The notes under the pieces are model-generated. The model saw only the letters and a program-made list of their open reading frames with translations, made no database searches and was not told where the DNA came from. Position numbers and translations under genes: made by a program. Shown here in pieces: positions 1 through 64,000 of a DNA stretch of 64,000 nt. The DNA lies in contig NZ_MJAT01000037.1 in assembly GCF_001742305.1 (NCBI RefSeq), positions 62,001 to 126,000 of the forward strand. Reading direction: 5' to 3'. The stretch comes from Desulfuribacillus stibiiarsenatis. Its GTDB lineage: Bacteria > Bacillota > Bacilli > Desulfuribacillales > Desulfuribacillaceae. Each line of letters opens with the position of its first letter. Positions within the stretch are counted from its first letter, which is position 1.

Positions 1-403
1 TTCGACAAAAGAAATCTACAGCTTAGTTGGTACGATTCAAGTAAACACGAATCAAGCAGTATCATCAATTAAGAATAGTGAAACAACAGTCAATCATGGA
101 ATTGAAGCGATAGCGAATGTAGAAAAGCTATTTAGCACCATTATGCAATCTGTCCAAAGTATAACGACAGAGATTCAAGATCTTGCCTCTGTAGCTGAGC
201 AGATGTCGGCTGGTTCTGAAGAGGTTAGTGCTTCAACTGCAGAGCTTACTACGATAGCACAAAATTCGGGAGCGAGCATACAAAATATTGCCGCTGTATC
301 GGAAGAACAACTTGCAGCGATGGAAGAAATTTCTAGCTCTGCACAAATGCTTCTAGATATGTCCGAGGATTTAAAAGGCTTAATTTCACGTTTTAAAGTG
401 TAA
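1..403 (+). CDS. Methyl-accepting chemotaxis protein, C-terminal part (cut by window edge)
   Basis: An open frame runs from base 2 to the stop at 401-403, so this is the last ~133 residues of a chemoreceptor whose start lies outside the window. The sequence is the distal arm of the cytoplasmic four-helix signalling bundle: heptad-like repeats rich in Ala, Ser, Glu and Gln, with the typical segment around EQMSAGSEEVSAS and EEQLAAMEEISSSA, which are methylation-helix features. It would act at the inner membrane in a CheA/CheW array. It ends in a short basic tail (LISRFKV). The ligand-binding part is not visible, so the stimulus cannot be named. A strong hairpin terminator follows 8 bases after the stop. 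Confidence 0.9.
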   Translation, partial: STKEIYSLVGTIQVNTNQAVSSIKNSETTVNHGIEAIANVEKLFSTIMQSVQSITTEIQDLASVAEQMSAGSEEVSASTAELTTIAQNSGASIQNIAAVSEEQLAAMEEISSSAQMLLDMSEDLKGLISRFKV

Positions 404-411
404 GGTTAAAG

Positions 412-457
412 AAAAGGCTATAAATTGTATCCGTAGATACAATTTATAGCCTTTTTC
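412..457. terminator. Bidirectional rho-independent terminator
   Basis: A perfect 20-bp inverted repeat (412-431 with 436-455, loop CGTA) starts with an A-run and ends with a T-run, so it can terminate in either direction. It lies between the chemoreceptor (+) and the convergent amidase gene (-). Confidence 0.92.
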
Positions 458-513
458 TAACATCTTATTTACGGTCATCATACTCTGTCCTTTGTCATAT
501 CTCATATCTCACA

Positions 514-2136
514 TTACTCATTAAAGTATTTCAGGACACCTTGAAAAATTCCTTCCGCTACTTTATCCTGAAACGTGCGATTTCTAGATACTAACTCATC
601 ATTATAATTACTAAGAAACGCAGCTTCCACTAGAATTGATAGCTGTGGATTTTCTCGTAATACGTAGAAATTCCCTTGTCTAGCGCCTAAATCCTTAAGG
701 CCATTTTTTTGGACAATTTCCTGTTGAACCAATTTCGCTAGTTTCACGTCATTCCCTTTAGCATTATAGTGATACACTATCGTGCCGTTCACTGAAGAGC
801 TATGGTTCGTATTATAATGGACGCTTATAAATGCATCTGCCTTATGTTTCGTTGATAGTGCAACCCGTTGAGGAAGGCTTAGAAATATATCTGTGTTTCT
901 CGTCATAATCACATTCGAACCAGCGGCCTTTAACTTACTTTCTAATAATAAAGAGGTGGACAAACATAATTCCTTTTCTAAAGTCTTAAAATGTGAACCA
1001 ATAGCCCCTACATCTATGCCACCATGGCCTGGGTCGATTACGATCGTTTTACCTTTTAGCAATCCTGCTATAGAGCGGTTGTTTTCCACATTATCGATAC
1101 CTACAGCTTGGACTACCCATCCGGCCACAAAACCTTTCTTAGAATCTGCCAACGCAATCTCGAACCAATCCCCGTGAGTATTGATAATAGTAAATGTATC
1201 TCCCTGATTAACGCTCATTAGAATGTTGTAGCTAGTTCCTGGACCACTACGGATGTTTATCCCTGTTTTCGGGATGACAACATGAGGAGCTTGGCTAATA
1301 GGACTTGATTCTGGAGAACCAGGTTGACTCGTCTGCCCATCTGGTGGAGCAGTAGTACTATCGTTTACCGGTGGATTCTCTTTTTGTTGCTCAGAACTCG
1401 TATTAGAGTTGGTATCTGTTTGTTGTGCATATTCAGAAGCAATCCATCCTGTGTGTTGGTTTGTTTTTACTTGATACCATCCATCTTGAATTTTCAATAA
1501 ATTCACAACTTGTCCTTTTGTCAATTTATCTAAAATCGTCGAAGAAGTGTTCGGTCCTGAACGCAAGTTCAGGATATTAGCAGTGATCGCTACTGAACGA
1601 CTTACATCTGCTGATGCAGCCTGGGATGGCTTTACTTCTTGGTGTGATGTTACAACTACCCAAGAGGCTACCCAACCAACTGTCTGTGGGTTTAACTGGA
1701 TCTGAATCCATTCTCCGTTATTCTCAAGAATAGGATAGAACTCCTGTTTTTTAATCGACGTTACGACAGGGAACGATAAGCTAGGTCCGGTCCGAACGTT
1801 AATTCCGTTGGACACAGCTTCTACTACCTGAACTTTGACAAGTTGGTTCGATTGTATGGTTTGCTCACTAACTAACCAACTAGCAACCCAGCCGAGTTGG
1901 TTATTATGTAATTGAATTTTATACCAGCGATCTTTATCTTCTAAAACCGAAAATTGCTCACCTTTTTTTACGCTATCGATAATTTGAAACTGTGTACCTG
2001 GACCTGATCTTACATTTAGTGCATTGACTTCTATAATAATTTGTTTGGTATTCGCATAAGCAATTCCAAATATTGAAACAATAAACGTTACAAGGACAAT
2101 AATCATTATAATTGACCTTAAGCGATGTGCATTCAT
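514..2136 (-). CDS. Secreted N-acetylmuramoyl-L-alanine amidase with four SH3b domains
   Basis: This 540-residue cell-wall hydrolase should cleave the bond between MurNAc and L-Ala in peptidoglycan. The N-terminus (residues ~8-28) is a hydrophobic signal peptide. Four bacterial SH3 repeats follow, each with the NVRSGP or NLRSGP-type signature (about 33-92, 100-162, 178-235 and 285-345). The third and fourth are separated by a Pro/Ser/Gln-rich linker. The catalytic Amidase_3 domain covers residues 362-540, and its zinc ligands and catalytic Glu are visible: H371 (PGHGG), E387, H440 (SVHYN) and E504 (LVEAAF). A wall amidase with SH3 repeats (YrvJ) sits at the same place near hisS in B. subtilis, so this is probably the orthologous locus. 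It is transcribed away from hemZ and ends at the shared terminator. Confidence 0.93.
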   Translation of the reverse strand: MNAHRLRSIIMIIVLVTFIVSIFGIAYANTKQIIIEVNALNVRSGPGTQFQIIDSVKKGEQFSVLEDKDRWYKIQLHNNQLGWVASWLVSEQTIQSNQLVKVQVVEAVSNGINVRTGPSLSFPVVTSIKKQEFYPILENNGEWIQIQLNPQTVGWVASWVVVTSHQEVKPSQAASADVSRSVAITANILNLRSGPNTSSTILDKLTKGQVVNLLKIQDGWYQVKTNQHTGWIASEYAQQTDTNSNTSSEQQKENPPVNDSTTAPPDGQTSQPGSPESSPISQAPHVVIPKTGINIRSGPGTSYNILMSVNQGDTFTIINTHGDWFEIALADSKKGFVAGWVVQAVGIDNVENNRSIAGLLKGKTIVIDPGHGGIDVGAIGSHFKTLEKELCLSTSLLLESKLKAAGSNVIMTRNTDIFLSLPQRVALSTKHKADAFISVHYNTNHSSSVNGTIVYHYNAKGNDVKLAKLVQQEIVQKNGLKDLGARQGNFYVLRENPQLSILVEAAFLSNYNDELVSRNRTFQDKVAEGIFQGVLKYFNE

Positions 2137-2203
2137 GGAAACATCCTCTCAGGTTGTAATTGCAGTCACTTTTCCATTTTACTACATAAGGGGGAATCAG
2201 GCT

Positions 2204-2368
2204 ATGCGAATTTCTAAAAAAGATCAACAAATCAGACACCAAATACTAAATATTAACAATATGGAACGTCACGAAAGTACAACTGTTGAGCTTTATATGT
2301 ATCAGAATCTTGGCCCGGATATTTATTGTACAAAAGCTTTAGTAGAAAGCCTTGTTAGTAAGAAGTAG
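2204..2368 (+). CDS. Small uncharacterised protein (54 aa)
   Basis: A short basic and polar frame starts at ATG 2204, preceded by AAGGGGG at 2188-2194 with good spacing. A longer in-frame start at 2135 overlaps the amidase start and has no ribosome binding site. The product (MRISKKDQQIRHQILNINNM at the start) has no signal peptide or membrane segment. Small hypothetical genes next to hisS are known in Bacillales, but I cannot assign a family. It lies between the divergent amidase and hemZ and could be cotranscribed with hemZ. Confidence 0.55.
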   Translation: MRISKKDQQIRHQILNINNMERHESTTVELYMYQNLGPDIYCTKALVESLVSKK

Positions 2369-2451
2369 GAATTTCTAACAATAAATTTCATCATGAGTTA
2401 TTGACCAGTATATATGTTAAAGGTAGAATAGTGGCGATTAGGAGGGGGACT

Positions 2452-3891
2452 ATGATTTCTGAGATCTTTCTAAATGCAGAAGCCTCAATCGCACAATTAC
2501 AAATTGAACGTTTATACCACGCAGTATATGGATGCAAACCAACATTTATAGAAGACTCTTATAATCATGCATGTGTTATAAAAATAGAACACTGCGATGA
2601 GCGATTAGCATGTCGGTTAACGCATCCTTTAATAACGGTCGTCACGTCTTTTCCAAGTACGGAGTATACAATTCAACAAGTAGTAGCACATACTTTCGTG
2701 AAAGCTATTGAAGATTGTCGTATTAACGAATTACCCTGGGGTATATTGACGGGAATTCGCCCTTTAAAATTATATCGTGCTTTAGTTGAGAAAGTGGGAT
2801 TACGGTTAGCTGAGGAAAAGCTAAGAGATTTCTATTTCGTGAAAGACAACAAAATTCAATTACTTCGAACGATTTATGAGGTACAAGCAAAGGTACTAAA
2901 TTTCAATACGTCTGATATTGTATGCTTATATATAGGGATTCCCTATTGTCCTTCAAGATGTACATATTGTACCTTCCCAGGATATATCGCAAAATCAGAC
3001 GCTGAGATTGCTAGCTTCTTTCATGCGATGATGGAAGAGCTACAATTTACTATGGACTGGTTACGCAATCATAACAAGAAAATCCGTTCTGTATATATTG
3101 GCGGAGGCACACCAACGGTACTATCTTTACATCAATTAGAGGTATTACTACAAAAATTACAGAGTCAATTACATGATCAATGTATTGAATTTACAATAGA
3201 AGCTGGCAGAGCTGACACGATTACAGCAGATACATTAAAGCTTATAAAAAAGTATGGAGTGCATCGAATCAGTATCAATCCTCAGAGCTTTCACGATAAG
3301 ACTCTTCGAGAAATTGGCCGTAATCATAGTGTAGAAGAAGTACTGCAGGTCTATTCTATGGCTAAAATCGGCATTAATCAAATTAACATGGATTTGATTC
3401 TTGGACTTCCGAATGAAACTTTAGAAGACGTGAAAGCAACTTTTAAGGTAATTGATCAGTTGCGTCCTGAATCATTGACAATTCACACCTTAGCACTAAA
3501 AACCAAATCTAAATTACTAGAAACGACTGATTCAAAGCAATTCAAGAAAAATGCAATTGCTCAAGAAATGTTAGCATATGCACAAGGATGGGCAAAAGAA
3601 CAATCATACATACCGTACTATATCTATCGTCAAAAAAATATTGCGTCTAACCTTGAAAATATAGGGTATGCCCTCGAAAATCAGCATTCTATTTATAATA
3701 TATTAATTATGGAGGAACTTACTTCTATAGTAGGTGTTGGCTGTGGAGCGGTAAGCAAATTAATCGACGCGACTACTGGAGAAATCGTTCGTGTCGCAAA
3801 TCCAGTGAATCCTGATTACTATGTAAAAAATATTAAAGAAATTATGACAAATAAGGTAACCAAAATGGCTAAAATATTGACAAAGTGTTAA
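2452..3891 (+). CDS. hemZ: Oxygen-independent coproporphyrinogen III dehydrogenase HemZ
   Basis: This 479-residue radical-SAM enzyme of the HemN/HemZ family is expected to convert coproporphyrinogen III to protoporphyrinogen IX without oxygen. The [4Fe-4S]-binding CxxxCxxC is C166, C170 and C173 (YCPSRCTYCTFPGY), followed by the glycine-rich SAM motif GGGTP. The ~150-residue N-terminal extension before the radical-SAM core is characteristic of HemZ rather than HemN. I chose ATG 2452 because AGGAGGGGG lies at 2440-2448. An in-frame TTG at 2401 would place that ribosome site inside the gene. Anaerobic heme synthesis fits the multiheme cytochrome encoded at 54.8-56.3 kb. The promoter for the next operon overlaps the end of this gene. 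Confidence 0.93.
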   Translation: MISEIFLNAEASIAQLQIERLYHAVYGCKPTFIEDSYNHACVIKIEHCDERLACRLTHPLITVVTSFPSTEYTIQQVVAHTFVKAIEDCRINELPWGILTGIRPLKLYRALVEKVGLRLAEEKLRDFYFVKDNKIQLLRTIYEVQAKVLNFNTSDIVCLYIGIPYCPSRCTYCTFPGYIAKSDAEIASFFHAMMEELQFTMDWLRNHNKKIRSVYIGGGTPTVLSLHQLEVLLQKLQSQLHDQCIEFTIEAGRADTITADTLKLIKKYGVHRISINPQSFHDKTLREIGRNHSVEEVLQVYSMAKIGINQINMDLILGLPNETLEDVKATFKVIDQLRPESLTIHTLALKTKSKLLETTDSKQFKKNAIAQEMLAYAQGWAKEQSYIPYYIYRQKNIASNLENIGYALENQHSIYNILIMEELTSIVGVGCGAVSKLIDATTGEIVRVANPVNPDYYVKNIKEIMTNKVTKMAKILTKC

Positions 3892-3906
3892 TGAAATGTG
3901 TATGAT
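3877..3906 (+). promoter_or_regulatory. SigA-type promoter of the T-box/hisS-aspS operon
   Basis: TTGACA (3877-3882) and TATGAT (3901-3906) are separated by 18 bases. The -35 lies inside the last codons of hemZ. The predicted start near 3913 is where the T-box leader begins. Confidence 0.75.
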
Positions 3907-3912
3907 AGCGTT

Positions 3913-4170
3913 TGAAAAGGATAATTGAATATCTGGAGAGCATGAGAAAAAAGTAGCAGACACGGAGTAGTGAAAGAGAGTAGGTGCTAGGCTGAAACAC
4001 CTATCTACTAATTGGATGTGAAGACAGTTCTTGATAGCTTGCTTGTATGAGCCGTAACCAATACGATACATGGACTAAGGTAGTGTTATATGAAGTTAAC
4101 ACTAGAATTAGGGTGGCACCACGGGTATAAAGCTCTCGTCCCTTGCGTTTAAGGGATTAGTGCTTTTTTT
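3913..4170 (+). promoter_or_regulatory. T-box riboswitch leader of hisS-aspS (Asp specifier GAC)
   Basis: The leader carries the hallmark T-box sequence AGGGTGGCACCACGGG at 4110-4125, which forms the antiterminator bulge that pairs with the uncharged tRNA acceptor end. A Stem I has an AGTA (loop-E-like) element and a 3' side reading GTGAAGACAGTTC. By analogy with other T-boxes, the specifier triplet is GAC at 4023-4025, an Asp codon. A His codon in the same position is not seen. The leader ends in an intrinsic terminator (about 4130-4169, CTCGTCCCTT...AAGGGATTAGTGC then T7). Uncharged tRNA-Asp would stabilise the antiterminator and switch on hisS-aspS. Confidence 0.93.
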
Positions 4171-4270
4171 ATTGGCATTTTTTGCTCATTTATATGAAGT
4201 AATTAAAAATTATTATGCAAGTGCTTGGCTCAGTTCGAGCTAGTAACGAAGTACATAGGAGGTTACGAAT

Positions 4271-5527
4271 TTGATTAATGCACCACGCGGTACCTATGAT
4301 GTTCTGCCAACCGAAACGAGTAAATGGCAGTATATAGAGGGGAAAATAAGAGATTGGTGTAATCGCTATCAATTTCAAGAGATACGCACACCTATTTTTG
4401 AATACACTCAGTTGTTTCAGAGGGGTGTCGGTGACACTACAGATATTGTACAAAAAGAAATGTATACATTTACAATCCATGAAGATAGTCTAACATTGCG
4501 TCCAGAAGGGACGGCATCAACAGTACGAGCAGTAATCAAGCACAAATTATATGCACAGCCGCAGCCATTAAAGCTGTACTATATGGGGCCGATGTTCCGC
4601 TATGAAAGACCACAAGCAGGTAGAAACCGTCAATTTACGCAATTTGGTCTGGAAGTCTTGGGAACAGAGCATCCTAGTATCGATGCAGAAGTCATTGTGT
4701 TTGCCTATCAACTCTTCTCAGACTTAGGACTTAAGAATCTTAAACTAGATATTAATAGTGTTGGATGTCCGAAATGTAGAAAAGATCACAAAGAAAAAAT
4801 GATGCAGTCTTTATCTTTAATAAGACAAGACCTTTGTAAGGATTGTGATACAAGGTTTGAAAAAAATCCACTACGGATTTTAGACTGCAAAAACGAGACT
4901 TGTAAAGAATTAACGAAGGATGCTCCTATGTTAATTAATCACCTCTGTGAAGATTGTAACGATCACTATTCAAAAGTGAAAACGTATTTGCAAGCACTAC
5001 AAATTCCATTTAATGAAAACCCGAGGCTCGTGCGTGGACTCGATTATTATACGCAAACAGCCTTTGAAATTATGGAAGATAGCATAGGGGCTATGAGTAC
5101 CATATGTGGTGGCGGAAGATATAATGGCTTAGTTGAGCAATTAGGTGGTCCAGCAACACCTGGCATAGGTTTCGCCATCGGACTTGAGAGACTGTTATTG
5201 GCGATGGAAGCGCAAAAAGTTGAAATTCCAACAATGAACCATACAGATGTGTACGCTGTTTCTTTGGGACAAGATGCTGACGTGATTTGTAGTCAATGGG
5301 TTTTTGAACTTCGTAACAAGGGACTCAGTATTGAAAAAGACTATTTAAGTCGGAGTATGAAAGCTCAGTTAAAAGCAGCGGATCGATTAAAAGCAAAGCA
5401 TGTAATTATCGTTGGGGAGACAGAACTAGAAACACGCGTAGCGATTATCAGAAATATGGAGACAAGTGAGCAACAAAGCATTCCATTTGAAAAAGTTGTA
5501 GATTATATTCTAGGAGGAATTCAATAA
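4271..5527 (+). CDS. hisS: Histidyl-tRNA synthetase
   Basis: Class II aminoacyl-tRNA synthetase, 418 residues, charging tRNA-His. Visible motifs are the N-terminal PRGTYDVLP, motif 2 around [20 protein letters not shown], the histidine-binding [12 protein letters not shown], and motif 3 in [18 protein letters not shown]-terminal anticodon-binding domain follows (about 325-418). The insertion region contains four Cys pairs (CPKC, CKDC, CKNETC, CEDC), a possible metal site absent from classical B. subtilis HisRS but common in clostridial forms. The start is TTG 4271, chosen for AGGAGGT at 4257-4263. It is cotranscribed with aspS: the stop and the next ATG share a base (TAATG). Confidence 0.97.
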
Positions 5528-7302
5528 TGTCAGTGCAATTACATCGCACACATCAATGTGGCAAGTTAACAGAGCAACAAATCGGAGAAACTGTAGTGCT
5601 GAATGGGTGGATTAGCAAACGTAGAGATTTAGGTGGACTTATTTTTGCAGACGTAAGAGATCGTTCAGGTATCGTGCAGATTGTATTTAATGAGGAATTT
5701 TCAAAGGAAGCTTTTGCTAAAGCTGACTCTTTACGTTCTGAATTTGTTGTCGCTGTGAAAGGAACTGTTATTCTAAGAGATCCGGAAACTGTGAACATGA
5801 ATTTAAAGACAGGTACTATAGAAGTGCAGATTATTGAATTAGATATTATTAATATGGCGAAGAATCCACCATTTTTCATTCAAGATCAGGTGGAAGTGGA
5901 TGAAATGCTACGATTAAAATATCGTTATTTAGATTTGCGTAGACCTGAGATGTTAAATAATTTTCAGGTGAGACATAACGTTACGAAAATCATGCGTAAT
6001 TTCCTGGATGAGAACGAATTCATGGAAGTTGAGACACCGATGCTAACAAAGAGCACACCGGAAGGAGCAAGGGATTACCTTGTACCAAGCCGAGTACAAC
6101 CTGGTTCTTTTTTTGCTTTGCCACAATCTCCACAATTATTTAAGCAGTTATTAATGGTATCTGGTTTTGAACGTTACTTCCAAATCGCAAGATGTTTCCG
6201 TGACGAAGATTTACGTGCAGATAGACAACCGGAATTTACACAGGTGGATATTGAGATGTCATTTTTACCGTTATCAGATTTCCAAACTATGATGGAACAA
6301 ATGATGGCGAAAGTAATGAAAGAAGTAAAAGGAATTGATATAGAAGTTCCTTTCCAACGGTTATCTTACGATGATGCTATGTCACGCTACGGGTCTGATA
6401 AGCCGGATACACGATTTGCTTTAGAATTAGTGGATATTACAGAAATCGCTGCTTCTTGCAGCTTTAAGGTTTTCCAAGCAGTAGCAGAGAGTAAAGGATT
6501 AGTAAAAGGTATTAATGCGAAAGGCTGTGGCGAATTTAGTCGTAAAGAAATTGATGACTTAACGGCGTACGTTGCAAGATATGGGGCAAAGGGTCTCGCT
6601 TGGATTGCTGTTACTGAAGACGGCATCAAGAGCCAAATTGCCAAATTCTTTACCGAAGAGGAATTGAATCAGATTGTCAAAGCAATGAACGGTCAGCCTG
6701 GCGACTTATTGTTATTCGTAGCTGATAAACCAAAGGTTGTTTATGATGCATTAGGAAATCTACGTCTGCTATTAGGAAAGCAATTAAAGCTTATTGATGA
6801 AAGTAAATATAATTTCTTATGGGTCACTGACTTCCCATTAGTAGAATGGGATGCCGATGCGAAGCGTTATGTAGCACTTCACCATCCGTTTACGATGCCA
6901 TTGGATGCCGATGTACCATTATTGGATACCAATCCTGCACAAGCAAAGGCAAAGGCGTATGATATGGTCTTAAACGGTTTCGAAATAGGCGGAGGAAGTA
7001 TGCGTATTTACCAAAAGGATATCCAAGAAAAGATGTTTAAGCTTCTTGGTTTTACTGAAGAAGAGGCAAAAGAACAATTTGGATTCTTATTAGAAGCTTT
7101 TGAGTATGGTACACCTCCACATGGCGGTATGGCGTTTGGTCTTGACCGTTTAATCATGATATTAACAGGTCGACAATCGTTACGTGATTGCATAGCATTC
7201 CCGAAAACTGCAAGCGCGACATGCCAATTGACAAATGCACCTTCGCAAGTAAGTAATAAACAGTTAAAAGAACTGCATATAAAGACAATACAGTTTGAAT
7301 AA
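5527..7302 (+). CDS. aspS: Aspartyl-tRNA synthetase
   Basis: Bacterial-type class IIb AspRS, 591 residues, the usual length. An N-terminal OB-fold anticodon-binding domain (1-105, with [20 protein letters not shown]) is followed by the catalytic core ([16 protein letters not shown] motif 2) and the GAD insertion domain (about 290-420). Motif 3 is [12 protein letters not shown] near the C-terminus. It charges tRNA-Asp. Translationally coupled to hisS by a one-base overlap, with GGAGG upstream, and controlled by the Asp-type T-box leader. Confidence 0.97.
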
Positions 7303-7341
7303 TCTATCACTAATCATTATTCTATTTGGGAGGTGTAGCTT

Positions 7342-9765
7342 TTGTCGTTACAAGTTGCGGTTTTATTACCTTTTGTAGTAGCTTTCATATTACCTATGGT
7401 TGCTCGTTACACAAAAGGGATCCATCCTGGTTGGTTAGCGCTACCAGTTCCGATTGTGCTCGTGAGTTACTTCTTTAGTAAGCTACCACAAATCAGTGCT
7501 GGAAAGCCGTTCCATGAGATATGGGAGTGGGTACCATCCATGGGTATAAGTTTTGACCTATACTTAGATGGGCTTAGTGTACTATTTACCTTATTGATTA
7601 CAGGTATTGGATCACTCGTTGTATTGTATTCAATTTTCTATTTACACGGAGAAGATAAACGACCAAGTTTCTATGTGTACATCCTGCTTTTTATGGGTGC
7701 TATGCTAGGAGTAGTAACTTCTAATAATATTTTGCTACTCTATGTATTTTGGGAGCTAACCAGTTTCTCCTCATTTCTACTCATTGGTTTTTGGCATCAT
7801 CGACAAGAATCACGACGAGCAGCGATGCAATCAAGCTTGTTTACGGTAACGGGCGGATTTATCATGCTTGTGGGAATCGCTTTACTTTATGTAGTAACGG
7901 GTACTTTTGATATACGTGAAATGTCCGCCATGGGAGATATGGTTAAATCTCATGCATTGTACATTCCAATATTACTAACGTTTTTAATTGGTGCGTTCAC
8001 GAAATCTGCCCAAGTACCTTTCCATATTTGGTTACCAAATGCTATGGAAGCGCCAACACCTGTTAGTGCATACCTCCATTCAGCGACAATGGTGAAAGCA
8101 GGAATATTCCTTCTAGCGAAATTAAGTCTTATACTCGCAGGAACGCCTCTTTGGTTCTTACTAGTAGCAGGATTTGGTATAACGACAATGGCTCTAGGCT
8201 CATATTTAGCTGTAAAAGCCACAGATTTAAAACGTATTTTGGCGTTCTCTACTGTGAGTCAGTTAGGTATGGTCGTTACGATGCTTGGTTTTAGTATTGA
8301 AGCGGCGATAATAGCTGGGATGTTCCACTTATTGAATCACGCGACTTTTAAAGGCAGCTTGTTTATGATGATTGGTATCATTGATCATCAAACGGGTACT
8401 CGTGATATTCGTTATTTGAGTGGTCTAAAGAAGCTAATGCCAATTTCTTTTGCAGTTACATTAATCGGCTCGTTATCAATGGCGGGGATACCACCATTTA
8501 ATGGTTTTTTAAGTAAAGAAATGTTTTTCGAATCAAGCTTAATGCTGAAAGATTTGGGCTTTGGATTTATAGATGTTGTAGCACCTATTTTCCCTATATT
8601 AGCCGTAGCAGCTAGTATATTTACTTTGATTTACTCATTTATTATTTTCCATAAGGTTTTCTTTGGAGAACTAAAGACTGGTGATGGTGAATCTAAGGTA
8701 GATCATGAATCCGATGGACATCATGATGATCATCATGGGCATCATGGAGAAGTAAAAGAGGCGGGTATTGGCTTGCTATTATCTCCTGTAATTTTAGTGA
8801 GCTTAGTGGTGGTCATTGGTATATTTCCAGGACTTGTTGACATGACAATTGTAGCTCCAGCTGCAAGTGCAGTTTTAGGAACTACAGTGGATGTACATGT
8901 ATCCCATTGGCATGGATTTAATTTACCGATTGTTATGAGTCTTATTGTTGTAGGCGTAGGTTATTTCTTATATAGAAACTTAGAGCAATTAAAGAAGTTC
9001 CAAGAGAGAATCACTACTCCAGTAGATTTAGATGATTGGTATGATCAAAGTATTGTAGGAGTTGAAAGACTTTCCAACGCAATTATGGGTCGTCAGTTAA
9101 CTGGTTTATTACGCGATTATGTTGCCTTCATAATGGTTGGCATCTTGCTAATGATAGGCTGGGGCATTTCTCAAGCTGGTGGAATCAATCTTAAACTTGA
9201 AGCGTATTCAATCATCACGATTTATGAGTTTTTAGTAGCATCGTTTATGGTGATTGGTACATTAACGGTTGTATTCACTGGAAGTAGAAAAGCTGCAGTC
9301 ATAGCTTTAGGACTTACTGGATACTCGATGTCACTGATGTTTGTTTTCTTCCGTGCTCCAGACTTGGCACTTACGCAATTAATTGTAGAAACAGTTATCG
9401 TCGTGTTGTTTCTGCTAGTACTCTATCATTTACCGAAACAAAGAATATGCCAAAGTGGTAGAAAAGGTCCGATCAACGCTACGAATGCTATTATAGCTAG
9501 TGCATCAGGACTGATCGTTACGATTTTAGCGATTTCTGCACATAATACACGCTTGTTTGAGGCTTCCATTGCCCAGTGGTATCTTGAGAACTCGTATCCG
9601 TTAGCACACGGATCTAACGTGGTAAACGTTATACTTGTAGATTTTAGAGGATTTGATACATTTGGCGAAATTGCTGTATGGTCTTTGGCAGCATTAGGGG
9701 TTGTAACTTTAATTAAGTATCGTAAAAACGGGAATCGTAAGGAGGCAACGAATCATGAAAACTAA
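7342..9765 (+). CDS. mrpA: Mrp Na+/H+ antiporter subunit A
   Basis: MrpA, 807 residues, is the largest subunit of the multi-subunit cation/proton antiporter in the cytoplasmic membrane and is homologous to NuoL of complex I. The core holds the conserved Glu of transmembrane helix 5 ([15 protein letters not shown]) and the lysine helix [20 protein letters not shown]. The C-terminal ~170 residues are the MrpB-like extension ([17 protein letters not shown]). Around residues 450-475 a loop is unusually His/Asp-rich ([13 protein letters not shown]). The start is TTG 7342 with GGGAGGTG at 7328-7335. First gene of the mrpABCDEFG operon; overlaps mrpB by 11 bases. Confidence 0.96.
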
Positions 9766-10174
9766 TGATTTGATTTTAAAAACCGTCTCCAGAGGATTAG
9801 TATATTTTATATTTGCACTTTCGATATACATTATGTTAAAAGGCCATAATGAGCCGGGTGGCGGTTTCATCGGTGGACTTATGACTGCCGCGGCTTTTGT
9901 ATTATTATTCGTAACGTTTGGGGCTGAAGAGTTTCGACGAATTGTACCAATTAACTTCCAGGCGATGACGATATGGGGTCTCGCTATTGCAGCTGTGAGT
10001 GGCGTGATTATGGTATTTAAAGGCCTTCCATTTTTAACGCATACGATGTGGAAAGTGTCTCTCCCTATTTTAGGTAAGACGTATATAGGTACAACGTTAT
10101 TTTTTGACACAGGTGTTTATCTTGTCGTGATCGGTGGAGCATTAATACTAGTACAAACGATAGGAGAAGATTGA
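9755..10174 (+). CDS. mrpB: Mrp Na+/H+ antiporter subunit B
   Basis: A 139-residue membrane protein with four predicted helices and the MrpB hallmark [19 protein letters not shown] near residues 29-47. It forms part of the membrane arm of the Mrp antiporter with MrpA, C and D. The ATG lies within the end of mrpA, preceded by AAGGAGG (9739-9745). One base separates its stop from the mrpC ATG region. Confidence 0.95.
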
Positions 10175-10175
10175 T

Positions 10176-10514
10176 ATGGAAATTATTATGTCGATAGTTG
10201 CTGGTGTCCTGTTCGGTTGTGGAGTATATTTGCTTTTAGATCGTAGTCTATTGCGGGTTGTATTTGGAACGATGTTAGCTAGTAATGCTGCTTTAGTGCT
10301 GTTACTTACAATGGGTGGCCTTAAGACAGGAAGTGCCCCAATATTGTTAGATTCGATATCCGTTTATACTGATCCGATTCCCCATGCTTTAATCCTGACA
10401 GCTATTGTAATTGGGTTTGGTATGAGTTCATTTATCTTAGTTCTAGCGTATCGAACATATCAGGAAGCTGGAACGGATGATCTTGATAAGCTTAGGGGAG
10501 TGGAAGATGAGTAA
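10176..10514 (+). CDS. mrpC: Mrp Na+/H+ antiporter subunit C (NuoK-like)
   Basis: A 112-residue protein with three transmembrane helices, homologous to NuoK. The characteristic second-helix sequence SNAALVLLLTMGG and the third helix (DPIPHALILTAIVIGFG) are visible. It packs between MrpA and MrpD in the membrane. Follows mrpB by one base and overlaps mrpD by 8 bases. Confidence 0.95.
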   Translation: MEIIMSIVAGVLFGCGVYLLLDRSLLRVVFGTMLASNAALVLLLTMGGLKTGSAPILLDSISVYTDPIPHALILTAIVIGFGMSSFILVLAYRTYQEAGTDDLDKLRGVEDE

Positions 10515-12006
10515 AATAATATTTACTAACTTAGCATTATTACCAATTATCATACCGTTTTTTACAGCTATTCTGTTGTTGTTCTTCCAAAAGAGAACAG
10601 ATATTCAGAAAGTAATAGCAGGTATCTCTACGGTTTTTGGTTTAGCTGTATCGATCTATGTCTTTACGAAGGTTATGAATAGTGGAATCTATGTATTTAC
10701 TGCTGGTAACTGGGCAGCACCATTTGGAATCGTTTTAGTTGCTGACCTGCTTTCATCAACATTGGTCGTTTTAGCATTTGTGGTTATGTCTGCAGTAATG
10801 GCGTATTCTTTTGCGATGAAAGATCATGATCGCGAAAGTTTCTACTATTACCCATTGATGTTTTTTTTACTTGTAGGTATTGTCGGATCGTTCTTAACGG
10901 GAGATATATTTAACTTGTTCGTGTTTTTCGAGATTATGCTACTCTCTTCATTTATCCTAGTGACTCATGGAGGGACAATTTTTCAATTGCGCGAAGGCTT
11001 TAAGTACGTTGTATTGAATATGCTGTCATCCACGTTATTCTTAGTTAGTGTATCTTATCTTTATGCAACGATAGGATCACTGAATATGGCGGATATCTCT
11101 TTACGTGTGGCGGAAGTTGAACAACAAGGAATTCTTTCGGTAATTGCGATTATGTTTCTTATTGTGTTTGCCATGAAAGCGGCTGTTTTCCCATTGTTCT
11201 TCTGGTTACCAAATGCCTATAGTGGGCCGCCACATGCTATTGCAGCTTTCTTTGCTGGTCTTATGACAAAGGTTGGGGTGTATGCTTTATTCCGAGTGTT
11301 TACTTTAATCTTCAACCATCACCCGGAGATCACGCATAACCTATTATTCTTCTTAGGATCACTATCTTTGATTATTGGGATTACTGGGGCTGTGTCTTCC
11401 TGGGATTTCAAAAAAATCTTACCTTTCTTCGTAGTCAGTCATATCGGGTATATGGTAATTGGCTTAGGGATGTTTACAACTCTGGCTATAGCTGGTGCTA
11501 TATTCTATATGATCCATGATATTATCATTAAGGCTGCTCTCTTCCTATATAGTGGAGTTACGAAACATATTACTGGGACAACTGATTTACGAAAGATGAG
11601 CGGAGTGATTCGTTCATACCCTGCATTAGGTTGGGGATTTTTCGTTGCAATGCTCGCAGTAGTTGGAGTTCCACCATTAAGTGGATTCTTTCCTAAATTC
11701 GCTATTCTGCAAGCAGGTATGTTAGAGGGACGTTATTCAGTAGCATTTGTAGTTGTTATCGTAAGTGTTCTTACGCTATATGCGGGTGTTAAGATCTTCC
11801 AGAATGTGTTCTGGGGCAACAATAGTCTTAATGAACAACAAAAGAAATTAAATATCACTCCAATGGTTCTACCAGTATTATATTTAACAGCAATAGCTGT
11901 CATCATAGGGTTTAACGCAGAATGGTTTTATAGCTTATCGATGATGATTGCAGAGGATTTAATGAATCCACATATTTACATCCACGCTGTATTAGGAGGG
12001 AATTAA
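10507..12006 (+). CDS. mrpD: Mrp Na+/H+ antiporter subunit D (NuoM/N-like)
   Basis: A 499-residue polytopic protein of the proton-translocating NuoM/NuoN family. It keeps the conserved Glu in LFVFFEIMLLSSFIL (helix 5) and the Lys helix FAMKAAVFPLFFWLPNAY (helix 7), both linked to ion translocation in this family. I start at ATG 10507, where translation can couple to the mrpC stop (8-base overlap) and AGGGGAG lies upstream. A longer frame from 10477 would only add residues overlapping mrpC. Confidence 0.95.
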   Translation: MSKIIFTNLALLPIIIPFFTAILLLFFQKRTDIQKVIAGISTVFGLAVSIYVFTKVMNSGIYVFTAGNWAAPFGIVLVADLLSSTLVVLAFVVMSAVMAYSFAMKDHDRESFYYYPLMFFLLVGIVGSFLTGDIFNLFVFFEIMLLSSFILVTHGGTIFQLREGFKYVVLNMLSSTLFLVSVSYLYATIGSLNMADISLRVAEVEQQGILSVIAIMFLIVFAMKAAVFPLFFWLPNAYSGPPHAIAAFFAGLMTKVGVYALFRVFTLIFNHHPEITHNLLFFLGSLSLIIGITGAVSSWDFKKILPFFVVSHIGYMVIGLGMFTTLAIAGAIFYMIHDIIIKAALFLYSGVTKHITGTTDLRKMSGVIRSYPALGWGFFVAMLAVVGVPPLSGFFPKFAILQAGMLEGRYSVAFVVVIVSVLTLYAGVKIFQNVFWGNNSLNEQQKKLNITPMVLPVLYLTAIAVIIGFNAEWFYSLSMMIAEDLMNPHIYIHAVLGGN

Positions 12007-12007
12007 T

Positions 12008-12487
12008 ATGGGATATCAAATACTAATGAATTTTATCGTTGCAATTGTATGGACTCTACTTCAAGATGAAGTAACAGCAACAAGATTTATCATTGGTTGG
12101 ATTATTGGGATGCTCGTATTGATTCCATTCCGTAGGATGTTTATCAAGAGACTATATTTATATAGAGTATGGGCGATTATAGATTTAACATTAATTTTTC
12201 TCCGAGAAGTACTAATCGCGAATTTCACTATGGCGAAAATGGTACTGTCACCGAAGCTAGAGATTAAACCAGGGTTCTTCGCTTACCCTCTGGAAATTAA
12301 GCATGAAGTGCAAATTACTGTTTTGGCAGGATTGATATGTTTGACACCAGGTACTATTTCTGTAGATGTTTCAGACGATAATAGTACATTGTATGTACAT
12401 GCCATACATTTACCTGAATGTGAGAAAACGATTGAGGATATTAAGAACTTATTTGAAAAACGCATCCTGGAGGTGGCGAAATCATGA
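12008..12487 (+). CDS. mrpE: Mrp Na+/H+ antiporter subunit E
   Basis: A 159-residue MrpE with two hydrophobic N-terminal helices and a cytoplasmic domain carrying the family signature LTPGTISVDVSDDNSTLYVH. Needed for stability or activity of the Mrp complex rather than ion translocation itself (family knowledge). Preceded by GGAGGG inside the mrpD end; overlaps mrpF by 4 bases (ATGA). Confidence 0.95.
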   Translation: MGYQILMNFIVAIVWTLLQDEVTATRFIIGWIIGMLVLIPFRRMFIKRLYLYRVWAIIDLTLIFLREVLIANFTMAKMVLSPKLEIKPGFFAYPLEIKHEVQITVLAGLICLTPGTISVDVSDDNSTLYVHAIHLPECEKTIEDIKNLFEKRILEVAKS

Positions 12488-12765
12488 TCGATGTAGTAAT
12501 TATATTTGCTATGATAGTGATTGCGATCTCCATGATGTTTTGTGTGTATCGCTTGGTGGTTGGCCCATGTGTTGCAGACCGCGTATTAGCTTTAGATACA
12601 ATTGGGATTAATTTAGTGGCAATGGTGATTATGTTTTCTATGTATCAGGACACTCAAGTATATCTAGATGTGCCGCTCATTATCGCGATTCTTGCATTTC
12701 TAGGTACCATATCAATGTCAAAGTTTATCGTTGGGGGTGGGCTTGTTGACAGAAATCGTAATTAG
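12484..12765 (+). CDS. mrpF: Mrp Na+/H+ antiporter subunit F
   Basis: A 93-residue protein with three transmembrane helices. The conserved acidic segment VGPCVADRVLALDTIG, with the Asp critical in MrpF proteins, is present near residues 23-38. Translationally coupled to mrpE through ATGA, with TGGAGGTGG upstream. Overlaps the start of mrpG. Confidence 0.95.
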   Translation: MIDVVIIFAMIVIAISMMFCVYRLVVGPCVADRVLALDTIGINLVAMVIMFSMYQDTQVYLDVPLIIAILAFLGTISMSKFIVGGGLVDRNRN

Positions 12766-13132
12766 TTTCTTGATCCTGTTTGGTGTGTTTTTTATCCTTG
12801 TTGGATCGATTGGTGTAGCTCGCTTACCTGATGTATATACAAGGTTACATGCACCTACGAAGGCAGCCACTTTAGGAATTATTGGATTGCTATTAGCCTC
12901 TTTAATGTATTTCCTAGTCTTCGAGAACCATGGAGAATCTACGGGTGTGTTTGCTGGTAAGCATATATTAACAATTATTTTTATCTTTGTTACAGCGCCA
13001 GTAGGGGCACATATGCTAACTCGAGCTGCATACATTGCAGGTGAGAAGAAATTTGAAGGAACTTGTCTTGATGAGCTAGAGGGTCGTTATCCTAAAGCGG
13101 CACAAGGTGAAGCTTGTCAATCAGAGGACTAG
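12746..13132 (+). CDS. mrpG: Mrp Na+/H+ antiporter subunit G
   Basis: The last gene of the Mrp operon encodes about 128 residues with three transmembrane helices and the MrpG motif IGVARLPDVYTRLHAPTKAA. Several in-frame starts exist (12731, 12737, 12743, 12746). TTG 12746 is best spaced from GGGGGTGG (12733-12740). The C-terminus carries a Cys- and Glu-containing hydrophilic tail. All seven subunits A-G are therefore present, consistent with a functional group 1 Mrp antiporter for Na+ extrusion and cytoplasmic pH control. Confidence 0.94.
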   Translation: MTEIVISFLILFGVFFILVGSIGVARLPDVYTRLHAPTKAATLGIIGLLLASLMYFLVFENHGESTGVFAGKHILTIIFIFVTAPVGAHMLTRAAYIAGEKKFEGTCLDELEGRYPKAAQGEACQSED

Positions 13133-13166
13133 TAATAATTGGGCACATTAGCACCTTTATTGCACT

Positions 13167-13195
13167 TGATTCTATCTCTGATAGTATGTTAATAT
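13167..13195 (+). promoter_or_regulatory. SigA-type promoter of 6S RNA
   Basis: TTGATT (13167-13172), a 17-base spacer and TAATAT (13190-13195) place transcription start around 13203, at the 5' end of the 6S RNA closing stem. Confidence 0.65.
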
Positions 13196-13202
13196 AAAAA
13201 TA

Positions 13203-13388
13203 ACAAAAGAGCCCTACAATGCAAGTGATACCGACGCGTTTTGATCCAACACTTCAATTTCGGGAGTTTGCGTCTATTCATGGATGGGTAGCCCCTTGAG
13301 GGATTCCAGAAGTGTTTAGCAGAACACCCACCTGCTGTAGGCAGGTTCAAAACCTAGGAGCACGGCAGAGCGGGGCTCTTTTTTTTTG
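13203..13388 (+). ncRNA. ssrS: 6S RNA (SsrS/BsrA type)
   Basis: A non-coding stretch between mrpG and tcdA whose ends pair: AAGAGCCC near 13206-13214 with GGGGCTCTT at 13372-13380, followed by a T-run that acts as terminator. Inside lie a long imperfect rod with a central unpaired region and several short helices (CCACCTGCTGTAGGCAGG). B. subtilis encodes 6S-1 RNA (bsrA) at exactly this position, between aspS and yrvM (tcdA). The RNA is expected to sequester SigA RNA polymerase in stationary phase. The identification rests on position, size (~185 nt) and the closed rod; I could not run a covariance model. Confidence 0.85.
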
Positions 13389-13448
13389 CCTAAATTCGAG
13401 TAATTTGCTATGATATGGAATGAATCTATTTTCTATGGAGGTGCGCAA

Positions 13449-14207
13449 ATGTTACACCGTTTTTCGCGTACAGAACTATTGATTGGTAAAGACGGTCTGG
13501 CACTGCTACAAAAATCTACAGTAGCTGTTATCGGTGTAGGAGGTGTTGGTTCATACGCTGTGGAAGCGCTTGCAAGATCAGGTGTTGGCCACTTAATCCT
13601 AGTTGATGACGATGATATATGTTTAACGAACATTAATAGACAGATTCATGCTCTGCAAAGTACGATTGGTAAAGAAAAAGTAGAGGTAATGAAGGAAAGA
13701 GTTCTCCAAATCAATCCGAAGCTTAAAGTTACAACATTAAAAATGTTCTATAACGAGGAAACTGCGGATCAAGTCTTCTCATTGAAGCCAGATTACATAA
13801 TTGATGCGATCGATACGATTTCATCAAAACTGTCACTAATTAAAACTTGTAAGGCGAATGATGTACCGATAATAGTTTCTATGGGTGCTGGTAATAAATT
13901 AGACCCTACTGGATTTATCTTAGCGGATATATCGAAAACTTCAGTCTGCCCTATGGCAAAGGTAATTCGTAAGGAATTAAAGAAAGCAGGGATTGTAAAA
14001 GGTGTGAAGGTTGTCTATTCGAAAGAACAGCCTTTGAAACCTAAAGAAAGTGAAGAATCTTGTGCAACTGGATGTGTATGTCCGCCAACAGCTTCACGGA
14101 CTTGTACGGTGAAAAGACAGATTCCTGGAAGTATCTCATATATACCTTCCGTGGTAGGATTAATCTTAGGTGGTACAGTCATAACCGATTTACTTAGCAA
14201 AGAGTAA
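13449..14207 (+). CDS. tcdA: tRNA threonylcarbamoyladenosine dehydratase TcdA
   Basis: A 252-residue E1-like (ThiF/MoeB superfamily) enzyme that cyclises t6A37 in tRNA to ct6A in an ATP-dependent reaction. The Rossmann nucleotide-binding loop is GVGGVGSYAVEALARSG (about 26-42), followed by the acidic strand VDDDDICLTNINRQ with the ATP-contacting Asn and Arg. A Cys-rich stretch (ESCATGCVCPP) lies near residues 202-212. I start at ATG 13449, just after GGAGGTG (13438-13444). The longer frame from 13410 lacks a ribosome site. Its stop overlaps the start region of rarA. In B. subtilis the same gene is yrvM. Confidence 0.92.
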   Translation: MLHRFSRTELLIGKDGLALLQKSTVAVIGVGGVGSYAVEALARSGVGHLILVDDDDICLTNINRQIHALQSTIGKEKVEVMKERVLQINPKLKVTTLKMFYNEETADQVFSLKPDYIIDAIDTISSKLSLIKTCKANDVPIIVSMGAGNKLDPTGFILADISKTSVCPMAKVIRKELKKAGIVKGVKVVYSKEQPLKPKESEESCATGCVCPPTASRTCTVKRQIPGSISYIPSVVGLILGGTVITDLLSKE

Positions 14208-14221
14208 TGGGGGGAGCGATA

Positions 14222-15544
14222 TTGGATTTATTTTCATATAGTAATCCAACGGAATCGGATTCATTCGCTCCATTAGCATCAAGGTTACGCCCACGAACGC
14301 TAGTAGAGTTTATAGGTCAAGAACATATCATAGGTGAAGGGACATTACTGCGAAGGGCCATAGAAGCGGATCGCATTAGCTCATTGATTTTCTATGGACC
14401 ACCAGGTACAGGTAAGACGACTTTAGCCGAAATCATTGCCAATCATACGAAATCCCATTTTGCAAAACTACATGCTGTTATGGGTGGCGTGAAGGAAATA
14501 AGGGAAATTGTTGAGCAAGCAAAAGAAAGAAAGGTTTTATTTCAACAACGCACACTACTTTTTATTGATGAGATTCATCATTTTAATAAATCTCAACAGG
14601 ATGCTTTACTACCATATGTTGAGAGTGGGCTGCTCATTTTAATTGGAGCTACTACGGAAAATCCTTTTTTCGAAGTGAATGCAGCGTTATTATCTCGGTC
14701 AATGATATTTTCACTCAAGGAATTAACGATAGAGGATTTATATAATATTTTGCGTATGGCAATTGAAGATTCAGTCCGAGGTTATGGGAAATTATCTATC
14801 ATTTTAGATGAAGATGCGCGCAATCATATTGCGCATTACGCCGATGGTGATGCCCGGAGACTTTTAAATGCTCTAGAGTTAGCTGTATCTACTACTCCAG
14901 TGAATGAGCAAGGAACTATACATATTACTATGAATATTGCGGAAGAATCGATTCAACGACGTGCTGTACGTTACGATAAACAGGGGGACCAGCATTACGA
15001 TACTATTTCAGCTTTCATTAAATCGGTGCGGGGATCTGATCCTAATGCGGCTGTGTATTGGCTTGCTAGAATGATAGATGCTGGTGAGAACCCTAAATTC
15101 ATAGCGAGACGTATGGTGATTCTTGCATCTGAAGATATAGGGAATGCCGACCCACAAGCACTTCAGGTTGCAATTGCCGCCTTCCAAGCGTATGAGATGA
15201 TGGGAATGCCCGAGGGGAGAATCCCCCTTGCACAAGCAGTCACATATCTTGCAACAGCCCCTAAAAGTAATGCTGCCTACAAAGCCATTAATCAGGCGTT
15301 AAGTGATGTTAGGAAATTAGGATATGATTTAGTGCCGATTCATTTACGAGATGCAAGCTATAAGGGAGCAGAACGATTGGGGCACGGTGAAGGTTATTTG
15401 TACCCACATGAATATGACCAGAACTATGTAGAACAAAGCTATTTGCCTGACGCTATGAAGGGAAAAAAATACTATCACCCTACAAGCAATGGATACGAAT
15501 CAATGATTCAAGAGTTTATACAAAACTTAAGCAAAAAGAAGTGA
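14222..15544 (+). CDS. rarA: Replication-associated recombination protein RarA (MgsA-type AAA+ ATPase)
   Basis: A clamp-loader-like AAA+ ATPase of ~440 residues acting at stalled or gapped replication forks. Walker A is YGPPGTGKTTLAE, Walker B LLFIDEIHHFNK, and sensor 1 GATTENPFFEVNAALLSRS. The C-terminal tetramerisation domain (about 250-440) contains the typical DPNAAVYWLARMIDAGENP. TTG 14222 follows GGGGGGAG with good spacing; ATG 14207 is an alternative that overlaps the tcdA stop. Orthologous to B. subtilis yrvN, in the same neighbourhood. Confidence 0.93.
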   Translation: MDLFSYSNPTESDSFAPLASRLRPRTLVEFIGQEHIIGEGTLLRRAIEADRISSLIFYGPPGTGKTTLAEIIANHTKSHFAKLHAVMGGVKEIREIVEQAKERKVLFQQRTLLFIDEIHHFNKSQQDALLPYVESGLLILIGATTENPFFEVNAALLSRSMIFSLKELTIEDLYNILRMAIEDSVRGYGKLSIILDEDARNHIAHYADGDARRLLNALELAVSTTPVNEQGTIHITMNIAEESIQRRAVRYDKQGDQHYDTISAFIKSVRGSDPNAAVYWLARMIDAGENPKFIARRMVILASEDIGNADPQALQVAIAAFQAYEMMGMPEGRIPLAQAVTYLATAPKSNAAYKAINQALSDVRKLGYDLVPIHLRDASYKGAERLGHGEGYLYPHEYDQNYVEQSYLPDAMKGKKYYHPTSNGYESMIQEFIQNLSKKK

Positions 15545-16197
15545 ACAATGATATGATATTTTTAAAGAGGTTAGTCTGTAGTTGGCTTGTGTTTTTCTTA
15601 GGAATTGCAATCATGAGTTACGGAATCGTGTTAACCATTATAGCTAATTTAGGAGTCTCACCGTGGGATGTATTCCACATTGGAGTAGCGAAAGTAACCC
15701 CATTAACTGTAGGAATGGTCGTTCAGATGACTGGAATTCTTATTATCTTTATTGTCAGTTATATGATTAAGCGTCTACCGCAAATCGGTACAATACTCAA
15801 TATGATTTTTGTTGGTCTGTTTGTTGATTTTTTTCTAATGTATCCTCTGATAGTATTACCAATAGGGTATCTACAACAATTTATTGTTTTAATTATAGGA
15901 ATTCTTCTATTTGGTTTTGGAGCAGGGTTATATATATCCAGCCATTTAGGAGCTGGGCCAAGGGATGGTTTAGTACTCGTATTACATAGTGTGAGAGGTT
16001 GGCCAGTTAGTAGAATTAAAACTGTGATGGAAATATCAGCCCTTATTGTTGGATTGATCTTAGGTGGTCCAATAGGGATAGGAACCGTTATTATTTCGTT
16101 TACGATTGGTCCAGTGTTAGGTTTTAGCTTAGTCTTTTGTGAAAGTCATATAGGTAAATATTTAGGAGAGGGGCAAGCTCATGAAGTTATCAACTAA
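15541..16197 (+). CDS. YczE/YyaS/YitT-family integral membrane protein
   Basis: A 218-residue protein with about five or six hydrophobic helices. It contains the family-type sequences NLGVSPWDVFHIG and GAGPRDGLVLVLHS, a glycine-proline pattern seen twice as in the YczE and YitT membrane proteins. The molecular function of the family is unknown. GTG 15541 overlaps the rarA stop (GTGA); ATG 15553 is an alternative. It overlaps iscR by 17 bases, so it is probably part of the same operon, an insertion relative to the B. subtilis order. Confidence 0.75.
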   Translation: MNNDMIFLKRLVCSWLVFFLGIAIMSYGIVLTIIANLGVSPWDVFHIGVAKVTPLTVGMVVQMTGILIIFIVSYMIKRLPQIGTILNMIFVGLFVDFFLMYPLIVLPIGYLQQFIVLIIGILLFGFGAGLYISSHLGAGPRDGLVLVLHSVRGWPVSRIKTVMEISALIVGLILGGPIGIGTVIISFTIGPVLGFSLVFCESHIGKYLGEGQAHEVIN

Positions 16198-16624
16198 AGG
16201 AAGATACGGTTTGACATTGATGATTGACTTAGCGATCAATTATGGTGAAGGACCTGTATCTTTAAAGACAATTGCAGAAAGACATGATTTATCGGATCAT
16301 TATTTAGAACAGTTAATCGCTCCCTTAAGAAATGCTGGACTTGTTCGAAGTGTACGTGGGGCTTATGGCGGTTACGTTTTAACAAAAGAACCTACAAATA
16401 TTACAGCTGGCGATGTCATTCGAGTATTAGAGGGGCCTATAGGTCCAGTAGAATGTGTAGCGGAAACGAATGCTGCTAGCTGCGATAAATTTGACACATG
16501 TGTCAAAAAGAACCTCTGGACTAGACTTCGTGATAGCATTGCAGAAGTTCTAGACTCGACTACTTTAGCGGATTTAGCAGAAGAGAACGCAGGTAAGCAA
16601 GATTGCTACATGTTCTATATTTAG
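16181..16624 (+). CDS. iscR: Rrf2-family transcriptional regulator, IscR-type with cluster-ligand cysteines
   Basis: A 147-residue winged-helix regulator. The N-terminal DNA-binding domain has the Rrf2 signature MKLSTKGRYGLTLMIDLA and the recognition helix around SDHYLEQLIAPLRNAGLV, then the glycine wing SVRGAYGGYVL. Unlike the cysteine-free CymR at this locus in B. subtilis, it has three Cys spaced C-X8-C-X5-C (within VECVAETNAASCDKFDTC), which fits [2Fe-2S] binding as in IscR. It most likely senses Fe-S status and controls the adjacent iscS, possibly its own operon too. The start ATG follows GAGAGGGG. Confidence 0.85.
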   Translation: MKLSTKGRYGLTLMIDLAINYGEGPVSLKTIAERHDLSDHYLEQLIAPLRNAGLVRSVRGAYGGYVLTKEPTNITAGDVIRVLEGPIGPVECVAETNAASCDKFDTCVKKNLWTRLRDSIAEVLDSTTLADLAEENAGKQDCYMFYI

Positions 16625-16676
16625 ATTCGATAATGATTGCTCGTAATGGTTCAATATTTCAATTGAAGGTGAAACG

Positions 16677-17828
16677 ATGATATATCTAGATAATGCGGCA
16701 ACCACTCCTTTATTCCCTGAAGTTAAGCAAGTGATGATTGCCCATATTCATAGTAATGAATATGGGAATCCTTCGAGTGTGCACGCTCTAGGACGTAAAT
16801 CGAGAAATGCAGTCGAAGATGCTAGGGAACAAATCGCCTTATCAATACATGCTAATGCAAGTGAAATTATCTTTACTGGTAGTGGTACGGAAAGTATTAA
16901 TAGTGCAATCATGGGAGCGGCCTTTGCGAATCAACAACATGGGAAACATCTAATCACTTCTACCATTGAGCATCATGCGGTACTACATACTTGCCAATAC
17001 TTAGAGAGCTTAGGTTGGGATGTTACATATATACCAGTCAGTGGGGATGGAGTGGTTGATGTACAACGGATTCGTTCTGCTGTTCGCAAAGACACTATTC
17101 TCATTTCCATTATGTATGCGAATAATGAAATGGGGGCTATACAACCGATTCAAGAAATCGCATCCATTTGTAAACAGAATAAAATCCTTTTTCATTGTGA
17201 TATGGTACAAGCATATGGCCAATGTGATATCAATGTACAAGAGCTAATGGTAGATATGATGAGCACCTCGGCCCACAAAATCCACGGACCAAAAGGGATT
17301 GGATTTCTATATTTGCGTAGAGGGTTGCCCTGGCACCCGTATATTCACGGGGGCAAACAAGAACGAGGAAGGCGTGCAGGAACAGAAAATGTAGCAGCCA
17401 TTCTCGGATTTGCTAAGGCAAGTGAAGTCACAAGCAATCAATTGCAAGAAAAACAACAAACGCTTTTTACTTTGAAACAGGCGTTTCTGGATATCATTCA
17501 GAATGAGATTCCAGTCGGCACATGGATAATCAATGGTCAAGGCCAGAGTTTACCATCCATACTAAATATCAGTTTTCTGGGGATAGACGCTGAAACACTG
17601 ATGATTTCTTTAGATTTAACTGGAATCGCATGTTCCCATGGATCTGCGTGTACTTCTGGTTCCTTAGAGCCTTCCCATGTATTAAAAGCGATGAACCTAT
17701 CGGATGAAAGAATAAAGGGAGCCCTTCGTTTCAGTTTTAGTGTCATGAATACCATAGAAGAAGTGAAAACAGCGGCTTTAGAAATTAGCAAACAAGTTAT
17801 GAACTTGCAAAGGAAAGTGAAGTTATGA
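16677..17828 (+). CDS. iscS: Cysteine desulfurase (IscS/NifS family)
   Basis: A PLP-dependent class V aminotransferase-fold enzyme, 383 residues, that mobilises sulfur from cysteine as a persulfide. PLP-binding Lys is in TSAHKIHGPKG (~K201), and the catalytic Cys is C325 (GSACTSGS). The N-terminus MIYLDNAATTPL is typical. It precedes mnmA with a 4-base overlap (ATGA), so its main role is probably to pass sulfur to MnmA for tRNA 2-thiouridine and to Fe-S assembly. Located 52 bases after iscR, in the same orientation. Confidence 0.96.
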   Translation: MIYLDNAATTPLFPEVKQVMIAHIHSNEYGNPSSVHALGRKSRNAVEDAREQIALSIHANASEIIFTGSGTESINSAIMGAAFANQQHGKHLITSTIEHHAVLHTCQYLESLGWDVTYIPVSGDGVVDVQRIRSAVRKDTILISIMYANNEMGAIQPIQEIASICKQNKILFHCDMVQAYGQCDINVQELMVDMMSTSAHKIHGPKGIGFLYLRRGLPWHPYIHGGKQERGRRAGTENVAAILGFAKASEVTSNQLQEKQQTLFTLKQAFLDIIQNEIPVGTWIINGQGQSLPSILNISFLGIDAETLMISLDLTGIACSHGSACTSGSLEPSHVLKAMNLSDERIKGALRFSFSVMNTIEEVKTAALEISKQVMNLQRKVKL

Positions 17829-18928
17829 AAGAAAAAGTAGTAGTTGCCATGAGTGGTGGAGTAGATAGCTCTGTAACAGCAGTACTATTGAAAAATCAAG
17901 GATATGAAGTGATTGGAATCACTATGAGATTGTACTCTCCTGATGATCCACTAGAAGAGGCAAATCTTGTGGGTGGTTGCTGCTCTCTGGATTCAGTCAA
18001 TGATGCTCGTAGAGTTTGTGAAAGCTTAGACATTCCCTTCTTTGCCGTCAATTATAAAGTGGAATTTGATAAGCTAGTTATTGAATATTTTCAGAAAGAA
18101 TATGAACGTGGTAGAACGCCAAATCCTTGCATTGCTTGTAATGTACATATGAAATACGATTTATTGTTGAAAAAAGCCCTTGATTTAGGGGCGCAATATT
18201 TGGCTACGGGACATTATGTAAAGCGATGGTATGATGATACTCGCGGTCGATTTGTCTTAGAAAAAGCAGTAGACGAAAAAAAGGACCAATCGTATGTGTT
18301 GTATAATCTTACGCAAGAGCAGCTTAAGCATACCCTTTTTCCATTAGGGGGTTATCGTAAGACTGAAATTCGTGAAATGGCTAAGGACTTTGGTTTACGC
18401 GTGCATAATAAACCGGATAGCCAGGAAATATGTTTCATACCGAATGATGATTATAAGTCGTTTATAGAAAAAAGATCAACGACCCCAATCAAACAGGGTC
18501 ACTTTTATGACACGAAGGGAAATATCCTCGGCAAGCATAAAGGAATTCCATACTATACCATAGGGCAGCGTAAGGGATTAGGATTAGCATTAGGATATCC
18601 AGCATACGTGGTAGATATCGACCCGAAGAAACACATTGTGATCATCGGTCGTAATGAGGAAGTGTTAGACAAAGGATTATATGCCGAAGAACTCAACTGG
18701 GTTGCAATTCCTGGATTACTAGTGGGAGAATCATTATCTGTACATATTAAAATTCGGTCAGCTGCCAAACCTGCTTTAGGCACGATGATTCTAGAGAATC
18801 ATGATCGAGTGAAAATACTCTTCGATCAACCAGAAAGAGCCGTGACACCAGGTCAAGCGGTTGTATTCTATGATGCTAACAACCTAGTGCTAGGTGGTGG
18901 AGTAATCACTGAACGTATTCGCGTGTAA
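17825..18928 (+). CDS. mnmA: tRNA-specific 2-thiouridylase MnmA
   Basis: A 367-residue ATP-dependent enzyme that thiolates U34 of tRNA-Lys, -Glu and -Gln. The PP-loop is MSGGVDSSVTA (8-18), and the two catalytic Cys lie in NPCIACN and SQEICFIP, as in the family. The C-terminal beta-barrel covers the last ~110 residues. Start overlaps the iscS stop, consistent with sulfur relay from IscS to MnmA. It ends 121 bases before the next gene, a stretch in which I see no clear element. Confidence 0.96.
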   Translation: MKEKVVVAMSGGVDSSVTAVLLKNQGYEVIGITMRLYSPDDPLEEANLVGGCCSLDSVNDARRVCESLDIPFFAVNYKVEFDKLVIEYFQKEYERGRTPNPCIACNVHMKYDLLLKKALDLGAQYLATGHYVKRWYDDTRGRFVLEKAVDEKKDQSYVLYNLTQEQLKHTLFPLGGYRKTEIREMAKDFGLRVHNKPDSQEICFIPNDDYKSFIEKRSTTPIKQGHFYDTKGNILGKHKGIPYYTIGQRKGLGLALGYPAYVVDIDPKKHIVIIGRNEEVLDKGLYAEELNWVAIPGLLVGESLSVHIKIRSAAKPALGTMILENHDRVKILFDQPERAVTPGQAVVFYDANNLVLGGGVITERIRV

Positions 18929-19049
18929 TGGGAATAATATACTAGACGAAATTAGTCTTGTTTATTTCGATTATATGCGGTACAGTAATGACAGAGTGTA
19001 GCATATAATTTTACACACAAAATAGAGAGAAAATGGGAGAAGAATCGAA

Positions 19050-19439
19050 TTGGTCATAAACAAGTATACTAAGCAAACCTTTAAATTTATCGAAATTGCA
19101 ATTGTCGTTTTACTGATTGTTACAGTGCTATTAACAAGTAAAGAAATAGCAGTTACCCTGTGGCATGATTTTCAGAATCAACTTCTGATTGATCATTATA
19201 AGTTGATTCTATCTGAGATTCTTCTACTAGCAATCGGTGTGGAAATGGCAATCTTAATTATTAAGAAAAATGCGTATTTTGTTATCGATATCTTAATTCT
19301 TGCCATCGCTAGAAAGCTAATTACTTACGAAAATAGTATAGATCTGTTAATTAGTATAGTCTGTGTGATACTGCTTCTAGCAGCTAAAGTGTACCATAAT
19401 CGATACGTATATTGTAAAACAGAACATGAAGACATATAA
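19050..19439 (+). CDS. PsiE-like small integral membrane protein
   Basis: A 129-residue protein with four predicted transmembrane helices (about 14-30, 47-66, 71-90, 95-114). The overall pattern, including the Lys/His-rich loop before helix 2 and the segment IARKLITYENSIDLLIS, resembles the PsiE (phosphate-starvation-inducible E) family. That family's function is not known. TTG 19050 follows GGGAGAAG. The end of the gene runs straight into a long hairpin that also carries the ribosome site of the next gene. Confidence 0.6.
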   Translation: MVINKYTKQTFKFIEIAIVVLLIVTVLLTSKEIAVTLWHDFQNQLLIDHYKLILSEILLLAIGVEMAILIIKKNAYFVIDILILAIARKLITYENSIDLLISIVCVILLLAAKVYHNRYVYCKTEHEDI

Positions 19440-19502
19440 AAGCCGACTTTTTTGGGAAATACTAAATTTTGAGTATTTTTCGAAAAAGGAGGCTTTTTTT
19501 TT
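19438..19502 (+). terminator. Terminator-like hairpin holding the next gene's Shine-Dalgarno
   Basis: The arms are AAAAGCC (19438-19444) with GGCTTTT (19491-19497), CTTTTT with AAAAAG (19447-19452 with 19483-19488), and AAATACT with AGTATTT (19457-19463 with 19472-19478). A tandem GA/GA internal mismatch separates the first two. Nine T's follow. The GGAGG at 19488-19492 lies in the 3' arm, and ATG 19503 follows the T-run directly. Confidence 0.8.
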
Positions 19503-20087
19503 ATGAAAAGAGCTGCAGATATTATAGGCCTATCGGTTTTATGTATCCGTACTGGGGAACAAATCGGTATTATACGTGATATAGCATGTGATCCACAAAC
19601 ATCTGTATTGGGGTTTATGCTTGAGCCTAAATCCTTATTCAGTCATGGAAAATATATACGATTACAAGATGTAAAAGCGATTGGGGAAGATGCTGTTACT
19701 GTGTATGCAGAGGATATTATTCATCCCATGGATGACGCTGAACAACAAGCGGGACGGGAAATGGAACAACAAGATGAACATGCTGTTGCTAGAAAAGATC
19801 ATGAACATCACATCCGTGGTTTATATAACGGTGAGAAATTAAAAGGTATAAGAGTGGTCACTACGAACGGGAACGAATTGGGTCTGGTGGAAGATGTTTA
19901 CTTTGATGAAGAAGTGGGGACAATTGTAGGGTACGAACTATCTGAGGGAATAGTGGCAGACATTACAGAAGGTAGAAAATATTTACCAAAACCTGTACAC
20001 ATAACCCTAGGAAAAGACGTCATAATAGTACCCCGTTCTTCAGAATTTGAAATTGAAGATTGGAGTGATCATAAGGAGGCTCATTAA
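19503..20087 (+). CDS. PRC-barrel domain protein (YrrD-like)
   Basis: A 194-residue soluble protein with two PRC-barrel units: residues ~5-75 (GLSVLCIRTGEQIGIIRDI...) and ~108-175 (GIRVVTTNGNELGLVEDVYF). They are joined by an acidic, His/Gln-rich linker (about 78-105). PRC barrels occur in photosynthetic reaction-centre H subunits and in RNA-processing proteins; here a binding or scaffold role is likely, but the partner is unknown. B. subtilis YrrD sits in the same neighbourhood. The start codon is unusually close to the hairpin described just upstream. Confidence 0.8.
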   Translation: MKRAADIIGLSVLCIRTGEQIGIIRDIACDPQTSVLGFMLEPKSLFSHGKYIRLQDVKAIGEDAVTVYAEDIIHPMDDAEQQAGREMEQQDEHAVARKDHEHHIRGLYNGEKLKGIRVVTTNGNELGLVEDVYFDEEVGTIVGYELSEGIVADITEGRKYLPKPVHITLGKDVIIVPRSSEFEIEDWSDHKEAH

Positions 20088-20261
20088 ATGGAGCATGTGA
20101 ATTGTCCATTCTGCTATAGCAAAGATGTTGGTAAGATTGGCACGAATCAGTTTTATTGTTGGAACTGCTTCTTCGAGTATAGCGTTAGAAATAATGTGAT
20201 TACATTATACGATATTGATGAAGAAGGCCAGCTCACTGCGTTAGAAAAAATAGAGCAATGA
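20088..20261 (+). CDS. Small zinc-ribbon protein (57 aa)
   Basis: A short gene right after the PRC-barrel gene: ATG 20088, preceded by AAGGAGG at 20073-20079, stop TGA 20259-20261. The product begins MEHVNCPFCYSKDVGKIG and has a second pair in YCWNCFFEYS, giving CxxC-X14-CxxC, a rubredoxin-knuckle zinc ribbon. The C-terminal half is acidic. It is probably cotranscribed with the PRC-barrel gene and may bind nucleic acid or protein; no specific function can be assigned. Confidence 0.8.
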   Translation: MEHVNCPFCYSKDVGKIGTNQFYCWNCFFEYSVRNNVITLYDIDEEGQLTALEKIEQ

Positions 20262-20319
20262 TTCGCATAGTACATGCATAGAATAGTACAAAATAGAGTA
20301 AAAAGAGGGTGATCCCCCA

Positions 20320-21393
20320 TTGTATCCTGGGTGGTTTAGTAAGCGGAGTTTACAGATTCTAATATACCTGTCTCTTATTCTTATAGTACTCCTGCTATTA
20401 CAGCAACTGCGACCAGTATTGTCAGCAATTTTTTCTATTATAAAGGGGGCATTTTTACCGTTCATTGTATCAATCATCATTGCATACCTTTTAAATCCCC
20501 TAGTAAATATCTTACATCAAAAGGGATTCTCGCGTTTGACAGCAGTGCTTTTTATTTATATCGTGAGTATTTTAGGGATTGTCTTGTTATTCATACAATA
20601 CATTCCAGATTTTATCGTGCAATTAAAGGAATTTGCTGAACAAGTTCCAGAATTAATGAAGAGTCTAGAAAACGGCATCAATACATACTACCAAAATCGC
20701 GATATCTTCCCTGAAAGCGTTCAATTTGGAATAGAAGCTTCACTATACAGAGTAGAAGAGGGTATTACGGAATCTATTTCGAATTTTCTATCGTATCTTG
20801 GAAATAGTTTGCCTAAGATTATGGCTTTTATCGTAGTACCATTTGTTGTTTTCTATATGCTTAAAGATCTTCAAGTGCTTGAGAATTTTATCATCACATT
20901 ATTTCCTAAGAAATATCGTCGAGAAATGCTTAAGTTATTTCGAAATATCGATGAGGCTTTAGGGAATTACGTACGAGGACAAATTACAGTTTGTGTTGTG
21001 GTTGGTGTCTTAAGTTACATTGGATATAGGATTATTGATATTAAGTACCCTCTGTTATTAGCACTGTTAGTTGCCATTACTAATATTATTCCATATCTAG
21101 GACCTATCATTGGTGCAGCACCCGCGCTTTTTATCGCAGCCACCGTGTCCCCTGTCATGATTATTAAAGTGTTAGTCGTCAATATTATTGTTCAACAGTT
21201 GGAAGGAAACGTGATTTCACCGCAAATCATCGGCAAAAAACTTCATCTTCATCCTTTGAGTATTATTTTTGTGCTCTTGTTAGGTGGGCAAATTGCTGGC
21301 TTGTTTGGACTTATATTCGCGGTACCGATTCTAGCAGTAGGAAAGGTAGTCACTCAACATGTAGTGAGTTACTATATGCAAAAGAAAGAGTGA
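20320..21393 (+). CDS. AI-2E family transporter (YrrI-like permease)
   Basis: A 357-residue polytopic membrane protein of the AI-2E/PerM family with about eight helices. Family features are the N-terminal LNPLVNILHQKGFSR segment, the long extracytoplasmic region (110-155), and the C-terminal ITNIIPYLGPIIGAAPALF and LEGNVISPQIIGKKLHLHP motifs. Members export autoinducer-2 or small ions, so substrate assignment is uncertain. TTG 20320 with GAGGGTGAT upstream. B. subtilis yrrI occupies this position upstream of alaS. Confidence 0.88.
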   Translation: MYPGWFSKRSLQILIYLSLILIVLLLLQQLRPVLSAIFSIIKGAFLPFIVSIIIAYLLNPLVNILHQKGFSRLTAVLFIYIVSILGIVLLFIQYIPDFIVQLKEFAEQVPELMKSLENGINTYYQNRDIFPESVQFGIEASLYRVEEGITESISNFLSYLGNSLPKIMAFIVVPFVVFYMLKDLQVLENFIITLFPKKYRREMLKLFRNIDEALGNYVRGQITVCVVVGVLSYIGYRIIDIKYPLLLALLVAITNIIPYLGPIIGAAPALFIAATVSPVMIIKVLVVNIIVQQLEGNVISPQIIGKKLHLHPLSIIFVLLLGGQIAGLFGLIFAVPILAVGKVVTQHVVSYYMQKKE

Positions 21394-21457
21394 TATTGAC
21401 ACTACTTCGATGGCTAGATATAATAAACAGTAGCCTAATACACATATTTACCATCCT

Positions 21458-21488
21458 CTCGTCCCTTTGAATGGATGAGGGTTTTTTA
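21458..21488 (+). terminator. Rho-independent terminator upstream of alaS
   Basis: CTCGTCC (21458-21464) pairs with GGATGAG (21473-21479), with one GU pair, followed by GTTTTTTATT. The CTCGTCCCTT core resembles the T-box terminator at 4134-4144, but no T-box sequence or Stem I precedes it. Confidence 0.7.
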
Positions 21489-21529
21489 TTATATCTATCT
21501 AATACTTAATAATTTTTGGAGGGGTTTTT

Positions 21530-24157
21530 GTGAAGTCACTGAAAGCAAAAGAAGTTCGAAAGAGGTATCTCGAATTTTTTGCTTCTAAAGGTCATGAAAT
21601 TGTGCCAAGCGCACCACTAGTTCCAATTGATGATCCAACATTACTATGGATTAACTGTGGGATGGCACCATTAAAGAAATATTTTGATGGACGTGAAATA
21701 CCTGAAAATCCACGAATTGCAAATTCTCAAAAATCAATTCGTACAAATGATATAGAGAACGTTGGGCGTACTGCTAGGCACCATACGTTTTTTGAGATGC
21801 TTGGAAACTTTTCTATTGGCGATTATTTCAAAAGAGAATCGATTCATTGGGCATGGGAATTCCTAACCAAAGAAATGGAACTTGATATTGAACGATTATC
21901 AGTGACAATTCATCCTGAGGACGAAGAAGCATTTGACATTTGGCATCAGGAGTTAGGGGTTCCGAAGGAAAGAATTATCCGCCTAACAGACAATTTCTGG
22001 GATATTGGAGAGGGACCTTGCGGACCGAATTCAGAGATTTTCTTTGACCGCGGGGAAAGTTTTTCTTGCGGAGATCCAGAATGCAAAGCTGGATGTGACT
22101 GTGAACGATATTTAGAAATATGGAACCTCGTATTTAGCCAATATAATCATAATAAAGACGGCAGTTATACGCCACTACCGAAAAAGAACATTGATACTGG
22201 TATGGGTCTTGAGCGTATGGCTTCTGTATTACAGCAAGTAGATACGAACTATGAGACGGACTTATTACGTCCAATTATAGACCATGCGGCAATGCTAGCT
22301 AATAAACAATACAAAGTCCAAAGGGAATTCGATATTGCCTTTAATGTAATTGCTGACCATGCACGTACTGTTACATTTGCCGTTTCTGAGGGTGTATTAC
22401 CAAGTAATGAAGGTCGCGGTTATGTAATCCGTCGCTTATTACGTAGGGCAGTCCGTTTCGGTAAAGTGCTTGGATTCCAAGAGGCGTTTTTATATAAGTT
22501 AGCGCCAGTTGTGGCTGACATCATGGAAGATTATTATCCGGAAATAAAAACAAAGCTAGATTTTGTGCAGAAAGTAATTCGTACGGAAGAGGATCGTTTC
22601 CGCGAGACCTTAAATGATGGACTAGTGATTCTTCAGAACATGATCGACGACTTTAAAACAAAAGGCGTATCTGTAATCGGTGGACAAGATGCCTTTAAGC
22701 TATATGATACTTACGGTTTTCCAGTTGACTTAACAGAGGACCTAGCGGAAGAAAATGGCTTCACTGTTGATAAAGAAGGCTTCGAGACGTACATGCAGGA
22801 ACAACGGGAACGTGCTCGTAATGCTCGTCAAGACGAGAATAGCATGAATGTTCAAGGTGGAGATTTAGCAGAGTTTAAGGAAGCTAGTGAATTTGTTGGT
22901 TATAGTAATCTAAACACGGATAGCTCTGTGTTGGGCTTATTTATCAATCGTGAGAAAACAAATTTCGCTTCTGTAGATCAGGAATGTCAAATCATACTTG
23001 ATCGCACACCGTTCTATGCGGAGAGTGGTGGACAAGCAGCAGATGTTGGGTATATTAAAGGAAAAGACGGAGTAGGTAAAGTGGTTGACGTTCAAAAAGG
23101 CCCCAATGGACAGCATGTTCATAAGGTTTTCATTGAGCAGGGTACAATTCAATTGAATGAATCCGTTGTAGCAACAGTAGATGGTGAACACCGCAAGCAA
23201 ATTATTAAAAACCATACAGCAACTCACATATTGCATAAGGCACTAAAGGAAGTCCTTGGGGACCATGTAAATCAAGCGGGATCTCAAGTGTCTAGTGATC
23301 GTCTGCGTTTTGACTTCTCACATTTATCTGCTGTTACGCAAGAAGAACTGCGTCGCATTGAACGTATCGTTAATGAGCAAATTTGGGAAAGTACGCAAGT
23401 AAATTGCCAAATTACTGATATCGAAACTGCGAAACAGAAGGGTGCAACAGCACTATTTGGTGAAAAATATGGAAACGAAGTGAGAGTCGTTTCTGTAGGA
23501 GATTATAGCATGGAGTTATGTGGTGGATGCCATGTGGATAATACGGCAGAAATCGGACTATTTAAGATTGCGAGTGAGTATGGAATTGGCGCTGGTATCC
23601 GAAGAATTGAAGCCTTTACTAGTAAGAAAGCCTTTTCTTTCTTTGATGAAAAGTATACAATGATGGAAGATATTGCAAATCAATTAAAGACCAAAGTCGA
23701 TGATATGCCAAAACGCGTATCCCAAGTGTTAGATGAACTTAGAAGCGCGCAAAAGGAAAATGAGTCACTCAAAGGTAAACTCAGTCACTATGAAGCTAGT
23801 GGGCTAATTGACCAGATTCAGGATGTGAATGGAGTACCGATTTTAGCACAAGTTATTGAAAATGTAGATATGGATGAGCTTCGTATTGTAGTCGATGAGC
23901 TTAAGCAAAAGGTTACTTCCGGCGTCATTCTTCTTGGTAGTACGAAACAAGATAAGGTAAGCTTAGTTGCCTATGTGACGAAAGACTTTATCGCAAAAGG
24001 AGTTCATGCTGGAAACCTAATTAAGGAAATTGCTACGATCTGTGGTGGCGGTGGCGGTGGACGTCCAGATATGGCTCAGGCAGGTGGTAAGGACCCGTCG
24101 AAATTAAGTGCAGCAATTGAGAAAGTTTCTGAGGTTGTTTTAGGTCAGATTAAATAA
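21530..24157 (+). CDS. alaS: Alanyl-tRNA synthetase
   Basis: Class II AlaRS, 875 residues. The N-terminal aminoacylation core holds motif 1-2 sequences ([31 protein letters not shown]). The editing domain carries the zinc-binding [12 protein letters not shown] and CGGCHVD motifs, which hydrolyse Ser- and Gly-tRNA-Ala. The C-terminal DHHA1 domain includes [19 protein letters not shown] 21530 follows TGGAGGGG. It charges tRNA-Ala in the cytoplasm. In B. subtilis alaS is T-box controlled; here the 137-base upstream gap is too short for a full T-box. Confidence 0.97.
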
Positions 24158-24184
24158 GGCATACTAGAATTAATCGTACGATTT

Positions 24185-24280
24185 ATACTATCAGAATTTA
24201 TATATTTTTAATGTAGATAGTATAAGCGCAACTCAGGCATTCTCTACGCCAGAGGCTTGACGAATGCCAAGTTTTGTTTA
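24185..24280 (+). repeat. Intergenic structured repeat, copy 1
   Basis: Two-stem element. Stem A is ATACTATC (24185-24192) with GATAGTAT (24216-24223). A conserved single strand AAGCGCAACTCA follows. Stem B is GGCATTC (24236-24242) with GAATGCC (24262-24268), then AAGTTTTGTTTA. It is followed directly by copy 2 in the same direction. Stem A differs in sequence from the other copies but keeps pairing. The 3' part can alternatively fold as CTTG...CAAG followed by a T-run. Confidence 0.8.
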
Positions 24281-24281
24281 C

Positions 24282-24375
24282 ATAGTCAGAATTTATAAAA
24301 ATTCTGACTATAAGTAATGGCAACTAAGGCATTCACCTTCGTCAGAAGGACTTGGTGTATGCCAAGTTTTGTTTA
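24282..24375 (+). repeat. Intergenic structured repeat, copy 2
   Basis: Stem A is a perfect 13-bp hairpin (24282-24294 with 24299-24311, loop ATAA). The linker is AAGTAATGGCAACTAA. Stem B is GGCATTCACC (24328-24337) with GGTGTATGCC (24354-24363). The alternative fold CTTGG...CCAAG (24351-24366) followed by TTTTGTTT would be terminator-like and excludes stem B. It lies 28 bases upstream of ireB. Confidence 0.85.
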
Positions 24376-24403
24376 TATCATACTGAAATAAGAGGTGAGG
24401 GTA

Positions 24404-24691
24404 ATGAGTTCCAACTTTGATAATTCATCCATGGATCATACAATGAAGTTTGATGTAAAGGTAGATGATAAAGAACTACAACCCCGCGAAGTGGTTTTGA
24501 CGGTTTATGAAGCATTGAAAGAAAAGGGATATCATCCAATTAACCAAATTGTAGGATATATTTTGTCTGGAGATCCAGCTTATATACCAAGACATAATAA
24601 CGCGCGGAACCTCATTCGAAAGATTGAACGGGATGATTTAATTGAGGAACTAGTTACCTCCTATCTTCAGCAGCACAAAAAGGATAAATAA
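24404..24691 (+). CDS. ireB: IreB-family regulatory phosphoprotein (DUF965, YrzL)
   Basis: A 95-residue small protein of the IreB/UPF0297 family. In Enterococcus, IreB is a substrate of the Ser/Thr kinase IreK and affects cephalosporin resistance. The conserved core [35 protein letters not shown] is complete, and Thr-rich N-terminal sequence is replaced here by Ser/Asp. ATG 24404 follows AGAGGTGAGGG; a GTG at 24395 is upstream but lies in the ribosome site. The neighbours ruvX and yrzB usually form an operon with it, but here an aldo/keto reductase gene intervenes. Confidence 0.92.
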
Positions 24692-24692
24692 A

Positions 24693-25646
24693 ATGCAATA
24701 TCGTTATATAGGATCCAACCAGTTGAAAGTGTCGAGAATGTGTCTCGGCACTTTAACTATGGGACCACTACAAAAACAATTATCCATTGATAAAGGCGCG
24801 GAATTAATAGTTGAGGCAGTAAAGTTAGGTGTGAATATCCTTGATACTGCTGAGCTATACCAGACGTATCCATATATAAAAAAAGCAATTTCCATGATTC
24901 CTAAGGAACATAAGCCGCTTATTATTAGTAAGTCCTATGCTTATACTAAGGAAATGATGAAACAAAGCATAGAGCGCGCAATCTCGGAAATGGATACAGA
25001 CCATGTAGATGTATTTCTTATGCATGAACAGGAGACTGAGCTTACAATTCGTGGTCACATGGAGGCTTACGAATACCTGTTAGAAGCAAAACAACAGAAA
25101 ATCATTCATGCCGTTGGCATATCTTGTCATTCGATTGAGGCGGTTCGGTGTGCGACAAACCTTGAAGGGGTTGATTGTATTATGCCAATATACAATCAAA
25201 AGGGGATAGGGATTATCGATGGCACATTGGATGAGATGACGAAGGCAATCTCCGGAGCACATAGCAAGGGTATTGGTATCATCGGGATGAAGGCACTAGC
25301 TGGAGGTCATTTGTTAGGAAATGCACGTCAAGCACTTGATTTTGCTCTGAGTTGTGATACACTTGATACGATTGCTATTGGAGTACAGAGTTATGAAGAG
25401 CTTCTTTTTAACGTTACTTGTTTTCAACAAGCTCCAATAAATCCTGAATTAGCCGCTAAGGTGCAAGCACAACCCAGAAAACTATGGATTGAAGAATGGT
25501 GTGAAGGGTGTGGAAAGTGTGTGCAGCGATGCACTGCTAATGCCCTGATGATTGTGAACGATCAAGTGGTGGTGGATCACAGCAAATGTAGACTTTGTGG
25601 ATACTGTGGATCGGTATGTCCAGGTTTTTTCATTAAAGTTGTGTAA
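24693..25646 (+). CDS. Aldo/keto reductase with C-terminal 2[4Fe-4S] ferredoxin domain
   Basis: A 317-residue fusion. Residues 1-260 form an aldo/keto reductase TIM barrel with the tetrad-bearing motifs NILDTAELY (Asp, Tyr), ISKSYAYTKEMM (Lys) and VFLMHEQE (His). The last ~50 residues carry two ferredoxin-type CxxCxxCxxxC clusters (CEGCGKCVQRC and CRLCGYCGSVC). Such fusions can pass electrons between NAD(P)H or a carbonyl substrate and a ferredoxin-type carrier; the substrate is unknown. Follows ireB by one base. Its presence between ireB and ruvX is unlike the B. subtilis order. Confidence 0.85.
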   Translation: MQYRYIGSNQLKVSRMCLGTLTMGPLQKQLSIDKGAELIVEAVKLGVNILDTAELYQTYPYIKKAISMIPKEHKPLIISKSYAYTKEMMKQSIERAISEMDTDHVDVFLMHEQETELTIRGHMEAYEYLLEAKQQKIIHAVGISCHSIEAVRCATNLEGVDCIMPIYNQKGIGIIDGTLDEMTKAISGAHSKGIGIIGMKALAGGHLLGNARQALDFALSCDTLDTIAIGVQSYEELLFNVTCFQQAPINPELAAKVQAQPRKLWIEEWCEGCGKCVQRCTANALMIVNDQVVVDHSKCRLCGYCGSVCPGFFIKVV

Positions 25647-25693
25647 GAGTACATACTATGTTTTAGATGAAACAATGAGGAGTATACTAACTT

Positions 25694-26110
25694 ATGAGGG
25701 TTATGGGATTAGACCTTGGGGACAAGACTATTGGAGTCGCTGTTAGTGATGAGATGAAATGGACAGCCCAAGGGATTGAGACGATCCAACGAAGAAAGCT
25801 GGAAAGTGACCTCAATCGAATAAATGAACTCATAAAAGAGTATAATGTTGTAAAGATTGTCTTAGGCTTTCCTAAGAACATGAATGGAACCATCGGCCCA
25901 CGAGGGGAAATAGTCCGCGAGTTTGGACAGCTTCTCGAGCAGACGTATCATATCGATGTGGCTTATTGGGATGAAAGGTTATCTACGGTTGCTGCTGAAA
26001 GAACTTTACTTGAAGCTGACGTAAGTCGGAAAAAGCGCAAGCAAGTGATTGATAAGCTCGCAGCCGTGATTATATTACAAGGGTACTTAGATACTCAACA
26101 AGGAAAATAG
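25694..26110 (+). CDS. ruvX: Holliday junction resolvase-like RuvX (YqgF family)
   Basis: A 138-residue RNase H-fold nuclease of the YqgF family. It carries the N-terminal [16 protein letters not shown] with the first catalytic Asp, the [12 protein letters not shown] loop and [11 protein letters not shown]. The family is required for processing the 5' end of pre-16S rRNA in E. coli and can cleave Holliday junctions in vitro. ATG 25694; the upstream ATGAGGAG site matches. It precedes yrzB by 11 bases. Confidence 0.93.
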
Positions 26111-26121
26111 AGGTGATTTTA

Positions 26122-26439
26122 ATGTCAAATTGTGAACATGATTATGAGCATGACCACGAGTGTGAAGAATCAACAGTAGTATTAACAGATGAAGATGGTA
26201 ACGAGCATGAATTTGAGTTGTTAACTATTCTTGAAGTAGATAACACGAATTATGCGGTTTTACTACCTTTAGAAATTCCTGAAGGTGAAGATGGAGAAGA
26301 TTTTGAAGAAGAAGCAATCATCTTAAGAATCAATCAAGATGAAGAAGGTAATGATGTATTACAAGAAATCGAAGATGATGCAGAATGGGATAAAGTAGCT
26401 GCAGAATACGATAAATTAGCAGAAGAAGACGAAGAATAA
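26122..26439 (+). CDS. yrzB: DUF1292 protein YrzB
   Basis: A 105-residue, strongly acidic small protein of the DUF1292 family, with the core LTDEDGNEHEFELLTILEVD and the ending EEWDKVAAEYDKL-like sequence. The N-terminus is His/Cys-rich (NCEHDYEHDHECEE), possibly metal-binding. Start ATG 26122 with GAGGTGAT upstream; a GTG at 26113 is in frame but is the ribosome site. Its 3' end is duplicated at 30.2 kb, and its stop is followed by a 12-bp tandem duplication (GAAGAATAATAC twice, 26431-26454). Function of the family is unknown. Confidence 0.92.
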   Translation: MSNCEHDYEHDHECEESTVVLTDEDGNEHEFELLTILEVDNTNYAVLLPLEIPEGEDGEDFEEEAIILRINQDEEGNDVLQEIEDDAEWDKVAAEYDKLAEEDEE

Positions 26440-26527
26440 TACGAAGAATAATACAATAAAGAAAAAGGCGCTTATACAGCGTCTTTTTTTTTCGTTTCTG
26501 TGAATGTATACCTTTTTTCTCTAATAA
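26361..26527 (+). repeat. Direct repeat, left copy: yrzB 3' end plus its terminator
   Basis: Bases 26361-26527 match 30167-30315 with roughly 85-90 percent identity by eye, apart from a 12-base duplication present only here. It covers the last ~25 codons of yrzB, the terminator and the following CTGTGAATGTATA...TTTTTTCTCTAATA. The pair flanks the accessory island. Confidence 0.85.
26463..26492 (+). terminator. Terminator after yrzB
   Basis: AAGGCGCT, loop TATA, CAGCGTCTT, followed by a T-run. Closes the ireB-AKR-ruvX-yrzB group. A near-identical copy lies at about 30254-30282. Confidence 0.85.
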
Positions 26528-26730
26528 TCACTAGCGTTACATAAAAAATAACTGAAACAATGTCGGAATATTCAGACATTCACTTTCTTTTATTTGAGCT
26601 AAAAAGTCAATCACCAACAAAAGATAGCCTGCCCATTTGGTAAATATATTCTGTTTAAAAGATTTGCAACATGTGAACGGTCCCCCATATTCCTTACGTT
26701 TTCACTTATCTCTATATTGATAATAAATCC

Positions 26731-27896
26731 ATGTTTCTATTTGTATTTGTTTTGTTCTCAAACATGTCTTTTGCAAGTAATGGTGGCTCAAACAACACTG
26801 TTACATTATTGGAGGCTAAAAAAGCTGCAATTTTCCAAATTGTTATGGATATGAAAGCAAATGAGGAGTCACCATGGCATAACAAAACACTCAAAATTCA
26901 GGAACCGATTGAGGCATATGACACATCAGATTCCCTGTATAGTTACTTATTTAATTTAACGGTTGACGGACAAGCAGCCGGTTTTATTGAGGTAAGTGCA
27001 TTAAAGGATGAGTATCCCATTCTCAGCTTCGCACGCGAAGGTTCAGCATTGGCTCCATCGGAAATCGCAGAACTGAGACAGAAGAACAATAGTAGATCGC
27101 CTGTATTTGAAAAAGTGGTTACATTGGGTCCAGCACATTTTGGCTTGAAACGCGATTTTCCAGACGGGTCGGCAGATATTATTAGCTCTGTAGAAACTAT
27201 TTCTCTTTCAAAGGGTAAGAACAAGCCTAATCCCAAGCGTAGCATTAACAACAATGCCCGTAAGCTTTGGAGGGATATCGATCTTGTTGTTGGCGATATT
27301 GGAAGCCCAAACGATGGGGGTAAATGATGATCTCGGTTTCGAGATCGGAGTAGAAAGCTTTAAAATTATCGGTGGAGTACTTGATCTGAACCAGATATAT
27401 AGTTCGCTATGGACTGGCCCGTCTGGTTGTTCTCCGACCTCCGCCGCCAATATTATGAAGTACTGGAGTTCACGTGGATATTCGCAACTAACAAAGGATT
27501 GACCGACGAACAGCTATTACTGCAATTACGTAATGCTATGGGTACGGATAGCAACGGGAGAACACCTGTTAACAATATCGCATCTGGCATGGAGACCTTT
27601 GCTCGTCAAAGGGGTGTTAGCACTGCAATGGCATTTTGGATTGATCCCCCAACATGGAGTGGATATAAGTCGGGTATAAACAACGACCAAATGTTATATC
27701 CTTTGCGAATCAAACGTTTTTTGGTGACCATTCTGTCACGGGTGTCGGTTGGACAGAATTTTTCTATAACGGTTCTTCTAACGATCACCAGTATATGGAA
27801 GTTCATGATAATTGGTCAAGTACGCCAATGACAGTATTTATAGCCTATGGTCGTAATTACGCAGGTATATATTTTGACCAGTTCTCTCCTCGTTAA
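26731..27896 (+). pseudogene. Decayed C39-like (papain-fold) secreted cysteine peptidase
   Basis: Four pieces in different frames read as one protein. Frame 1 spans 26731 to ~27318, with a hydrophobic leader MFLFVFVLFSNMSFASN. The next spans ~27319 to ~27495 and ends with the catalytic-Cys motif GPSGCSPTSAANIMKYW. The third spans ~27495 to ~27717, and the last ~27723 to 27896 with GDHSVTGVGW (catalytic His) and MEVHDNW (Asp/Asn). The breaks fall at or near GGGGG (27315-27319), AAAGG and TTTTTT (27717-27722). The domain layout matches Peptidase_C39_2-type extracellular peptidases. No ribosome site precedes 26731, so the 5' end may also be lost. Confidence 0.75.
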
Positions 27897-28211
27897 TGAA
27901 AATTAATTAAAATGATTTAAGTGTATTCTTTCTGAATGGATGAGCTTGTAGAGCATAATTTAAAGTTCTTGAGAGGATGCTTTACGTTGTCTTCTAGGAA
28001 GGATACACTTGCTTTCTTAAAAAAAGTCTGTTAGTTTTTTATTGTTGAATAATAATTATACGGGAAGTAGATGGTGCAACCAGCGGAAGTGTATCGGCCA
28101 GTATAATAAGCATAAGATATTACAGGATTAAAGCCATTAACTATTTCTATTTTGCACGGGGTAAGCCTAATTGTTGGCATTAATTCGTTTTAAAGAAAGG
28201 AGTAAACTAAT
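27897..28211. other. Gene-free stretch inside the island
   Basis: No open frame of note, tRNA or strong hairpin is visible. The only useful element is AAAGGAG at about 28196-28201, the ribosome site of the next gene. Confidence 0.5.
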
Positions 28212-29138
28212 TTGAGAATATTATTGCTTACTCTAATTTTTTTATTAACACCATCTATAGCCTGGTCCGCTAAGGAGGATCAAAGCTATAATATGGCAAA
28301 CATTAGAGTTGTTGTAAATGGGAGCCAAGTTAGTTTTGATCAAGAACCTATTATTGTCAATGATAGAATCCTAGTTCCTATACGTGCCATAGCTGAGTCT
28401 CTTGGAACCACCGTAGAGTGGCAAGAACCATATGTGATTATTACAAAAGGGGAGAAAAAAGTAACATTAACAATCAATTCCACGACAGCTTACAACGAAA
28501 ACAGGCAAGTATTTTTTATGGAACAACCACCGATTATTATCAACGGACGTACATTGGTATCTCTTCGTTTTGTGGCGGAAGCTCTTGGGGCAAGTGTCAC
28601 TTGGGACGATAACAACAAGGTAGTTACTATTATATCGGATGAGGACTTAGCAGGGTTAGAACAATCGATTGCAGGAGACAATTACTATAAGCTTTATGAC
28701 CCAATTATTGGTCCTTCTATAGGCCCTGCATATGAGGAAGCAGAACAGTATGTTTTGGAACAACGACTATTAAATCATATAAAAGAAATACAATACACTT
28801 ATATTCGTTTTAATGAGTTTGGAAGTTATAATACGATGGTTATAGGAAACGATGAAGTAGATAATGAAAAAGCTGTTTGGTTAGTCAAAGATAAGTATAC
28901 CGATGACATTACCGTAACAGGTTCGACTATACTTAAGGATGGTATTTCCCAAGAGATAGTTTTTTCTGTATTGAAAAACAAAGAAATTGATAGAGAGAGT
29001 ATTAGTAAAATATATATTGCTCCTTATGAAAAAAATCAAATCTATTGGTTTGTTATTGCAGAAAAGGGTGAAACGAAGTGTTATTACTGCTTAGATTTTT
29101 ACACGGGTGATATTGTTATAGAATTAAGCGTTAAATAG
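28212..29138 (+). CDS. Exported protein with copper-amine-oxidase N-terminal-like domain
   Basis: A 308-residue exported protein. It has a signal peptide (about 1-20, cleavage near AWSAKE), then a stalk domain of the copper amine oxidase N-terminal family in two repeats (residues ~30-75 and ~80-135). These carry the typical IIVNDRILVPIRAIAESLG and IIINGRTLVSLRFVAEALG patterns. The C-terminal ~170 residues have no family I recognise. These domains occur on surface proteins of Firmicutes and are not themselves oxidases. TTG 28212 with AAAGGAG upstream. It is the only intact gene in the island between the two yrzB repeats. Confidence 0.8.
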   Translation: MRILLLTLIFLLTPSIAWSAKEDQSYNMANIRVVVNGSQVSFDQEPIIVNDRILVPIRAIAESLGTTVEWQEPYVIITKGEKKVTLTINSTTAYNENRQVFFMEQPPIIINGRTLVSLRFVAEALGASVTWDDNNKVVTIISDEDLAGLEQSIAGDNYYKLYDPIIGPSIGPAYEEAEQYVLEQRLLNHIKEIQYTYIRFNEFGSYNTMVIGNDEVDNEKAVWLVKDKYTDDITVTGSTILKDGISQEIVFSVLKNKEIDRESISKIYIAPYEKNQIYWFVIAEKGETKCYYCLDFYTGDIVIELSVK

Positions 29139-29187
29139 CCCCTGCCTAGTCATTAAAGCACTGGTGTCTTCTGAGAAAAGCTAAGAT

Positions 29188-29398
29188 GGGAAACTCTTTG
29201 TTGCCTTTGTAGCACTGATTTATATATCTTACATCAAAAAGCATATGCAGGAATCTGGGTTATTCCGTGATTATACGGTTCAAACCCTCCTGGATAAGCT
29301 TGATATCATAGAATGCTATGAGAACCTTGGCCATGAGCGAAGTGCTATCAAAGCAAAAACAAATCTATGAAGCTTTGGGGATTATTCCACCGACATAG
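29188..29398 (+). pseudogene. IS1634-type transposase, C-terminal fragment (plus orientation)
   Basis: Translation from 29188 gives GKLFVAFVALIYISYIKKHM and continues QESGLFRDYT...LDIIECYENLGHE, the C-terminal signature of IS1634-family (IS4-related) DDE transposases. After about base 29340 the match continues in another frame (KQKQIYEALGIIPPT) to the TAG at 29396-29398, so it is frameshifted. The N-terminal and catalytic parts are absent on this strand. Confidence 0.7.
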
Positions 29399-30166
29399 TT
29401 ATGTGTTGGCGGGAATCCAGGTGACAATCAGCTTCTGTTCGAAATCATCCTCTTTTACCCAACGCCCCTTATAAAACATATGATCAGCATACACTTGCTC
29501 ATCAATCTTAGAAATGTCATAGCTCTTCTTATCTCCAACTAAGCCTCCAACCATCTGGTGATAGGGCCCATTCCTTTATTCTTTAATTTTTTGATCGACT
29601 GGGTCGTGATAAAAGCTCGGTCCCCTTTATCATTAAACTTTCTGTTATCCGTAGATGCTAGTCCCGAGTCCGTACAAACAATGAGCTTTGATAACTTGAA
29701 ATCCGATAGTATTTTTTGTTCTAAAGGTTTTAATGTAGTCTGCTCATTGGTATTTCCTTTGTTGATGGAAATCGCAAGGGAAATACCATCACCATCCATG
29801 AAAAGTCCCATCTGGACAATCGGATTCGGACCATGTTCCTTAGAATAACTGTATTGCTTTAGACCGTCCTCTTGTTCAATTTCAAAAAAATAATTCGTAC
29901 AGTCGAAATAGAGAATACCGCTATTTCTTTTGGATACATTGAGGCTATTTTTTGTACAACTCCGATTGAATAAAATCAGTTTCCTTAGCAATTACTTCAA
30001 GGGCTCGATAGACATGTTGAATTTCGAAATCGGGTTGTTCCATAAGCTTTGAAGATAATTGATGGGTAGCAAGCTTTGTAGAGGGGAATAGAATCTTGCC
30101 GTATAGCAAAGCCCTGTTTTCAAGACTTGCAATGATTTGGACATTTATGTAACAGTCAAATATCCG
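29399..30166 (-). pseudogene. IS1634-type transposase, central fragment (minus orientation)
   Basis: Read on the minus strand, the pieces match the middle of an IS1634-family transposase. The order is LLYGKILFPSTKLATHQLSS, QPDFEIQHVYRALEVIAKET, then in another frame GILYFDCTNYFFEIEQEDGL, QMGLFMDGDGISLAIS, VCTDSGLASTDNRKFN. In a third frame comes YDISKIDEQVYADHMFYKGR up to IPANT. The first DDE Asp (FDCTNY) and second Asp (CTDSGL) are visible. At least two frameshifts break it, and both ends are missing. The upstream end stops exactly at the right yrzB repeat. Confidence 0.8.
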
Positions 30167-30315
30167 ACAAGAAATCGAAGATGATGCAGAGTGGGATAAA
30201 GTAGCTGCAGAATACGATAAATTAGCAGAAGAAGACGAACAATAGTACAATAAAAAGAGGCGCTTTTACAGCGTCTATTTTTGCGTCTCAGAGAATGTAT
30301 AGCTTTTTTCTCTAA
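30167..30315 (+). repeat. Direct repeat, right copy: yrzB 3' end plus terminator
   Basis: Partner of 26361-26527. It includes the terminator GAGGCGCTTTTACAGCGTCT with T-run (about 30254-30282) and ends in TTTTTTCTCTAATA before the mltG upstream region. It lacks the 12-base tandem duplication found in the left copy. Confidence 0.85.
30168..30245 (+). pseudogene. yrzB 3' fragment (about 25 codons)
   Basis: In-frame remnant ending ...WDKVAAEYDKLAEEDEQ and TAG at 30243-30245. It has no start or promoter and corresponds to the last residues of the intact yrzB at 26122-26439. Confidence 0.85.
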
Positions 30316-30424
30316 TAGGATAAAAAATATATTATTTTAATGGATATTCATAAAGTATTCATGATAAAATGGAATAAATATATGCTAATATAGCTGAAAT
30401 TTACGAAGAAATCGGAGATTTTCA

Positions 30425-31477
30425 ATGAATCAAACAATCATAAAATATATCATGATAGCTCTCGCAACTTTAATACTTGTGTTAGGAATAGGAAGTTACA
30501 TTGCATATCAACATTTTTTAGACGAGATTAAACCCGTTGAAGGAAGTGCAATTGTAGAGCTTACGATTCCTAAAGGAACCAGTATAATGAAAACGGCAGC
30601 TATACTCCACGAAAATGGACTAATTAAAAATGCAAACTATTTTATTTATTATATCAAATGGAAACACAGCGGAATTCAATTCATAGCAGGCGATTACCGT
30701 TTACAACAGGGGAGCACTGTTGACGAGATTTTACGCTCTTTAAGCTCTGGTGAAGTAGTCCGTAATACCATCCGATTCACCATACCTGAAGGTTATACAG
30801 TAGAACAAACGGCAGCTAAATTAGCCGCTGAGGGATTCGTTAATGAAGAGAAATTTTTGGAAGCAGCAGATGCTTTAGATTACAACTATTGGTTTATATC
30901 GGAGATACCAACAGATACACCCTCGAAATACAATTTAGAAGGCTTTTTATTCCCTGAGACCTATGAAATGGTACAAGGATCTACAGAAAGACAGATCATA
31001 GAACGTATGTTAAGCCAGTTTGAAAAAGAATTTATTCAAGACTGGAAAACAGAATTACAGGAAAAGGGAATTTCCCTGTACGAGACAATGATTATGGCTT
31101 CTATTGTCGAACGTGAAGCGATGGTGGATAAAGAACGTGCTAAGATCGCAGGTGTGTTTTATAACCGCTTGAGAACAAGCCCATCATGGAAATTAGAGTC
31201 TTGTGCGACTGTCCAATATGCATTGGGGAAACAAAAAGCACGGATTACATTTGCTGATCTTGAAATTGATAGTCCTTTTAACACGTATAAACATGAGGGA
31301 TTACCACCAGCACCAATCGCAAGTCCTGGGAGGGCCTCTATCCGAGCTGCTGTCCTACCAGAACAACATGACTATTTCTTTTTTGTTACTAAGAAAGACG
31401 GATCTAATGAACATCACTTCTCGAAGACCCTTTCGGAACATTTGAAGAACGATGCTCAGAGTAGGGGTTCTTGGTAA
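30425..31477 (+). CDS. mltG: Endolytic transglycosylase MltG
   Basis: A 350-residue membrane-anchored lytic transglycosylase that cleaves nascent glycan strands and sets their length. It has an N-terminal transmembrane anchor (8-30), a LysM-like domain (about 45-105) with the YceG-type segment IPKGTSIMKTAAILHENGL, and the catalytic YceG domain. The catalytic Glu is E229 in ASIVEREAMV, and NLEGFLFPETYE and TYKHEGLPPAPIASPG are conserved family sequences. Start ATG 30425, with GGAG upstream. In the ancestral order it follows yrzB directly; the island has separated them. Confidence 0.94.
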   Translation: MNQTIIKYIMIALATLILVLGIGSYIAYQHFLDEIKPVEGSAIVELTIPKGTSIMKTAAILHENGLIKNANYFIYYIKWKHSGIQFIAGDYRLQQGSTVDEILRSLSSGEVVRNTIRFTIPEGYTVEQTAAKLAAEGFVNEEKFLEAADALDYNYWFISEIPTDTPSKYNLEGFLFPETYEMVQGSTERQIIERMLSQFEKEFIQDWKTELQEKGISLYETMIMASIVEREAMVDKERAKIAGVFYNRLRTSPSWKLESCATVQYALGKQKARITFADLEIDSPFNTYKHEGLPPAPIASPGRASIRAAVLPEQHDYFFFVTKKDGSNEHHFSKTLSEHLKNDAQSRGSW

Positions 31478-31556
31478 GCAATGCTTTAAAATTAGTAAGT
31501 ATTGTATTTCAAGCAATTCATTTCACTTATATATAAATTAACGAGGAGATGAGGCT

Positions 31557-33251
31557 ATGCAAGTATTTTCAGGCTTACGGGGAAAAATGATTATTGCGAT
31601 TATTCTAGTTGTTGTTGTGAACATGGCAATTGTTATGGGATTCTTACAGTTTATACTAAAAGAAAGCGGCGAAAGTGCTGCGCAAATCAAGGCAAAGTCT
31701 GATTTAGCAACAGGTAGAGCGATTATCGAAGCTACTTACCCAGGTGACTGGGAGGTTCGTGGGGAGCAACTGTATAAAGGTAACATATTAATGAATGAGC
31801 ATTTCGAAATCGTTGATTACATTGGGCAACTTACTGGCAATACAGTAACAATTTTTTTAGGCGATACGAGAATCACTACAAACGTAATCACCAAGGAAGG
31901 AAAACGTGCGGTAGGTACACAAATCTCTGAAACAGTAGGAAATGCAGTTCTTAAACGTGGAGAAACGTACGTAGGAGAAGCAGATGTAGTAGGGCACATC
32001 TATCAGACAGCTTACGAGCCAATTCGTAACAAAGCAGGAGATATTATCGGAATTTGGTATGTAGGTACATCCAAAGAATTCGTATCAAACATGGTTTGGA
32101 CAACACAAAAAGGGATGATATATATTGCCCTTGGTGCAATTGTAATCTCTATTCTTCAAGCGATTTTTGTCGCAAATAACTTTGCAAAGGCGATTCAGAA
32201 GATAGCTGAAGGAATCTCTTTAGCGGCGAACCGTAATTTTAGCCATCGCATCCAAATGAACAGAAAAGATGAGATTGGTGAATTAGCTACAGCATATAAC
32301 TCCATGGCAGAGAAAATCGGAACATTGATCAATGAAGTAAGGGACAGCGCTACGTTAGTCCTTGAATCGGCTACTGATTTAGATATTGCTTCTAGCGAAC
32401 AAGCAACTGCTAGCGAAAGTATCGCTGCTACAGTTGATGAAATATCGAATGGTGCAGGTATGCAATCGAATGCTACGGAAGATACGGTGAGAATCGTAAC
32501 GAATATTAACGAACGTATTACAAAAATTGCAGATAACGCAACAGAAGCATTCAATAGTTCGAATCAGTCGGTAAAGATGGCAGATGACGGAAAAGGGAAA
32601 ATTGCTGGTTCAATCACACAAATGGAGCAAATCAACAAGAAGAGTCATGACACAGCAATGATTATGAAGAATTTAAGTGAACGTTCCGGACAAATCGGCA
32701 ATATTATTGGTTTGATTTCTAATATTGCGGAACAAACGAATCTTTTAGCATTAAACGCGAGTATTGAAGCAGCGCGCGCAGGTGAACATGGACGTGGCTT
32801 TGCAGTTGTTGCCGATGAGGTACGTAAATTAGCAGAACAATCATCCCAAGCGACAGGCCAAATTGGTGGCTTGATTCAAGATATACAGAACGAAGTAGAA
32901 AAGGCAGTAAAAGAAGTGGAAGGAAACGTACATAGTATCGAGAGTGGAGTGGCAAGTGTTCGGGAAGCAGGTAATTTCTTCGAAGACTTAAGAAACTCTT
33001 CCAATGATGTGAGTCTGAAGATTAAAGAAATTAGCGATTCCGTACTCAATATTCAAAATGTTACGAAGGATTTAGTCTACAAGGTTGATGAGATTAACGA
33101 AATTGCTAGACAAACGGCCATAGGTACAGAAAGCATGGCTTCTATGTCAGAAGAACAAAGTGCAACATTACAAGAAATCAGCGCTACGGTTAGTCAAATG
33201 AGAAAGACTACAGAAGATTTGAAAAACCAAGTCGATTGTTTTAATTGCTAG
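31557..33251 (+). CDS. Methyl-accepting chemotaxis protein with single-Cache sensor
   Basis: A 564-residue chemoreceptor. The first transmembrane helix covers about 10-32, and the extracytoplasmic single-Cache domain about 35-180 (with [17 protein letters not shown] and [20 protein letters not shown], features of sCache_3). The second helix is about 188-207, then a HAMP domain, then the signalling bundle with the hairpin tip around [21 protein letters not shown]. The last residues (VDCFNC) replace the usual adaptation tail. The ligand is unknown. Preceded by GAGGAGATGAGG. It sits between mltG and trmR, where B. subtilis has no receptor gene. Confidence 0.95.
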
Positions 33252-33257
33252 TATAAG

Positions 33258-33297
33258 CAGTAATGGGTCATAAAGAGGCTCATTACTGTTTTTTTGA
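33258..33297 (+). terminator. Terminator after the chemoreceptor
   Basis: AGTAATGGGT pairs imperfectly with GGCTCATTACT, followed by TGTTTTTTT. Confidence 0.8.
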
Positions 33298-33386
33298 CCG
33301 AATCATCAAGTTCGTACCATTCGCAAGATGAATGCGATTATGATATATTAGATTCAATTGAAAAAGGACAAAAGGTGGTTAGATGA

Positions 33387-34037
33387 TTGATAGATAGTCA
33401 ATTAGTTACATACATACAAGGATTACAACCTATTAGAAAACCAATCTACACACAACTTGAATCGATTGCGAAAGAGGAAGGAATCCCGATTATTTATCCA
33501 GAAACGGGATATTTTCTAGAATTACTATGTAAAATTCAACAGCCGAAACGCATCCTTGAGGTAGGAACAGCCGTTGGCTATTCAGCGCTATGGATGTTAG
33601 ATGCGACGAACGCAGTGATTGATACGATTGAGATTGATTCGGAACGTGTAAAGCGTGCCCAACAGTTGTTCGAAGAAAATCACTATGCCAATCGCATTAA
33701 AGTTCATGAGGGGGATGCAATTGATGTTCTCCCTATTCTTGCCCAAGATATGCAGTATGACTTTGTATTTATTGATGCGGCAAAGGGGCAATATGTGAAA
33801 TACTTTGATGTCATCGATCAAATGACTAGTAAGGGTGCGATTGTTGTCACGGATAATGTGTTTTTTCACGGAATGGTACCTGGAATTGTGGAACCAACGA
33901 AAAAGCTTGCTTCCCTGGTAAAGAAAATACAGTCCTATAACGTGAAACTACAGCATCTAGAAAATTGGCATACGACATTTTATTCCATTGGTGATGGAAT
34001 TGCTGTAAGTATAAAAATAAGCGATACAAACGATTGA
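33387..34037 (+). CDS. trmR: tRNA 5-hydroxyuridine methyltransferase TrmR (YrrM)
   Basis: A 216-residue class I SAM-dependent O-methyltransferase with motif I LEVGTAVGYSALWM (residues ~51-64), the acidic IEIDSERV after beta-2, and YDFVFIDAAKGQYVKYFD with the metal-binding Asp. In B. subtilis YrrM (TrmR) methylates 5-hydroxyuridine at tRNA position 34 to 5-methoxyuridine. The adjacent U32-family gene supplies the hydroxylation, which supports this assignment over a catechol methyltransferase. TTG 33387 with AAGGTGG at 33372-33378; the ATG at 33383 is out of frame. Confidence 0.9.
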   Translation: MIDSQLVTYIQGLQPIRKPIYTQLESIAKEEGIPIIYPETGYFLELLCKIQQPKRILEVGTAVGYSALWMLDATNAVIDTIEIDSERVKRAQQLFEENHYANRIKVHEGDAIDVLPILAQDMQYDFVFIDAAKGQYVKYFDVIDQMTSKGAIVVTDNVFFHGMVPGIVEPTKKLASLVKKIQSYNVKLQHLENWHTTFYSIGDGIAVSIKISDTND

Positions 34038-34052
34038 TAGGAAAGGGTACCT

Positions 34053-35309
34053 TTGAACATGAAGAAACCAGAGCTTTTATCGCCTGCTGGCAACTTAGAA
34101 AAATTAAAAATGGCAGTACGCTATGGGGCAGACGCGGTCTATATAGCAGGAGAACGATTTGGGTTACGTAAAGCGGCGGGGAATTTTACATTCCAAGACA
34201 TGCGTGAGGGAGTAGAGTTTGCCCATTCACATCAAGCGAAGGTTTATGTGGCAGCCAATATCATTGCACATAATGATGACCTGGTAGGATTAGATGAATA
34301 TCTCATAGAAGTTGCCAAAACAGGGATTGATGCCATTATCTTCGCAGATCCTGCAATCTATATGGCAGCGAAACGAGTGATCCCAGAGATGCCTTTGCAT
34401 GTCAGCACACAAGCAAGCACAACAAACTGGCAGACTGTAAAATTCTGGGCGGACTTAGGTGTTGAGAGGGTCGTATTAGCCAGAGAACTATCGCTACAAG
34501 AGATTACTGAGGTTCACAAAAATGTAAACACAGAAATTGAGTGCTTCGTCCACGGTGCAATGTGTGTAGCATATTCTGGTCGATGCTTACTCTCTAATTA
34601 TATGGCGAATCGTGATGCAAATAGGGGCGGGTGTGCTCAATCGTGTCGTTGGAATTATTCCGTCGCCACAGAGCAAAACATAGAGCATGCAAACGAGCAG
34701 TCACAAAAGCAGTGGTCACTGAAGACAGAAGGGCACTATCTGATGAACTCTCGTGATTTATGTATGGTGGAACATATCCCAGAGATGATTCAAGCGGGAA
34801 TTACTAGCTTTAAGATTGAGGGTAGAATGAAGAGCATCCACTATGTTGCTACAGTAACGAATGTGTATCGACAAGCGATAGACTTATATTTACAGAACCC
34901 AGATGCATACAAAGTTGACCCCAATTGGATTAAGGAAATCCAAAAGGCATCTCATCGACCGTTAAGTACAGGATTTTATCTCCAAAAGCCTACGGAAAAA
35001 GAGCAAATGTATCGGGCGGGTGAACAGTTCCGCAGATATGACTTTGTTGGTATGGTAATGGAGTATAATGAGGAGACAAGAATTGCAACGGTAGAACAGA
35101 GAAATAATTTTAAAGTTGGCGATGAGCTGGAGGTTGTGAGTCCGGGAGGAGTACATTTCCAACAACTAATACATTGGATTACTAACGCTAAGGGTGAACA
35201 GGTAGATGTAGCACCACATCCGTTAGAAATTGTATATATTCCGATGGATCAGCCTGTAAAACCATATTCATTATTTAGGAAAGAAAGTTCAATATCTGTA
35301 GACGCATAA
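34053..35309 (+). CDS. trhP: U32-family tRNA uridine hydroxylation protein (TrhP/YrrO)
   Basis: A 418-residue protein of the peptidase U32 family. The N-terminal TIM-barrel-like region starts PELLSPAGNLEKLKMAVRYG, and the Cys residues that bind an iron-sulfur cluster in related proteins lie in AMCVAYSGRCLLSN and GGCAQSCRW. Related TrhP proteins use prephenate to install 5-hydroxyuridine at U34; the neighbour TrmR then methylates it. B. subtilis has two subunits (YrrN and YrrO) side by side; only the YrrO-like one is here. TTG 34053 is 6 bases before an in-frame ATG; either could be used. Confidence 0.9.
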   Translation: MNMKKPELLSPAGNLEKLKMAVRYGADAVYIAGERFGLRKAAGNFTFQDMREGVEFAHSHQAKVYVAANIIAHNDDLVGLDEYLIEVAKTGIDAIIFADPAIYMAAKRVIPEMPLHVSTQASTTNWQTVKFWADLGVERVVLARELSLQEITEVHKNVNTEIECFVHGAMCVAYSGRCLLSNYMANRDANRGGCAQSCRWNYSVATEQNIEHANEQSQKQWSLKTEGHYLMNSRDLCMVEHIPEMIQAGITSFKIEGRMKSIHYVATVTNVYRQAIDLYLQNPDAYKVDPNWIKEIQKASHRPLSTGFYLQKPTEKEQMYRAGEQFRRYDFVGMVMEYNEETRIATVEQRNNFKVGDELEVVSPGGVHFQQLIHWITNAKGEQVDVAPHPLEIVYIPMDQPVKPYSLFRKESSISVDA

Positions 35310-35316
35310 AGTTTAT

Positions 35317-35359
35317 CCCCTGACCTCATTGGCGATACTGAGGTTACAGGGGGTTTTTT
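35317..35359 (+). terminator. Terminator-like hairpin holding the PBP gene's Shine-Dalgarno
   Basis: CCCCTG-a-CCTCA (35317-35328) pairs with TGAGG-tta-CAGGGG (35339-35352), followed by GTTTTTT. The AGGGGG in the 3' arm is the only plausible ribosome site for ATG 35360, which follows the T-run directly. Confidence 0.8.
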
Positions 35360-37150
35360 ATGGACTGGAACAATGATCTTCATCGTAAGAATATTAGGAG
35401 ATTAGTATCTTTACTATTCTCATTTTCAATACTACTAACTATCATCTTAGCGCACATAGGATATATTCAACTGTTTGCCAAAAACGATTACCAGGGGATT
35501 AATCTCGTGAGTAAATCAATCGAGCAGCGTTCACGTTCTGTTACTTTAGATATTGGTCGTGGGGATATCTTAGATCGAAAGGGACTTTCCTTTACAGGTT
35601 TTGAGAGAGAAGCAATTCTTGTACTTCCTAAGAGGAAAGAACAGTTAGCGCTTGAAAAGAAGCAAATCGAAGAGTTAGCAAGCATATTAACAATTGACGA
35701 AGCATTACTATTTAATAGATTCGCGACGATTCGATTACCGGAACTACTAAAGATTAATCAGAAAGTTGTGTATATTAACGAAGCACAGAAACAGAAAATC
35801 GAGGCCTTGAAACTATCGGGTATTTTTTTTGCTGACCACAAAGAACGATACACAGATGAAATGATTGCAAGGCATGTGGTGGGTTTCATTGGACAAGATC
35901 CGAGTCTGTTACAAGCTAAGTATAAGAAATACATAGAAAACGGTGTCTTCTCAGAGCGTGATTTAGTAGGGAAATCTGGATTAGAAAGGACCTACGAATT
36001 GGATGTGAAAAGTGAAGGAGACTCGCGAATCTCCTATTACATATATCAAGACCGCAATCAACAGCTACACCCCTACTATGGTTTAGGCATTCGACTATAT
36101 GAAAACGACAATCCATACCGCCCTGCCAAAATTGTAACAACACTCGATTTCGAAATGCAGCAATCAGCAGAACGATTACTAGACTCCTATCAAGTGGAAA
36201 AAGGGTCCATCGTAGTTCAAGACATGGAAAATGGCGATGTTTTAGTGATGGCTAGTAGACCGAATTATAACCCCAATCAAATAGAAATTGAAAAATATAA
36301 CGATACGAAAAACCGAGCTGTAGCAGCTTTGTTTCCAGGATCTGTGTTTAAGATTGTGATTGCAGCGGCCGCATTAGAAGAAGGGATTGTTTCTTTACAA
36401 GATCGATTTGATTGTGAGGGGCATTTAGAGTTTGCTAATGGAGAAAAGCTAAAGTGTTGGAAAGAACACGGGCATTTATCGTTGATTGATGCGTTTGCAG
36501 AGTCGTGTAATGTTACATTTGCAAAGCTAGCGATTGAAATTGGTAGAGACAAAATAGAGAAATATGCGCAAGCTTTTGGACTGGGCTCGACAATCAGTTA
36601 TTATGATTCCAATCGCGGGATTCCACAAATCTATCAAGAAGAGCATGGTCAAATCTTTCGAATCGAAGGAAAGAATGAGCAGTTGATTGCGAACACTGCC
36701 ATAGGACAGCAGGATGTGCAGATTACTCCACTTCAGGCATCGAATATGTTGGTTACTATTATGAATCATGGGAGAATCTATCAGCCACGACTTGTTCAAG
36801 AAATTCGTGGAAAAAATGGTTATCTAATTCAAGCGTATCATACCCAATATAAAACTCCTGGATTAATTAGCAGACATACATTCTACCAATTGAGTAAACT
36901 ACTAGAGGCAGTTGTACAAAAAGGGACAGCTACCACTATTGGAGAAGCAGGAATCTTAGCAGGGGGAAAGACTGGGACTGCTGAAATAGGAAAAACAGGG
37001 AATGTCCATCGCTGGTTTGTAGCATATTACCCAGCGAATAAGCCAAAATATTCAATAAGCATTGTTGTAGAAGATGTAAGGTCCTATGAACAAATAGGTA
37101 CTCCGACCAATCTTTTTAAAGATTTCATTATTAATACTCTAAATCAATAA
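35360..37150 (+). CDS. Class B penicillin-binding protein (peptidoglycan transpeptidase)
   Basis: A 596-residue membrane-bound D,D-transpeptidase. It has an N-terminal membrane anchor (about 13-35), a dimerisation/pedestal domain with RGDILDRKG, and a penicillin-binding domain. The active-site motifs are S328-x-x-K331 (PGSVFK), S382-C-N384 and K537-T-G539. The layout resembles the spore-associated PbpI/YrrR in B. subtilis, which lies in the same neighbourhood, and SpoVD/FtsI-type PBPs. A precise cell-cycle or sporulation role cannot be told from sequence. Its start codon lies directly after a terminator-like hairpin. Confidence 0.92.
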   Translation: MDWNNDLHRKNIRRLVSLLFSFSILLTIILAHIGYIQLFAKNDYQGINLVSKSIEQRSRSVTLDIGRGDILDRKGLSFTGFEREAILVLPKRKEQLALEKKQIEELASILTIDEALLFNRFATIRLPELLKINQKVVYINEAQKQKIEALKLSGIFFADHKERYTDEMIARHVVGFIGQDPSLLQAKYKKYIENGVFSERDLVGKSGLERTYELDVKSEGDSRISYYIYQDRNQQLHPYYGLGIRLYENDNPYRPAKIVTTLDFEMQQSAERLLDSYQVEKGSIVVQDMENGDVLVMASRPNYNPNQIEIEKYNDTKNRAVAALFPGSVFKIVIAAAALEEGIVSLQDRFDCEGHLEFANGEKLKCWKEHGHLSLIDAFAESCNVTFAKLAIEIGRDKIEKYAQAFGLGSTISYYDSNRGIPQIYQEEHGQIFRIEGKNEQLIANTAIGQQDVQITPLQASNMLVTIMNHGRIYQPRLVQEIRGKNGYLIQAYHTQYKTPGLISRHTFYQLSKLLEAVVQKGTATTIGEAGILAGGKTGTAEIGKTGNVHRWFVAYYPANKPKYSISIVVEDVRSYEQIGTPTNLFKDFIINTLNQ

Positions 37151-37313
37151 TACATGAATATACTGTTATAAAAATTCATTCGTTAAAATATAATTCTTTA
37201 GTGTGATAAAGTGACATACTTCGACACGACATATTTAGTAGAATATTGATTACTGGGCTATATTTTTAAGTAATAATATCTTTATTCTCCAAAGCCATAA
37301 GGAGGTAAATAGT

Positions 37314-37919
37314 ATGGGAGAATTGGAAAAAGATAAAAACGAGTTAGAAGATATCCGCAAAGAGCGTCAAATTAAACAACTAAATGACGAGCTTATTCAA
37401 TTACGCGATGAATGCCAACGCTTAACACATGAACTAGACAAATGGAAGGAATATGCACGCAAGGATGATATGACTGAAATACTGAACAAAAGAGAAGGAA
37501 AAAAGATGTTAAATCATGAAATTGAAGTTGCTAGAACCACTGGAAATCCTTTAACAATCTGTTTTGTCGATATAGATGACCTGAAAACAATCAACGATGT
37601 ACTTGGTCATATGGAAGGCGATAATTTAATATTAAATACAGCGAGAATACTGAAAGAGAATATTAGAAAACATGATGTTGTCTACCGTTTCGGAGGCGAT
37701 GAATTTGTGATTATTTTCCCAAATACGACTCATCAAGAGGCTCAAGAAGTTTGCTGTAGAATTGAAAAAAAGATTGAAGATTATAATCTTCAATCTACTA
37801 AGTTCAAATTAAACATCAGCTATGGGGTTTGTCAGTATCCTACAATGAATATGCCATCGATTACTGAATATATTCAATTAGCTGATAAGAAGATGTACGA
37901 TATGAAAAAGAAGTGTTAA
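37314..37919 (+). CDS. Diguanylate cyclase (coiled coil plus GGDEF)
   Basis: A 201-residue soluble protein. Residues 1-48 form a charged coiled coil (heptads such as [19 protein letters not shown]), a likely dimerisation element. A GGDEF domain follows with the intact active-site RFGGDEF (GGDEF at 128-132) and an RxxD inhibitory site at R119-D122. It should make c-di-GMP from two GTP and be inhibited by product binding. No membrane or sensory domain is present. GGAGG lies upstream of ATG 37314. Its stop codon shares TTAA (37916-37919) with the convergent sigK stop. Confidence 0.93.
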
Positions 37920-38614
37920 TGGTTCTTCTTATAAAACTCATTATATAATTTATTTAGAGCCCGTTTCTCTATACGTGATACGTAAGAGCGAGAGATTCCA
38001 AGTCCCTTCGCTATTTCCCGTTGCGTTTTTTCTTTATCTCCTGTGAGTCCATAACGGGCTATAATCACTTGTTTTTCGCGATTATTCAAGATATCTAACC
38101 TCGTAACAACCTTCTTCTTCTCCATTTCTAAAGCTACCGTATCGCCAATCTCTAAATCCTCTGATTTTAAGACATCAATTAACGTAATTTCATTTCCTTC
38201 TTTATCATGACCAATCGGATCATGTAAGGAAACATCTTTTTTCATTTTCTTCGTGGAACGCAAGAACATCAGGATTTCATTTTCAATACAGCGCGCCGCA
38301 TAGGTTGCTAGCTTGGTCCCTTTATCAAGTGAGTAACTGTTGATTGCTTTAATTAATCCAATCGTACCGATTGAGATTAAATCGTCTGTATCTTCCCCGG
38401 TGTTTTCAAACTTTTTGACAATATGTGCTACTAAACGCAGATTATGCTTTATCAATTTCTCCCGAGAGTCCCCACAACCATTTTGCAGTGCAGTTAATGT
38501 CGCTAATTCTTCGTCTTCTGACAATGGCTTTGGAAATGCATTATTCTTAATATAAGAGAATAGCAACACAATCTCGCGAAACATAAGACCTAAGGCAGTA
38601 ATCAAGCCTGGCAC
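37916..38614 (-). CDS. sigK: RNA polymerase sporulation sigma factor SigK
   Basis: Sigma-70 family, about 232 residues, nearly identical in layout to B. subtilis pro-sigma-K. The amino-terminal pro-sequence region reaches to [11 protein letters not shown]. Region 2 contains [19 protein letters not shown] and [15 protein letters not shown]; region 4 contains [19 protein letters not shown]. It directs late mother-cell gene expression and is normally made as an inactive precursor. The gene is contiguous, without the skin-type insertion that splits it in B. subtilis 168. GTG 38614 is better spaced from AGGGAGGA than ATG 38620. Upstream, a weak SigE-like pair (TCATATG and CCTACAAA) is visible on the minus strand. 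Confidence 0.92.
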
Positions 38615-38727
38615 ACGCATTCCTCCCTATTTCTATTTGTTTTTGTAGGCGCATAACCCATCATATGAAGAATCGTGCAAGTCCGTGCACGTACCAAAAT
38701 TTAATATTTCAAAAACAGAACATAAGT

Positions 38728-38757
38728 TTGATTCGATGTAGGGAATTGTGATATAAT
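38728..38757 (+). promoter_or_regulatory. SigA-type promoter of the radical-SAM gene pair
   Basis: TTGATT (38728-38733) and TATAAT (38752-38757), 18-base spacer. Transcription would start near 38764, about 88 bases before the chosen GTG start. Confidence 0.65.
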
Positions 38758-38851
38758 TTATTAGAACAAGTAGTGACAATAGTAAGAATTAGTAATGAAA
38801 TTTTTAATAATCATTCGACAGTTAAATGATGATAGATGGAAGGTGTCCATA

Positions 38852-40117
38852 GTGGACTTGCAACAGAAATTAGCGATCTTAGCAGATGGTGCGAAGTACG
38901 ATGTTTCTTGTTCATCCAGTGGTAGTAAGCGGCAAGCACAAGCTGATGGGATAGGAAATGCTGCCATGAGTGGAATTTGTCATAGCTGGGCGGAAGACGG
39001 CAGATGTATTTCTCTGCTAAAAATTCTATATACGAATTATTGCATTTATGATTGTGTGTATTGTGTCAATCGCGCATCCAATGACGTGCCTCGAGCGGCT
39101 TTAACGCCGGAAGAGCTAGCAAATCTTACGATTGAATTTTATAAAAGAAATTATATAGAAGGTTTATTCTTAAGCTCTGGTGTAATCAAAAGCCCTGATT
39201 ATACAATGGAGTGTATTATTCGTTCCTTACAGCTATTACGAGAAGTGTATAAATTCAATGGATATATTCACGTAAAGGCAATTCCAGGGGCGGATTCAAC
39301 ATTAATTGAACAAGCGGGACGTTATGCAGACCGCATGAGTGTCAACATTGAATTGCCCAGTGAACAAAGCCTATTGATGCTAGCCCCGCAGAAAAAACGC
39401 GAAATGATTGTGAAACCAATGATACATATCAGAAATCAGATTATACAGGTAAAGGAAGAGAAAGCGAAATATAAAAAAGCGCCTTCCTTTGTTCCAGGAG
39501 GTCAAAGCACGCAACTCATCATTGGCGCGACCAATGATAAGGACTACCAAATTCTGCGTCTATCAGAGGGACTTTATCAAAACATGCATTTAAAAAGAGT
39601 CTATTACTCATCCTACATACCGATCGTTGAACACCCCAACTTGCCTGTTACATCAAAATCATCCCTGTTAAGAGAACATCGCCTTTATCAAGCAGATTGG
39701 TTGTTGCGTTATTATGGATTTGATGTGGATAGTCTGTTTGCAAACAATCCACAACACGACTTAGATCTTATGTTAGATCCGAAATCCGATTGGGCTTTAC
39801 GAAATTTGCATATCTTTCCGTTAGAGGTAAATCGTGCTGACTACGAGATGCTACTGAAAGTACCTGGTATTGGGGTGCGTTCCGCAAAAAAGATTGTGAT
39901 TGCTAGAAGATATGGGGTCGTTTCCTATGAAGGTCTGAAGCAAATAGGTGTAGTTCTAAAGCGTGCTCAACATTTCATTACTTGTCAAGGGAAATACTAT
40001 GGCGGTTCCTTTGATGATGCGAAGATTCGTCAACATTTAATAGGGGACAAGCACAAGAGCAGTAAGCAGTTAGCAGCAAATCCTACGAATCACGGGGAGC
40101 AACTATCACTATTTTAG
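38852..40117 (+). CDS. Putative DNA modification/repair radical-SAM protein
   Basis: About 421 residues. A radical-SAM core carries CxxxCxxC in TNYCIYDCVYCVNRAS, so a [4Fe-4S]-SAM cluster is expected. A helix-hairpin-helix near the C-terminus (LLKVPGIGVRSAKKIVIARR) suggests DNA binding. This combination matches a family found next to a linker protein and, in many genomes, a uracil-DNA-glycosylase domain. GTG 38852 is preferred because AAGGTG lies at 38840-38845; an ATG at 38795 is in frame but lacks a ribosome site. Transcribed divergently from sigK and paired with the following gene. Confidence 0.85.
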   Translation: MDLQQKLAILADGAKYDVSCSSSGSKRQAQADGIGNAAMSGICHSWAEDGRCISLLKILYTNYCIYDCVYCVNRASNDVPRAALTPEELANLTIEFYKRNYIEGLFLSSGVIKSPDYTMECIIRSLQLLREVYKFNGYIHVKAIPGADSTLIEQAGRYADRMSVNIELPSEQSLLMLAPQKKREMIVKPMIHIRNQIIQVKEEKAKYKKAPSFVPGGQSTQLIIGATNDKDYQILRLSEGLYQNMHLKRVYYSSYIPIVEHPNLPVTSKSSLLREHRLYQADWLLRYYGFDVDSLFANNPQHDLDLMLDPKSDWALRNLHIFPLEVNRADYEMLLKVPGIGVRSAKKIVIARRYGVVSYEGLKQIGVVLKRAQHFITCQGKYYGGSFDDAKIRQHLIGDKHKSSKQLAANPTNHGEQLSLF

Positions 40118-40133
40118 TATTGGAAGGGACAAT

Positions 40134-40889
40134 ATGGCAATTTACATCTATGATGGGAGTTTTGAAGGTTTATTGACAGCATACCATGAGATTTTCCATA
40201 GTAGGCAAGCCCCTGATTTTATCGAAACGAGGGGTTCTTTTGCAGGTCATCTTTTCCTCCCAGTGATTGATGTTCAGACGGATGTAAAAGTAGCAGAGTT
40301 TGTATATAAAGGGATTATAGAAAAGAAATCGAATGAAATTATGGGGCAGATTTATAAAGTTTTTCTTTCGGAAGAAAAGGGCTTTGAAATGATTGTTTAT
40401 CAATATTTGAAGAAGTTAGGAAAGTACGGTATTAATATTTCTAACAATATCCTAGATGAGACTACCCAGCAAATTCTGAGAATTTGTCAAAAGGTAGGTA
40501 GAGAAAGGCATCGAATGCTAGGCCTGTTACGATTTCAAAAAATAGAAGCAGAAGTTGAGATGTACTACGCTTCGATGGAGCCAGACTTTAACATTGTGGG
40601 GTTAATTGCACCACATTTTGCAGAAAGGCTTGCGAATCAATATTGGCTGATTCATGATGTAAAGCGGAAAATTGCGGCAATATATAATAGGCAGGAATGG
40701 ATTGTGTCAGACTTCTCTAATTTCCAGCAATTGTCTCTAGCTAGCGATGAAAAGGATTTTCAGAAATTATGGAAAACTTACTTCCAACATATTGCGATTC
40801 AGGATAAAATAAATCCATCCTTACAAAGGCAACATATGCCGCAGAAATATTGGAAGCATTTGACTGAAATCTCTCGAGAAAGCTGGTAA
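40134..40889 (+). CDS. TIGR03915-type putative DNA metabolism protein
   Basis: A 251-residue protein that begins MAIYIYDGSFEGLLTAYHEI and contains RERHRMLGLLRFQKIEAEVEMYYASMEPDFNIVG-type central sequence (quoted in parts: MLGLLRF, YYASMEPDFNIVG). It matches the small partner of the DNA-repair radical-SAM protein family. The two are adjacent, 16 bases apart, and probably work together on DNA lesions or modified bases; chemistry is unknown. The uracil-DNA-glycosylase domain sometimes fused to the partner is absent. Confidence 0.82.
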   Translation: MAIYIYDGSFEGLLTAYHEIFHSRQAPDFIETRGSFAGHLFLPVIDVQTDVKVAEFVYKGIIEKKSNEIMGQIYKVFLSEEKGFEMIVYQYLKKLGKYGINISNNILDETTQQILRICQKVGRERHRMLGLLRFQKIEAEVEMYYASMEPDFNIVGLIAPHFAERLANQYWLIHDVKRKIAAIYNRQEWIVSDFSNFQQLSLASDEKDFQKLWKTYFQHIAIQDKINPSLQRQHMPQKYWKHLTEISRESW

Positions 40890-40891
40890 TC

Positions 40892-42049
40892 ATGAATAGA
40901 CTATTTATCAGTTATAACTGGTTATTGTTCTTTGGGATAGGATCACTCTATCCCTTATTAGCGATATACTTAGAAGAAGTTGGATTATCTGGCGCCCAAA
41001 TCGGCGTCATCTTATCGATTGGTCCGATTGTTACGATTTTTGCACAACCGTTTTGGGGATATCTCAGTGATCGATTTCAAAGACCTATCGGTGTGATAAC
41101 CTTAACTGCAACTCTATCTGCAATTACTGTACTGGGATATTTATTATTGAACCATTATATCCATTTCATAGTAGTAGCCGTTTTGTTAGCTCTTTTTCAC
41201 AGTCCGTTAGTACCTATATCTGATAGTATTACACTCGGGTATGTCAAGAAGCATGGTGTCCCATTTGGTAATATTCGTTTATGGGGTGCGATTGGCTTTG
41301 CTTTAGCTGTATGGATTACAGGATTCCTAATGGAATTTACTTTTTCAGGGATCATATTCTATGTATTCTCGATTGTTCTGATTTTGACTGCAATCCTTGC
41401 GCGCTGGCTTCCGAATGAGGCGGAATATGTGCGAACAAACTTCAAACAAGGAATATCTAAATTATTCCGTTTACCAGCCTATTGTTTGCTGCTAATCAGT
41501 ACATTTCTGATTTTTGGAGCGGTTCATGCGAACAACTTCTATTTCGGAATTTATTATACGAGCATTGGTGGCACAGTAGCAGGTGTAGGGGTCGTATTCC
41601 TTTTAGCGGCTGGTAGTGAGGCACCTGTGATGCGAATCGCAAATTATTATATTTCGAAGTTTGGCTTAGCGAACATCTTAATCTTTGCTTCTAGTATTGG
41701 GGCTTTACGATGGTTTTTCTTTTCCATGGAACCTAGTAGTCTATGGGTCGTGGTTGTATCAATATCGCAAGGAATTTCAGTGGGTCTTTTCATCCCTGCT
41801 TCCGTGATGCTTGTTCGTGAGCTTTCTCCCGACGATGTAAAAGTGACTAGTATGGCAATTTTTTCAAGTGCAGGGACGGGTCTTGGGACGACTTTTTTTA
41901 CAGTTCTTAGTGGATATATCATTGAAATGTATACGCCATCTTCTATTTATTTATTGTATGGCATTGCATCTCTAGTCGGCATTACCAGTTTGTTTTTTAT
42001 GAAAGTGTATCTTATACAAGCATTTCAAGGTGAAAGATTACAAAATTGA
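40892..42049 (+). CDS. MFS transporter (MFS_1-like)
   Basis: A 385-residue membrane protein with about 12 helices. It has the major-facilitator signature between helices 2 and 3 (GYLSDRFQRPIGV) and a repeat of a similar loop in the second half. The pattern is closest to the LacY/3-phenylpropionate-type MFS_1 group. The substrate is unknown. It follows the radical-SAM pair by 2 bases, so it is probably cotranscribed, and is closed by a terminator. Confidence 0.88.
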   Translation: MNRLFISYNWLLFFGIGSLYPLLAIYLEEVGLSGAQIGVILSIGPIVTIFAQPFWGYLSDRFQRPIGVITLTATLSAITVLGYLLLNHYIHFIVVAVLLALFHSPLVPISDSITLGYVKKHGVPFGNIRLWGAIGFALAVWITGFLMEFTFSGIIFYVFSIVLILTAILARWLPNEAEYVRTNFKQGISKLFRLPAYCLLLISTFLIFGAVHANNFYFGIYYTSIGGTVAGVGVVFLLAAGSEAPVMRIANYYISKFGLANILIFASSIGALRWFFFSMEPSSLWVVVVSISQGISVGLFIPASVMLVRELSPDDVKVTSMAIFSSAGTGLGTTFFTVLSGYIIEMYTPSSIYLLYGIASLVGITSLFFMKVYLIQAFQGERLQN

Positions 42050-42068
42050 GCATATTATTAAAATATGG

Positions 42069-42105
42069 AACCATTTTTTCTTAAATATGAAAAAGTGGTT
42101 TTTTT
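42069..42105 (+). terminator. Terminator after the MFS gene
   Basis: ACCATTTTTTC (42069-42079) pairs with GAAAAAGTGGT (42088-42098), followed by seven T's. Separates the MFS gene from the glycogen operon. Confidence 0.85.
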
Positions 42106-42173
42106 ATGCAGGATTTTACAGGTGCTTAACAGTATAATAACAATAAGGATATATAATGGAACGAAAATAGAAT

Positions 42174-43178
42174 ATGGAAGGGGTAAATCCTATTCAAAAG
42201 CTGAGAATTGGAATCGATTTAGGTGGATCAAGTGTCAAAATTGGATTAATCAATTCATTAGGTAGCATTGTGCACAGCGAAAAGAAACCAACTCCCATTG
42301 GAATAGGGTACAAAGATATTTTATTGGCATTTACAAGCTACATCGAGAATATACTAAAAGGTAAAGGCTTGTCCTGGAATGCGATTGATAGTGTTGGAGT
42401 TGGTGTGCCTGCTTTTATAGACTATCATAATGGGATTGTCTTACATGTTACAAACCTCGGTTGGAAAAATGTTTCGCTGCAAAGTGATTTGCAGGCCTTG
42501 TGGAAGAAACCAGTGTTTGTAGATAATGATGCGAATCTTGCGGCCTTAGGTGAGAGTTGGAAGGGTGCAGGTCGAGGCTACAAAGAAATGCTTTGTGTCA
42601 CGATTGGTACTGGGATTGGCGGAGGTCTAATTATTAACGGTCATGTGTATCATGGGGCACATGGGATGGCCGGCGAAATTGGACATATCACAAGTGCGAA
42701 TCATAAAGGGCGTTTATGTAATTGTGGGAACATAGGCTGCTTAGAAACAGAAGTATCAGCAAGAGCAATTGCCATTGATGCAACGGAGTTAGCAGCTACA
42801 AATTCAAAAGGATCTTTATATGATGAATTCTCAAAAGGTCAAGGGATTTCCACTCAATTCGTTATTCGGCAGGCTCTTGAAGGGGACGCTGACTGTCAGT
42901 TGATTATACGAAATATTGCTTCAATCCTTGGTACTAGCTTAGGTAATATTGCGGCAGTGCTAAATCCTGAACGCATTATTATCGGAGGTGGCGTCAGCCA
43001 TGCGGGAGAACTATTAATGAATGCACTGCGAAGCTCATTCATGCTCTCTGCACCACCTTTAATTGCCGAACAAACTACGCTACACTTAGCTCAATTAGGA
43101 AATCAGGCAGGCATGATTGGGGCTGCAAGACTTGCAGAATTATCATATAAAGCTGAATCCATAGAAAGGGAGGGATAA
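42174..43178 (+). CDS. glcK: ROK-family glucokinase
   Basis: A 334-residue ROK sugar kinase. ATP-binding phosphate loop IGIDLGGSSVKIGL lies at the N-terminus. The ROK zinc-binding motif CNCGNIGCLE (about 182-191) with the preceding GEIGHI, and the catalytic-Asp sequence FVDNDANLAALGE, are present. It should phosphorylate glucose to glucose-6-phosphate. It begins the glycogen operon, two bases before glgB, and would recycle glucose released by debranching and disproportionation. ATG 42174 has only a weak ribosome site, so a different start is possible. Confidence 0.87.
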   Translation: MEGVNPIQKLRIGIDLGGSSVKIGLINSLGSIVHSEKKPTPIGIGYKDILLAFTSYIENILKGKGLSWNAIDSVGVGVPAFIDYHNGIVLHVTNLGWKNVSLQSDLQALWKKPVFVDNDANLAALGESWKGAGRGYKEMLCVTIGTGIGGGLIINGHVYHGAHGMAGEIGHITSANHKGRLCNCGNIGCLETEVSARAIAIDATELAATNSKGSLYDEFSKGQGISTQFVIRQALEGDADCQLIIRNIASILGTSLGNIAAVLNPERIIIGGGVSHAGELLMNALRSSFMLSAPPLIAEQTTLHLAQLGNQAGMIGAARLAELSYKAESIEREG

Positions 43179-43180
43179 AT

Positions 43181-45088
43181 ATGGCAGCAATGCTTCCTTC
43201 CAGGGATGATTTATACTTATTTAATGAAGGTAGTCTTTTTCAAAGCTACAAAGTTTTTGGTGCGCATGTAGTCGAGAGTGGACTAACTTCAGGAATCCGT
43301 TTTACAGTGTGGGCGCCGAACGCTACAGCAGTACGTGTGATAGGAAACTTTAATGATTGGGATGGACATCGACACGCAATGGAGCGTATCGATTCATTTG
43401 GCGTATGGACGCTTTTCACAACAGAAGCAAGTGTTTATGATCTTTATAAATATGAGATACATACTACCCAAGGTGAAGTACTTTCGAAAGCGGATCCATT
43501 TGGAGTATATTCTGAAATACGTCCTAATTTTGCCTCTGTCATTTATCCATTATCAGGTTATCAGTGGCAGGACGAGCAATGGCAAAAGAAACATAAAAGT
43601 TATAAGGCCCATAATGAACCAGTTAACATATATGAAGTGCATTTGGGTTCATGGAGATTAAAGGATAATGGGGAACATTATACATATCGTGATTTGGCGG
43701 TGGAGCTTGTCGACTATGTAGTCGATATGGGTTACACTCACATTGAAATCTTACCAGTGATGGAGCATCCCTTTGATGGATCATGGGGATATCAGATTAC
43801 GGGATATTATTCGGTGACGAGCCGATATGGTACGCCAAAAGATTTTATGTACTTCATCGATCAATGTCACCAAAAGGGTATCGGCGTGATACTAGATTGG
43901 GTACCTAGCCATTTTTGTAAGGATGATCATGGTTTACGGATGTTTGATGGAACGCCTATATATGAATACACAGATTCAAGAAAAGCTGAAAAAGGTGAAT
44001 GGGGAACCTTGAGCTTTGATTTTGCAAAGCATGAAGTACATAGTTTTTTAATTTCTAATGCAATGTTCTGGTTTGAACAATTCCATATAGATGGACTACG
44101 AGTTGACGCAGTTGCTAGTATGCTATATCTTGACTTCGGCAAAGAACATGGGCAATGGACACGTAATGAATACGGCGGAAGAGAAAACATTGAAGCGATT
44201 GCATTTCTCCGCAAATTAAATGAAGCGGTGTTCAAACATTATCCGAACGTCTTAATCATGGCCGAGGAATCAACAGCATGGCCATTAGTGAGTGCTCCTA
44301 CATATCTAGGTGGTCTTGGATTTAATTATAAATGGAATATGGGTTGGATGAACGACATGTTGAAATACATGGAGCTAGATTCTGTCCATCGTAAATGGCA
44401 TCATCAGTTATTAACATTCTCGTTTTTTTATGCGTTTTCAGAAAATTTTATTTTGCCAATTTCTCATGATGAAGTCGTGCATGGCAAAAAGTCGTTACTA
44501 AACAAAATGCCTGGTGACTATTGGCAGAAATTTGCGAATTTGCGCTTATTCATTGGCTATATGATGACACACCCTGGGAAAAAGCTATTATTTATGGGTT
44601 CGGAATTTGGGCAATTTATTGAATGGAATGAAAAGCAAGCTCTCGATTGGTTTTTACTTGATTATGAAATGCATCATAAAGTACAACTATATTTTAAACA
44701 TATCAATCATTTTTATAAGAATAACAGCATACTTTGGGAGTTAGACCACCATCAAGAGGGTTTCTCATGGATTGATCCCCATGATTTCAACCAAAGCATG
44801 ATTACTTTTATGAGATTAGGTGAGGAGAAGGGTTCCTACTTTATTATAGTGTGTAATTTTACGCCGACATACTATGAGAACTACCGCATAGGGGTCCCTG
44901 AGCTTGCAGAGTATAGCGAGGTTTTTAATAGCGACTTAGAAATATACGGAGGCTCAGGCCAGCATAACGAGAAGCAATTGCGGGCTCAAAAAACGAAATG
45001 GCACAATCAGCCGTTTAGCTTAGAAGTGAAAATACCTCCGTTAGCAACTATCATTTTAGAACCACGAAAAAAAGAGAGGAGCGTATGA
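43181..45088 (+). CDS. glgB: 1,4-alpha-glucan branching enzyme
   Basis: A 635-residue GH13 enzyme with an N-terminal CBM48 (about 30-125, [20 protein letters not shown]). The catalytic barrel has the nucleophile Asp in [10 protein letters not shown], the acid/base Glu in LIMAEEST and the third Asp in SHDEVVHG. It makes alpha-1,6 branches in glycogen. Overlaps glgC by 4 bases (ATGA). Position glgB-glgC-glgD-glgA-glgP is the Bacillus glycogen operon order. Confidence 0.96.
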
Positions 45089-46263
45089 CGATGCAAAGAA
45101 AGCAATGTGTCGCAATGTTATTAGCAGGCGGTGAGGGGAGAAGGCTAGCCCCTTTTACAGCGAAGTTAGCAAAACCAGCAGTACCATTTGGTGGTAAATA
45201 TCGTATTATTGACTTTACCCTTAGTAATTGCGTGAATTCGAATATTGACACTGTTGGTGTGCTTACACAGTACAGGCCGTTAGTTTTAAATACATATATT
45301 GGGATTGGAAGTCCGTGGGATCTTGACCGCAGAAATGGCGGGGTCACTGTACTTCCTCCTTACATGCATCAAGAGGGTGGAGATTGGTACAAGGGAACGG
45401 CAAACGCTATTTATCAAAATATGGGTTTTATCGACCAATACGACCCAGAGTATGTTCTTGTGATTTCCGGTGACCATATATACAAGATGGATTACGCGAA
45501 AATGCTAAAATTTCATAAAGAAAAGAAATCAGAAGCTACAATCTCTGTCATTGAGGTTCCGTGGGAGGAAGCTTCACGTTTTGGCATCATGAATACGAAT
45601 GATTCGTACGAGATAACTGAGTTTGATGAAAAACCAAAAAAACCAATAAGCAACTTAGCATCGATGGGGATATATATATTTAATTGGAGTTTATTAAAAA
45701 AGTATTTAATAGCCGATGAGAACAATTCCGAATCAAGCAATGACTTTGGTAAGGATTTAATTCCAGCAATGTTGCGCGATAAAATACCTATGTTTGCATA
45801 TCCATTCCAGGGATATTGGAAGGATGTGGGAACCATTGACAGTCTATGGCAAGCGAATATGGACCTATTAGAAGATCGTCCTGAGCTAAATCTATATGAT
45901 AGTAAATGGAGAATCTATTCTGTAAACCCAAATCAACCACCACAATATATTGGACCAACTGCCAAAGTGACACAATGTTTGGTCAATGAAGGATGTATTG
46001 TTCATGGGAATATTCATCGCACAGTTCTATTTTATGGTGTTACCATAGAGAAAGGTACTGTCATACGGGATTCGATTATCATGCCGAACGTGAAAATAGG
46101 GGCCAATGTGCAAATCTATAAGGCAATTATTGGAGAAGGAACAATTATTGAGGATGGCGCTACTATAGGGAGTATAGATTCTGAAGAGATTGCAGTGATT
46201 GACAATAATAGTGTAGTAACGAAAACTGCGGTGATTGGGGATCAGGAGGGGATATTGGTATGA
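45085..46263 (+). CDS. glgC: Glucose-1-phosphate adenylyltransferase catalytic subunit
   Basis: A 392-residue nucleotidyltransferase. The N-terminal [20 protein letters not shown] loop binds ATP and is intact. [11 protein letters not shown] and the glucose-1-phosphate site with EKPKKP follow, and the C-terminal left-handed beta-helix covers about 300-392. It makes ADP-glucose, the glycogen precursor. Either ATG 45085 or 45091 may start it. It overlaps glgB, and glgD overlaps it by 4 bases (ATGA). Confidence 0.96.
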
Positions 46264-47378
46264 CGCAGATGATGGGAGTCGTTAATCTTGGTAATGAATG
46301 TAAGGATCTAAAGGATCTAACAATTTTCCGTTGCAATGCTTCAGTTCCATTCGGTGGTAGATACAGGTTTGTTGATTTTGTACTTTCTAGTATGGTAAAT
46401 TCTGATATTTTCAACGTTGCCGTATTAACAGACAAAAAATATACATCCCTCATGGATCACCTGAAAAACGGGAAATCGTGGGATTTAAACAGAAAAAGAG
46501 ACGGTTTATTCATACTTCCTCCAGCAGATAAAGATAACTTCCCTGGTTTTGTTGGCGATATCAAGAACTTTTATTGGCATCTCGATTACTTTTATCGCAG
46601 TACCCAAGAATATGTTGTCATTGCCGGAAGTCAAATTTTACTGAACATCGACTATAAGAATGTCCTTGATTTTCATATCGAAATGGATGCTGACCTTACA
46701 ATCGTTACCTGCGATAAAGAAAAATTAAATTCAACACTTTGTCACCAATATTGCAATACGGTCAAAATGGATAATCAGCACCAAATAATTGATATCCACA
46801 AAGGCATGGATGAACAAACTACCAATGTATCATTAGATGTGTATCTTCTAAAGCGCAACTTCTTAATTGAACTGATTGAATCTTCTATGATTAAAGGTCA
46901 TAAGGACTTTACAAAAGACACAATCATGAAAAGCGTAAGTAAACACAAGATGTATGGCTACACACATCAAGGATATGTGGCACCAATATTTTCTATAGAA
47001 GATTACTATCAGCACAGTATGAACATGTTAAATTCAGCGACTAGAGATGAATTGTTCCATCATCCAGGTGTAATCTATACAAAAGTAAAAGATGAACCAC
47101 CTTCGAAATACTCAAGTGATGCGAACGTAATCAACTCTTTAGTTGCCAACGGCTGCCATATTGAGGGGACAGTTGAAAATTGCATTGTATTTCGCGGTGT
47201 TAAGGTACAAAAAGGGGCAGTGATCCGTAATAGTATTATTATGCAACGCTGTGAAATCAGTGAGAATGCTTTGATTGAAAACGTAATATTGGATAAGGAA
47301 GTATACGTTACACCAGGCGGTTCTATGCAAGGGGAACAACACTCGCCTACTGTTGTGGCACGGAGAATGGTGATTTAA
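46260..47378 (+). CDS. glgD: Glucose-1-phosphate adenylyltransferase regulatory subunit
   Basis: A 372-residue paralogue of glgC. It keeps [20 protein letters not shown] and the C-terminal beta-helix. It lacks the N-terminal nucleotide loop (GGxGxRL) of GlgC, having [17 protein letters not shown] in its place. That fits a non-catalytic partner that raises GlgC activity, as in B. subtilis and Geobacillus GlgCD. Follows glgC with a 4-base overlap. Confidence 0.93.
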
Positions 47379-47401
47379 GTATGCTTTGAAAGGTTGGTTA
47401 T

Positions 47402-48817
47402 ATGAATATTTTAATGGTTGCGTCCGAAGGTGTTCCATTTATTAAAACGGGAGGATTAGCCGATGTCATTGGTTCTCTCCCGAAAGCACTTCAACATGAA
47501 GGATGCGATATCCGGGTCATTCTACCGAAGTATGGAACGATTATAGAAGAATTCAAAGATCAGATGAATTTCCTTTGTTCTTTTCCAGTCATGGTAGGTT
47601 GGAGAAAGCAACATTGTGGTTTATTCGAATTGAAATTCAACGGAATTCATTATTATTTTATTGACAACGAATACTATTTTAATCGCGAGCGTATTTATGA
47701 CTTTTTTGATGAGGCAGAGCGATTTGCCTATTTCTGTTTTGCTGTATTAGAAGCGACACAACATATGGATTTTCAACCAGAAATTCTTCATTGTCATGAT
47801 TGGCAAGCGTCTTTAGTACCGGTATTTCTGAAATCCCATTACTTACAGCAGGCGCCGTACAGCAACATGAAAACGGTACTAACCATTCATAATTTGAAAT
47901 ATCAAGGAATCTTTCCTGAAGTAATCCTGTCGGATATATTAGGTTTAGGCTATGAGCACTTTACACCTGATAGTTTAGAAAGCAACGGATGTGTGAATTA
48001 TCTTAAGGGTGGAATCCTATATTCAGATGTTGTAAATACAGTCAGTAGTACATATGCAGAAGAAATTAAGCATGTTTTTTATGGGGAAGGCTTAGAAGCT
48101 GTTATTGCGAAAAAAGGGATTCAAGGGATTGTCAACGGTATTGACTACGACCTTTACAATCCAATGGGAGATTCGAATATACAATTTCATTACAAGACCT
48201 CGTTAGCCAAGAAACTTAAAAATAAAGAAGAATTACAAAAACAACTAAATCTACCTATCAATCAAGCCACTCCGATGATTGCCATTGTATCTAGGCTTGT
48301 GGAACAAAAAGGATTTGACTTATTGGCACCAATAATCCACCAAGTCCTAGCTGAAGACATACAGCTTGTAGTTCTAGGCACTGGAGAAAAGAAATATGAA
48401 GATTTTTTCTTACAAGCTATGCATATCTACCCTGAGAAAGTCTCGACAAAATTATATTTTAATGAAGCATTAGCAATGCAAATATATGCCGGTGCAGATC
48501 TTTTCTTAATGCCATCAAAGTTTGAGCCGTGTGGTCTAAGCCAACTCATTGCCCTAAGGTATGGGAATATACCAATTGTGCGCGAAACAGGTGGATTGAA
48601 AGACACAGTACAGCCGTTTAACGAATTTGAACAAACGGGTAATGGTTTCACTTTTACGAACTATAATGCTCACGATATGTTGCATACGATTCAAAGGGCA
48701 CTAAGTATCTATAAAAATCAAGTTCAATGGGCAAATCTCGTGAAAAATGCAGTGAAACAAGATTATAGCTGGTCGAATGCTGCAAAACACTATAAAAATT
48801 TATATTTGCAGCTATAA
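47402..48817 (+). CDS. glgA: Glycogen synthase (GT5)
   Basis: A 471-residue ADP-glucose-dependent glycogen synthase. The N-terminal KTGGLADVIGSLPKAL motif binds the nucleotide sugar, and the C-terminal EPCGLSQLIALRYGNIPIVR carries the E-x7-E-type catalytic element. It elongates alpha-1,4 chains with ADP-glucose from GlgC/GlgD. Starts at ATG 47402 after AAAGGTTGG. Confidence 0.96.
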   Translation: MNILMVASEGVPFIKTGGLADVIGSLPKALQHEGCDIRVILPKYGTIIEEFKDQMNFLCSFPVMVGWRKQHCGLFELKFNGIHYYFIDNEYYFNRERIYDFFDEAERFAYFCFAVLEATQHMDFQPEILHCHDWQASLVPVFLKSHYLQQAPYSNMKTVLTIHNLKYQGIFPEVILSDILGLGYEHFTPDSLESNGCVNYLKGGILYSDVVNTVSSTYAEEIKHVFYGEGLEAVIAKKGIQGIVNGIDYDLYNPMGDSNIQFHYKTSLAKKLKNKEELQKQLNLPINQATPMIAIVSRLVEQKGFDLLAPIIHQVLAEDIQLVVLGTGEKKYEDFFLQAMHIYPEKVSTKLYFNEALAMQIYAGADLFLMPSKFEPCGLSQLIALRYGNIPIVRETGGLKDTVQPFNEFEQTGNGFTFTNYNAHDMLHTIQRALSIYKNQVQWANLVKNAVKQDYSWSNAAKHYKNLYLQL

Positions 48818-48850
48818 ATCCTATTAGCGGCTAATACAAGGAGGAACATT

Positions 48851-51277
48851 ATGTTTTCAAATACGGAAGAATTTAAAACAGGGTTTTCAAAAAAATTAGC
48901 TGCTCTTACGGGAACAAATATCGAGGATGCAAGCTATAACGACATATATACGACTATTGGTAGCATGGTTCGAGAGTATATCAGTTCGAATTGGATGGAC
49001 ACGAACCATCAGTACCGAAAGGATAACGTCAAACAAGTGTACTACTTTTCATTAGAATTCTTACTCGGTCGTTTAATGGGAAGTAACCTACTGAATATGG
49101 GGATTTATGACATATGCGAGCAAGGACTCAAGGAGTTAGGGGTATCGCTCGAAGAAATGGAAGAACATGAGCCAGATGCCGGTTTAGGCAACGGCGGTCT
49201 AGGTAGACTTGCAGCTTGTTTTTTAGATTCCCTTGCATCTTTAAATTTACCGGGACATGGTTGTGGAATCCGTTATAAATATGGATTGTTCGAACAAAAA
49301 ATCGTCAGTGGTTATCAAGTGGAATTGCCGGATCATTGGTTAAAAGAAGGAAACGTATGGGAAATACGTAGATCTGATAAAGCAGTAGAAATTCACTTCG
49401 GCGGACATGTTACGATGGAACAAGTCCAAGGACGTTTGAAATTTAATCACTATGCATATGAAACAGTTGTGGCGGTACCTTATGACATGCCGATTATCGG
49501 CTATGAAAACAGTACAGTTAACACCTTACGACTATGGAGCGCGGAATCCATTGTCAAGGACTTAGATTCGCATTCTATTAGCACACATGACCAAAGAAAG
49601 ATTATTGAATATAAGCGTCAGACCGAGGCTATTTCTGAATTCTTATATCCAGATGACAGCCATATTGAGGGAAGACGACTTCGCTTGAAACAGCAATATT
49701 TCTTAGTGAGTGCTGGAATTCAAAGTGTATTGCGAAGTTATAAAAAGAATTATGATTCGGTTTTTGAATTGCCGAATCGAGTTTGTATCCATGTCAATGA
49801 CACACATCCAGTACTGGCAATCCCTGAGCTAATGCGCATTCTATTAGATGAGGAGAACTTATCATGGGATGAAGCTTGGGATATTACGACTAAGACAATT
49901 TCTTACACGAACCATACGACTCTGTCCGAAGCATTAGAAACATGGCCTGTGGATTTAATGAAAAGCTTATTACCTCGTGTATATATGATTATTGAGGAGA
50001 TTAATCGACGTTTTACACAAGTCGTATGGGAACAATATCAAGGAAATTGGGAAATGCTCCGTAATTTATCAATTATTAATGACAACACGGTGCGCATGGC
50101 CAATCTCGCGATTGTAGGAAGTTATAGTGTCAACGGGGTGGCACAGGTACACACAGATATCTTGAAAAAGAGAGAAATGAAGGATTTCTATCAGATGTTC
50201 CCAACGAAATTTAATAACAAAACGAATGGGATCACCCATAGGCGTTGGTTATTAAGAGCAAATCCTCAGTTAGCATCGCTAGTCACAGAGTCGATTGGGG
50301 AAGATTGGATTGCCGAGCCATCTCAATTGATAGGAATAAAGCAATATCTATCGGATGCTAGTTTTCAACAAAAGGTTCAAGATATAAAACGTTCAAACAA
50401 GTTGATTCTTGCAGATATTATTAAGGAGCAAAGTGGAATTATCATCGATCCGAACACGGTTTTTGATGTCCATATAAAAAGGCTTCACGCTTACAAGCGT
50501 CAAGTTCTTAACATCCTTCATATTATGGATCTTTATAATCGTATTAAAGAAGACTCGACATTTGAAACGAGTCCTAGAACCTTTATTTTCGGGGCAAAAG
50601 CAGCACCTAGCTACTATTTTGCAAAAAAGGTAATTAAGCTAATCAACACTGTTGCAAACATTGTCAATAACGATTCATCGATACGCGGTCTTATTAAAGT
50701 AGTTTTCCTTGAAAACTATCGTGTGTCGTTAGCAGAGAAGATTATTCCTGCATCTGACGTAAGTGAACAAATCTCGACCGCTAGCAAGGAAGCATCAGGC
50801 ACAGGGAACATGAAATTTATGATGAATGGTGCAGTAACCCTAGGCACACTCGATGGAGCGAATATTGAGATTGCCGAAGAAGTAGGCGACGATAATATCT
50901 TCATTTTTGGACTCACACCTAATGAAGTTCTTAATTATTACAAGTATGGTGGTTACAGCTCATGGGACATGTATAACACGTTCCCGAGAGTGCGTAGAGT
51001 TATGGAGGAACTGATATCAGGGGAAATTGTAGCTCAAGCTGGAGAGTTAAGAGATATTTACAATTCTTTATTATCGGATAATGATGAATACTTTGTACTC
51101 AAAGATTTCACTCCATACGTAGATGCTCAGCTTAAGGTCAGTCAAGCCTACAAGAATCAAAAGAAATGGACAGAAATGGCAATTATGAACATCGCACACT
51201 CTGGAAAGTTCTCCAGCGATCGAACAATTGCTGAGTATGCCTCGGAAATATGGAAGATTAAGCCCGTTATTAAATAA
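48851..51277 (+). CDS. glgP: Glycogen phosphorylase
   Basis: An 808-residue GT35 enzyme releasing glucose-1-phosphate from glycogen. The PLP-binding Lys lies in EASGTGNMKFMMNGAV, and the substrate-binding LGNGGLGRLAACFLDS is near residue 115. The typical KRLHAYKRQVLN segment is present. AAGGAGG precedes ATG 48851. Its presence with glgX-malQ and glcK makes the operon self-contained for synthesis and breakdown. Confidence 0.96.
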   Translation: MFSNTEEFKTGFSKKLAALTGTNIEDASYNDIYTTIGSMVREYISSNWMDTNHQYRKDNVKQVYYFSLEFLLGRLMGSNLLNMGIYDICEQGLKELGVSLEEMEEHEPDAGLGNGGLGRLAACFLDSLASLNLPGHGCGIRYKYGLFEQKIVSGYQVELPDHWLKEGNVWEIRRSDKAVEIHFGGHVTMEQVQGRLKFNHYAYETVVAVPYDMPIIGYENSTVNTLRLWSAESIVKDLDSHSISTHDQRKIIEYKRQTEAISEFLYPDDSHIEGRRLRLKQQYFLVSAGIQSVLRSYKKNYDSVFELPNRVCIHVNDTHPVLAIPELMRILLDEENLSWDEAWDITTKTISYTNHTTLSEALETWPVDLMKSLLPRVYMIIEEINRRFTQVVWEQYQGNWEMLRNLSIINDNTVRMANLAIVGSYSVNGVAQVHTDILKKREMKDFYQMFPTKFNNKTNGITHRRWLLRANPQLASLVTESIGEDWIAEPSQLIGIKQYLSDASFQQKVQDIKRSNKLILADIIKEQSGIIIDPNTVFDVHIKRLHAYKRQVLNILHIMDLYNRIKEDSTFETSPRTFIFGAKAAPSYYFAKKVIKLINTVANIVNNDSSIRGLIKVVFLENYRVSLAEKIIPASDVSEQISTASKEASGTGNMKFMMNGAVTLGTLDGANIEIAEEVGDDNIFIFGLTPNEVLNYYKYGGYSSWDMYNTFPRVRRVMEELISGEIVAQAGELRDIYNSLLSDNDEYFVLKDFTPYVDAQLKVSQAYKNQKKWTEMAIMNIAHSGKFSSDRTIAEYASEIWKIKPVIK

Positions 51278-51298
51278 ATCTTGTTGGGTGGTGTCTGT

Positions 51299-54200
51299 TT
51301 GAATCATAGAATTCTGCATAATTCCCATCTTGCGGAGTATCGTCAACCTTTTGGTGCAGTGCCTTGTGGGATGGAAATCACTCTTCAATTAGACATAGAA
51401 GTTGCTAGCCATGTGGAATATGTAGGCCTTCATATACATTACGATGAAGGGCAAACGTTTGAGTACCCAATGTCAATCAGTCCATTCAATCATGATATAA
51501 GTCGGTATCGAGTAACTGTAGTAATGCCATCGCAACCACAGCTTGGCTGGTATTATTTTGTCATTATTGAAAATGGATATAAGTATTATTATGGGAATAA
51601 CCATGGAAGATTCGGAGGGGTTGGCGACAGATACGAGGATAATCCCCATGCCTACCAAATCACAATCCATGATGAAGCAGTAGAAACTCCACAATGGTTT
51701 AAAGAATCAGTGATGTATCAGATATTCGTTGATCGATTTTATAACGGAAATCCGAATGGGTTGATAGATAACCCAAAGAAGGAAAGTTTATTACATTCTC
51801 ACTGGGAGAACGCACCGTTATATGTGCGTGATCCTGATACAAAGAGAGTCGTTCGGTGGGACTTTTTCGGTGGTAATCTTCTAGGTGTGATGAAAAAGCT
51901 GCCGTACCTCCAATCATTAGGGATTCGAGTGATTTATTTTAATCCAATTTTTGAAGCGGCTAGTAATCACAAGTATGACACTGGAGATTATCATAAAATT
52001 GATCCAATGTTCGGGGATAATGATTTGTTTCAAGAGCTTTGCATAAAAGCAGAGCAATATGGAATTTCAATTATTCTTGACGGAGTGTTCAGCCATACGG
52101 GCAGTGACAGCATTTATTTCAATAGAGAAGGTAATTATGATTCTGTCGGTGCATACCAGTCGCAGAAATCTCCTTATTATTCTTGGTACAAATTTTCCAA
52201 CTACCCCGACCAATATGAAAGTTGGTGGGGTGTTGATGTTTTACCGAATGTGGAAGAGTTAGACCCATACTATCAAGATTTTATTATCGAACAAGAAAAT
52301 AGTGTATTAAAGCAGTGGATTCAATTGGGTGCTAAAGGCTGGCGTTTAGATGTAGCAGACGAACTTCCTGACTCATTTATCAAAAAGTTTTGGAAAACAA
52401 TGAAAGAGTTTGATAAGGAAACTATATTAATCGGTGAAGTGTGGGAAGATGCGTCCAATAAAACGAGCTATGGAAACAGACGAGAGTATTTACTCGGACA
52501 AGAGTTAGATTCGGTAATGAACTATCCATTTCGAAATGCAGTGATCGACTTTCTAATGAATCGCAGCGATGCCAATAAGATTCATCAGCAACTCATGAGT
52601 TTGTATGAGAATTATCCATTGCATTACTTTTATAGCACGATGAATTTAGTAGGAACTCATGATTCTACACGAATATTGACGGTATTGAATGACAATATTG
52701 ATAAGCTGAAATTAGCAGTTATTTGGCAGATGACATTTCCGGGTGTGCCTTGTATTTATTATGGCGATGAAACAGGAGTGACTGGTGGAGAAGATCCACA
52801 TAATCGCAAACCGTTCCCATGGAATGACCAGAATCATGAGTTAATCAATTGGTATAAAAAAATCGTTGCCATTCGTAATCACTACGACGTTTTCCAGACT
52901 GGGTCTTGGCAATCGATTGCTCCGTCAAACCAAGTATATGGGTATATTAGAACTATCGAAAACCAGCAAGATGTATTTGGTTATAAGAAGTTAGATAACT
53001 TGGCTGTCGTTGTTATGAACTCTAGCGATACACAAACCGTTTCAGTCGATATCGATACCCACCAATGGATGATTGAAGGTTTTATGTATGACCTAACGGA
53101 TGACGTGGAATTTGTAGTGAATGAGGGTAGAATACGTATTCTATTACAGCCATTGCAAGGTAGAATTCTTATTAAAAATCGCTGGAATCGTAAGGAATCG
53201 GAAAAGCGTAGGGCTGGTATCTTGTTACATCCAACTTCATTACCATCAAAGCATGGTATAGGAGATTTAGGTGAACAAGCATATGCATTCGTTGACTTTT
53301 TAGCAGAATCAGGTCAAAATCTTTGGCAAATGTTACCGCTCCATCCTGTCGGTTATGGTGAATCTCCATATCAAAGCTTTTCTGCTTTTGCCGGAAATCC
53401 GATGTTAATTTCCTTAGAAAGATTAGTTGAAGACGGGTACTTACAAGCTGAAGATATAAGTGATCATCCGGTTTTCCTAGATAACATTGTAGATTTTGAA
53501 GAGGTCAAACAGTTTAAAAACAAACTTTTGAAAAAAGCATTTGCGAATTTTTGTGAATCTCCAAGCCTTACCGTTCTATGTCCTGAATTTGATTTGTTTT
53601 GCAAAGAACACCAAGATTGGCTGGACGATTATTCATTATTTATGGCTTTAAAGGATCATTATAACCAAATACCATGGGTTGATTGGGATCAGAACATTGC
53701 TGCTAGAGAAAGTAACGCTATAGATAACTATAGAGAGAAGTTACAGAATCGTATTCAATATGAAAAATTTCTACAGTTTTTATTCTTCCGTCAATGGAAT
53801 GATCTGAAGAACTATGCAAATCAAAAAGGCGTTCAAATCATTGGTGACCTACCAATCTATATAGCGCATGATAGCGCAGATGTATGGGTTCAACAGCACC
53901 TGTTTAAACTTGACGCACAAGGTCATCCTACACATGTAGCAGGGGTGCCTCCTGATTACTTTAGTGAAACTGGGCAGTTGTGGGGAAATCCTATTTATCA
54001 ATGGGATACTTTAAAGGCAGAAGGTTATCAGTGGTGGGTAAAACGGATAGCTGCATTACAAAAACTAGTCGATAGGATTCGTATCGACCACTTCAGAGGT
54101 TTTGCAGATTTCTGGGAAATACCTGCAGGAGAGAAGACGGCCATTAATGGTCAATGGGTTGATGGACCAGGGGAAGAATTTTTTGATAAAATATATGAGC

Positions 54201-54676
54201 AACTGGGAAGCGTACCATTTGTTGCAGAGGATTTAGGGTATTTATCTCCGCGCGTTCATGAATTAAAAGAGTATACTCAGCTCCCAGGTATGCAAATATT
54301 ACAATTTGAGATAGAACCCAATCTGTTAACTAAGTTTCATATCCCTTTGCATAACAAAAACACAGCAGTGTATACAGGGACTCATGATAACGATACAGTT
54401 TTGTCTTGGTATCAACGAAGTCATCCTATAGCTGCGGAGGACTCTACTCGAGAAGAAGATAAGAAGATTGCTTGGACGTTTATAGAAAAAGTGTATCAGA
54501 CCGATGCTAATATTGTGATTATTCCTTTACAAGATATTTTAGCGTTGGGTCCTGAAGGGCGAATGAACACACCGGGCACAACGACAGGTAACTGGAGCTG
54601 GAGATTTACTGAAGGACAAATCAACGCTAAAATTAAGCAAAAGCTCAAAGATCTAACAATTAAGTATGGTCGATAA
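51299..54676 (+). CDS. Fused debranching alpha-glucosidase/4-alpha-glucanotransferase
   Basis: A 1125-residue two-enzyme fusion. Residues 1-115 form an N-terminal CBM34-like beta-domain. GH13 neopullulanase-like barrel spans ~125-630, with D351 (GWRLDVADE), E380 (LIGEVWED) and D455 (VGTHDST). GH77 amylomaltase (MalQ) starts at ~640 (GILLHPTSLPSKHGIG), with D930 (IDHFRGFADFWE), E977 (VAEDLG) and D1030 (TGTHDND). The pair can cut alpha-1,6 branches and transfer alpha-1,4 chains, completing glycogen turnover next to GlgP. TTG 51299 with GGGTGGTG at 51286-51293; TTG 51281 is too early. Similar fusions occur in some clostridia. Confidence 0.92.
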   Translation: MNHRILHNSHLAEYRQPFGAVPCGMEITLQLDIEVASHVEYVGLHIHYDEGQTFEYPMSISPFNHDISRYRVTVVMPSQPQLGWYYFVIIENGYKYYYGNNHGRFGGVGDRYEDNPHAYQITIHDEAVETPQWFKESVMYQIFVDRFYNGNPNGLIDNPKKESLLHSHWENAPLYVRDPDTKRVVRWDFFGGNLLGVMKKLPYLQSLGIRVIYFNPIFEAASNHKYDTGDYHKIDPMFGDNDLFQELCIKAEQYGISIILDGVFSHTGSDSIYFNREGNYDSVGAYQSQKSPYYSWYKFSNYPDQYESWWGVDVLPNVEELDPYYQDFIIEQENSVLKQWIQLGAKGWRLDVADELPDSFIKKFWKTMKEFDKETILIGEVWEDASNKTSYGNRREYLLGQELDSVMNYPFRNAVIDFLMNRSDANKIHQQLMSLYENYPLHYFYSTMNLVGTHDSTRILTVLNDNIDKLKLAVIWQMTFPGVPCIYYGDETGVTGGEDPHNRKPFPWNDQNHELINWYKKIVAIRNHYDVFQTGSWQSIAPSNQVYGYIRTIENQQDVFGYKKLDNLAVVVMNSSDTQTVSVDIDTHQWMIEGFMYDLTDDVEFVVNEGRIRILLQPLQGRILIKNRWNRKESEKRRAGILLHPTSLPSKHGIGDLGEQAYAFVDFLAESGQNLWQMLPLHPVGYGESPYQSFSAFAGNPMLISLERLVEDGYLQAEDISDHPVFLDNIVDFEEVKQFKNKLLKKAFANFCESPSLTVLCPEFDLFCKEHQDWLDDYSLFMALKDHYNQIPWVDWDQNIAARESNAIDNYREKLQNRIQYEKFLQFLFFRQWNDLKNYANQKGVQIIGDLPIYIAHDSADVWVQQHLFKLDAQGHPTHVAGVPPDYFSETGQLWGNPIYQWDTLKAEGYQWWVKRIAALQKLVDRIRIDHFRGFADFWEIPAGEKTAINGQWVDGPGEEFFDKIYEQLGSVPFVAEDLGYLSPRVHELKEYTQLPGMQILQFEIEPNLLTKFHIPLHNKNTAVYTGTHDNDTVLSWYQRSHPIAAEDSTREEDKKIAWTFIEKVYQTDANIVIIPLQDILALGPEGRMNTPGTTTGNWSWRFTEGQINAKIKQKLKDLTIKYGR

Positions 54677-54678
54677 AG

Positions 54679-54717
54679 AAAACTTGGCATTCGCCAAGCA
54701 ACTGGTGAAGAGAATGG
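54679..54717 (-). repeat. Degenerate copy of the structured repeat, reverse orientation
   Basis: On the minus strand it matches the 3' half of copies 1 and 2: CTTGGCATTCgCCAAG, the reverse of their stem-B end, followed by CAACTGG... and GAATGGC. The stem-A half cannot be recognised. Lies between the convergent malQ fusion and nitrite reductase genes. Confidence 0.45.
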
Positions 54718-54754
54718 CTGCCAAGCTTTTGGCGAAGTAGCAAGGAAGACAATA

Positions 54755-54791
54755 AATAAGGATGCGCTAGTTTAGCACATCCTTATTTTTA
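54755..54791. terminator. Bidirectional terminator between convergent genes
   Basis: AATAAGGATG (54755-54764) pairs with CATCCTTATT (54778-54787) and GCTA with TAGC inside. Runs of T follow on one side and of A precede on the other, so it can end both the glycogen operon and the nitrite reductase transcript. Confidence 0.85.
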
Positions 54792-54827
54792 TAAGCTAAG
54801 TTTTTGTTTATTTCATTTTAGACTAGA

Positions 54828-56300
54828 TTATCTTTTGTTTTCTTCTTTATTTCTAAGTAACATGAACGCAATAGCAGCTACAACGGCTAAACCTAGAATC
54901 CACCATAGGTAGTTACGCGTCGCTGTCTCATCTGCTACTTGACCCGGTTCTTGTGTCTCTGCAACAAATTCAGGCTCATCAATTGCACGTTGTGCTAAAT
55001 CTTTAGCTTCTGTTGCTTTGTTAAGAGCAACAGTTAACGCACCAGTTGCTTCTTCTGGATGGTGGAAGCCCATACTATTTTCTGCTGCAATCCACTCCCA
55101 ATTTAAGTGGGAAATGAAGTAAGTATCTCGTGCTTGCTGTAATAACGTTTCGCTAAATGCATTAGCAGTTCTTGCTTGTTCAATCGTATCAATTGCAATG
55201 GACATTTCATCCATCGCTTCTTCCATTAAACTATAGACTCCTTCTTGAATCTCTTTCATCTGTGCACGGTATTGATCTTCTGTGAGGTCATGACAGTTAC
55301 CGCATGTTTGTTCAGGGTTGTTCATTGGACTTCCTAAGAAGTGCTGTGTGAATTCATTACCTTGGGCGTCCTTAATTTTTGGCATATGACAATCGGTACA
55401 AGATACGCCAGCTTTATGATGTGGGCTTTCCCAATATAGTTCTGTCTCTGGGTGCTGAACTTTATATAAGAACATATCAAGCTCTGGGTGATTCCAGCCT
55501 CCTGTAGGGTGTTGCTGCCAAAATTCGTTGTTTGCAATATACTCCGGCATATCTGCAACTTTTCTAAAAGGAAATTCAATTGTTTTTCCAGTTGGGTTAA
55601 AGTTATAATTTACGTGACATTGTGCACACATTTGAGAGTTAATGGAATCATTCTTTCCAGGGTGGTCAGCTCCCGTTTTAGCTAAAGCTTCATGGAGGCC
55701 AAAGCTAACTGTACGTGACTCCGTACCATGCGGATTGTGGCACATTACACATGTAATAGGATGACTGATTTTTTTGTCTGTAAGTAATTCTTGCACATCA
55801 GAGTCGTAATTAATTCCATCTGGTTTATTCCATTGATGGTAGATGTCTGCACTCTTACAAGTGTAACAAGTTGCACCTTTACCTCTTGTTGTTAGCTCAA
55901 TATCTTCAATCATGTTAAAGTGTTCCCTAGGCTCTCTGTAGTCTTTCGCAAATGCATGTCCACTTAATAGCTTTGGAAGTAATGGCCACTCCACTGACTT
56001 CTGTGGAGTCTGGTCAACTTTATTCACGTAACGATAGTCATCATAGATAGTTTTGTGACACATACCGCACGTTGCTGCACTAACATCGATGTTAGGACGA
56101 ACTTGTTGCGGGTTCGCTGCATGTTGCTCAGAACCTGTATGACAAGTAACACAAGATACATTAGCATGCTTGCTGCCAGTCATCTTTGTTACTGTTTGAC
56201 TATGGCAGGTTTGGCATTGTTGTTGGGCTGATACTTCTTCAAGACCTGTAAAAACAAAGAACGTAAAAGCGACGAGAAAAAATATGATAGTACGTTTCAA
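54828..56300 (-). CDS. Octaheme, membrane-anchored ammonia-forming cytochrome c nitrite reductase
   Basis: A 490-residue exported multiheme cytochrome. A signal peptide (1-25) precedes three N-terminal CXXCH sites at C29, C50 and C78. Then comes the lysine-ligated catalytic heme motif CYTCK at 145-149, the NrfA hallmark, and four more CXXCH at 184-188, 225-229, 301-305 and 333-337. Eight hemes in total fits the octaheme nitrite reductase type (three extra N-terminal hemes, CXXCK fourth). Y232 (AQCHVNYNF), H283 (KVQHPE) and Arg at ~125 correspond to NrfA active-site residues. Residues ~460-480 form a C-terminal membrane anchor. It reduces nitrite to ammonium at the outer face. No NrfH is encoded next to it. 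Confidence 0.9.
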   Translation of the reverse strand: MKRTIIFFLVAFTFFVFTGLEEVSAQQQCQTCHSQTVTKMTGSKHANVSCVTCHTGSEQHAANPQQVRPNIDVSAATCGMCHKTIYDDYRYVNKVDQTPQKSVEWPLLPKLLSGHAFAKDYREPREHFNMIEDIELTTRGKGATCYTCKSADIYHQWNKPDGINYDSDVQELLTDKKISHPITCVMCHNPHGTESRTVSFGLHEALAKTGADHPGKNDSINSQMCAQCHVNYNFNPTGKTIEFPFRKVADMPEYIANNEFWQQHPTGGWNHPELDMFLYKVQHPETELYWESPHHKAGVSCTDCHMPKIKDAQGNEFTQHFLGSPMNNPEQTCGNCHDLTEDQYRAQMKEIQEGVYSLMEEAMDEMSIAIDTIEQARTANAFSETLLQQARDTYFISHLNWEWIAAENSMGFHHPEEATGALTVALNKATEAKDLAQRAIDEPEFVAETQEPGQVADETATRNYLWWILGLAVVAAIAFMLLRNKEENKR

Positions 56301-56399
56301 CCTGTATCCCTCCTGAAAATATTATGTACAAGGGTCTAACTCCTATAAAGGAGCAACTCGACCTTCTTATTATGAGATTAAAAATAAAAAATATACCGT

Positions 56400-56422
56400 T
56401 TATCTCCATATTAGTGAGATAA
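56400..56422. promoter_or_regulatory. Inverted repeat upstream of the nitrite reductase gene
   Basis: TTATCTC (56400-56406), nine bases, GAGATAA (56416-56422): a perfect 7-bp arm operator-like repeat about 100 bases upstream of the nitrite reductase start. A CATAAT-like -10 lies nearer on the minus strand (about 56373-56368). It does not match the CRP/FNR consensus TGTGA-N6-TCACA. Confidence 0.4.
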
Positions 56423-56594
56423 TTTAGACACATATTTGATGAATTTTTGTCACTGTAAAAAATGTATATTGATGTATTATCAAGTAAGGATTAGGAATGG
56501 ACAGACGGAATCTTAGAGTTCATATGTCCTAATGATGATAATATATATGGAATAGGTTCACGTATTTATTTTAAATATAGGAGAAACATAAGCT

Positions 56595-57743
56595 ATGCAA
56601 ACAATTTTTTTATACTTTGTAATAGTAGTCAGCTTTATTGATACAATGGCACAATTACCTATTTTAGCACCTTTTATTACATCATTAGGCGCAACTTCCA
56701 TTATGGTTGGAATTATAATGGGGGCATATTCCTTTTCTAATATGATTGGTAATCTTGGTGCAGGATTTATTATCGATCGATACGGGAGAAAGATCGGGAT
56801 TTACTCTGGGATGTTTATAGCTGGAATGGCAGTGTTTTTATATGCGTACGTTACAAATCCTATGGAGTTATTTATCTTAAGAATCGTTCACGGAGTAGGT
56901 GGGGCCATATTGATTCCAGCAGCCTTTGCGTTTCTTGGAGATCTATCGGAAAATGATTCCGTAGGCAAATCTATGGGGTATTCCGGAGCAGCCGTAGGAA
57001 TGGCTGCTATGCTAGGTCCGATGTTTGCAGGTATCGGCAAAGATGTGTATGGGATTAATGTTGTTTTTATGGCGATTGGTTTGGCACTTATGATTACGTC
57101 AATTTTAGTATACATTTTTTTGGAAGAGCGTTTCGTCGATTCGCATCGATTAGCGAAATCATATTCCAAACAGGATTTTATCTTGCTAATTAAGAATCCT
57201 TACCTGCGAATATCTTACATTGCTGGGTTTAGTCTGATGTATTCCATGGGTGTACTCGCCTATGCGTTTCCCTTACTGTTGGAACAGCTATCATACTCTA
57301 GCAAACACACTGGAATGCTGTTTAGTTTATTTTCAATTATGGCAATCATAATATTTATTCTTCCAATCAATCGTTTCTCTGATCGATATGGGAGGGTAGT
57401 ACCAATCGGAATCGGCATTTTCTTAATTACGGTTAGTATATCTCTACTGCAATTAGGCAGTTCAATCTCTTTTTTTAGTTTACTAATGATTGTATATGGA
57501 TGCGGTTTTGGGTTAATCTTTCCTGCAATGACAGCGCTTGTGGTTGATCAAACAAACGTATCTACTCGAGGGAAGGCTTTTGGTATTTTCTATGCTGCTT
57601 TTTCCTTAGGAGTCTTTTTAGGTCCGATTATGTCTGGTTATGCGGAGCGATATCAATGGAAGGTTTTTTGGGTCGCTGCATTTTGTTTAGCTATCTTACA
57701 GATAATTTTTTATTTTTTAGCAATTCGAGCGAATAAAAACTAA
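56595..57743 (+). CDS. MFS transporter
   Basis: A 382-residue protein with 12 predicted helices. It contains the MFS loop GFIIDRYGRKIGIYSG and its second-half counterpart NRFSDRYGRVVPIG. The family assignment is clear, the substrate is not; drug or sugar-type exporters look similar. AGGAG precedes ATG 56595. Transcribed divergently from the nitrite reductase gene across a 294-base gap that holds the inverted repeat at 56400-56422. Confidence 0.88.
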   Translation: MQTIFLYFVIVVSFIDTMAQLPILAPFITSLGATSIMVGIIMGAYSFSNMIGNLGAGFIIDRYGRKIGIYSGMFIAGMAVFLYAYVTNPMELFILRIVHGVGGAILIPAAFAFLGDLSENDSVGKSMGYSGAAVGMAAMLGPMFAGIGKDVYGINVVFMAIGLALMITSILVYIFLEERFVDSHRLAKSYSKQDFILLIKNPYLRISYIAGFSLMYSMGVLAYAFPLLLEQLSYSSKHTGMLFSLFSIMAIIIFILPINRFSDRYGRVVPIGIGIFLITVSISLLQLGSSISFFSLLMIVYGCGFGLIFPAMTALVVDQTNVSTRGKAFGIFYAAFSLGVFLGPIMSGYAERYQWKVFWVAAFCLAILQIIFYFLAIRANKN

Positions 57744-57908
57744 TAATTATGTTCTCAAATCTTGCAAGACAATGATATAATCGATTCATACTAGGTATTA
57801 TTTATAAATGGAAGTGTATTTCACATTTTTTTACATAGTAAGCAGGAATTATTAAAACAATGAGAAAATTATATAATATACAATCCTTAGATTAGAAGGT
57901 TGCGACCC

Positions 57909-58307
57909 ATGAAAAAAATCCATTTTAAAATTAATAGCACTATGGATGAAGTTGAGGAAGTGAAACAACACATTCAACATACTCTAAGCGAGCTACCGAA
58001 TCAATCTGTTCTTGATTGCATATTGTTCTGTTTTAGTGAGCTTATTAACAATGCATTTGAGCATGGGAATGCAAAGGATCCGTCCAAACATATATTAGTA
58101 GATGTTAGTATTACGGATCAAATGGTCCGTATTACTGTAGAGGACGAGGGAGATGGCTTTCTTTGGAAAGAAAGAATGAACAAAGAACTTGATGTCTATA
58201 ATTTTGCCGAGAGAGGCAGAGGCATTATGATGACAAAAATGGTATGTAACGATTTATTATATAACGATCAAGGAAATCGTGTAACCTGTTACAAGCTTTT
58301 AAAATAA
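57909..58307 (+). CDS. RsbW-like ATP-binding (HATPase_c_2) protein
   Basis: A 132-residue GHKL-ATPase of the RsbW/SpoIIAB anti-sigma type. N-box FSELINNAFEHGN and G1 VEDEGDGF are clear, and RGRGIMMTKM is the G2 motif. Proteins like this bind a sigma factor or phosphorylate an STAS anti-antagonist; neither partner is encoded nearby, so the target is unknown. ATG 57909 follows GAAGGT at 57895-57900. It precedes cheA, which raises a possible regulatory link to signalling. Confidence 0.85.
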   Translation: MKKIHFKINSTMDEVEEVKQHIQHTLSELPNQSVLDCILFCFSELINNAFEHGNAKDPSKHILVDVSITDQMVRITVEDEGDGFLWKERMNKELDVYNFAERGRGIMMTKMVCNDLLYNDQGNRVTCYKLLK

Positions 58308-58450
58308 TGCAAAACAATTTTCGGTTAGACTATATTTTGTAGTTTTATTTATTAACATTGAAGTATATTCGATGTATAATAGATTCATATATTGGCAGGA
58401 AATTAAAGTATATTCATGCTTTTCAATAGATTGTGAAAGAGGTGTGCTAA

Positions 58451-60517
58451 GTGGATACAAATCAGTATTTAGATATGTTTATTGAAGAATCAAAAGAACA
58501 CTTGCAAGCGATTAATGAAAATTTACTTCAGCTTGAACAAAACCCAGAGAATATCGAGATTGTAAAAGACATATTCCGTTCAGCCCATACGATTAAAGGT
58601 ATGTCGGCTACCATGGGCTTTGAAGATATGGCCAGCTTGACCCATGAGTTAGAGAACGTATTAGATCAAATTCGCAACGAAAAGTTAAAAATACAACCTG
58701 AAATCATGGATATTATTTTTCAGAGTGTAGACATCTTAGAAGGAATGATATATTCCATTATTGAAGGCTCTGATGGTAAAGCGAATGTATCCCATTTAGT
58801 TGACCAGTTAAAAAGTATTGCTAAGGGACAAGTATTATCGGCTAGTAGTCCAGTTCCACCGCAAGCTACTCAAAGCACACAAACAAGTAATGCGGTAGCT
58901 AGTAATAACAGCGCTTATATGGATATGTTAGACGAATATCAAAAAGCGATTATTAGTCAGTCAAATGCAAGTGGACATCAGTCATTCCACATTGAAGTGA
59001 AGTTAACGAAAGAATGCATGTTGAAAGCTGCACGGGTGTTTATGGTGTTTGATGCACTAGAAGGTTTGGGGGAAATCATTCAATCGAAACCAGTGGCAGA
59101 AGACTTAGAAGATGAGAAATTTGATCAACAGTTTGAATTGATTTTTATTACAAAAGATGATAGTGCAACAATTGAGAAGAAGTTGATGAACATATCAGAG
59201 GTTGAATCTGTACGTGTCAATGAAGTGCAAATCTCAATAGGAAAAGAAGTTGATCCAATGCCGACGAATCAAGAAGCTATTGCAACAACACCAAATGTTA
59301 CAGCAAGTGCTCCTAAAGCAAAGGCTGCTGACAATGCTGCTAATCAACCAAAAGCAAAACCAATGGGCAGTAAGTCTATTCGCGTTGATATTGAGCGCCT
59401 CGATGTATTAATGAATTTATTTAGTGAATTGGTTATTGATAGAGGTCGTTTAGAGCAGATTGCTAGGGAGTTAGGACATTCAGAATTAGTAGAATCTGTT
59501 GAGCATATGAGTCGTATCAGTGGTGATTTACAGAATCTCATATTAAATATGCGCATGGTTCCAATTGAGCAAGTATTTAATCGCTTTCCACGAATGATTC
59601 GCGATTTGTCAAAGGATTTGAATAAAAAGGTTGAACTTGAAATCATTGGTGCAGAAACAGAATTAGACCGTACAGTAATTGATGAGATTGGTGATCCATT
59701 AGTTCATCTAATTAGAAACTCTATAGATCATGGCTTAGAATTGCCAGAAGAACGTATGAAAAAAGGAAAGCCAGAAGCAGGAACAATTCAGCTTCATGCG
59801 TATCATAGCGGAAACCATGTGTTTATAGAAATCATTGATGATGGAAATGGTCTCGACCGTGATAAGATTTTAGGCAAAGCAATTGAAAGAGGTTTATTGA
59901 CTGAGGAACAAGGAAATCAACTCAGCGATCAACAAGTATATCATTTATTATTTCAATCAGGATTTAGCACAGCTAAAGTCATTACAGATGTATCAGGGCG
60001 TGGAGTAGGTCTTGACGTAGTTCGTAGTAAGATAGAAGCGTTAAGTGGGCAAGTTCATATTGAATCGAAGATTGGCGAGTTTACCAAGTTCCAGATAGAA
60101 TTGCCTCTTACACTATCAATTATCCAATCTATGCTAGTCAAAGTATCAGATGAGAAATATGCTATTCCTTTAAGTTCTATTATTGAAACGGCAGTCTTCC
60201 CGAAAAAGGACATTTATTTGGTTCAGGGGCAACCAGTAATAGATTTCCGTGGTCATATTGTACCGTTAGTTTCATTAGAAAAAGTATTTAAAATTCCTCG
60301 ACCAGAAGAAGGTCAGGGTGACGAAATGTCTGTGATTGTTGTTAAAAAAGGCGAAAAAATGGCCGGACTAATTGTTGATGACTTTATTGGTCAACAAGAG
60401 ATTGTATTAAAGAATCTAGGAACATACTTACCGAATGTTTTCGCAATATCTGGGGCTACTATACTTGGAGATGGTCAAGTGGCTCTCATCATTGACTGCA
60501 ACGCCCTTATTCACTAG
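58451..60517 (+). CDS. cheA: Chemotaxis histidine kinase CheA
   Basis: A 688-residue CheA. The P1 Hpt domain (1-105) has phosphoacceptor H46 (FRSAHTIKGM). A P2-type CheY-binding domain covers about 175-275. The P3 dimerisation helices lie around 310-375. P4 has the N-box (LVHLIRNSIDHGLE, ~415-428), G1 IIDDGNGLD and G2 GRGVGLDVV. The P5 CheW-like domain covers ~550-688. GTG 58451 follows AGAGGTG. It is followed by cheW but not by cheY, cheB or cheR, so it looks like an orphan signalling pair. Confidence 0.96.
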   Translation: MDTNQYLDMFIEESKEHLQAINENLLQLEQNPENIEIVKDIFRSAHTIKGMSATMGFEDMASLTHELENVLDQIRNEKLKIQPEIMDIIFQSVDILEGMIYSIIEGSDGKANVSHLVDQLKSIAKGQVLSASSPVPPQATQSTQTSNAVASNNSAYMDMLDEYQKAIISQSNASGHQSFHIEVKLTKECMLKAARVFMVFDALEGLGEIIQSKPVAEDLEDEKFDQQFELIFITKDDSATIEKKLMNISEVESVRVNEVQISIGKEVDPMPTNQEAIATTPNVTASAPKAKAADNAANQPKAKPMGSKSIRVDIERLDVLMNLFSELVIDRGRLEQIARELGHSELVESVEHMSRISGDLQNLILNMRMVPIEQVFNRFPRMIRDLSKDLNKKVELEIIGAETELDRTVIDEIGDPLVHLIRNSIDHGLELPEERMKKGKPEAGTIQLHAYHSGNHVFIEIIDDGNGLDRDKILGKAIERGLLTEEQGNQLSDQQVYHLLFQSGFSTAKVITDVSGRGVGLDVVRSKIEALSGQVHIESKIGEFTKFQIELPLTLSIIQSMLVKVSDEKYAIPLSSIIETAVFPKKDIYLVQGQPVIDFRGHIVPLVSLEKVFKIPRPEEGQGDEMSVIVVKKGEKMAGLIVDDFIGQQEIVLKNLGTYLPNVFAISGATILGDGQVALIIDCNALIH

Positions 60518-60536
60518 TACAGGAGGGATTTAGCTG

Positions 60537-60959
60537 ATGAAAGTCATTATATTTAGGCTTAAAAACGAAGAGTATGGAGTGGAAATCGATCAAGTGCGTT
60601 CTATTGAGAGACTAAGCCATATCACAAGGATTCCCAATACTGCTGATTTTGTAAAAGGGGTCATCAATCTGCGTGGTATCGTCACTCCGATTATAGATTT
60701 AAGAAAGCGTTTTCATATTGATCATGTCGAGGATAATGATCAAACAAGGGTCATTATCATTTCTGTGAAAGATGTAGAGATTGGTTTAATAGTAGATGCT
60801 GCGAATGAAGTAATAGAAATTCAAGAATCTAAGATTGAACCTCCTCCGAAGGTCATTGATAGTGTCGAAGCGGAATATATTCGTGGCGTGATTAAAGTGG
60901 AAAATCGTTTATTAATATTGTTGCATCTGCATAAAGTCCTTACCATACAAGAAAATTAA
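60537..60959 (+). CDS. cheW: Chemotaxis coupling protein CheW
   Basis: A 140-residue single CheW domain (two SH3-like subdomains) that links receptors to CheA. The typical RIPNTADFVKGVINLRGIVTPI segment (quoted in parts: RIPNTADFVKGVI, NLRGIVTPIIDL) and LIVDAANEVIEI are present. Follows cheA by 19 bases with CAGGAGGG upstream; probably cotranscribed. A terminator follows. Confidence 0.95.
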   Translation: MKVIIFRLKNEEYGVEIDQVRSIERLSHITRIPNTADFVKGVINLRGIVTPIIDLRKRFHIDHVEDNDQTRVIIISVKDVEIGLIVDAANEVIEIQESKIEPPPKVIDSVEAEYIRGVIKVENRLLILLHLHKVLTIQEN

Positions 60960-60987
60960 GATTGTACTTAATTTATCAGCACGTACC

Positions 60988-61018
60988 AACATCGATTATT
61001 ATTTAATCGATGTTTTAT
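60988..61018 (+). terminator. Terminator after cheW
   Basis: AACATCGATT (60988-60997) pairs with AATCGATGTT (61005-61014), followed by TTATTTTA. Insulates the chemotaxis pair from the actin-like gene. Confidence 0.85.
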
Positions 61019-61040
61019 TTTAAAAATCGGAGGAGTATTC

Positions 61041-62084
61041 ATGAGAATAGCAATCGACATCGGGTTTGGGTTTGTAAAAGCAATGAATCAAGAAGGGACA
61101 ATTATTCGCTTTCCTTCTGTTGTTGCCTTAGATCGTAGTGAAAAAATGAGAAATATTCTTAAGACGCAAGCCGAAGACTTCTCGGTTACAATCTGGCCGA
61201 CTGGTGAATTAGAGCACTCAAAATCGTATTTAGTTGGTGACGCGGCAATGGTTGGAGGAAACGGATTAAGAACGTGGGAAGAAAAGGCAGTAGCGAACAC
61301 AAATATGGAAATACTAATTGCAACTGCTGCTGCGGTCTTAGGTAATGATGAGGATATAGAATTAGCTGTAGGGTTACCATTGACTTACTATCGAACGCAA
61401 AAAGAAGAAGTCACAGCTTTATTAAAGAAAATGGATATGTCCGTACTAATTGAGGGACAAGCACGGAAAAGGGTGAAAATCGCTTCTGTCTATGTTTTTC
61501 CCCAAGGGGCAGGTGCTTATTACGCAGCATGTTTAAATATTGATGGTGCAGTTAAGAACCCTGAATTAGTAAACTCTCCAGTTGGATTAATAGATATTGG
61601 TTATCGCACAACAGATATCCTTGTAATGGCGAAAGGTAAAAAAGGTTTAATGCCAAGAGAAGAGCTTAGTGGTGGCATAGATATGGGAATGAAGTTTGCT
61701 TACCAAATCATCCAAAATGAAGCGGAAGAAGTCGTAAAGAAATCGATTGACTTGCTTACGGTTGAAAAAGCAATACTTTGGGAAAATAGTCGACTATTAC
61801 ATAGAGGAATTGAATATTCTTTAAAAGATGTAGAAAATGAAGCATATGCAGAACTTGCTGATCAATTAGCTGCGAAAATCAAAATTCGTTGGGGTGATGA
61901 AATTGATCATTTATCAGCTATTATAATTGCTGGAGGCGGTGGAGAAATATTAGCTCCATACTTAAAACATAGCTTTTCAACGATGATTAAGATGGAAAAT
62001 GCAGCTTTTGCAAACGTAGAAGGGTTTCTCGCTGCACAATCCTTAGCTAAAAAAAGGGCGGAAATGAATGAAAATAACAATTGA
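61041..62084 (+). CDS. Chromosomal actin-like ATPase (ParM/archaeal-actin group)
   Basis: A 347-residue actin-fold ATPase. Phosphate-1 IDIGFGFVKAM is at the N-terminus, phosphate-2 GLIDIGYRTTDILVM is near ~185, and the adenosine motif IIIAGGGGEILAPYL is near ~297. The pattern is closest to plasmid ParM/StbA and the archaeal actin group rather than MreB. In plasmids ParM filaments push plasmid copies apart with a ParR/parC partner. Here the gene is chromosomal, between cheW and citrate synthase, and no repeat cluster resembling parC lies upstream. GGAGGAG precedes ATG 61041. Overlaps the small partner gene by 17 bases. Confidence 0.88.
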   Translation: MRIAIDIGFGFVKAMNQEGTIIRFPSVVALDRSEKMRNILKTQAEDFSVTIWPTGELEHSKSYLVGDAAMVGGNGLRTWEEKAVANTNMEILIATAAAVLGNDEDIELAVGLPLTYYRTQKEEVTALLKKMDMSVLIEGQARKRVKIASVYVFPQGAGAYYAACLNIDGAVKNPELVNSPVGLIDIGYRTTDILVMAKGKKGLMPREELSGGIDMGMKFAYQIIQNEAEEVVKKSIDLLTVEKAILWENSRLLHRGIEYSLKDVENEAYAELADQLAAKIKIRWGDEIDHLSAIIIAGGGGEILAPYLKHSFSTMIKMENAAFANVEGFLAAQSLAKKRAEMNENNN

Positions 62085-62394
62085 TGTTTCTTTATTATCA
62101 GATAAGACAAAATCGTGGTTAGAACTTCAGGATAATTTAGAGCAGCAAATCCAGAACGCTATTGAGCATTATGCGTTATTGCAAGAAAATGGGCCGCAAG
62201 AAAATATACTAACAATTTTAAAAAGGATTGAACAAAAGATTGACAATGTGGAATTGAGAAAAGGATCAGCTAGATTGATCAAACAAGAGAATGTGACTAC
62301 TTTACAGGAACACACAGCTAACATAGATCAAAACAAATCTCAAAATAAAGATAAGGCAGCAGAAGACTTAGCGAACGCTCTTGACTTCTTCTAA
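62068..62394 (+). CDS. Small partner of the actin-like protein
   Basis: A 108-residue hydrophilic protein of unknown family. The N-terminal third could be a helical ribbon-helix-helix-like or coiled segment (LQDNLEQQIQNAIEHYALLQ), the middle is charged (ILKRIEQKIDNVELRK). The last residues (AAEDLANALDFF) form an amphipathic tail similar in kind to the C-terminal helix by which ParR contacts ParM. ATG 62068 lies inside the actin-like gene, so translation is coupled. Together they look like an actin/adaptor pair, but this is inference from layout. Confidence 0.75.
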   Translation: MKITIDVSLLSDKTKSWLELQDNLEQQIQNAIEHYALLQENGPQENILTILKRIEQKIDNVELRKGSARLIKQENVTTLQEHTANIDQNKSQNKDKAAEDLANALDFF

Positions 62395-62422
62395 GCCCAT
62401 ATGTAATGTTCATCTCGTTTTA

Positions 62423-62431
62423 TGATATAAT
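62423..62431 (+). promoter_or_regulatory. Extended -10 promoter element before citrate synthase
   Basis: TGATATAAT carries an extended -10 (TGN-TATAAT). No convincing -35 is seen, as expected for this type. Start would be near 62438. Confidence 0.5.
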
Positions 62432-62505
62432 GCTGTATATAGTCTTAGAGATAGAAGTAAACAAAGGGATTGAATTGTTGTTGGAATAGGGAAGGAGATA
62501 AACAT

Positions 62506-63861
62506 ATGAACTTAGAACAGAAAAACTCGTTAGTGGATTTATGTAAGAGAGTTGAGCAAAACAGTGAAATCGGTGCGGAACATTTCTCAATTTACGACGT
62601 GAAACGAGGACTTCGTAACAGCAATGGAACTGGAGTTTTAGCAGGGCTAACGAAAGTGGGAGAAGTTCACGGATATGTAGTGGATGACGGTGATAAAATT
62701 TCCGATCATGGGAAACTTTTTTATAGAGGGATTAACATATTTGAGGTTGCTAATGGCTTTCAACAAGAGAAACGTTTCGGGTTCGAAGAAACTTGCTATT
62801 TATTATTGTTTGGGAACCTACCAAATGAGAAACAATTGGCTGATTTTAATGAGCTACTAGGAAGCTTACGTGAGTTGCCGGAAGGCTTTGTTCAAGATAT
62901 GATTTTAAAAGCACCTAGTAAAGATATCATGAATAAACTAGCAAGATGTGTACTTGCTTCATACTCATATGATGAGAATCCAGATGAAACATCGACTTTT
63001 AACATCATTAGACAGAGCATTGAGTTAATCGCACGTTTTCCAGCATTTCTTGCGTACGGGTTTCAAGCGAAAGCCCATTATTATGGGGCTGAGAGCCTGT
63101 TTATCCATAAACCAAGAGTAGATTTGTGTACGGCGGAGAACATTTTAACAATGATACGTCAGGACAGCGAATATACAGCCTTAGAAGCCGAGATTTTAGA
63201 TTTATCTCTAGTTCTACATGCAGAACATGGTGGTGGTAACAATTCATCATTTTCAACGCGGGTAATTACATCATCAGGAACAGATACATACTCTGCAATC
63301 GCAGCAGCTATCGGTTCTTTGAAAGGACCGAAGCATGGTGGTGCTAATGCTAAGGTTATGGGTATGATTGATGATATTAAGGCGAACGTAAAAGATTGGT
63401 CTAATCGAGAAGAAATCAAGCAATACCTTACAAAAATTATAAACAAAGAAGCATATGATGGCAGTGGACTGGTATATGGTTTAGGTCATGCAATTTATAC
63501 TCTTTCAGACCCACGTGCAATTTTACTGAAGGAAAAAGCAATTGAATTGGCGAAGGAAAAGAATAGGGAAGATGAATTAAATTTATATCTTGCCATTGAG
63601 GAGTTAACACCTCAAGTATTTGCAGAAGTGAAGGGTTCAGAAAAGGAAATCTCTGCAAATGTTGATTTTTATTCAGGTTTTGTATATCAAAGCTTGAATA
63701 TTCCACCGGAACTATATACGCCTCTTTTTGCAGTAGCTCGTGTTCCTGGCTGGTGCGCTCATCGAATTGAAGAACACTTAACTGGACAGAGAATTATTCG
63801 ACCGGCTTACAAGAGTGTAGTAACAAAAAAGAAATACGTACCAATATCAGAACGTTCATAA
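62506..63861 (+). CDS. gltA: Citrate synthase
   Basis: A 451-residue citrate synthase condensing oxaloacetate and acetyl-CoA. Catalytic residues are recognisable: His in LHAEHGGGNNSSF, His in GPKHGGANAKVMG, and the acid Asp in NVDFYSGFVYQ. The N-terminal ~50 residues precede the fold and are longer than in the B. subtilis CitZ. ATG 62506 follows GGAAGGAGA; a TTG at 62470 is in frame but far from a ribosome site. It is closed by a strong terminator. A 2-methylcitrate synthase is a less likely alternative. Confidence 0.92.
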   Translation: MNLEQKNSLVDLCKRVEQNSEIGAEHFSIYDVKRGLRNSNGTGVLAGLTKVGEVHGYVVDDGDKISDHGKLFYRGINIFEVANGFQQEKRFGFEETCYLLLFGNLPNEKQLADFNELLGSLRELPEGFVQDMILKAPSKDIMNKLARCVLASYSYDENPDETSTFNIIRQSIELIARFPAFLAYGFQAKAHYYGAESLFIHKPRVDLCTAENILTMIRQDSEYTALEAEILDLSLVLHAEHGGGNNSSFSTRVITSSGTDTYSAIAAAIGSLKGPKHGGANAKVMGMIDDIKANVKDWSNREEIKQYLTKIINKEAYDGSGLVYGLGHAIYTLSDPRAILLKEKAIELAKEKNREDELNLYLAIEELTPQVFAEVKGSEKEISANVDFYSGFVYQSLNIPPELYTPLFAVARVPGWCAHRIEEHLTGQRIIRPAYKSVVTKKKYVPISERS

Positions 63862-63892
63862 TAAAACCATACATTAAAACTATAGTTTCTAA

Positions 63893-63934
63893 TTCTAGAA
63901 TAAAAGGCTGCTGCGGCAGCCTTTTATTCTAGAA
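63893..63934. terminator. Terminator after citrate synthase
   Basis: A perfect 19-bp hairpin (63893-63911 with 63916-63934, loop TGCG) with T-rich and A-rich flanks, so it could act in both directions. Confidence 0.9.
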
Positions 63935-64000
63935 TCAGCAGAAATTATAAAAATTCTGCTGATAAGTAACGGCAACTAAAGCATTCTCTTCGCAAAAAGA
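63934..64000 (+). repeat. Intergenic structured repeat, copy 3 (cut by window edge)
   Basis: Stem A is ATCAGCAGAA (63934-63943) with TTCTGCTGAT (63954-63963), then AAGTAACGGCAACTAA, then AGCATTC and TCTTCGCAAAAAGA at the edge. The linker is nearly identical to copy 2 while stem A differs with compensating changes. It starts directly after the citrate synthase terminator, so it would lie in the leader of the next gene. Confidence 0.75.

What the first reader, a model, noticed from the sequence alone, without database searches (positions are those of the whole stretch)
24185..24375. Tandem structured intergenic element with covarying stem and alternative folds
Two head-to-tail copies of ~95 bases lie between alaS and ireB. 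Stem A has different sequence in each copy (and in copy 3 at 63.9 kb) but always pairs, which is a covariation signal. The linker GCAACT and the GGCATTC...GAATGCC-type stem B are conserved. The 3' half can fold instead as CTTGG...CCAAG plus TTTTGTTT, a terminator-like hairpin that excludes stem B. This looks like a regulatory RNA switch or a mobile REP-like element.
Basis: seen in the sequence. Interest (0 to 1): 0.72.

Follow-up and report, generated by a model that had tools for sequence, protein, structure and literature searches.

The report
Mobile repeat that lands on terminators
The two hairpin repeats between alaS and ireB belong to a ~95-base non-coding mobile element, found across many Bacillota, that inserts a fixed ~8 bases behind transcription-terminator hairpins, at about the point where the RNA ends; this is an unusual targeting rule, and no enzyme that moves the element could be found.

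Summary
Two head-to-tail 95-nt units (24186-24280, 24281-24375) sit between alaS and ireB, and a third starts at 63.93 kb. They belong to a dispersed family of about 45 copies in this genome. The family occurs in 18 of 200 genomes of the class, and in named Bacilli, Desulfosporosinus and Peptococcaceae. It has no Rfam match and no trace in the open papers searched.

Anatomy: hairpin A (variable arms, covarying), linker ATAAG-n-GC, hairpin B (AACTAAGGC..GCCAAGTT, covarying at its base and inside), ending in TTTTCTTTA or TTTTCTAA.

The decisive finding is position. Copies lie immediately 3' of intrinsic terminators, always the same way round. A strict scan finds a terminator for 64% of copies in this genome against 1.5% of background positions, and for 27 of 31 copies in one relative (G120). 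Orthologous loci of congeners carry the terminator without the element, with no target duplication. G120 holds 30 copies identical over 104 or more bases, most joined 7-9 nt into the T-tract, where terminated RNA normally ends.

So it is a non-autonomous mobile element aimed at terminators. No mobilizer was identified: Y1 (IS200/RAYT) and RVT_1 enzymes are absent from G120, and RT-rich congeners lack the element. A regulatory-switch role is not supported.

The parts
24186..24280 (+). Copy 1 of the element (95 nt)
   Evidence: covariance model R1, 82.3 bits, E 4.8e-15; sequence
24281..24375 (+). Copy 2 of the element, head-to-tail behind copy 1 (95 nt)
   Evidence: covariance model R1, 74.9 bits; 97, 96, 94 and 93% identical copies elsewhere in the genome
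24185..24223 (+). Copy 1 hairpin A: arms ATACTATC 24185-24192 and GATAGTAT 24216-24223
   Evidence: sequence, fold, family covariation
24230..24273 (+). Copy 1 hairpin B: AACT 24230-24233 / AGTT 24270-24273 and GGCATTC 24236-24242 / GAATGCC 24262-24268
   Evidence: sequence, fold, family covariation
24282..24311 (+). Copy 2 hairpin A: ATAGTCAGAATT 24282-24293 / AATTCTGACTAT 24300-24311, different sequence from copy 1
   Evidence: sequence, fold
24322..24368 (+). Copy 2 hairpin B: AACT / AGTT outer pairs and GGCATTCACC 24328-24337 / GGTGTATGCC 24354-24363
   Evidence: sequence, fold
24347..24374 (+). Terminator-like 3' end of copy 2: CTTGG 24351-24355 / CCAAG 24362-24366 then TTTTGTTT; an alternative to hairpin B. 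The same motif at the 3' end of copy 1 is directly followed by copy 2
   Evidence: terminator scan; sequence-conserved in the family
63933..64000 (+). Copy 3, cut by the window end; lies directly behind the terminator AATAAAAGGCTGCTGCGGCAGCCTTTTATT at about 63900-63929
   Evidence: (31.8 bits, cut off 3'); full copy in L013
54674..54716 (-). Decayed right half of a further copy (hairpin B end only)
   Evidence: (26.4 bits, E 0.004), sequence

Best explanation
A short non-autonomous mobile element (85-120 nt, no ORF) built of two hairpins. It is copied to new places and joined directly 3' of intrinsic transcription terminators in one fixed orientation. The join falls 7-9 nt after the terminator hairpin, which is where intrinsic termination normally leaves the RNA 3' end. 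Its own right end is again a terminator-like hairpin plus 8-9 nt of T-rich sequence, so each insertion rebuilds a target, and head-to-tail tandems such as 24186-24375 result. Shown: dispersed copies, covarying hairpins, terminator-adjacent target, fixed orientation, empty sites without target duplication, and a recent burst of identical copies in a relative. Inferred: that a trans-acting enzyme recognises the terminator as a folded nucleic acid and uses the element's hairpins, with the conserved ATAAG foot pairing to the right end (and perhaps to the T-tract) as a guide. Not known: which enzyme, and whether the intermediate is DNA or RNA.
For: Copies: 54 BLAST matches in the genome and 42 pattern rows including a few read twice from overlapping loci. 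Position: a strict terminator hairpin directly upstream in 18/28 copies of this genome against 14/936 random positions, in 38/81 copies of named genomes against 105/2993, and in 27/31 copies of G120; converging terminators at the 3' end in 1/28 and 0/81. T-box leader terminators are used too (L137, L152, L154, L155, my reading of the sequence), and a tRNA-operon terminator (L232). Precision: in G120 the join lies 8 nt after the start of the T-tract in 19/31 copies, 7 in 6, 9 in 3, with target consensus T-tract-R^T. Mobility: G120 has 43 scored matches, 30 of them 100% identical or listed as such over 104-107 nt. Congener loci keep the terminator and lack the element, with no duplication (L244 against G022/G207/G202; L074 against G062). 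Orientation: the upstream gene is co-directional in 33/40 copies of this genome. Structure. Self-targeting: tandem units in L164, L144, L231, L246, L045.
Against: No mobilizing gene was found next to copies or by family search in the relative with the newest burst. Some copies lack a strict terminator upstream, including copy 1 of the window, which has only a weak palindrome. The exact first and last base of the unit are uncertain by one or two.
Confidence: 0.87

Rival explanations
1. A DNA element moved as folded single strand by an HUH Y1 enzyme, as REPs by RAYTs or IS200/IS605 and their miniature derivatives: hairpin A is the left end, hairpin B the right end, ATAAG the guide that pairs with the right cleavage site CTTTA/CTAA and with the target TTR.
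For: Two-hairpin layout, no target duplication, conserved short target next to the left end, covariation TAAG-CTTTA against TAAC-GTTTA, Y1 genes present in the four carriers in one or two contigs that were looked at (G051; G195, G191, G094).
Against: No Y1_Tnp in G000, G001, G039, G055, nor in G120 and G204, although G120 has the freshest burst and G204 has 14 copies. No element copy within about 2 kb of the Y1 genes examined. These Y1-less carriers are drafts, so a lost short contig is possible. IS200/605 elements are not known to aim at terminators.
Confidence: 0.3
2. An RNA-mediated (SINE-like) element: its RNA ends at its own terminator, and an RT joins it at the RNA or DNA end exposed at other terminators, as group IIC introns insert behind terminators.
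For: [quoted passage not shown] Unit ends coincide with predicted RNA 3' ends on both sides. RVT_1 genes occur in all seven carriers first tested, with group II RNA parts beside RTs in seven of the ten loci checked.
Against: G120 (45 pattern matches) has no RVT_1 match, while congeners G206 (27 matches), G209 (29) and G041 (10) have no element. The element has no group II domain. Both left-only and right-only copies exist, not just 5' truncations.
Confidence: 0.22
3. A functional regulatory RNA (attenuator, read-through sensor or backup terminator) spread mainly by selection: hairpin B and CTTGG..CCAAG + T-tract are alternative folds that set read-through into the next gene (here ireB).
For: Both mutually exclusive pairings are preserved, the long one by covariation and the short one by invariant sequence. 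Some copies lie just upstream of a ribosome-binding site and start codon (ireB, L005, L037).
Against: Copies stand behind terminators of unrelated genes, also before oppositely oriented genes. Presence varies between congeners. Thirty identical copies are not expected of a cis-regulator under selection. No conserved downstream gene set.
Confidence: 0.1

Closest known systems
Group IIC (class C) group II introns
   Same: Insert directly behind the hairpin and T-tract of intrinsic terminators (PMC4424553; Robart et al. 2007 is cited there), and group II introns are found in several of the same genomes.
   Different: The element is about 95 nt, has no intron domains and no IEP, matches no Rfam intron family, and is most abundant in a relative with no detectable RT.
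REP/BIME elements mobilised by RAYTs, and IS200/IS605 miniature derivatives
   Same: Short, non-coding, hairpin-forming, extragenic, many copies per genome, no target duplication, species-specific subfamilies.
   Different: No GTAG or CGTC tag (PMC3733652), no Y1 enzyme found in several carriers, strict terminator-proximal target with one orientation, unit of two different hairpins.
Other small non-autonomous repeats of Firmicutes (BOX and RUP of Streptococcus, bcr1 of Bacillus cereus)
   Same: Dispersed, structured, intergenic, sometimes in tandem and of modular build; some copies here carry an extra middle hairpin.
   Different: Not compared by sequence here; a terminator-anchored insertion rule is not described in the passages read, though supplements of the SLS survey (families Bant-1, Bhal-1) could not be checked.
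IS elements with palindromic or terminator-like targets (IS1272/IS1182 type, IS110 in REPs)
   Same: Recognise hairpin-forming DNA as target (from general knowledge, a lead only).
   Different: The element has no terminal inverted repeats of that kind, and no such transposase was tested or found.

Membership tests
REP / RAYT elements | A Y1 (HUH) transposase in the genome, typically flanked by the repeats | tested here: not met
   No PF01797 match in G000, G001, G039, G055, G120, G204; no element beside the Y1 genes examined in other carriers. Draft genomes leave some doubt.
REP / RAYT elements | GTAG or CGTC tag at one foot of the palindrome (PMC3733652) | tested here: not met
   The left ends vary between lineages (TACT, CAT, GTAG in some, GTCG, GCAG); no constant tag.
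Group IIC introns | Insertion directly behind the hairpin and T-tract of intrinsic terminators, fixed orientation | tested here: met
Group IIC introns | Group II intron RNA domains and intron-encoded RT | tested here: not met
   No Rfam intron match on the element; the length of about 95 nt excludes them; G120 has no RVT_1 match.
MITE of a DDE insertion sequence | Terminal inverted repeats and target-site duplication | tested here: not met
   No duplication at the best empty site; the two ends are different hairpins, not inverted copies.
MITE of a DDE insertion sequence | A parent element with the same ends around a transposase gene | tested here: inconclusive
   None in 1.56 Mb around copies; whole genomes could not be read through.
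Known Rfam RNA family | Score above the curated gathering cut-off | tested here: not met
   the only near hit (SQ1002, 21.5 bits against 128) is chance level.
Regulatory switch / attenuator | Consistent association with a downstream gene class, and read-through that depends on the fold | tested here: inconclusive
   No common gene class near copies; expression is not testable with these tools.

The most novel reading that the evidence does not exclude
The element is moved by a mechanism coupled to transcription termination. It is a unit that begins at the RNA 3' end of one intrinsic terminator and ends at the RNA 3' end of its own, and it is joined at such ends either through an RNA copy or by an enzyme class not yet known to mobilise repeats. 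It would be a bacterial analogue of a SINE that uses terminated transcripts as its landing sites.
Probability: 0.25. Interest if true: 0.87.

Novelty: new variant of a known kind. Interest (0 to 1): 0.64.

Why it matters
It is a Bacillota-wide family of structured repeats with an unusually precise insertion rule: terminator hairpin plus about 8 nt, one orientation. Landing behind terminators would let a repeat multiply without breaking genes, and would place new hairpins at the 3' ends of many transcripts and behind T-box leaders. One relative carries at least 30 copies identical over 104 bases or more, yet has no Y1 transposase and no reverse transcriptase that the profiles detect. The question of what moves such repeats is therefore open, and testable in a culturable genus (probably Brevibacillus).

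Tried and rejected
Rfam at gathering and at E-value threshold: only chance hits. RAYT/IS200 as mobilizer: Y1 missing in several carriers, no examined Y1 gene flanked by copies. Group II RT as mobilizer: presence in all seven first carriers looked promising, but the best-burst genome lacks RT and RT-rich congeners lack the element. Autonomous parent with separated ends: none in the fetched DNA; the G120 whole-genome scan returned only full-length copies, but 28 of 68 candidates were not scored. Recurrent neighbour genes: mostly housekeeping families, no mobile gene. Phage or plasmid carriage: no exact match in the viral contigs and no similarity in phage records; one weak half-length plasmid match, Sporomusa termitida. 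A narrow DNA pattern found nothing in genome contigs; a shorter, more tolerant pattern found at least 118 stretches. The MAFFT alignment was poor in stem A, so RNAalifold recovered only the 3' hairpin; covariation was therefore tested with anchored arms and shuffles. The first fixed-offset version of that test gave a weaker signal (3.33 against 2.74 pairs). Literature: the open-library papers that hold one of the short core words are chance primer matches on unrelated subjects; searches by topic found no description.

Full report
What was checked. The window holds two 95-nt units in head-to-tail order at 24186-24280 and 24281-24375 between alaS (21530-24157, +) and ireB (ORF 24395-24691, +), and the start of a third at 63.93 kb. 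A covariance model built from 42 family members finds these three plus a decayed half copy at 54674-54716 (-).

How many, and where. A 98-base query gives 54 BLAST matches in this genome. Reading the loci gave 42 pattern rows, a few of them duplicates from overlapping loci, and all are intergenic. Modules recur: hairpin A with several alternative arm sequences; a linker AAGTAACGGC or AAGTGC; in about ten copies an extra middle hairpin (GCTGTGCATTAGCAACACATCAGC..GCTGTGTTTATGCGTCAG); and hairpin B, which in two copies (L035, L036) has a further hairpin inside.

The family is old and wide. A two-gap pattern (AACTAAGG..CTTGGnG..CCAAGTTTT) hits 18 of 200 genomes of the class, while the reversed control pattern gives zero in every genome. 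The distribution is patchy within families and genera. It is practically absent from phages, viral contigs and plasmids.

Structure. Invariant or nearly invariant letters are AACTAAGGC, CTTGGnG and CCAAGTTTT, and the GTATAA/TTTATA core of hairpin A. Hairpin A arms differ between subfamilies but pair: own arms 5.6 pairs, shuffled 3.7, best of 1000 shuffles 4.36. The foot of hairpin B covaries (linker G with C after CCAAGTTTT in 117 copies, C with G in 18), and its inner part does so too (5.78 against 4.73, best shuffle 5.06). The shuffles do not correct for relatedness of the copies, so these numbers are support, not probabilities.

The insertion rule. Laying the copies side by side shows that the element starts directly behind the T-tract of an intrinsic terminator. 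With a strict terminator definition this holds for 18 of 28 copies in this genome (background 14 of 936 random positions on the same strand), 6 of 18 in the relatives G001 to G055 (25 of 601) and 38 of 81 in named genomes (105 of 2993). A terminator pointing at the other end of the element is found for 1 of 28 and 0 of 81. The upstream gene is co-directional in 33 of 40 copies here. The rule follows terminators, not gene ends: by my reading of the sequence, copies also lie behind T-box leader terminators (L137, L152, L154, L155), and one lies behind a tRNA operon terminator (L232).

The burst genome. G120 has 45 exact pattern matches and 43 scored full-length matches, 30 of them 100% identical over 104-107 of 107 bases, at scattered sites. 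G120 belongs to a genus that is probably Brevibacillus: a congener, G204, carries an exact copy of the core found in the B. centrosporus locus L120. The copies give a clean picture of the target. Of 31 distinct copies, 19 begin 8 nt, 6 begin 7 nt and 3 begin 9 nt after the start of the T-tract. The base before the join is a purine in 26, and the base after the right end is T in 24. Intrinsic termination normally leaves the RNA 3' end at about this position (established knowledge). The unit's own right end, CCAAG-TTTTCTAA, has the same geometry, and tandem arrays keep that register (L164, L231, L246, L045).

Mobility. Orthologous loci in congeners lack the element and keep a terminator: G120 L244 against G022, G207 and G202 (near-identical terminator, no duplication), G051 L074 against G062, and G051 L079 against G061, where a terminator of different sequence stands at the same place. 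Presence and absence at orthologous terminators together with identical dispersed copies is the signature of a mobile element.

What moves it. Two known machineries fit parts of the picture. Group IIC introns aim at terminators (PMC4424553), and all seven carriers first tested have an RVT_1 gene. But G120 has none, and its congeners with 27, 29 and 10 RT matches have no element. REP elements and IS200/605 derivatives are hairpin elements without target duplication, and the covarying foot of hairpin B recalls their guide pairing. But Y1_Tnp is missing in G000, G001, G039, G055, G120 and G204, and the Y1 genes examined in other carriers have no copy beside them. These Y1-less carriers are drafts, so neither class is excluded. 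No long version with separated ends and no recurrent mobile gene were seen in 1.56 Mb of flanking DNA.

Function. A regulatory role is possible for single copies (for instance the pair that ends about 20-30 bases before the start of ireB) but nothing shows it: neighbours are unrelated genes, orientation follows terminators, and presence is unstable. Landing behind terminators is best read as a way to multiply without harm, with side effects on read-through and RNA 3' ends.

Verdict. Observation confirmed. As a kind (short mobile structured repeat) it is known; the targeting and the missing mobilizer set it apart. I file it as a new variant of a known kind, with a 25% chance of a new mechanism. 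Limits: automatic terminator calls miss weak ones; genomes in the whole-genome set are unnamed; the unit's end bases are uncertain by one or two; subscription literature was not searchable, so an earlier description cannot be excluded.

Noticed in passing
window 13208-13380 (+): 6S RNA (RF00013, 70.9 bits) in the window.
   Followed up: no
L068 and L072 (G039): Two copies carry the same hairpin B insert in opposite directions (AAAGCTTCCTCTAATGATGGACTAGAC), an inversion between hairpin arms; it could report on the copying mechanism.
   Followed up: partly
L015, L029, L033, L035-L038, L041, L042: An extra conserved middle hairpin module between hairpins A and B in about ten copies of this genome; L040 holds hairpin A plus part of that module alone.
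   Followed up: partly
L052 and L049: Hairpin A enlarged by an insert in its loop, arms kept.
   Followed up: no
L137, L152, L154, L155: Copies sit between a T-box leader terminator and the gene it controls, where they may add a second barrier to read-through.
   Followed up: no
L053 374-1531 and L054 2732-4300 (G000): A group II-like reverse transcriptase ORF near a contig end, without a recognisable intron RNA, and an Abi-like RT ORF in this genome.
   Followed up: partly
window 23752-23789 and 26379-26454: Short in-frame tandem repeats in the alaS and yrzB-like reading frames.
   Followed up: no
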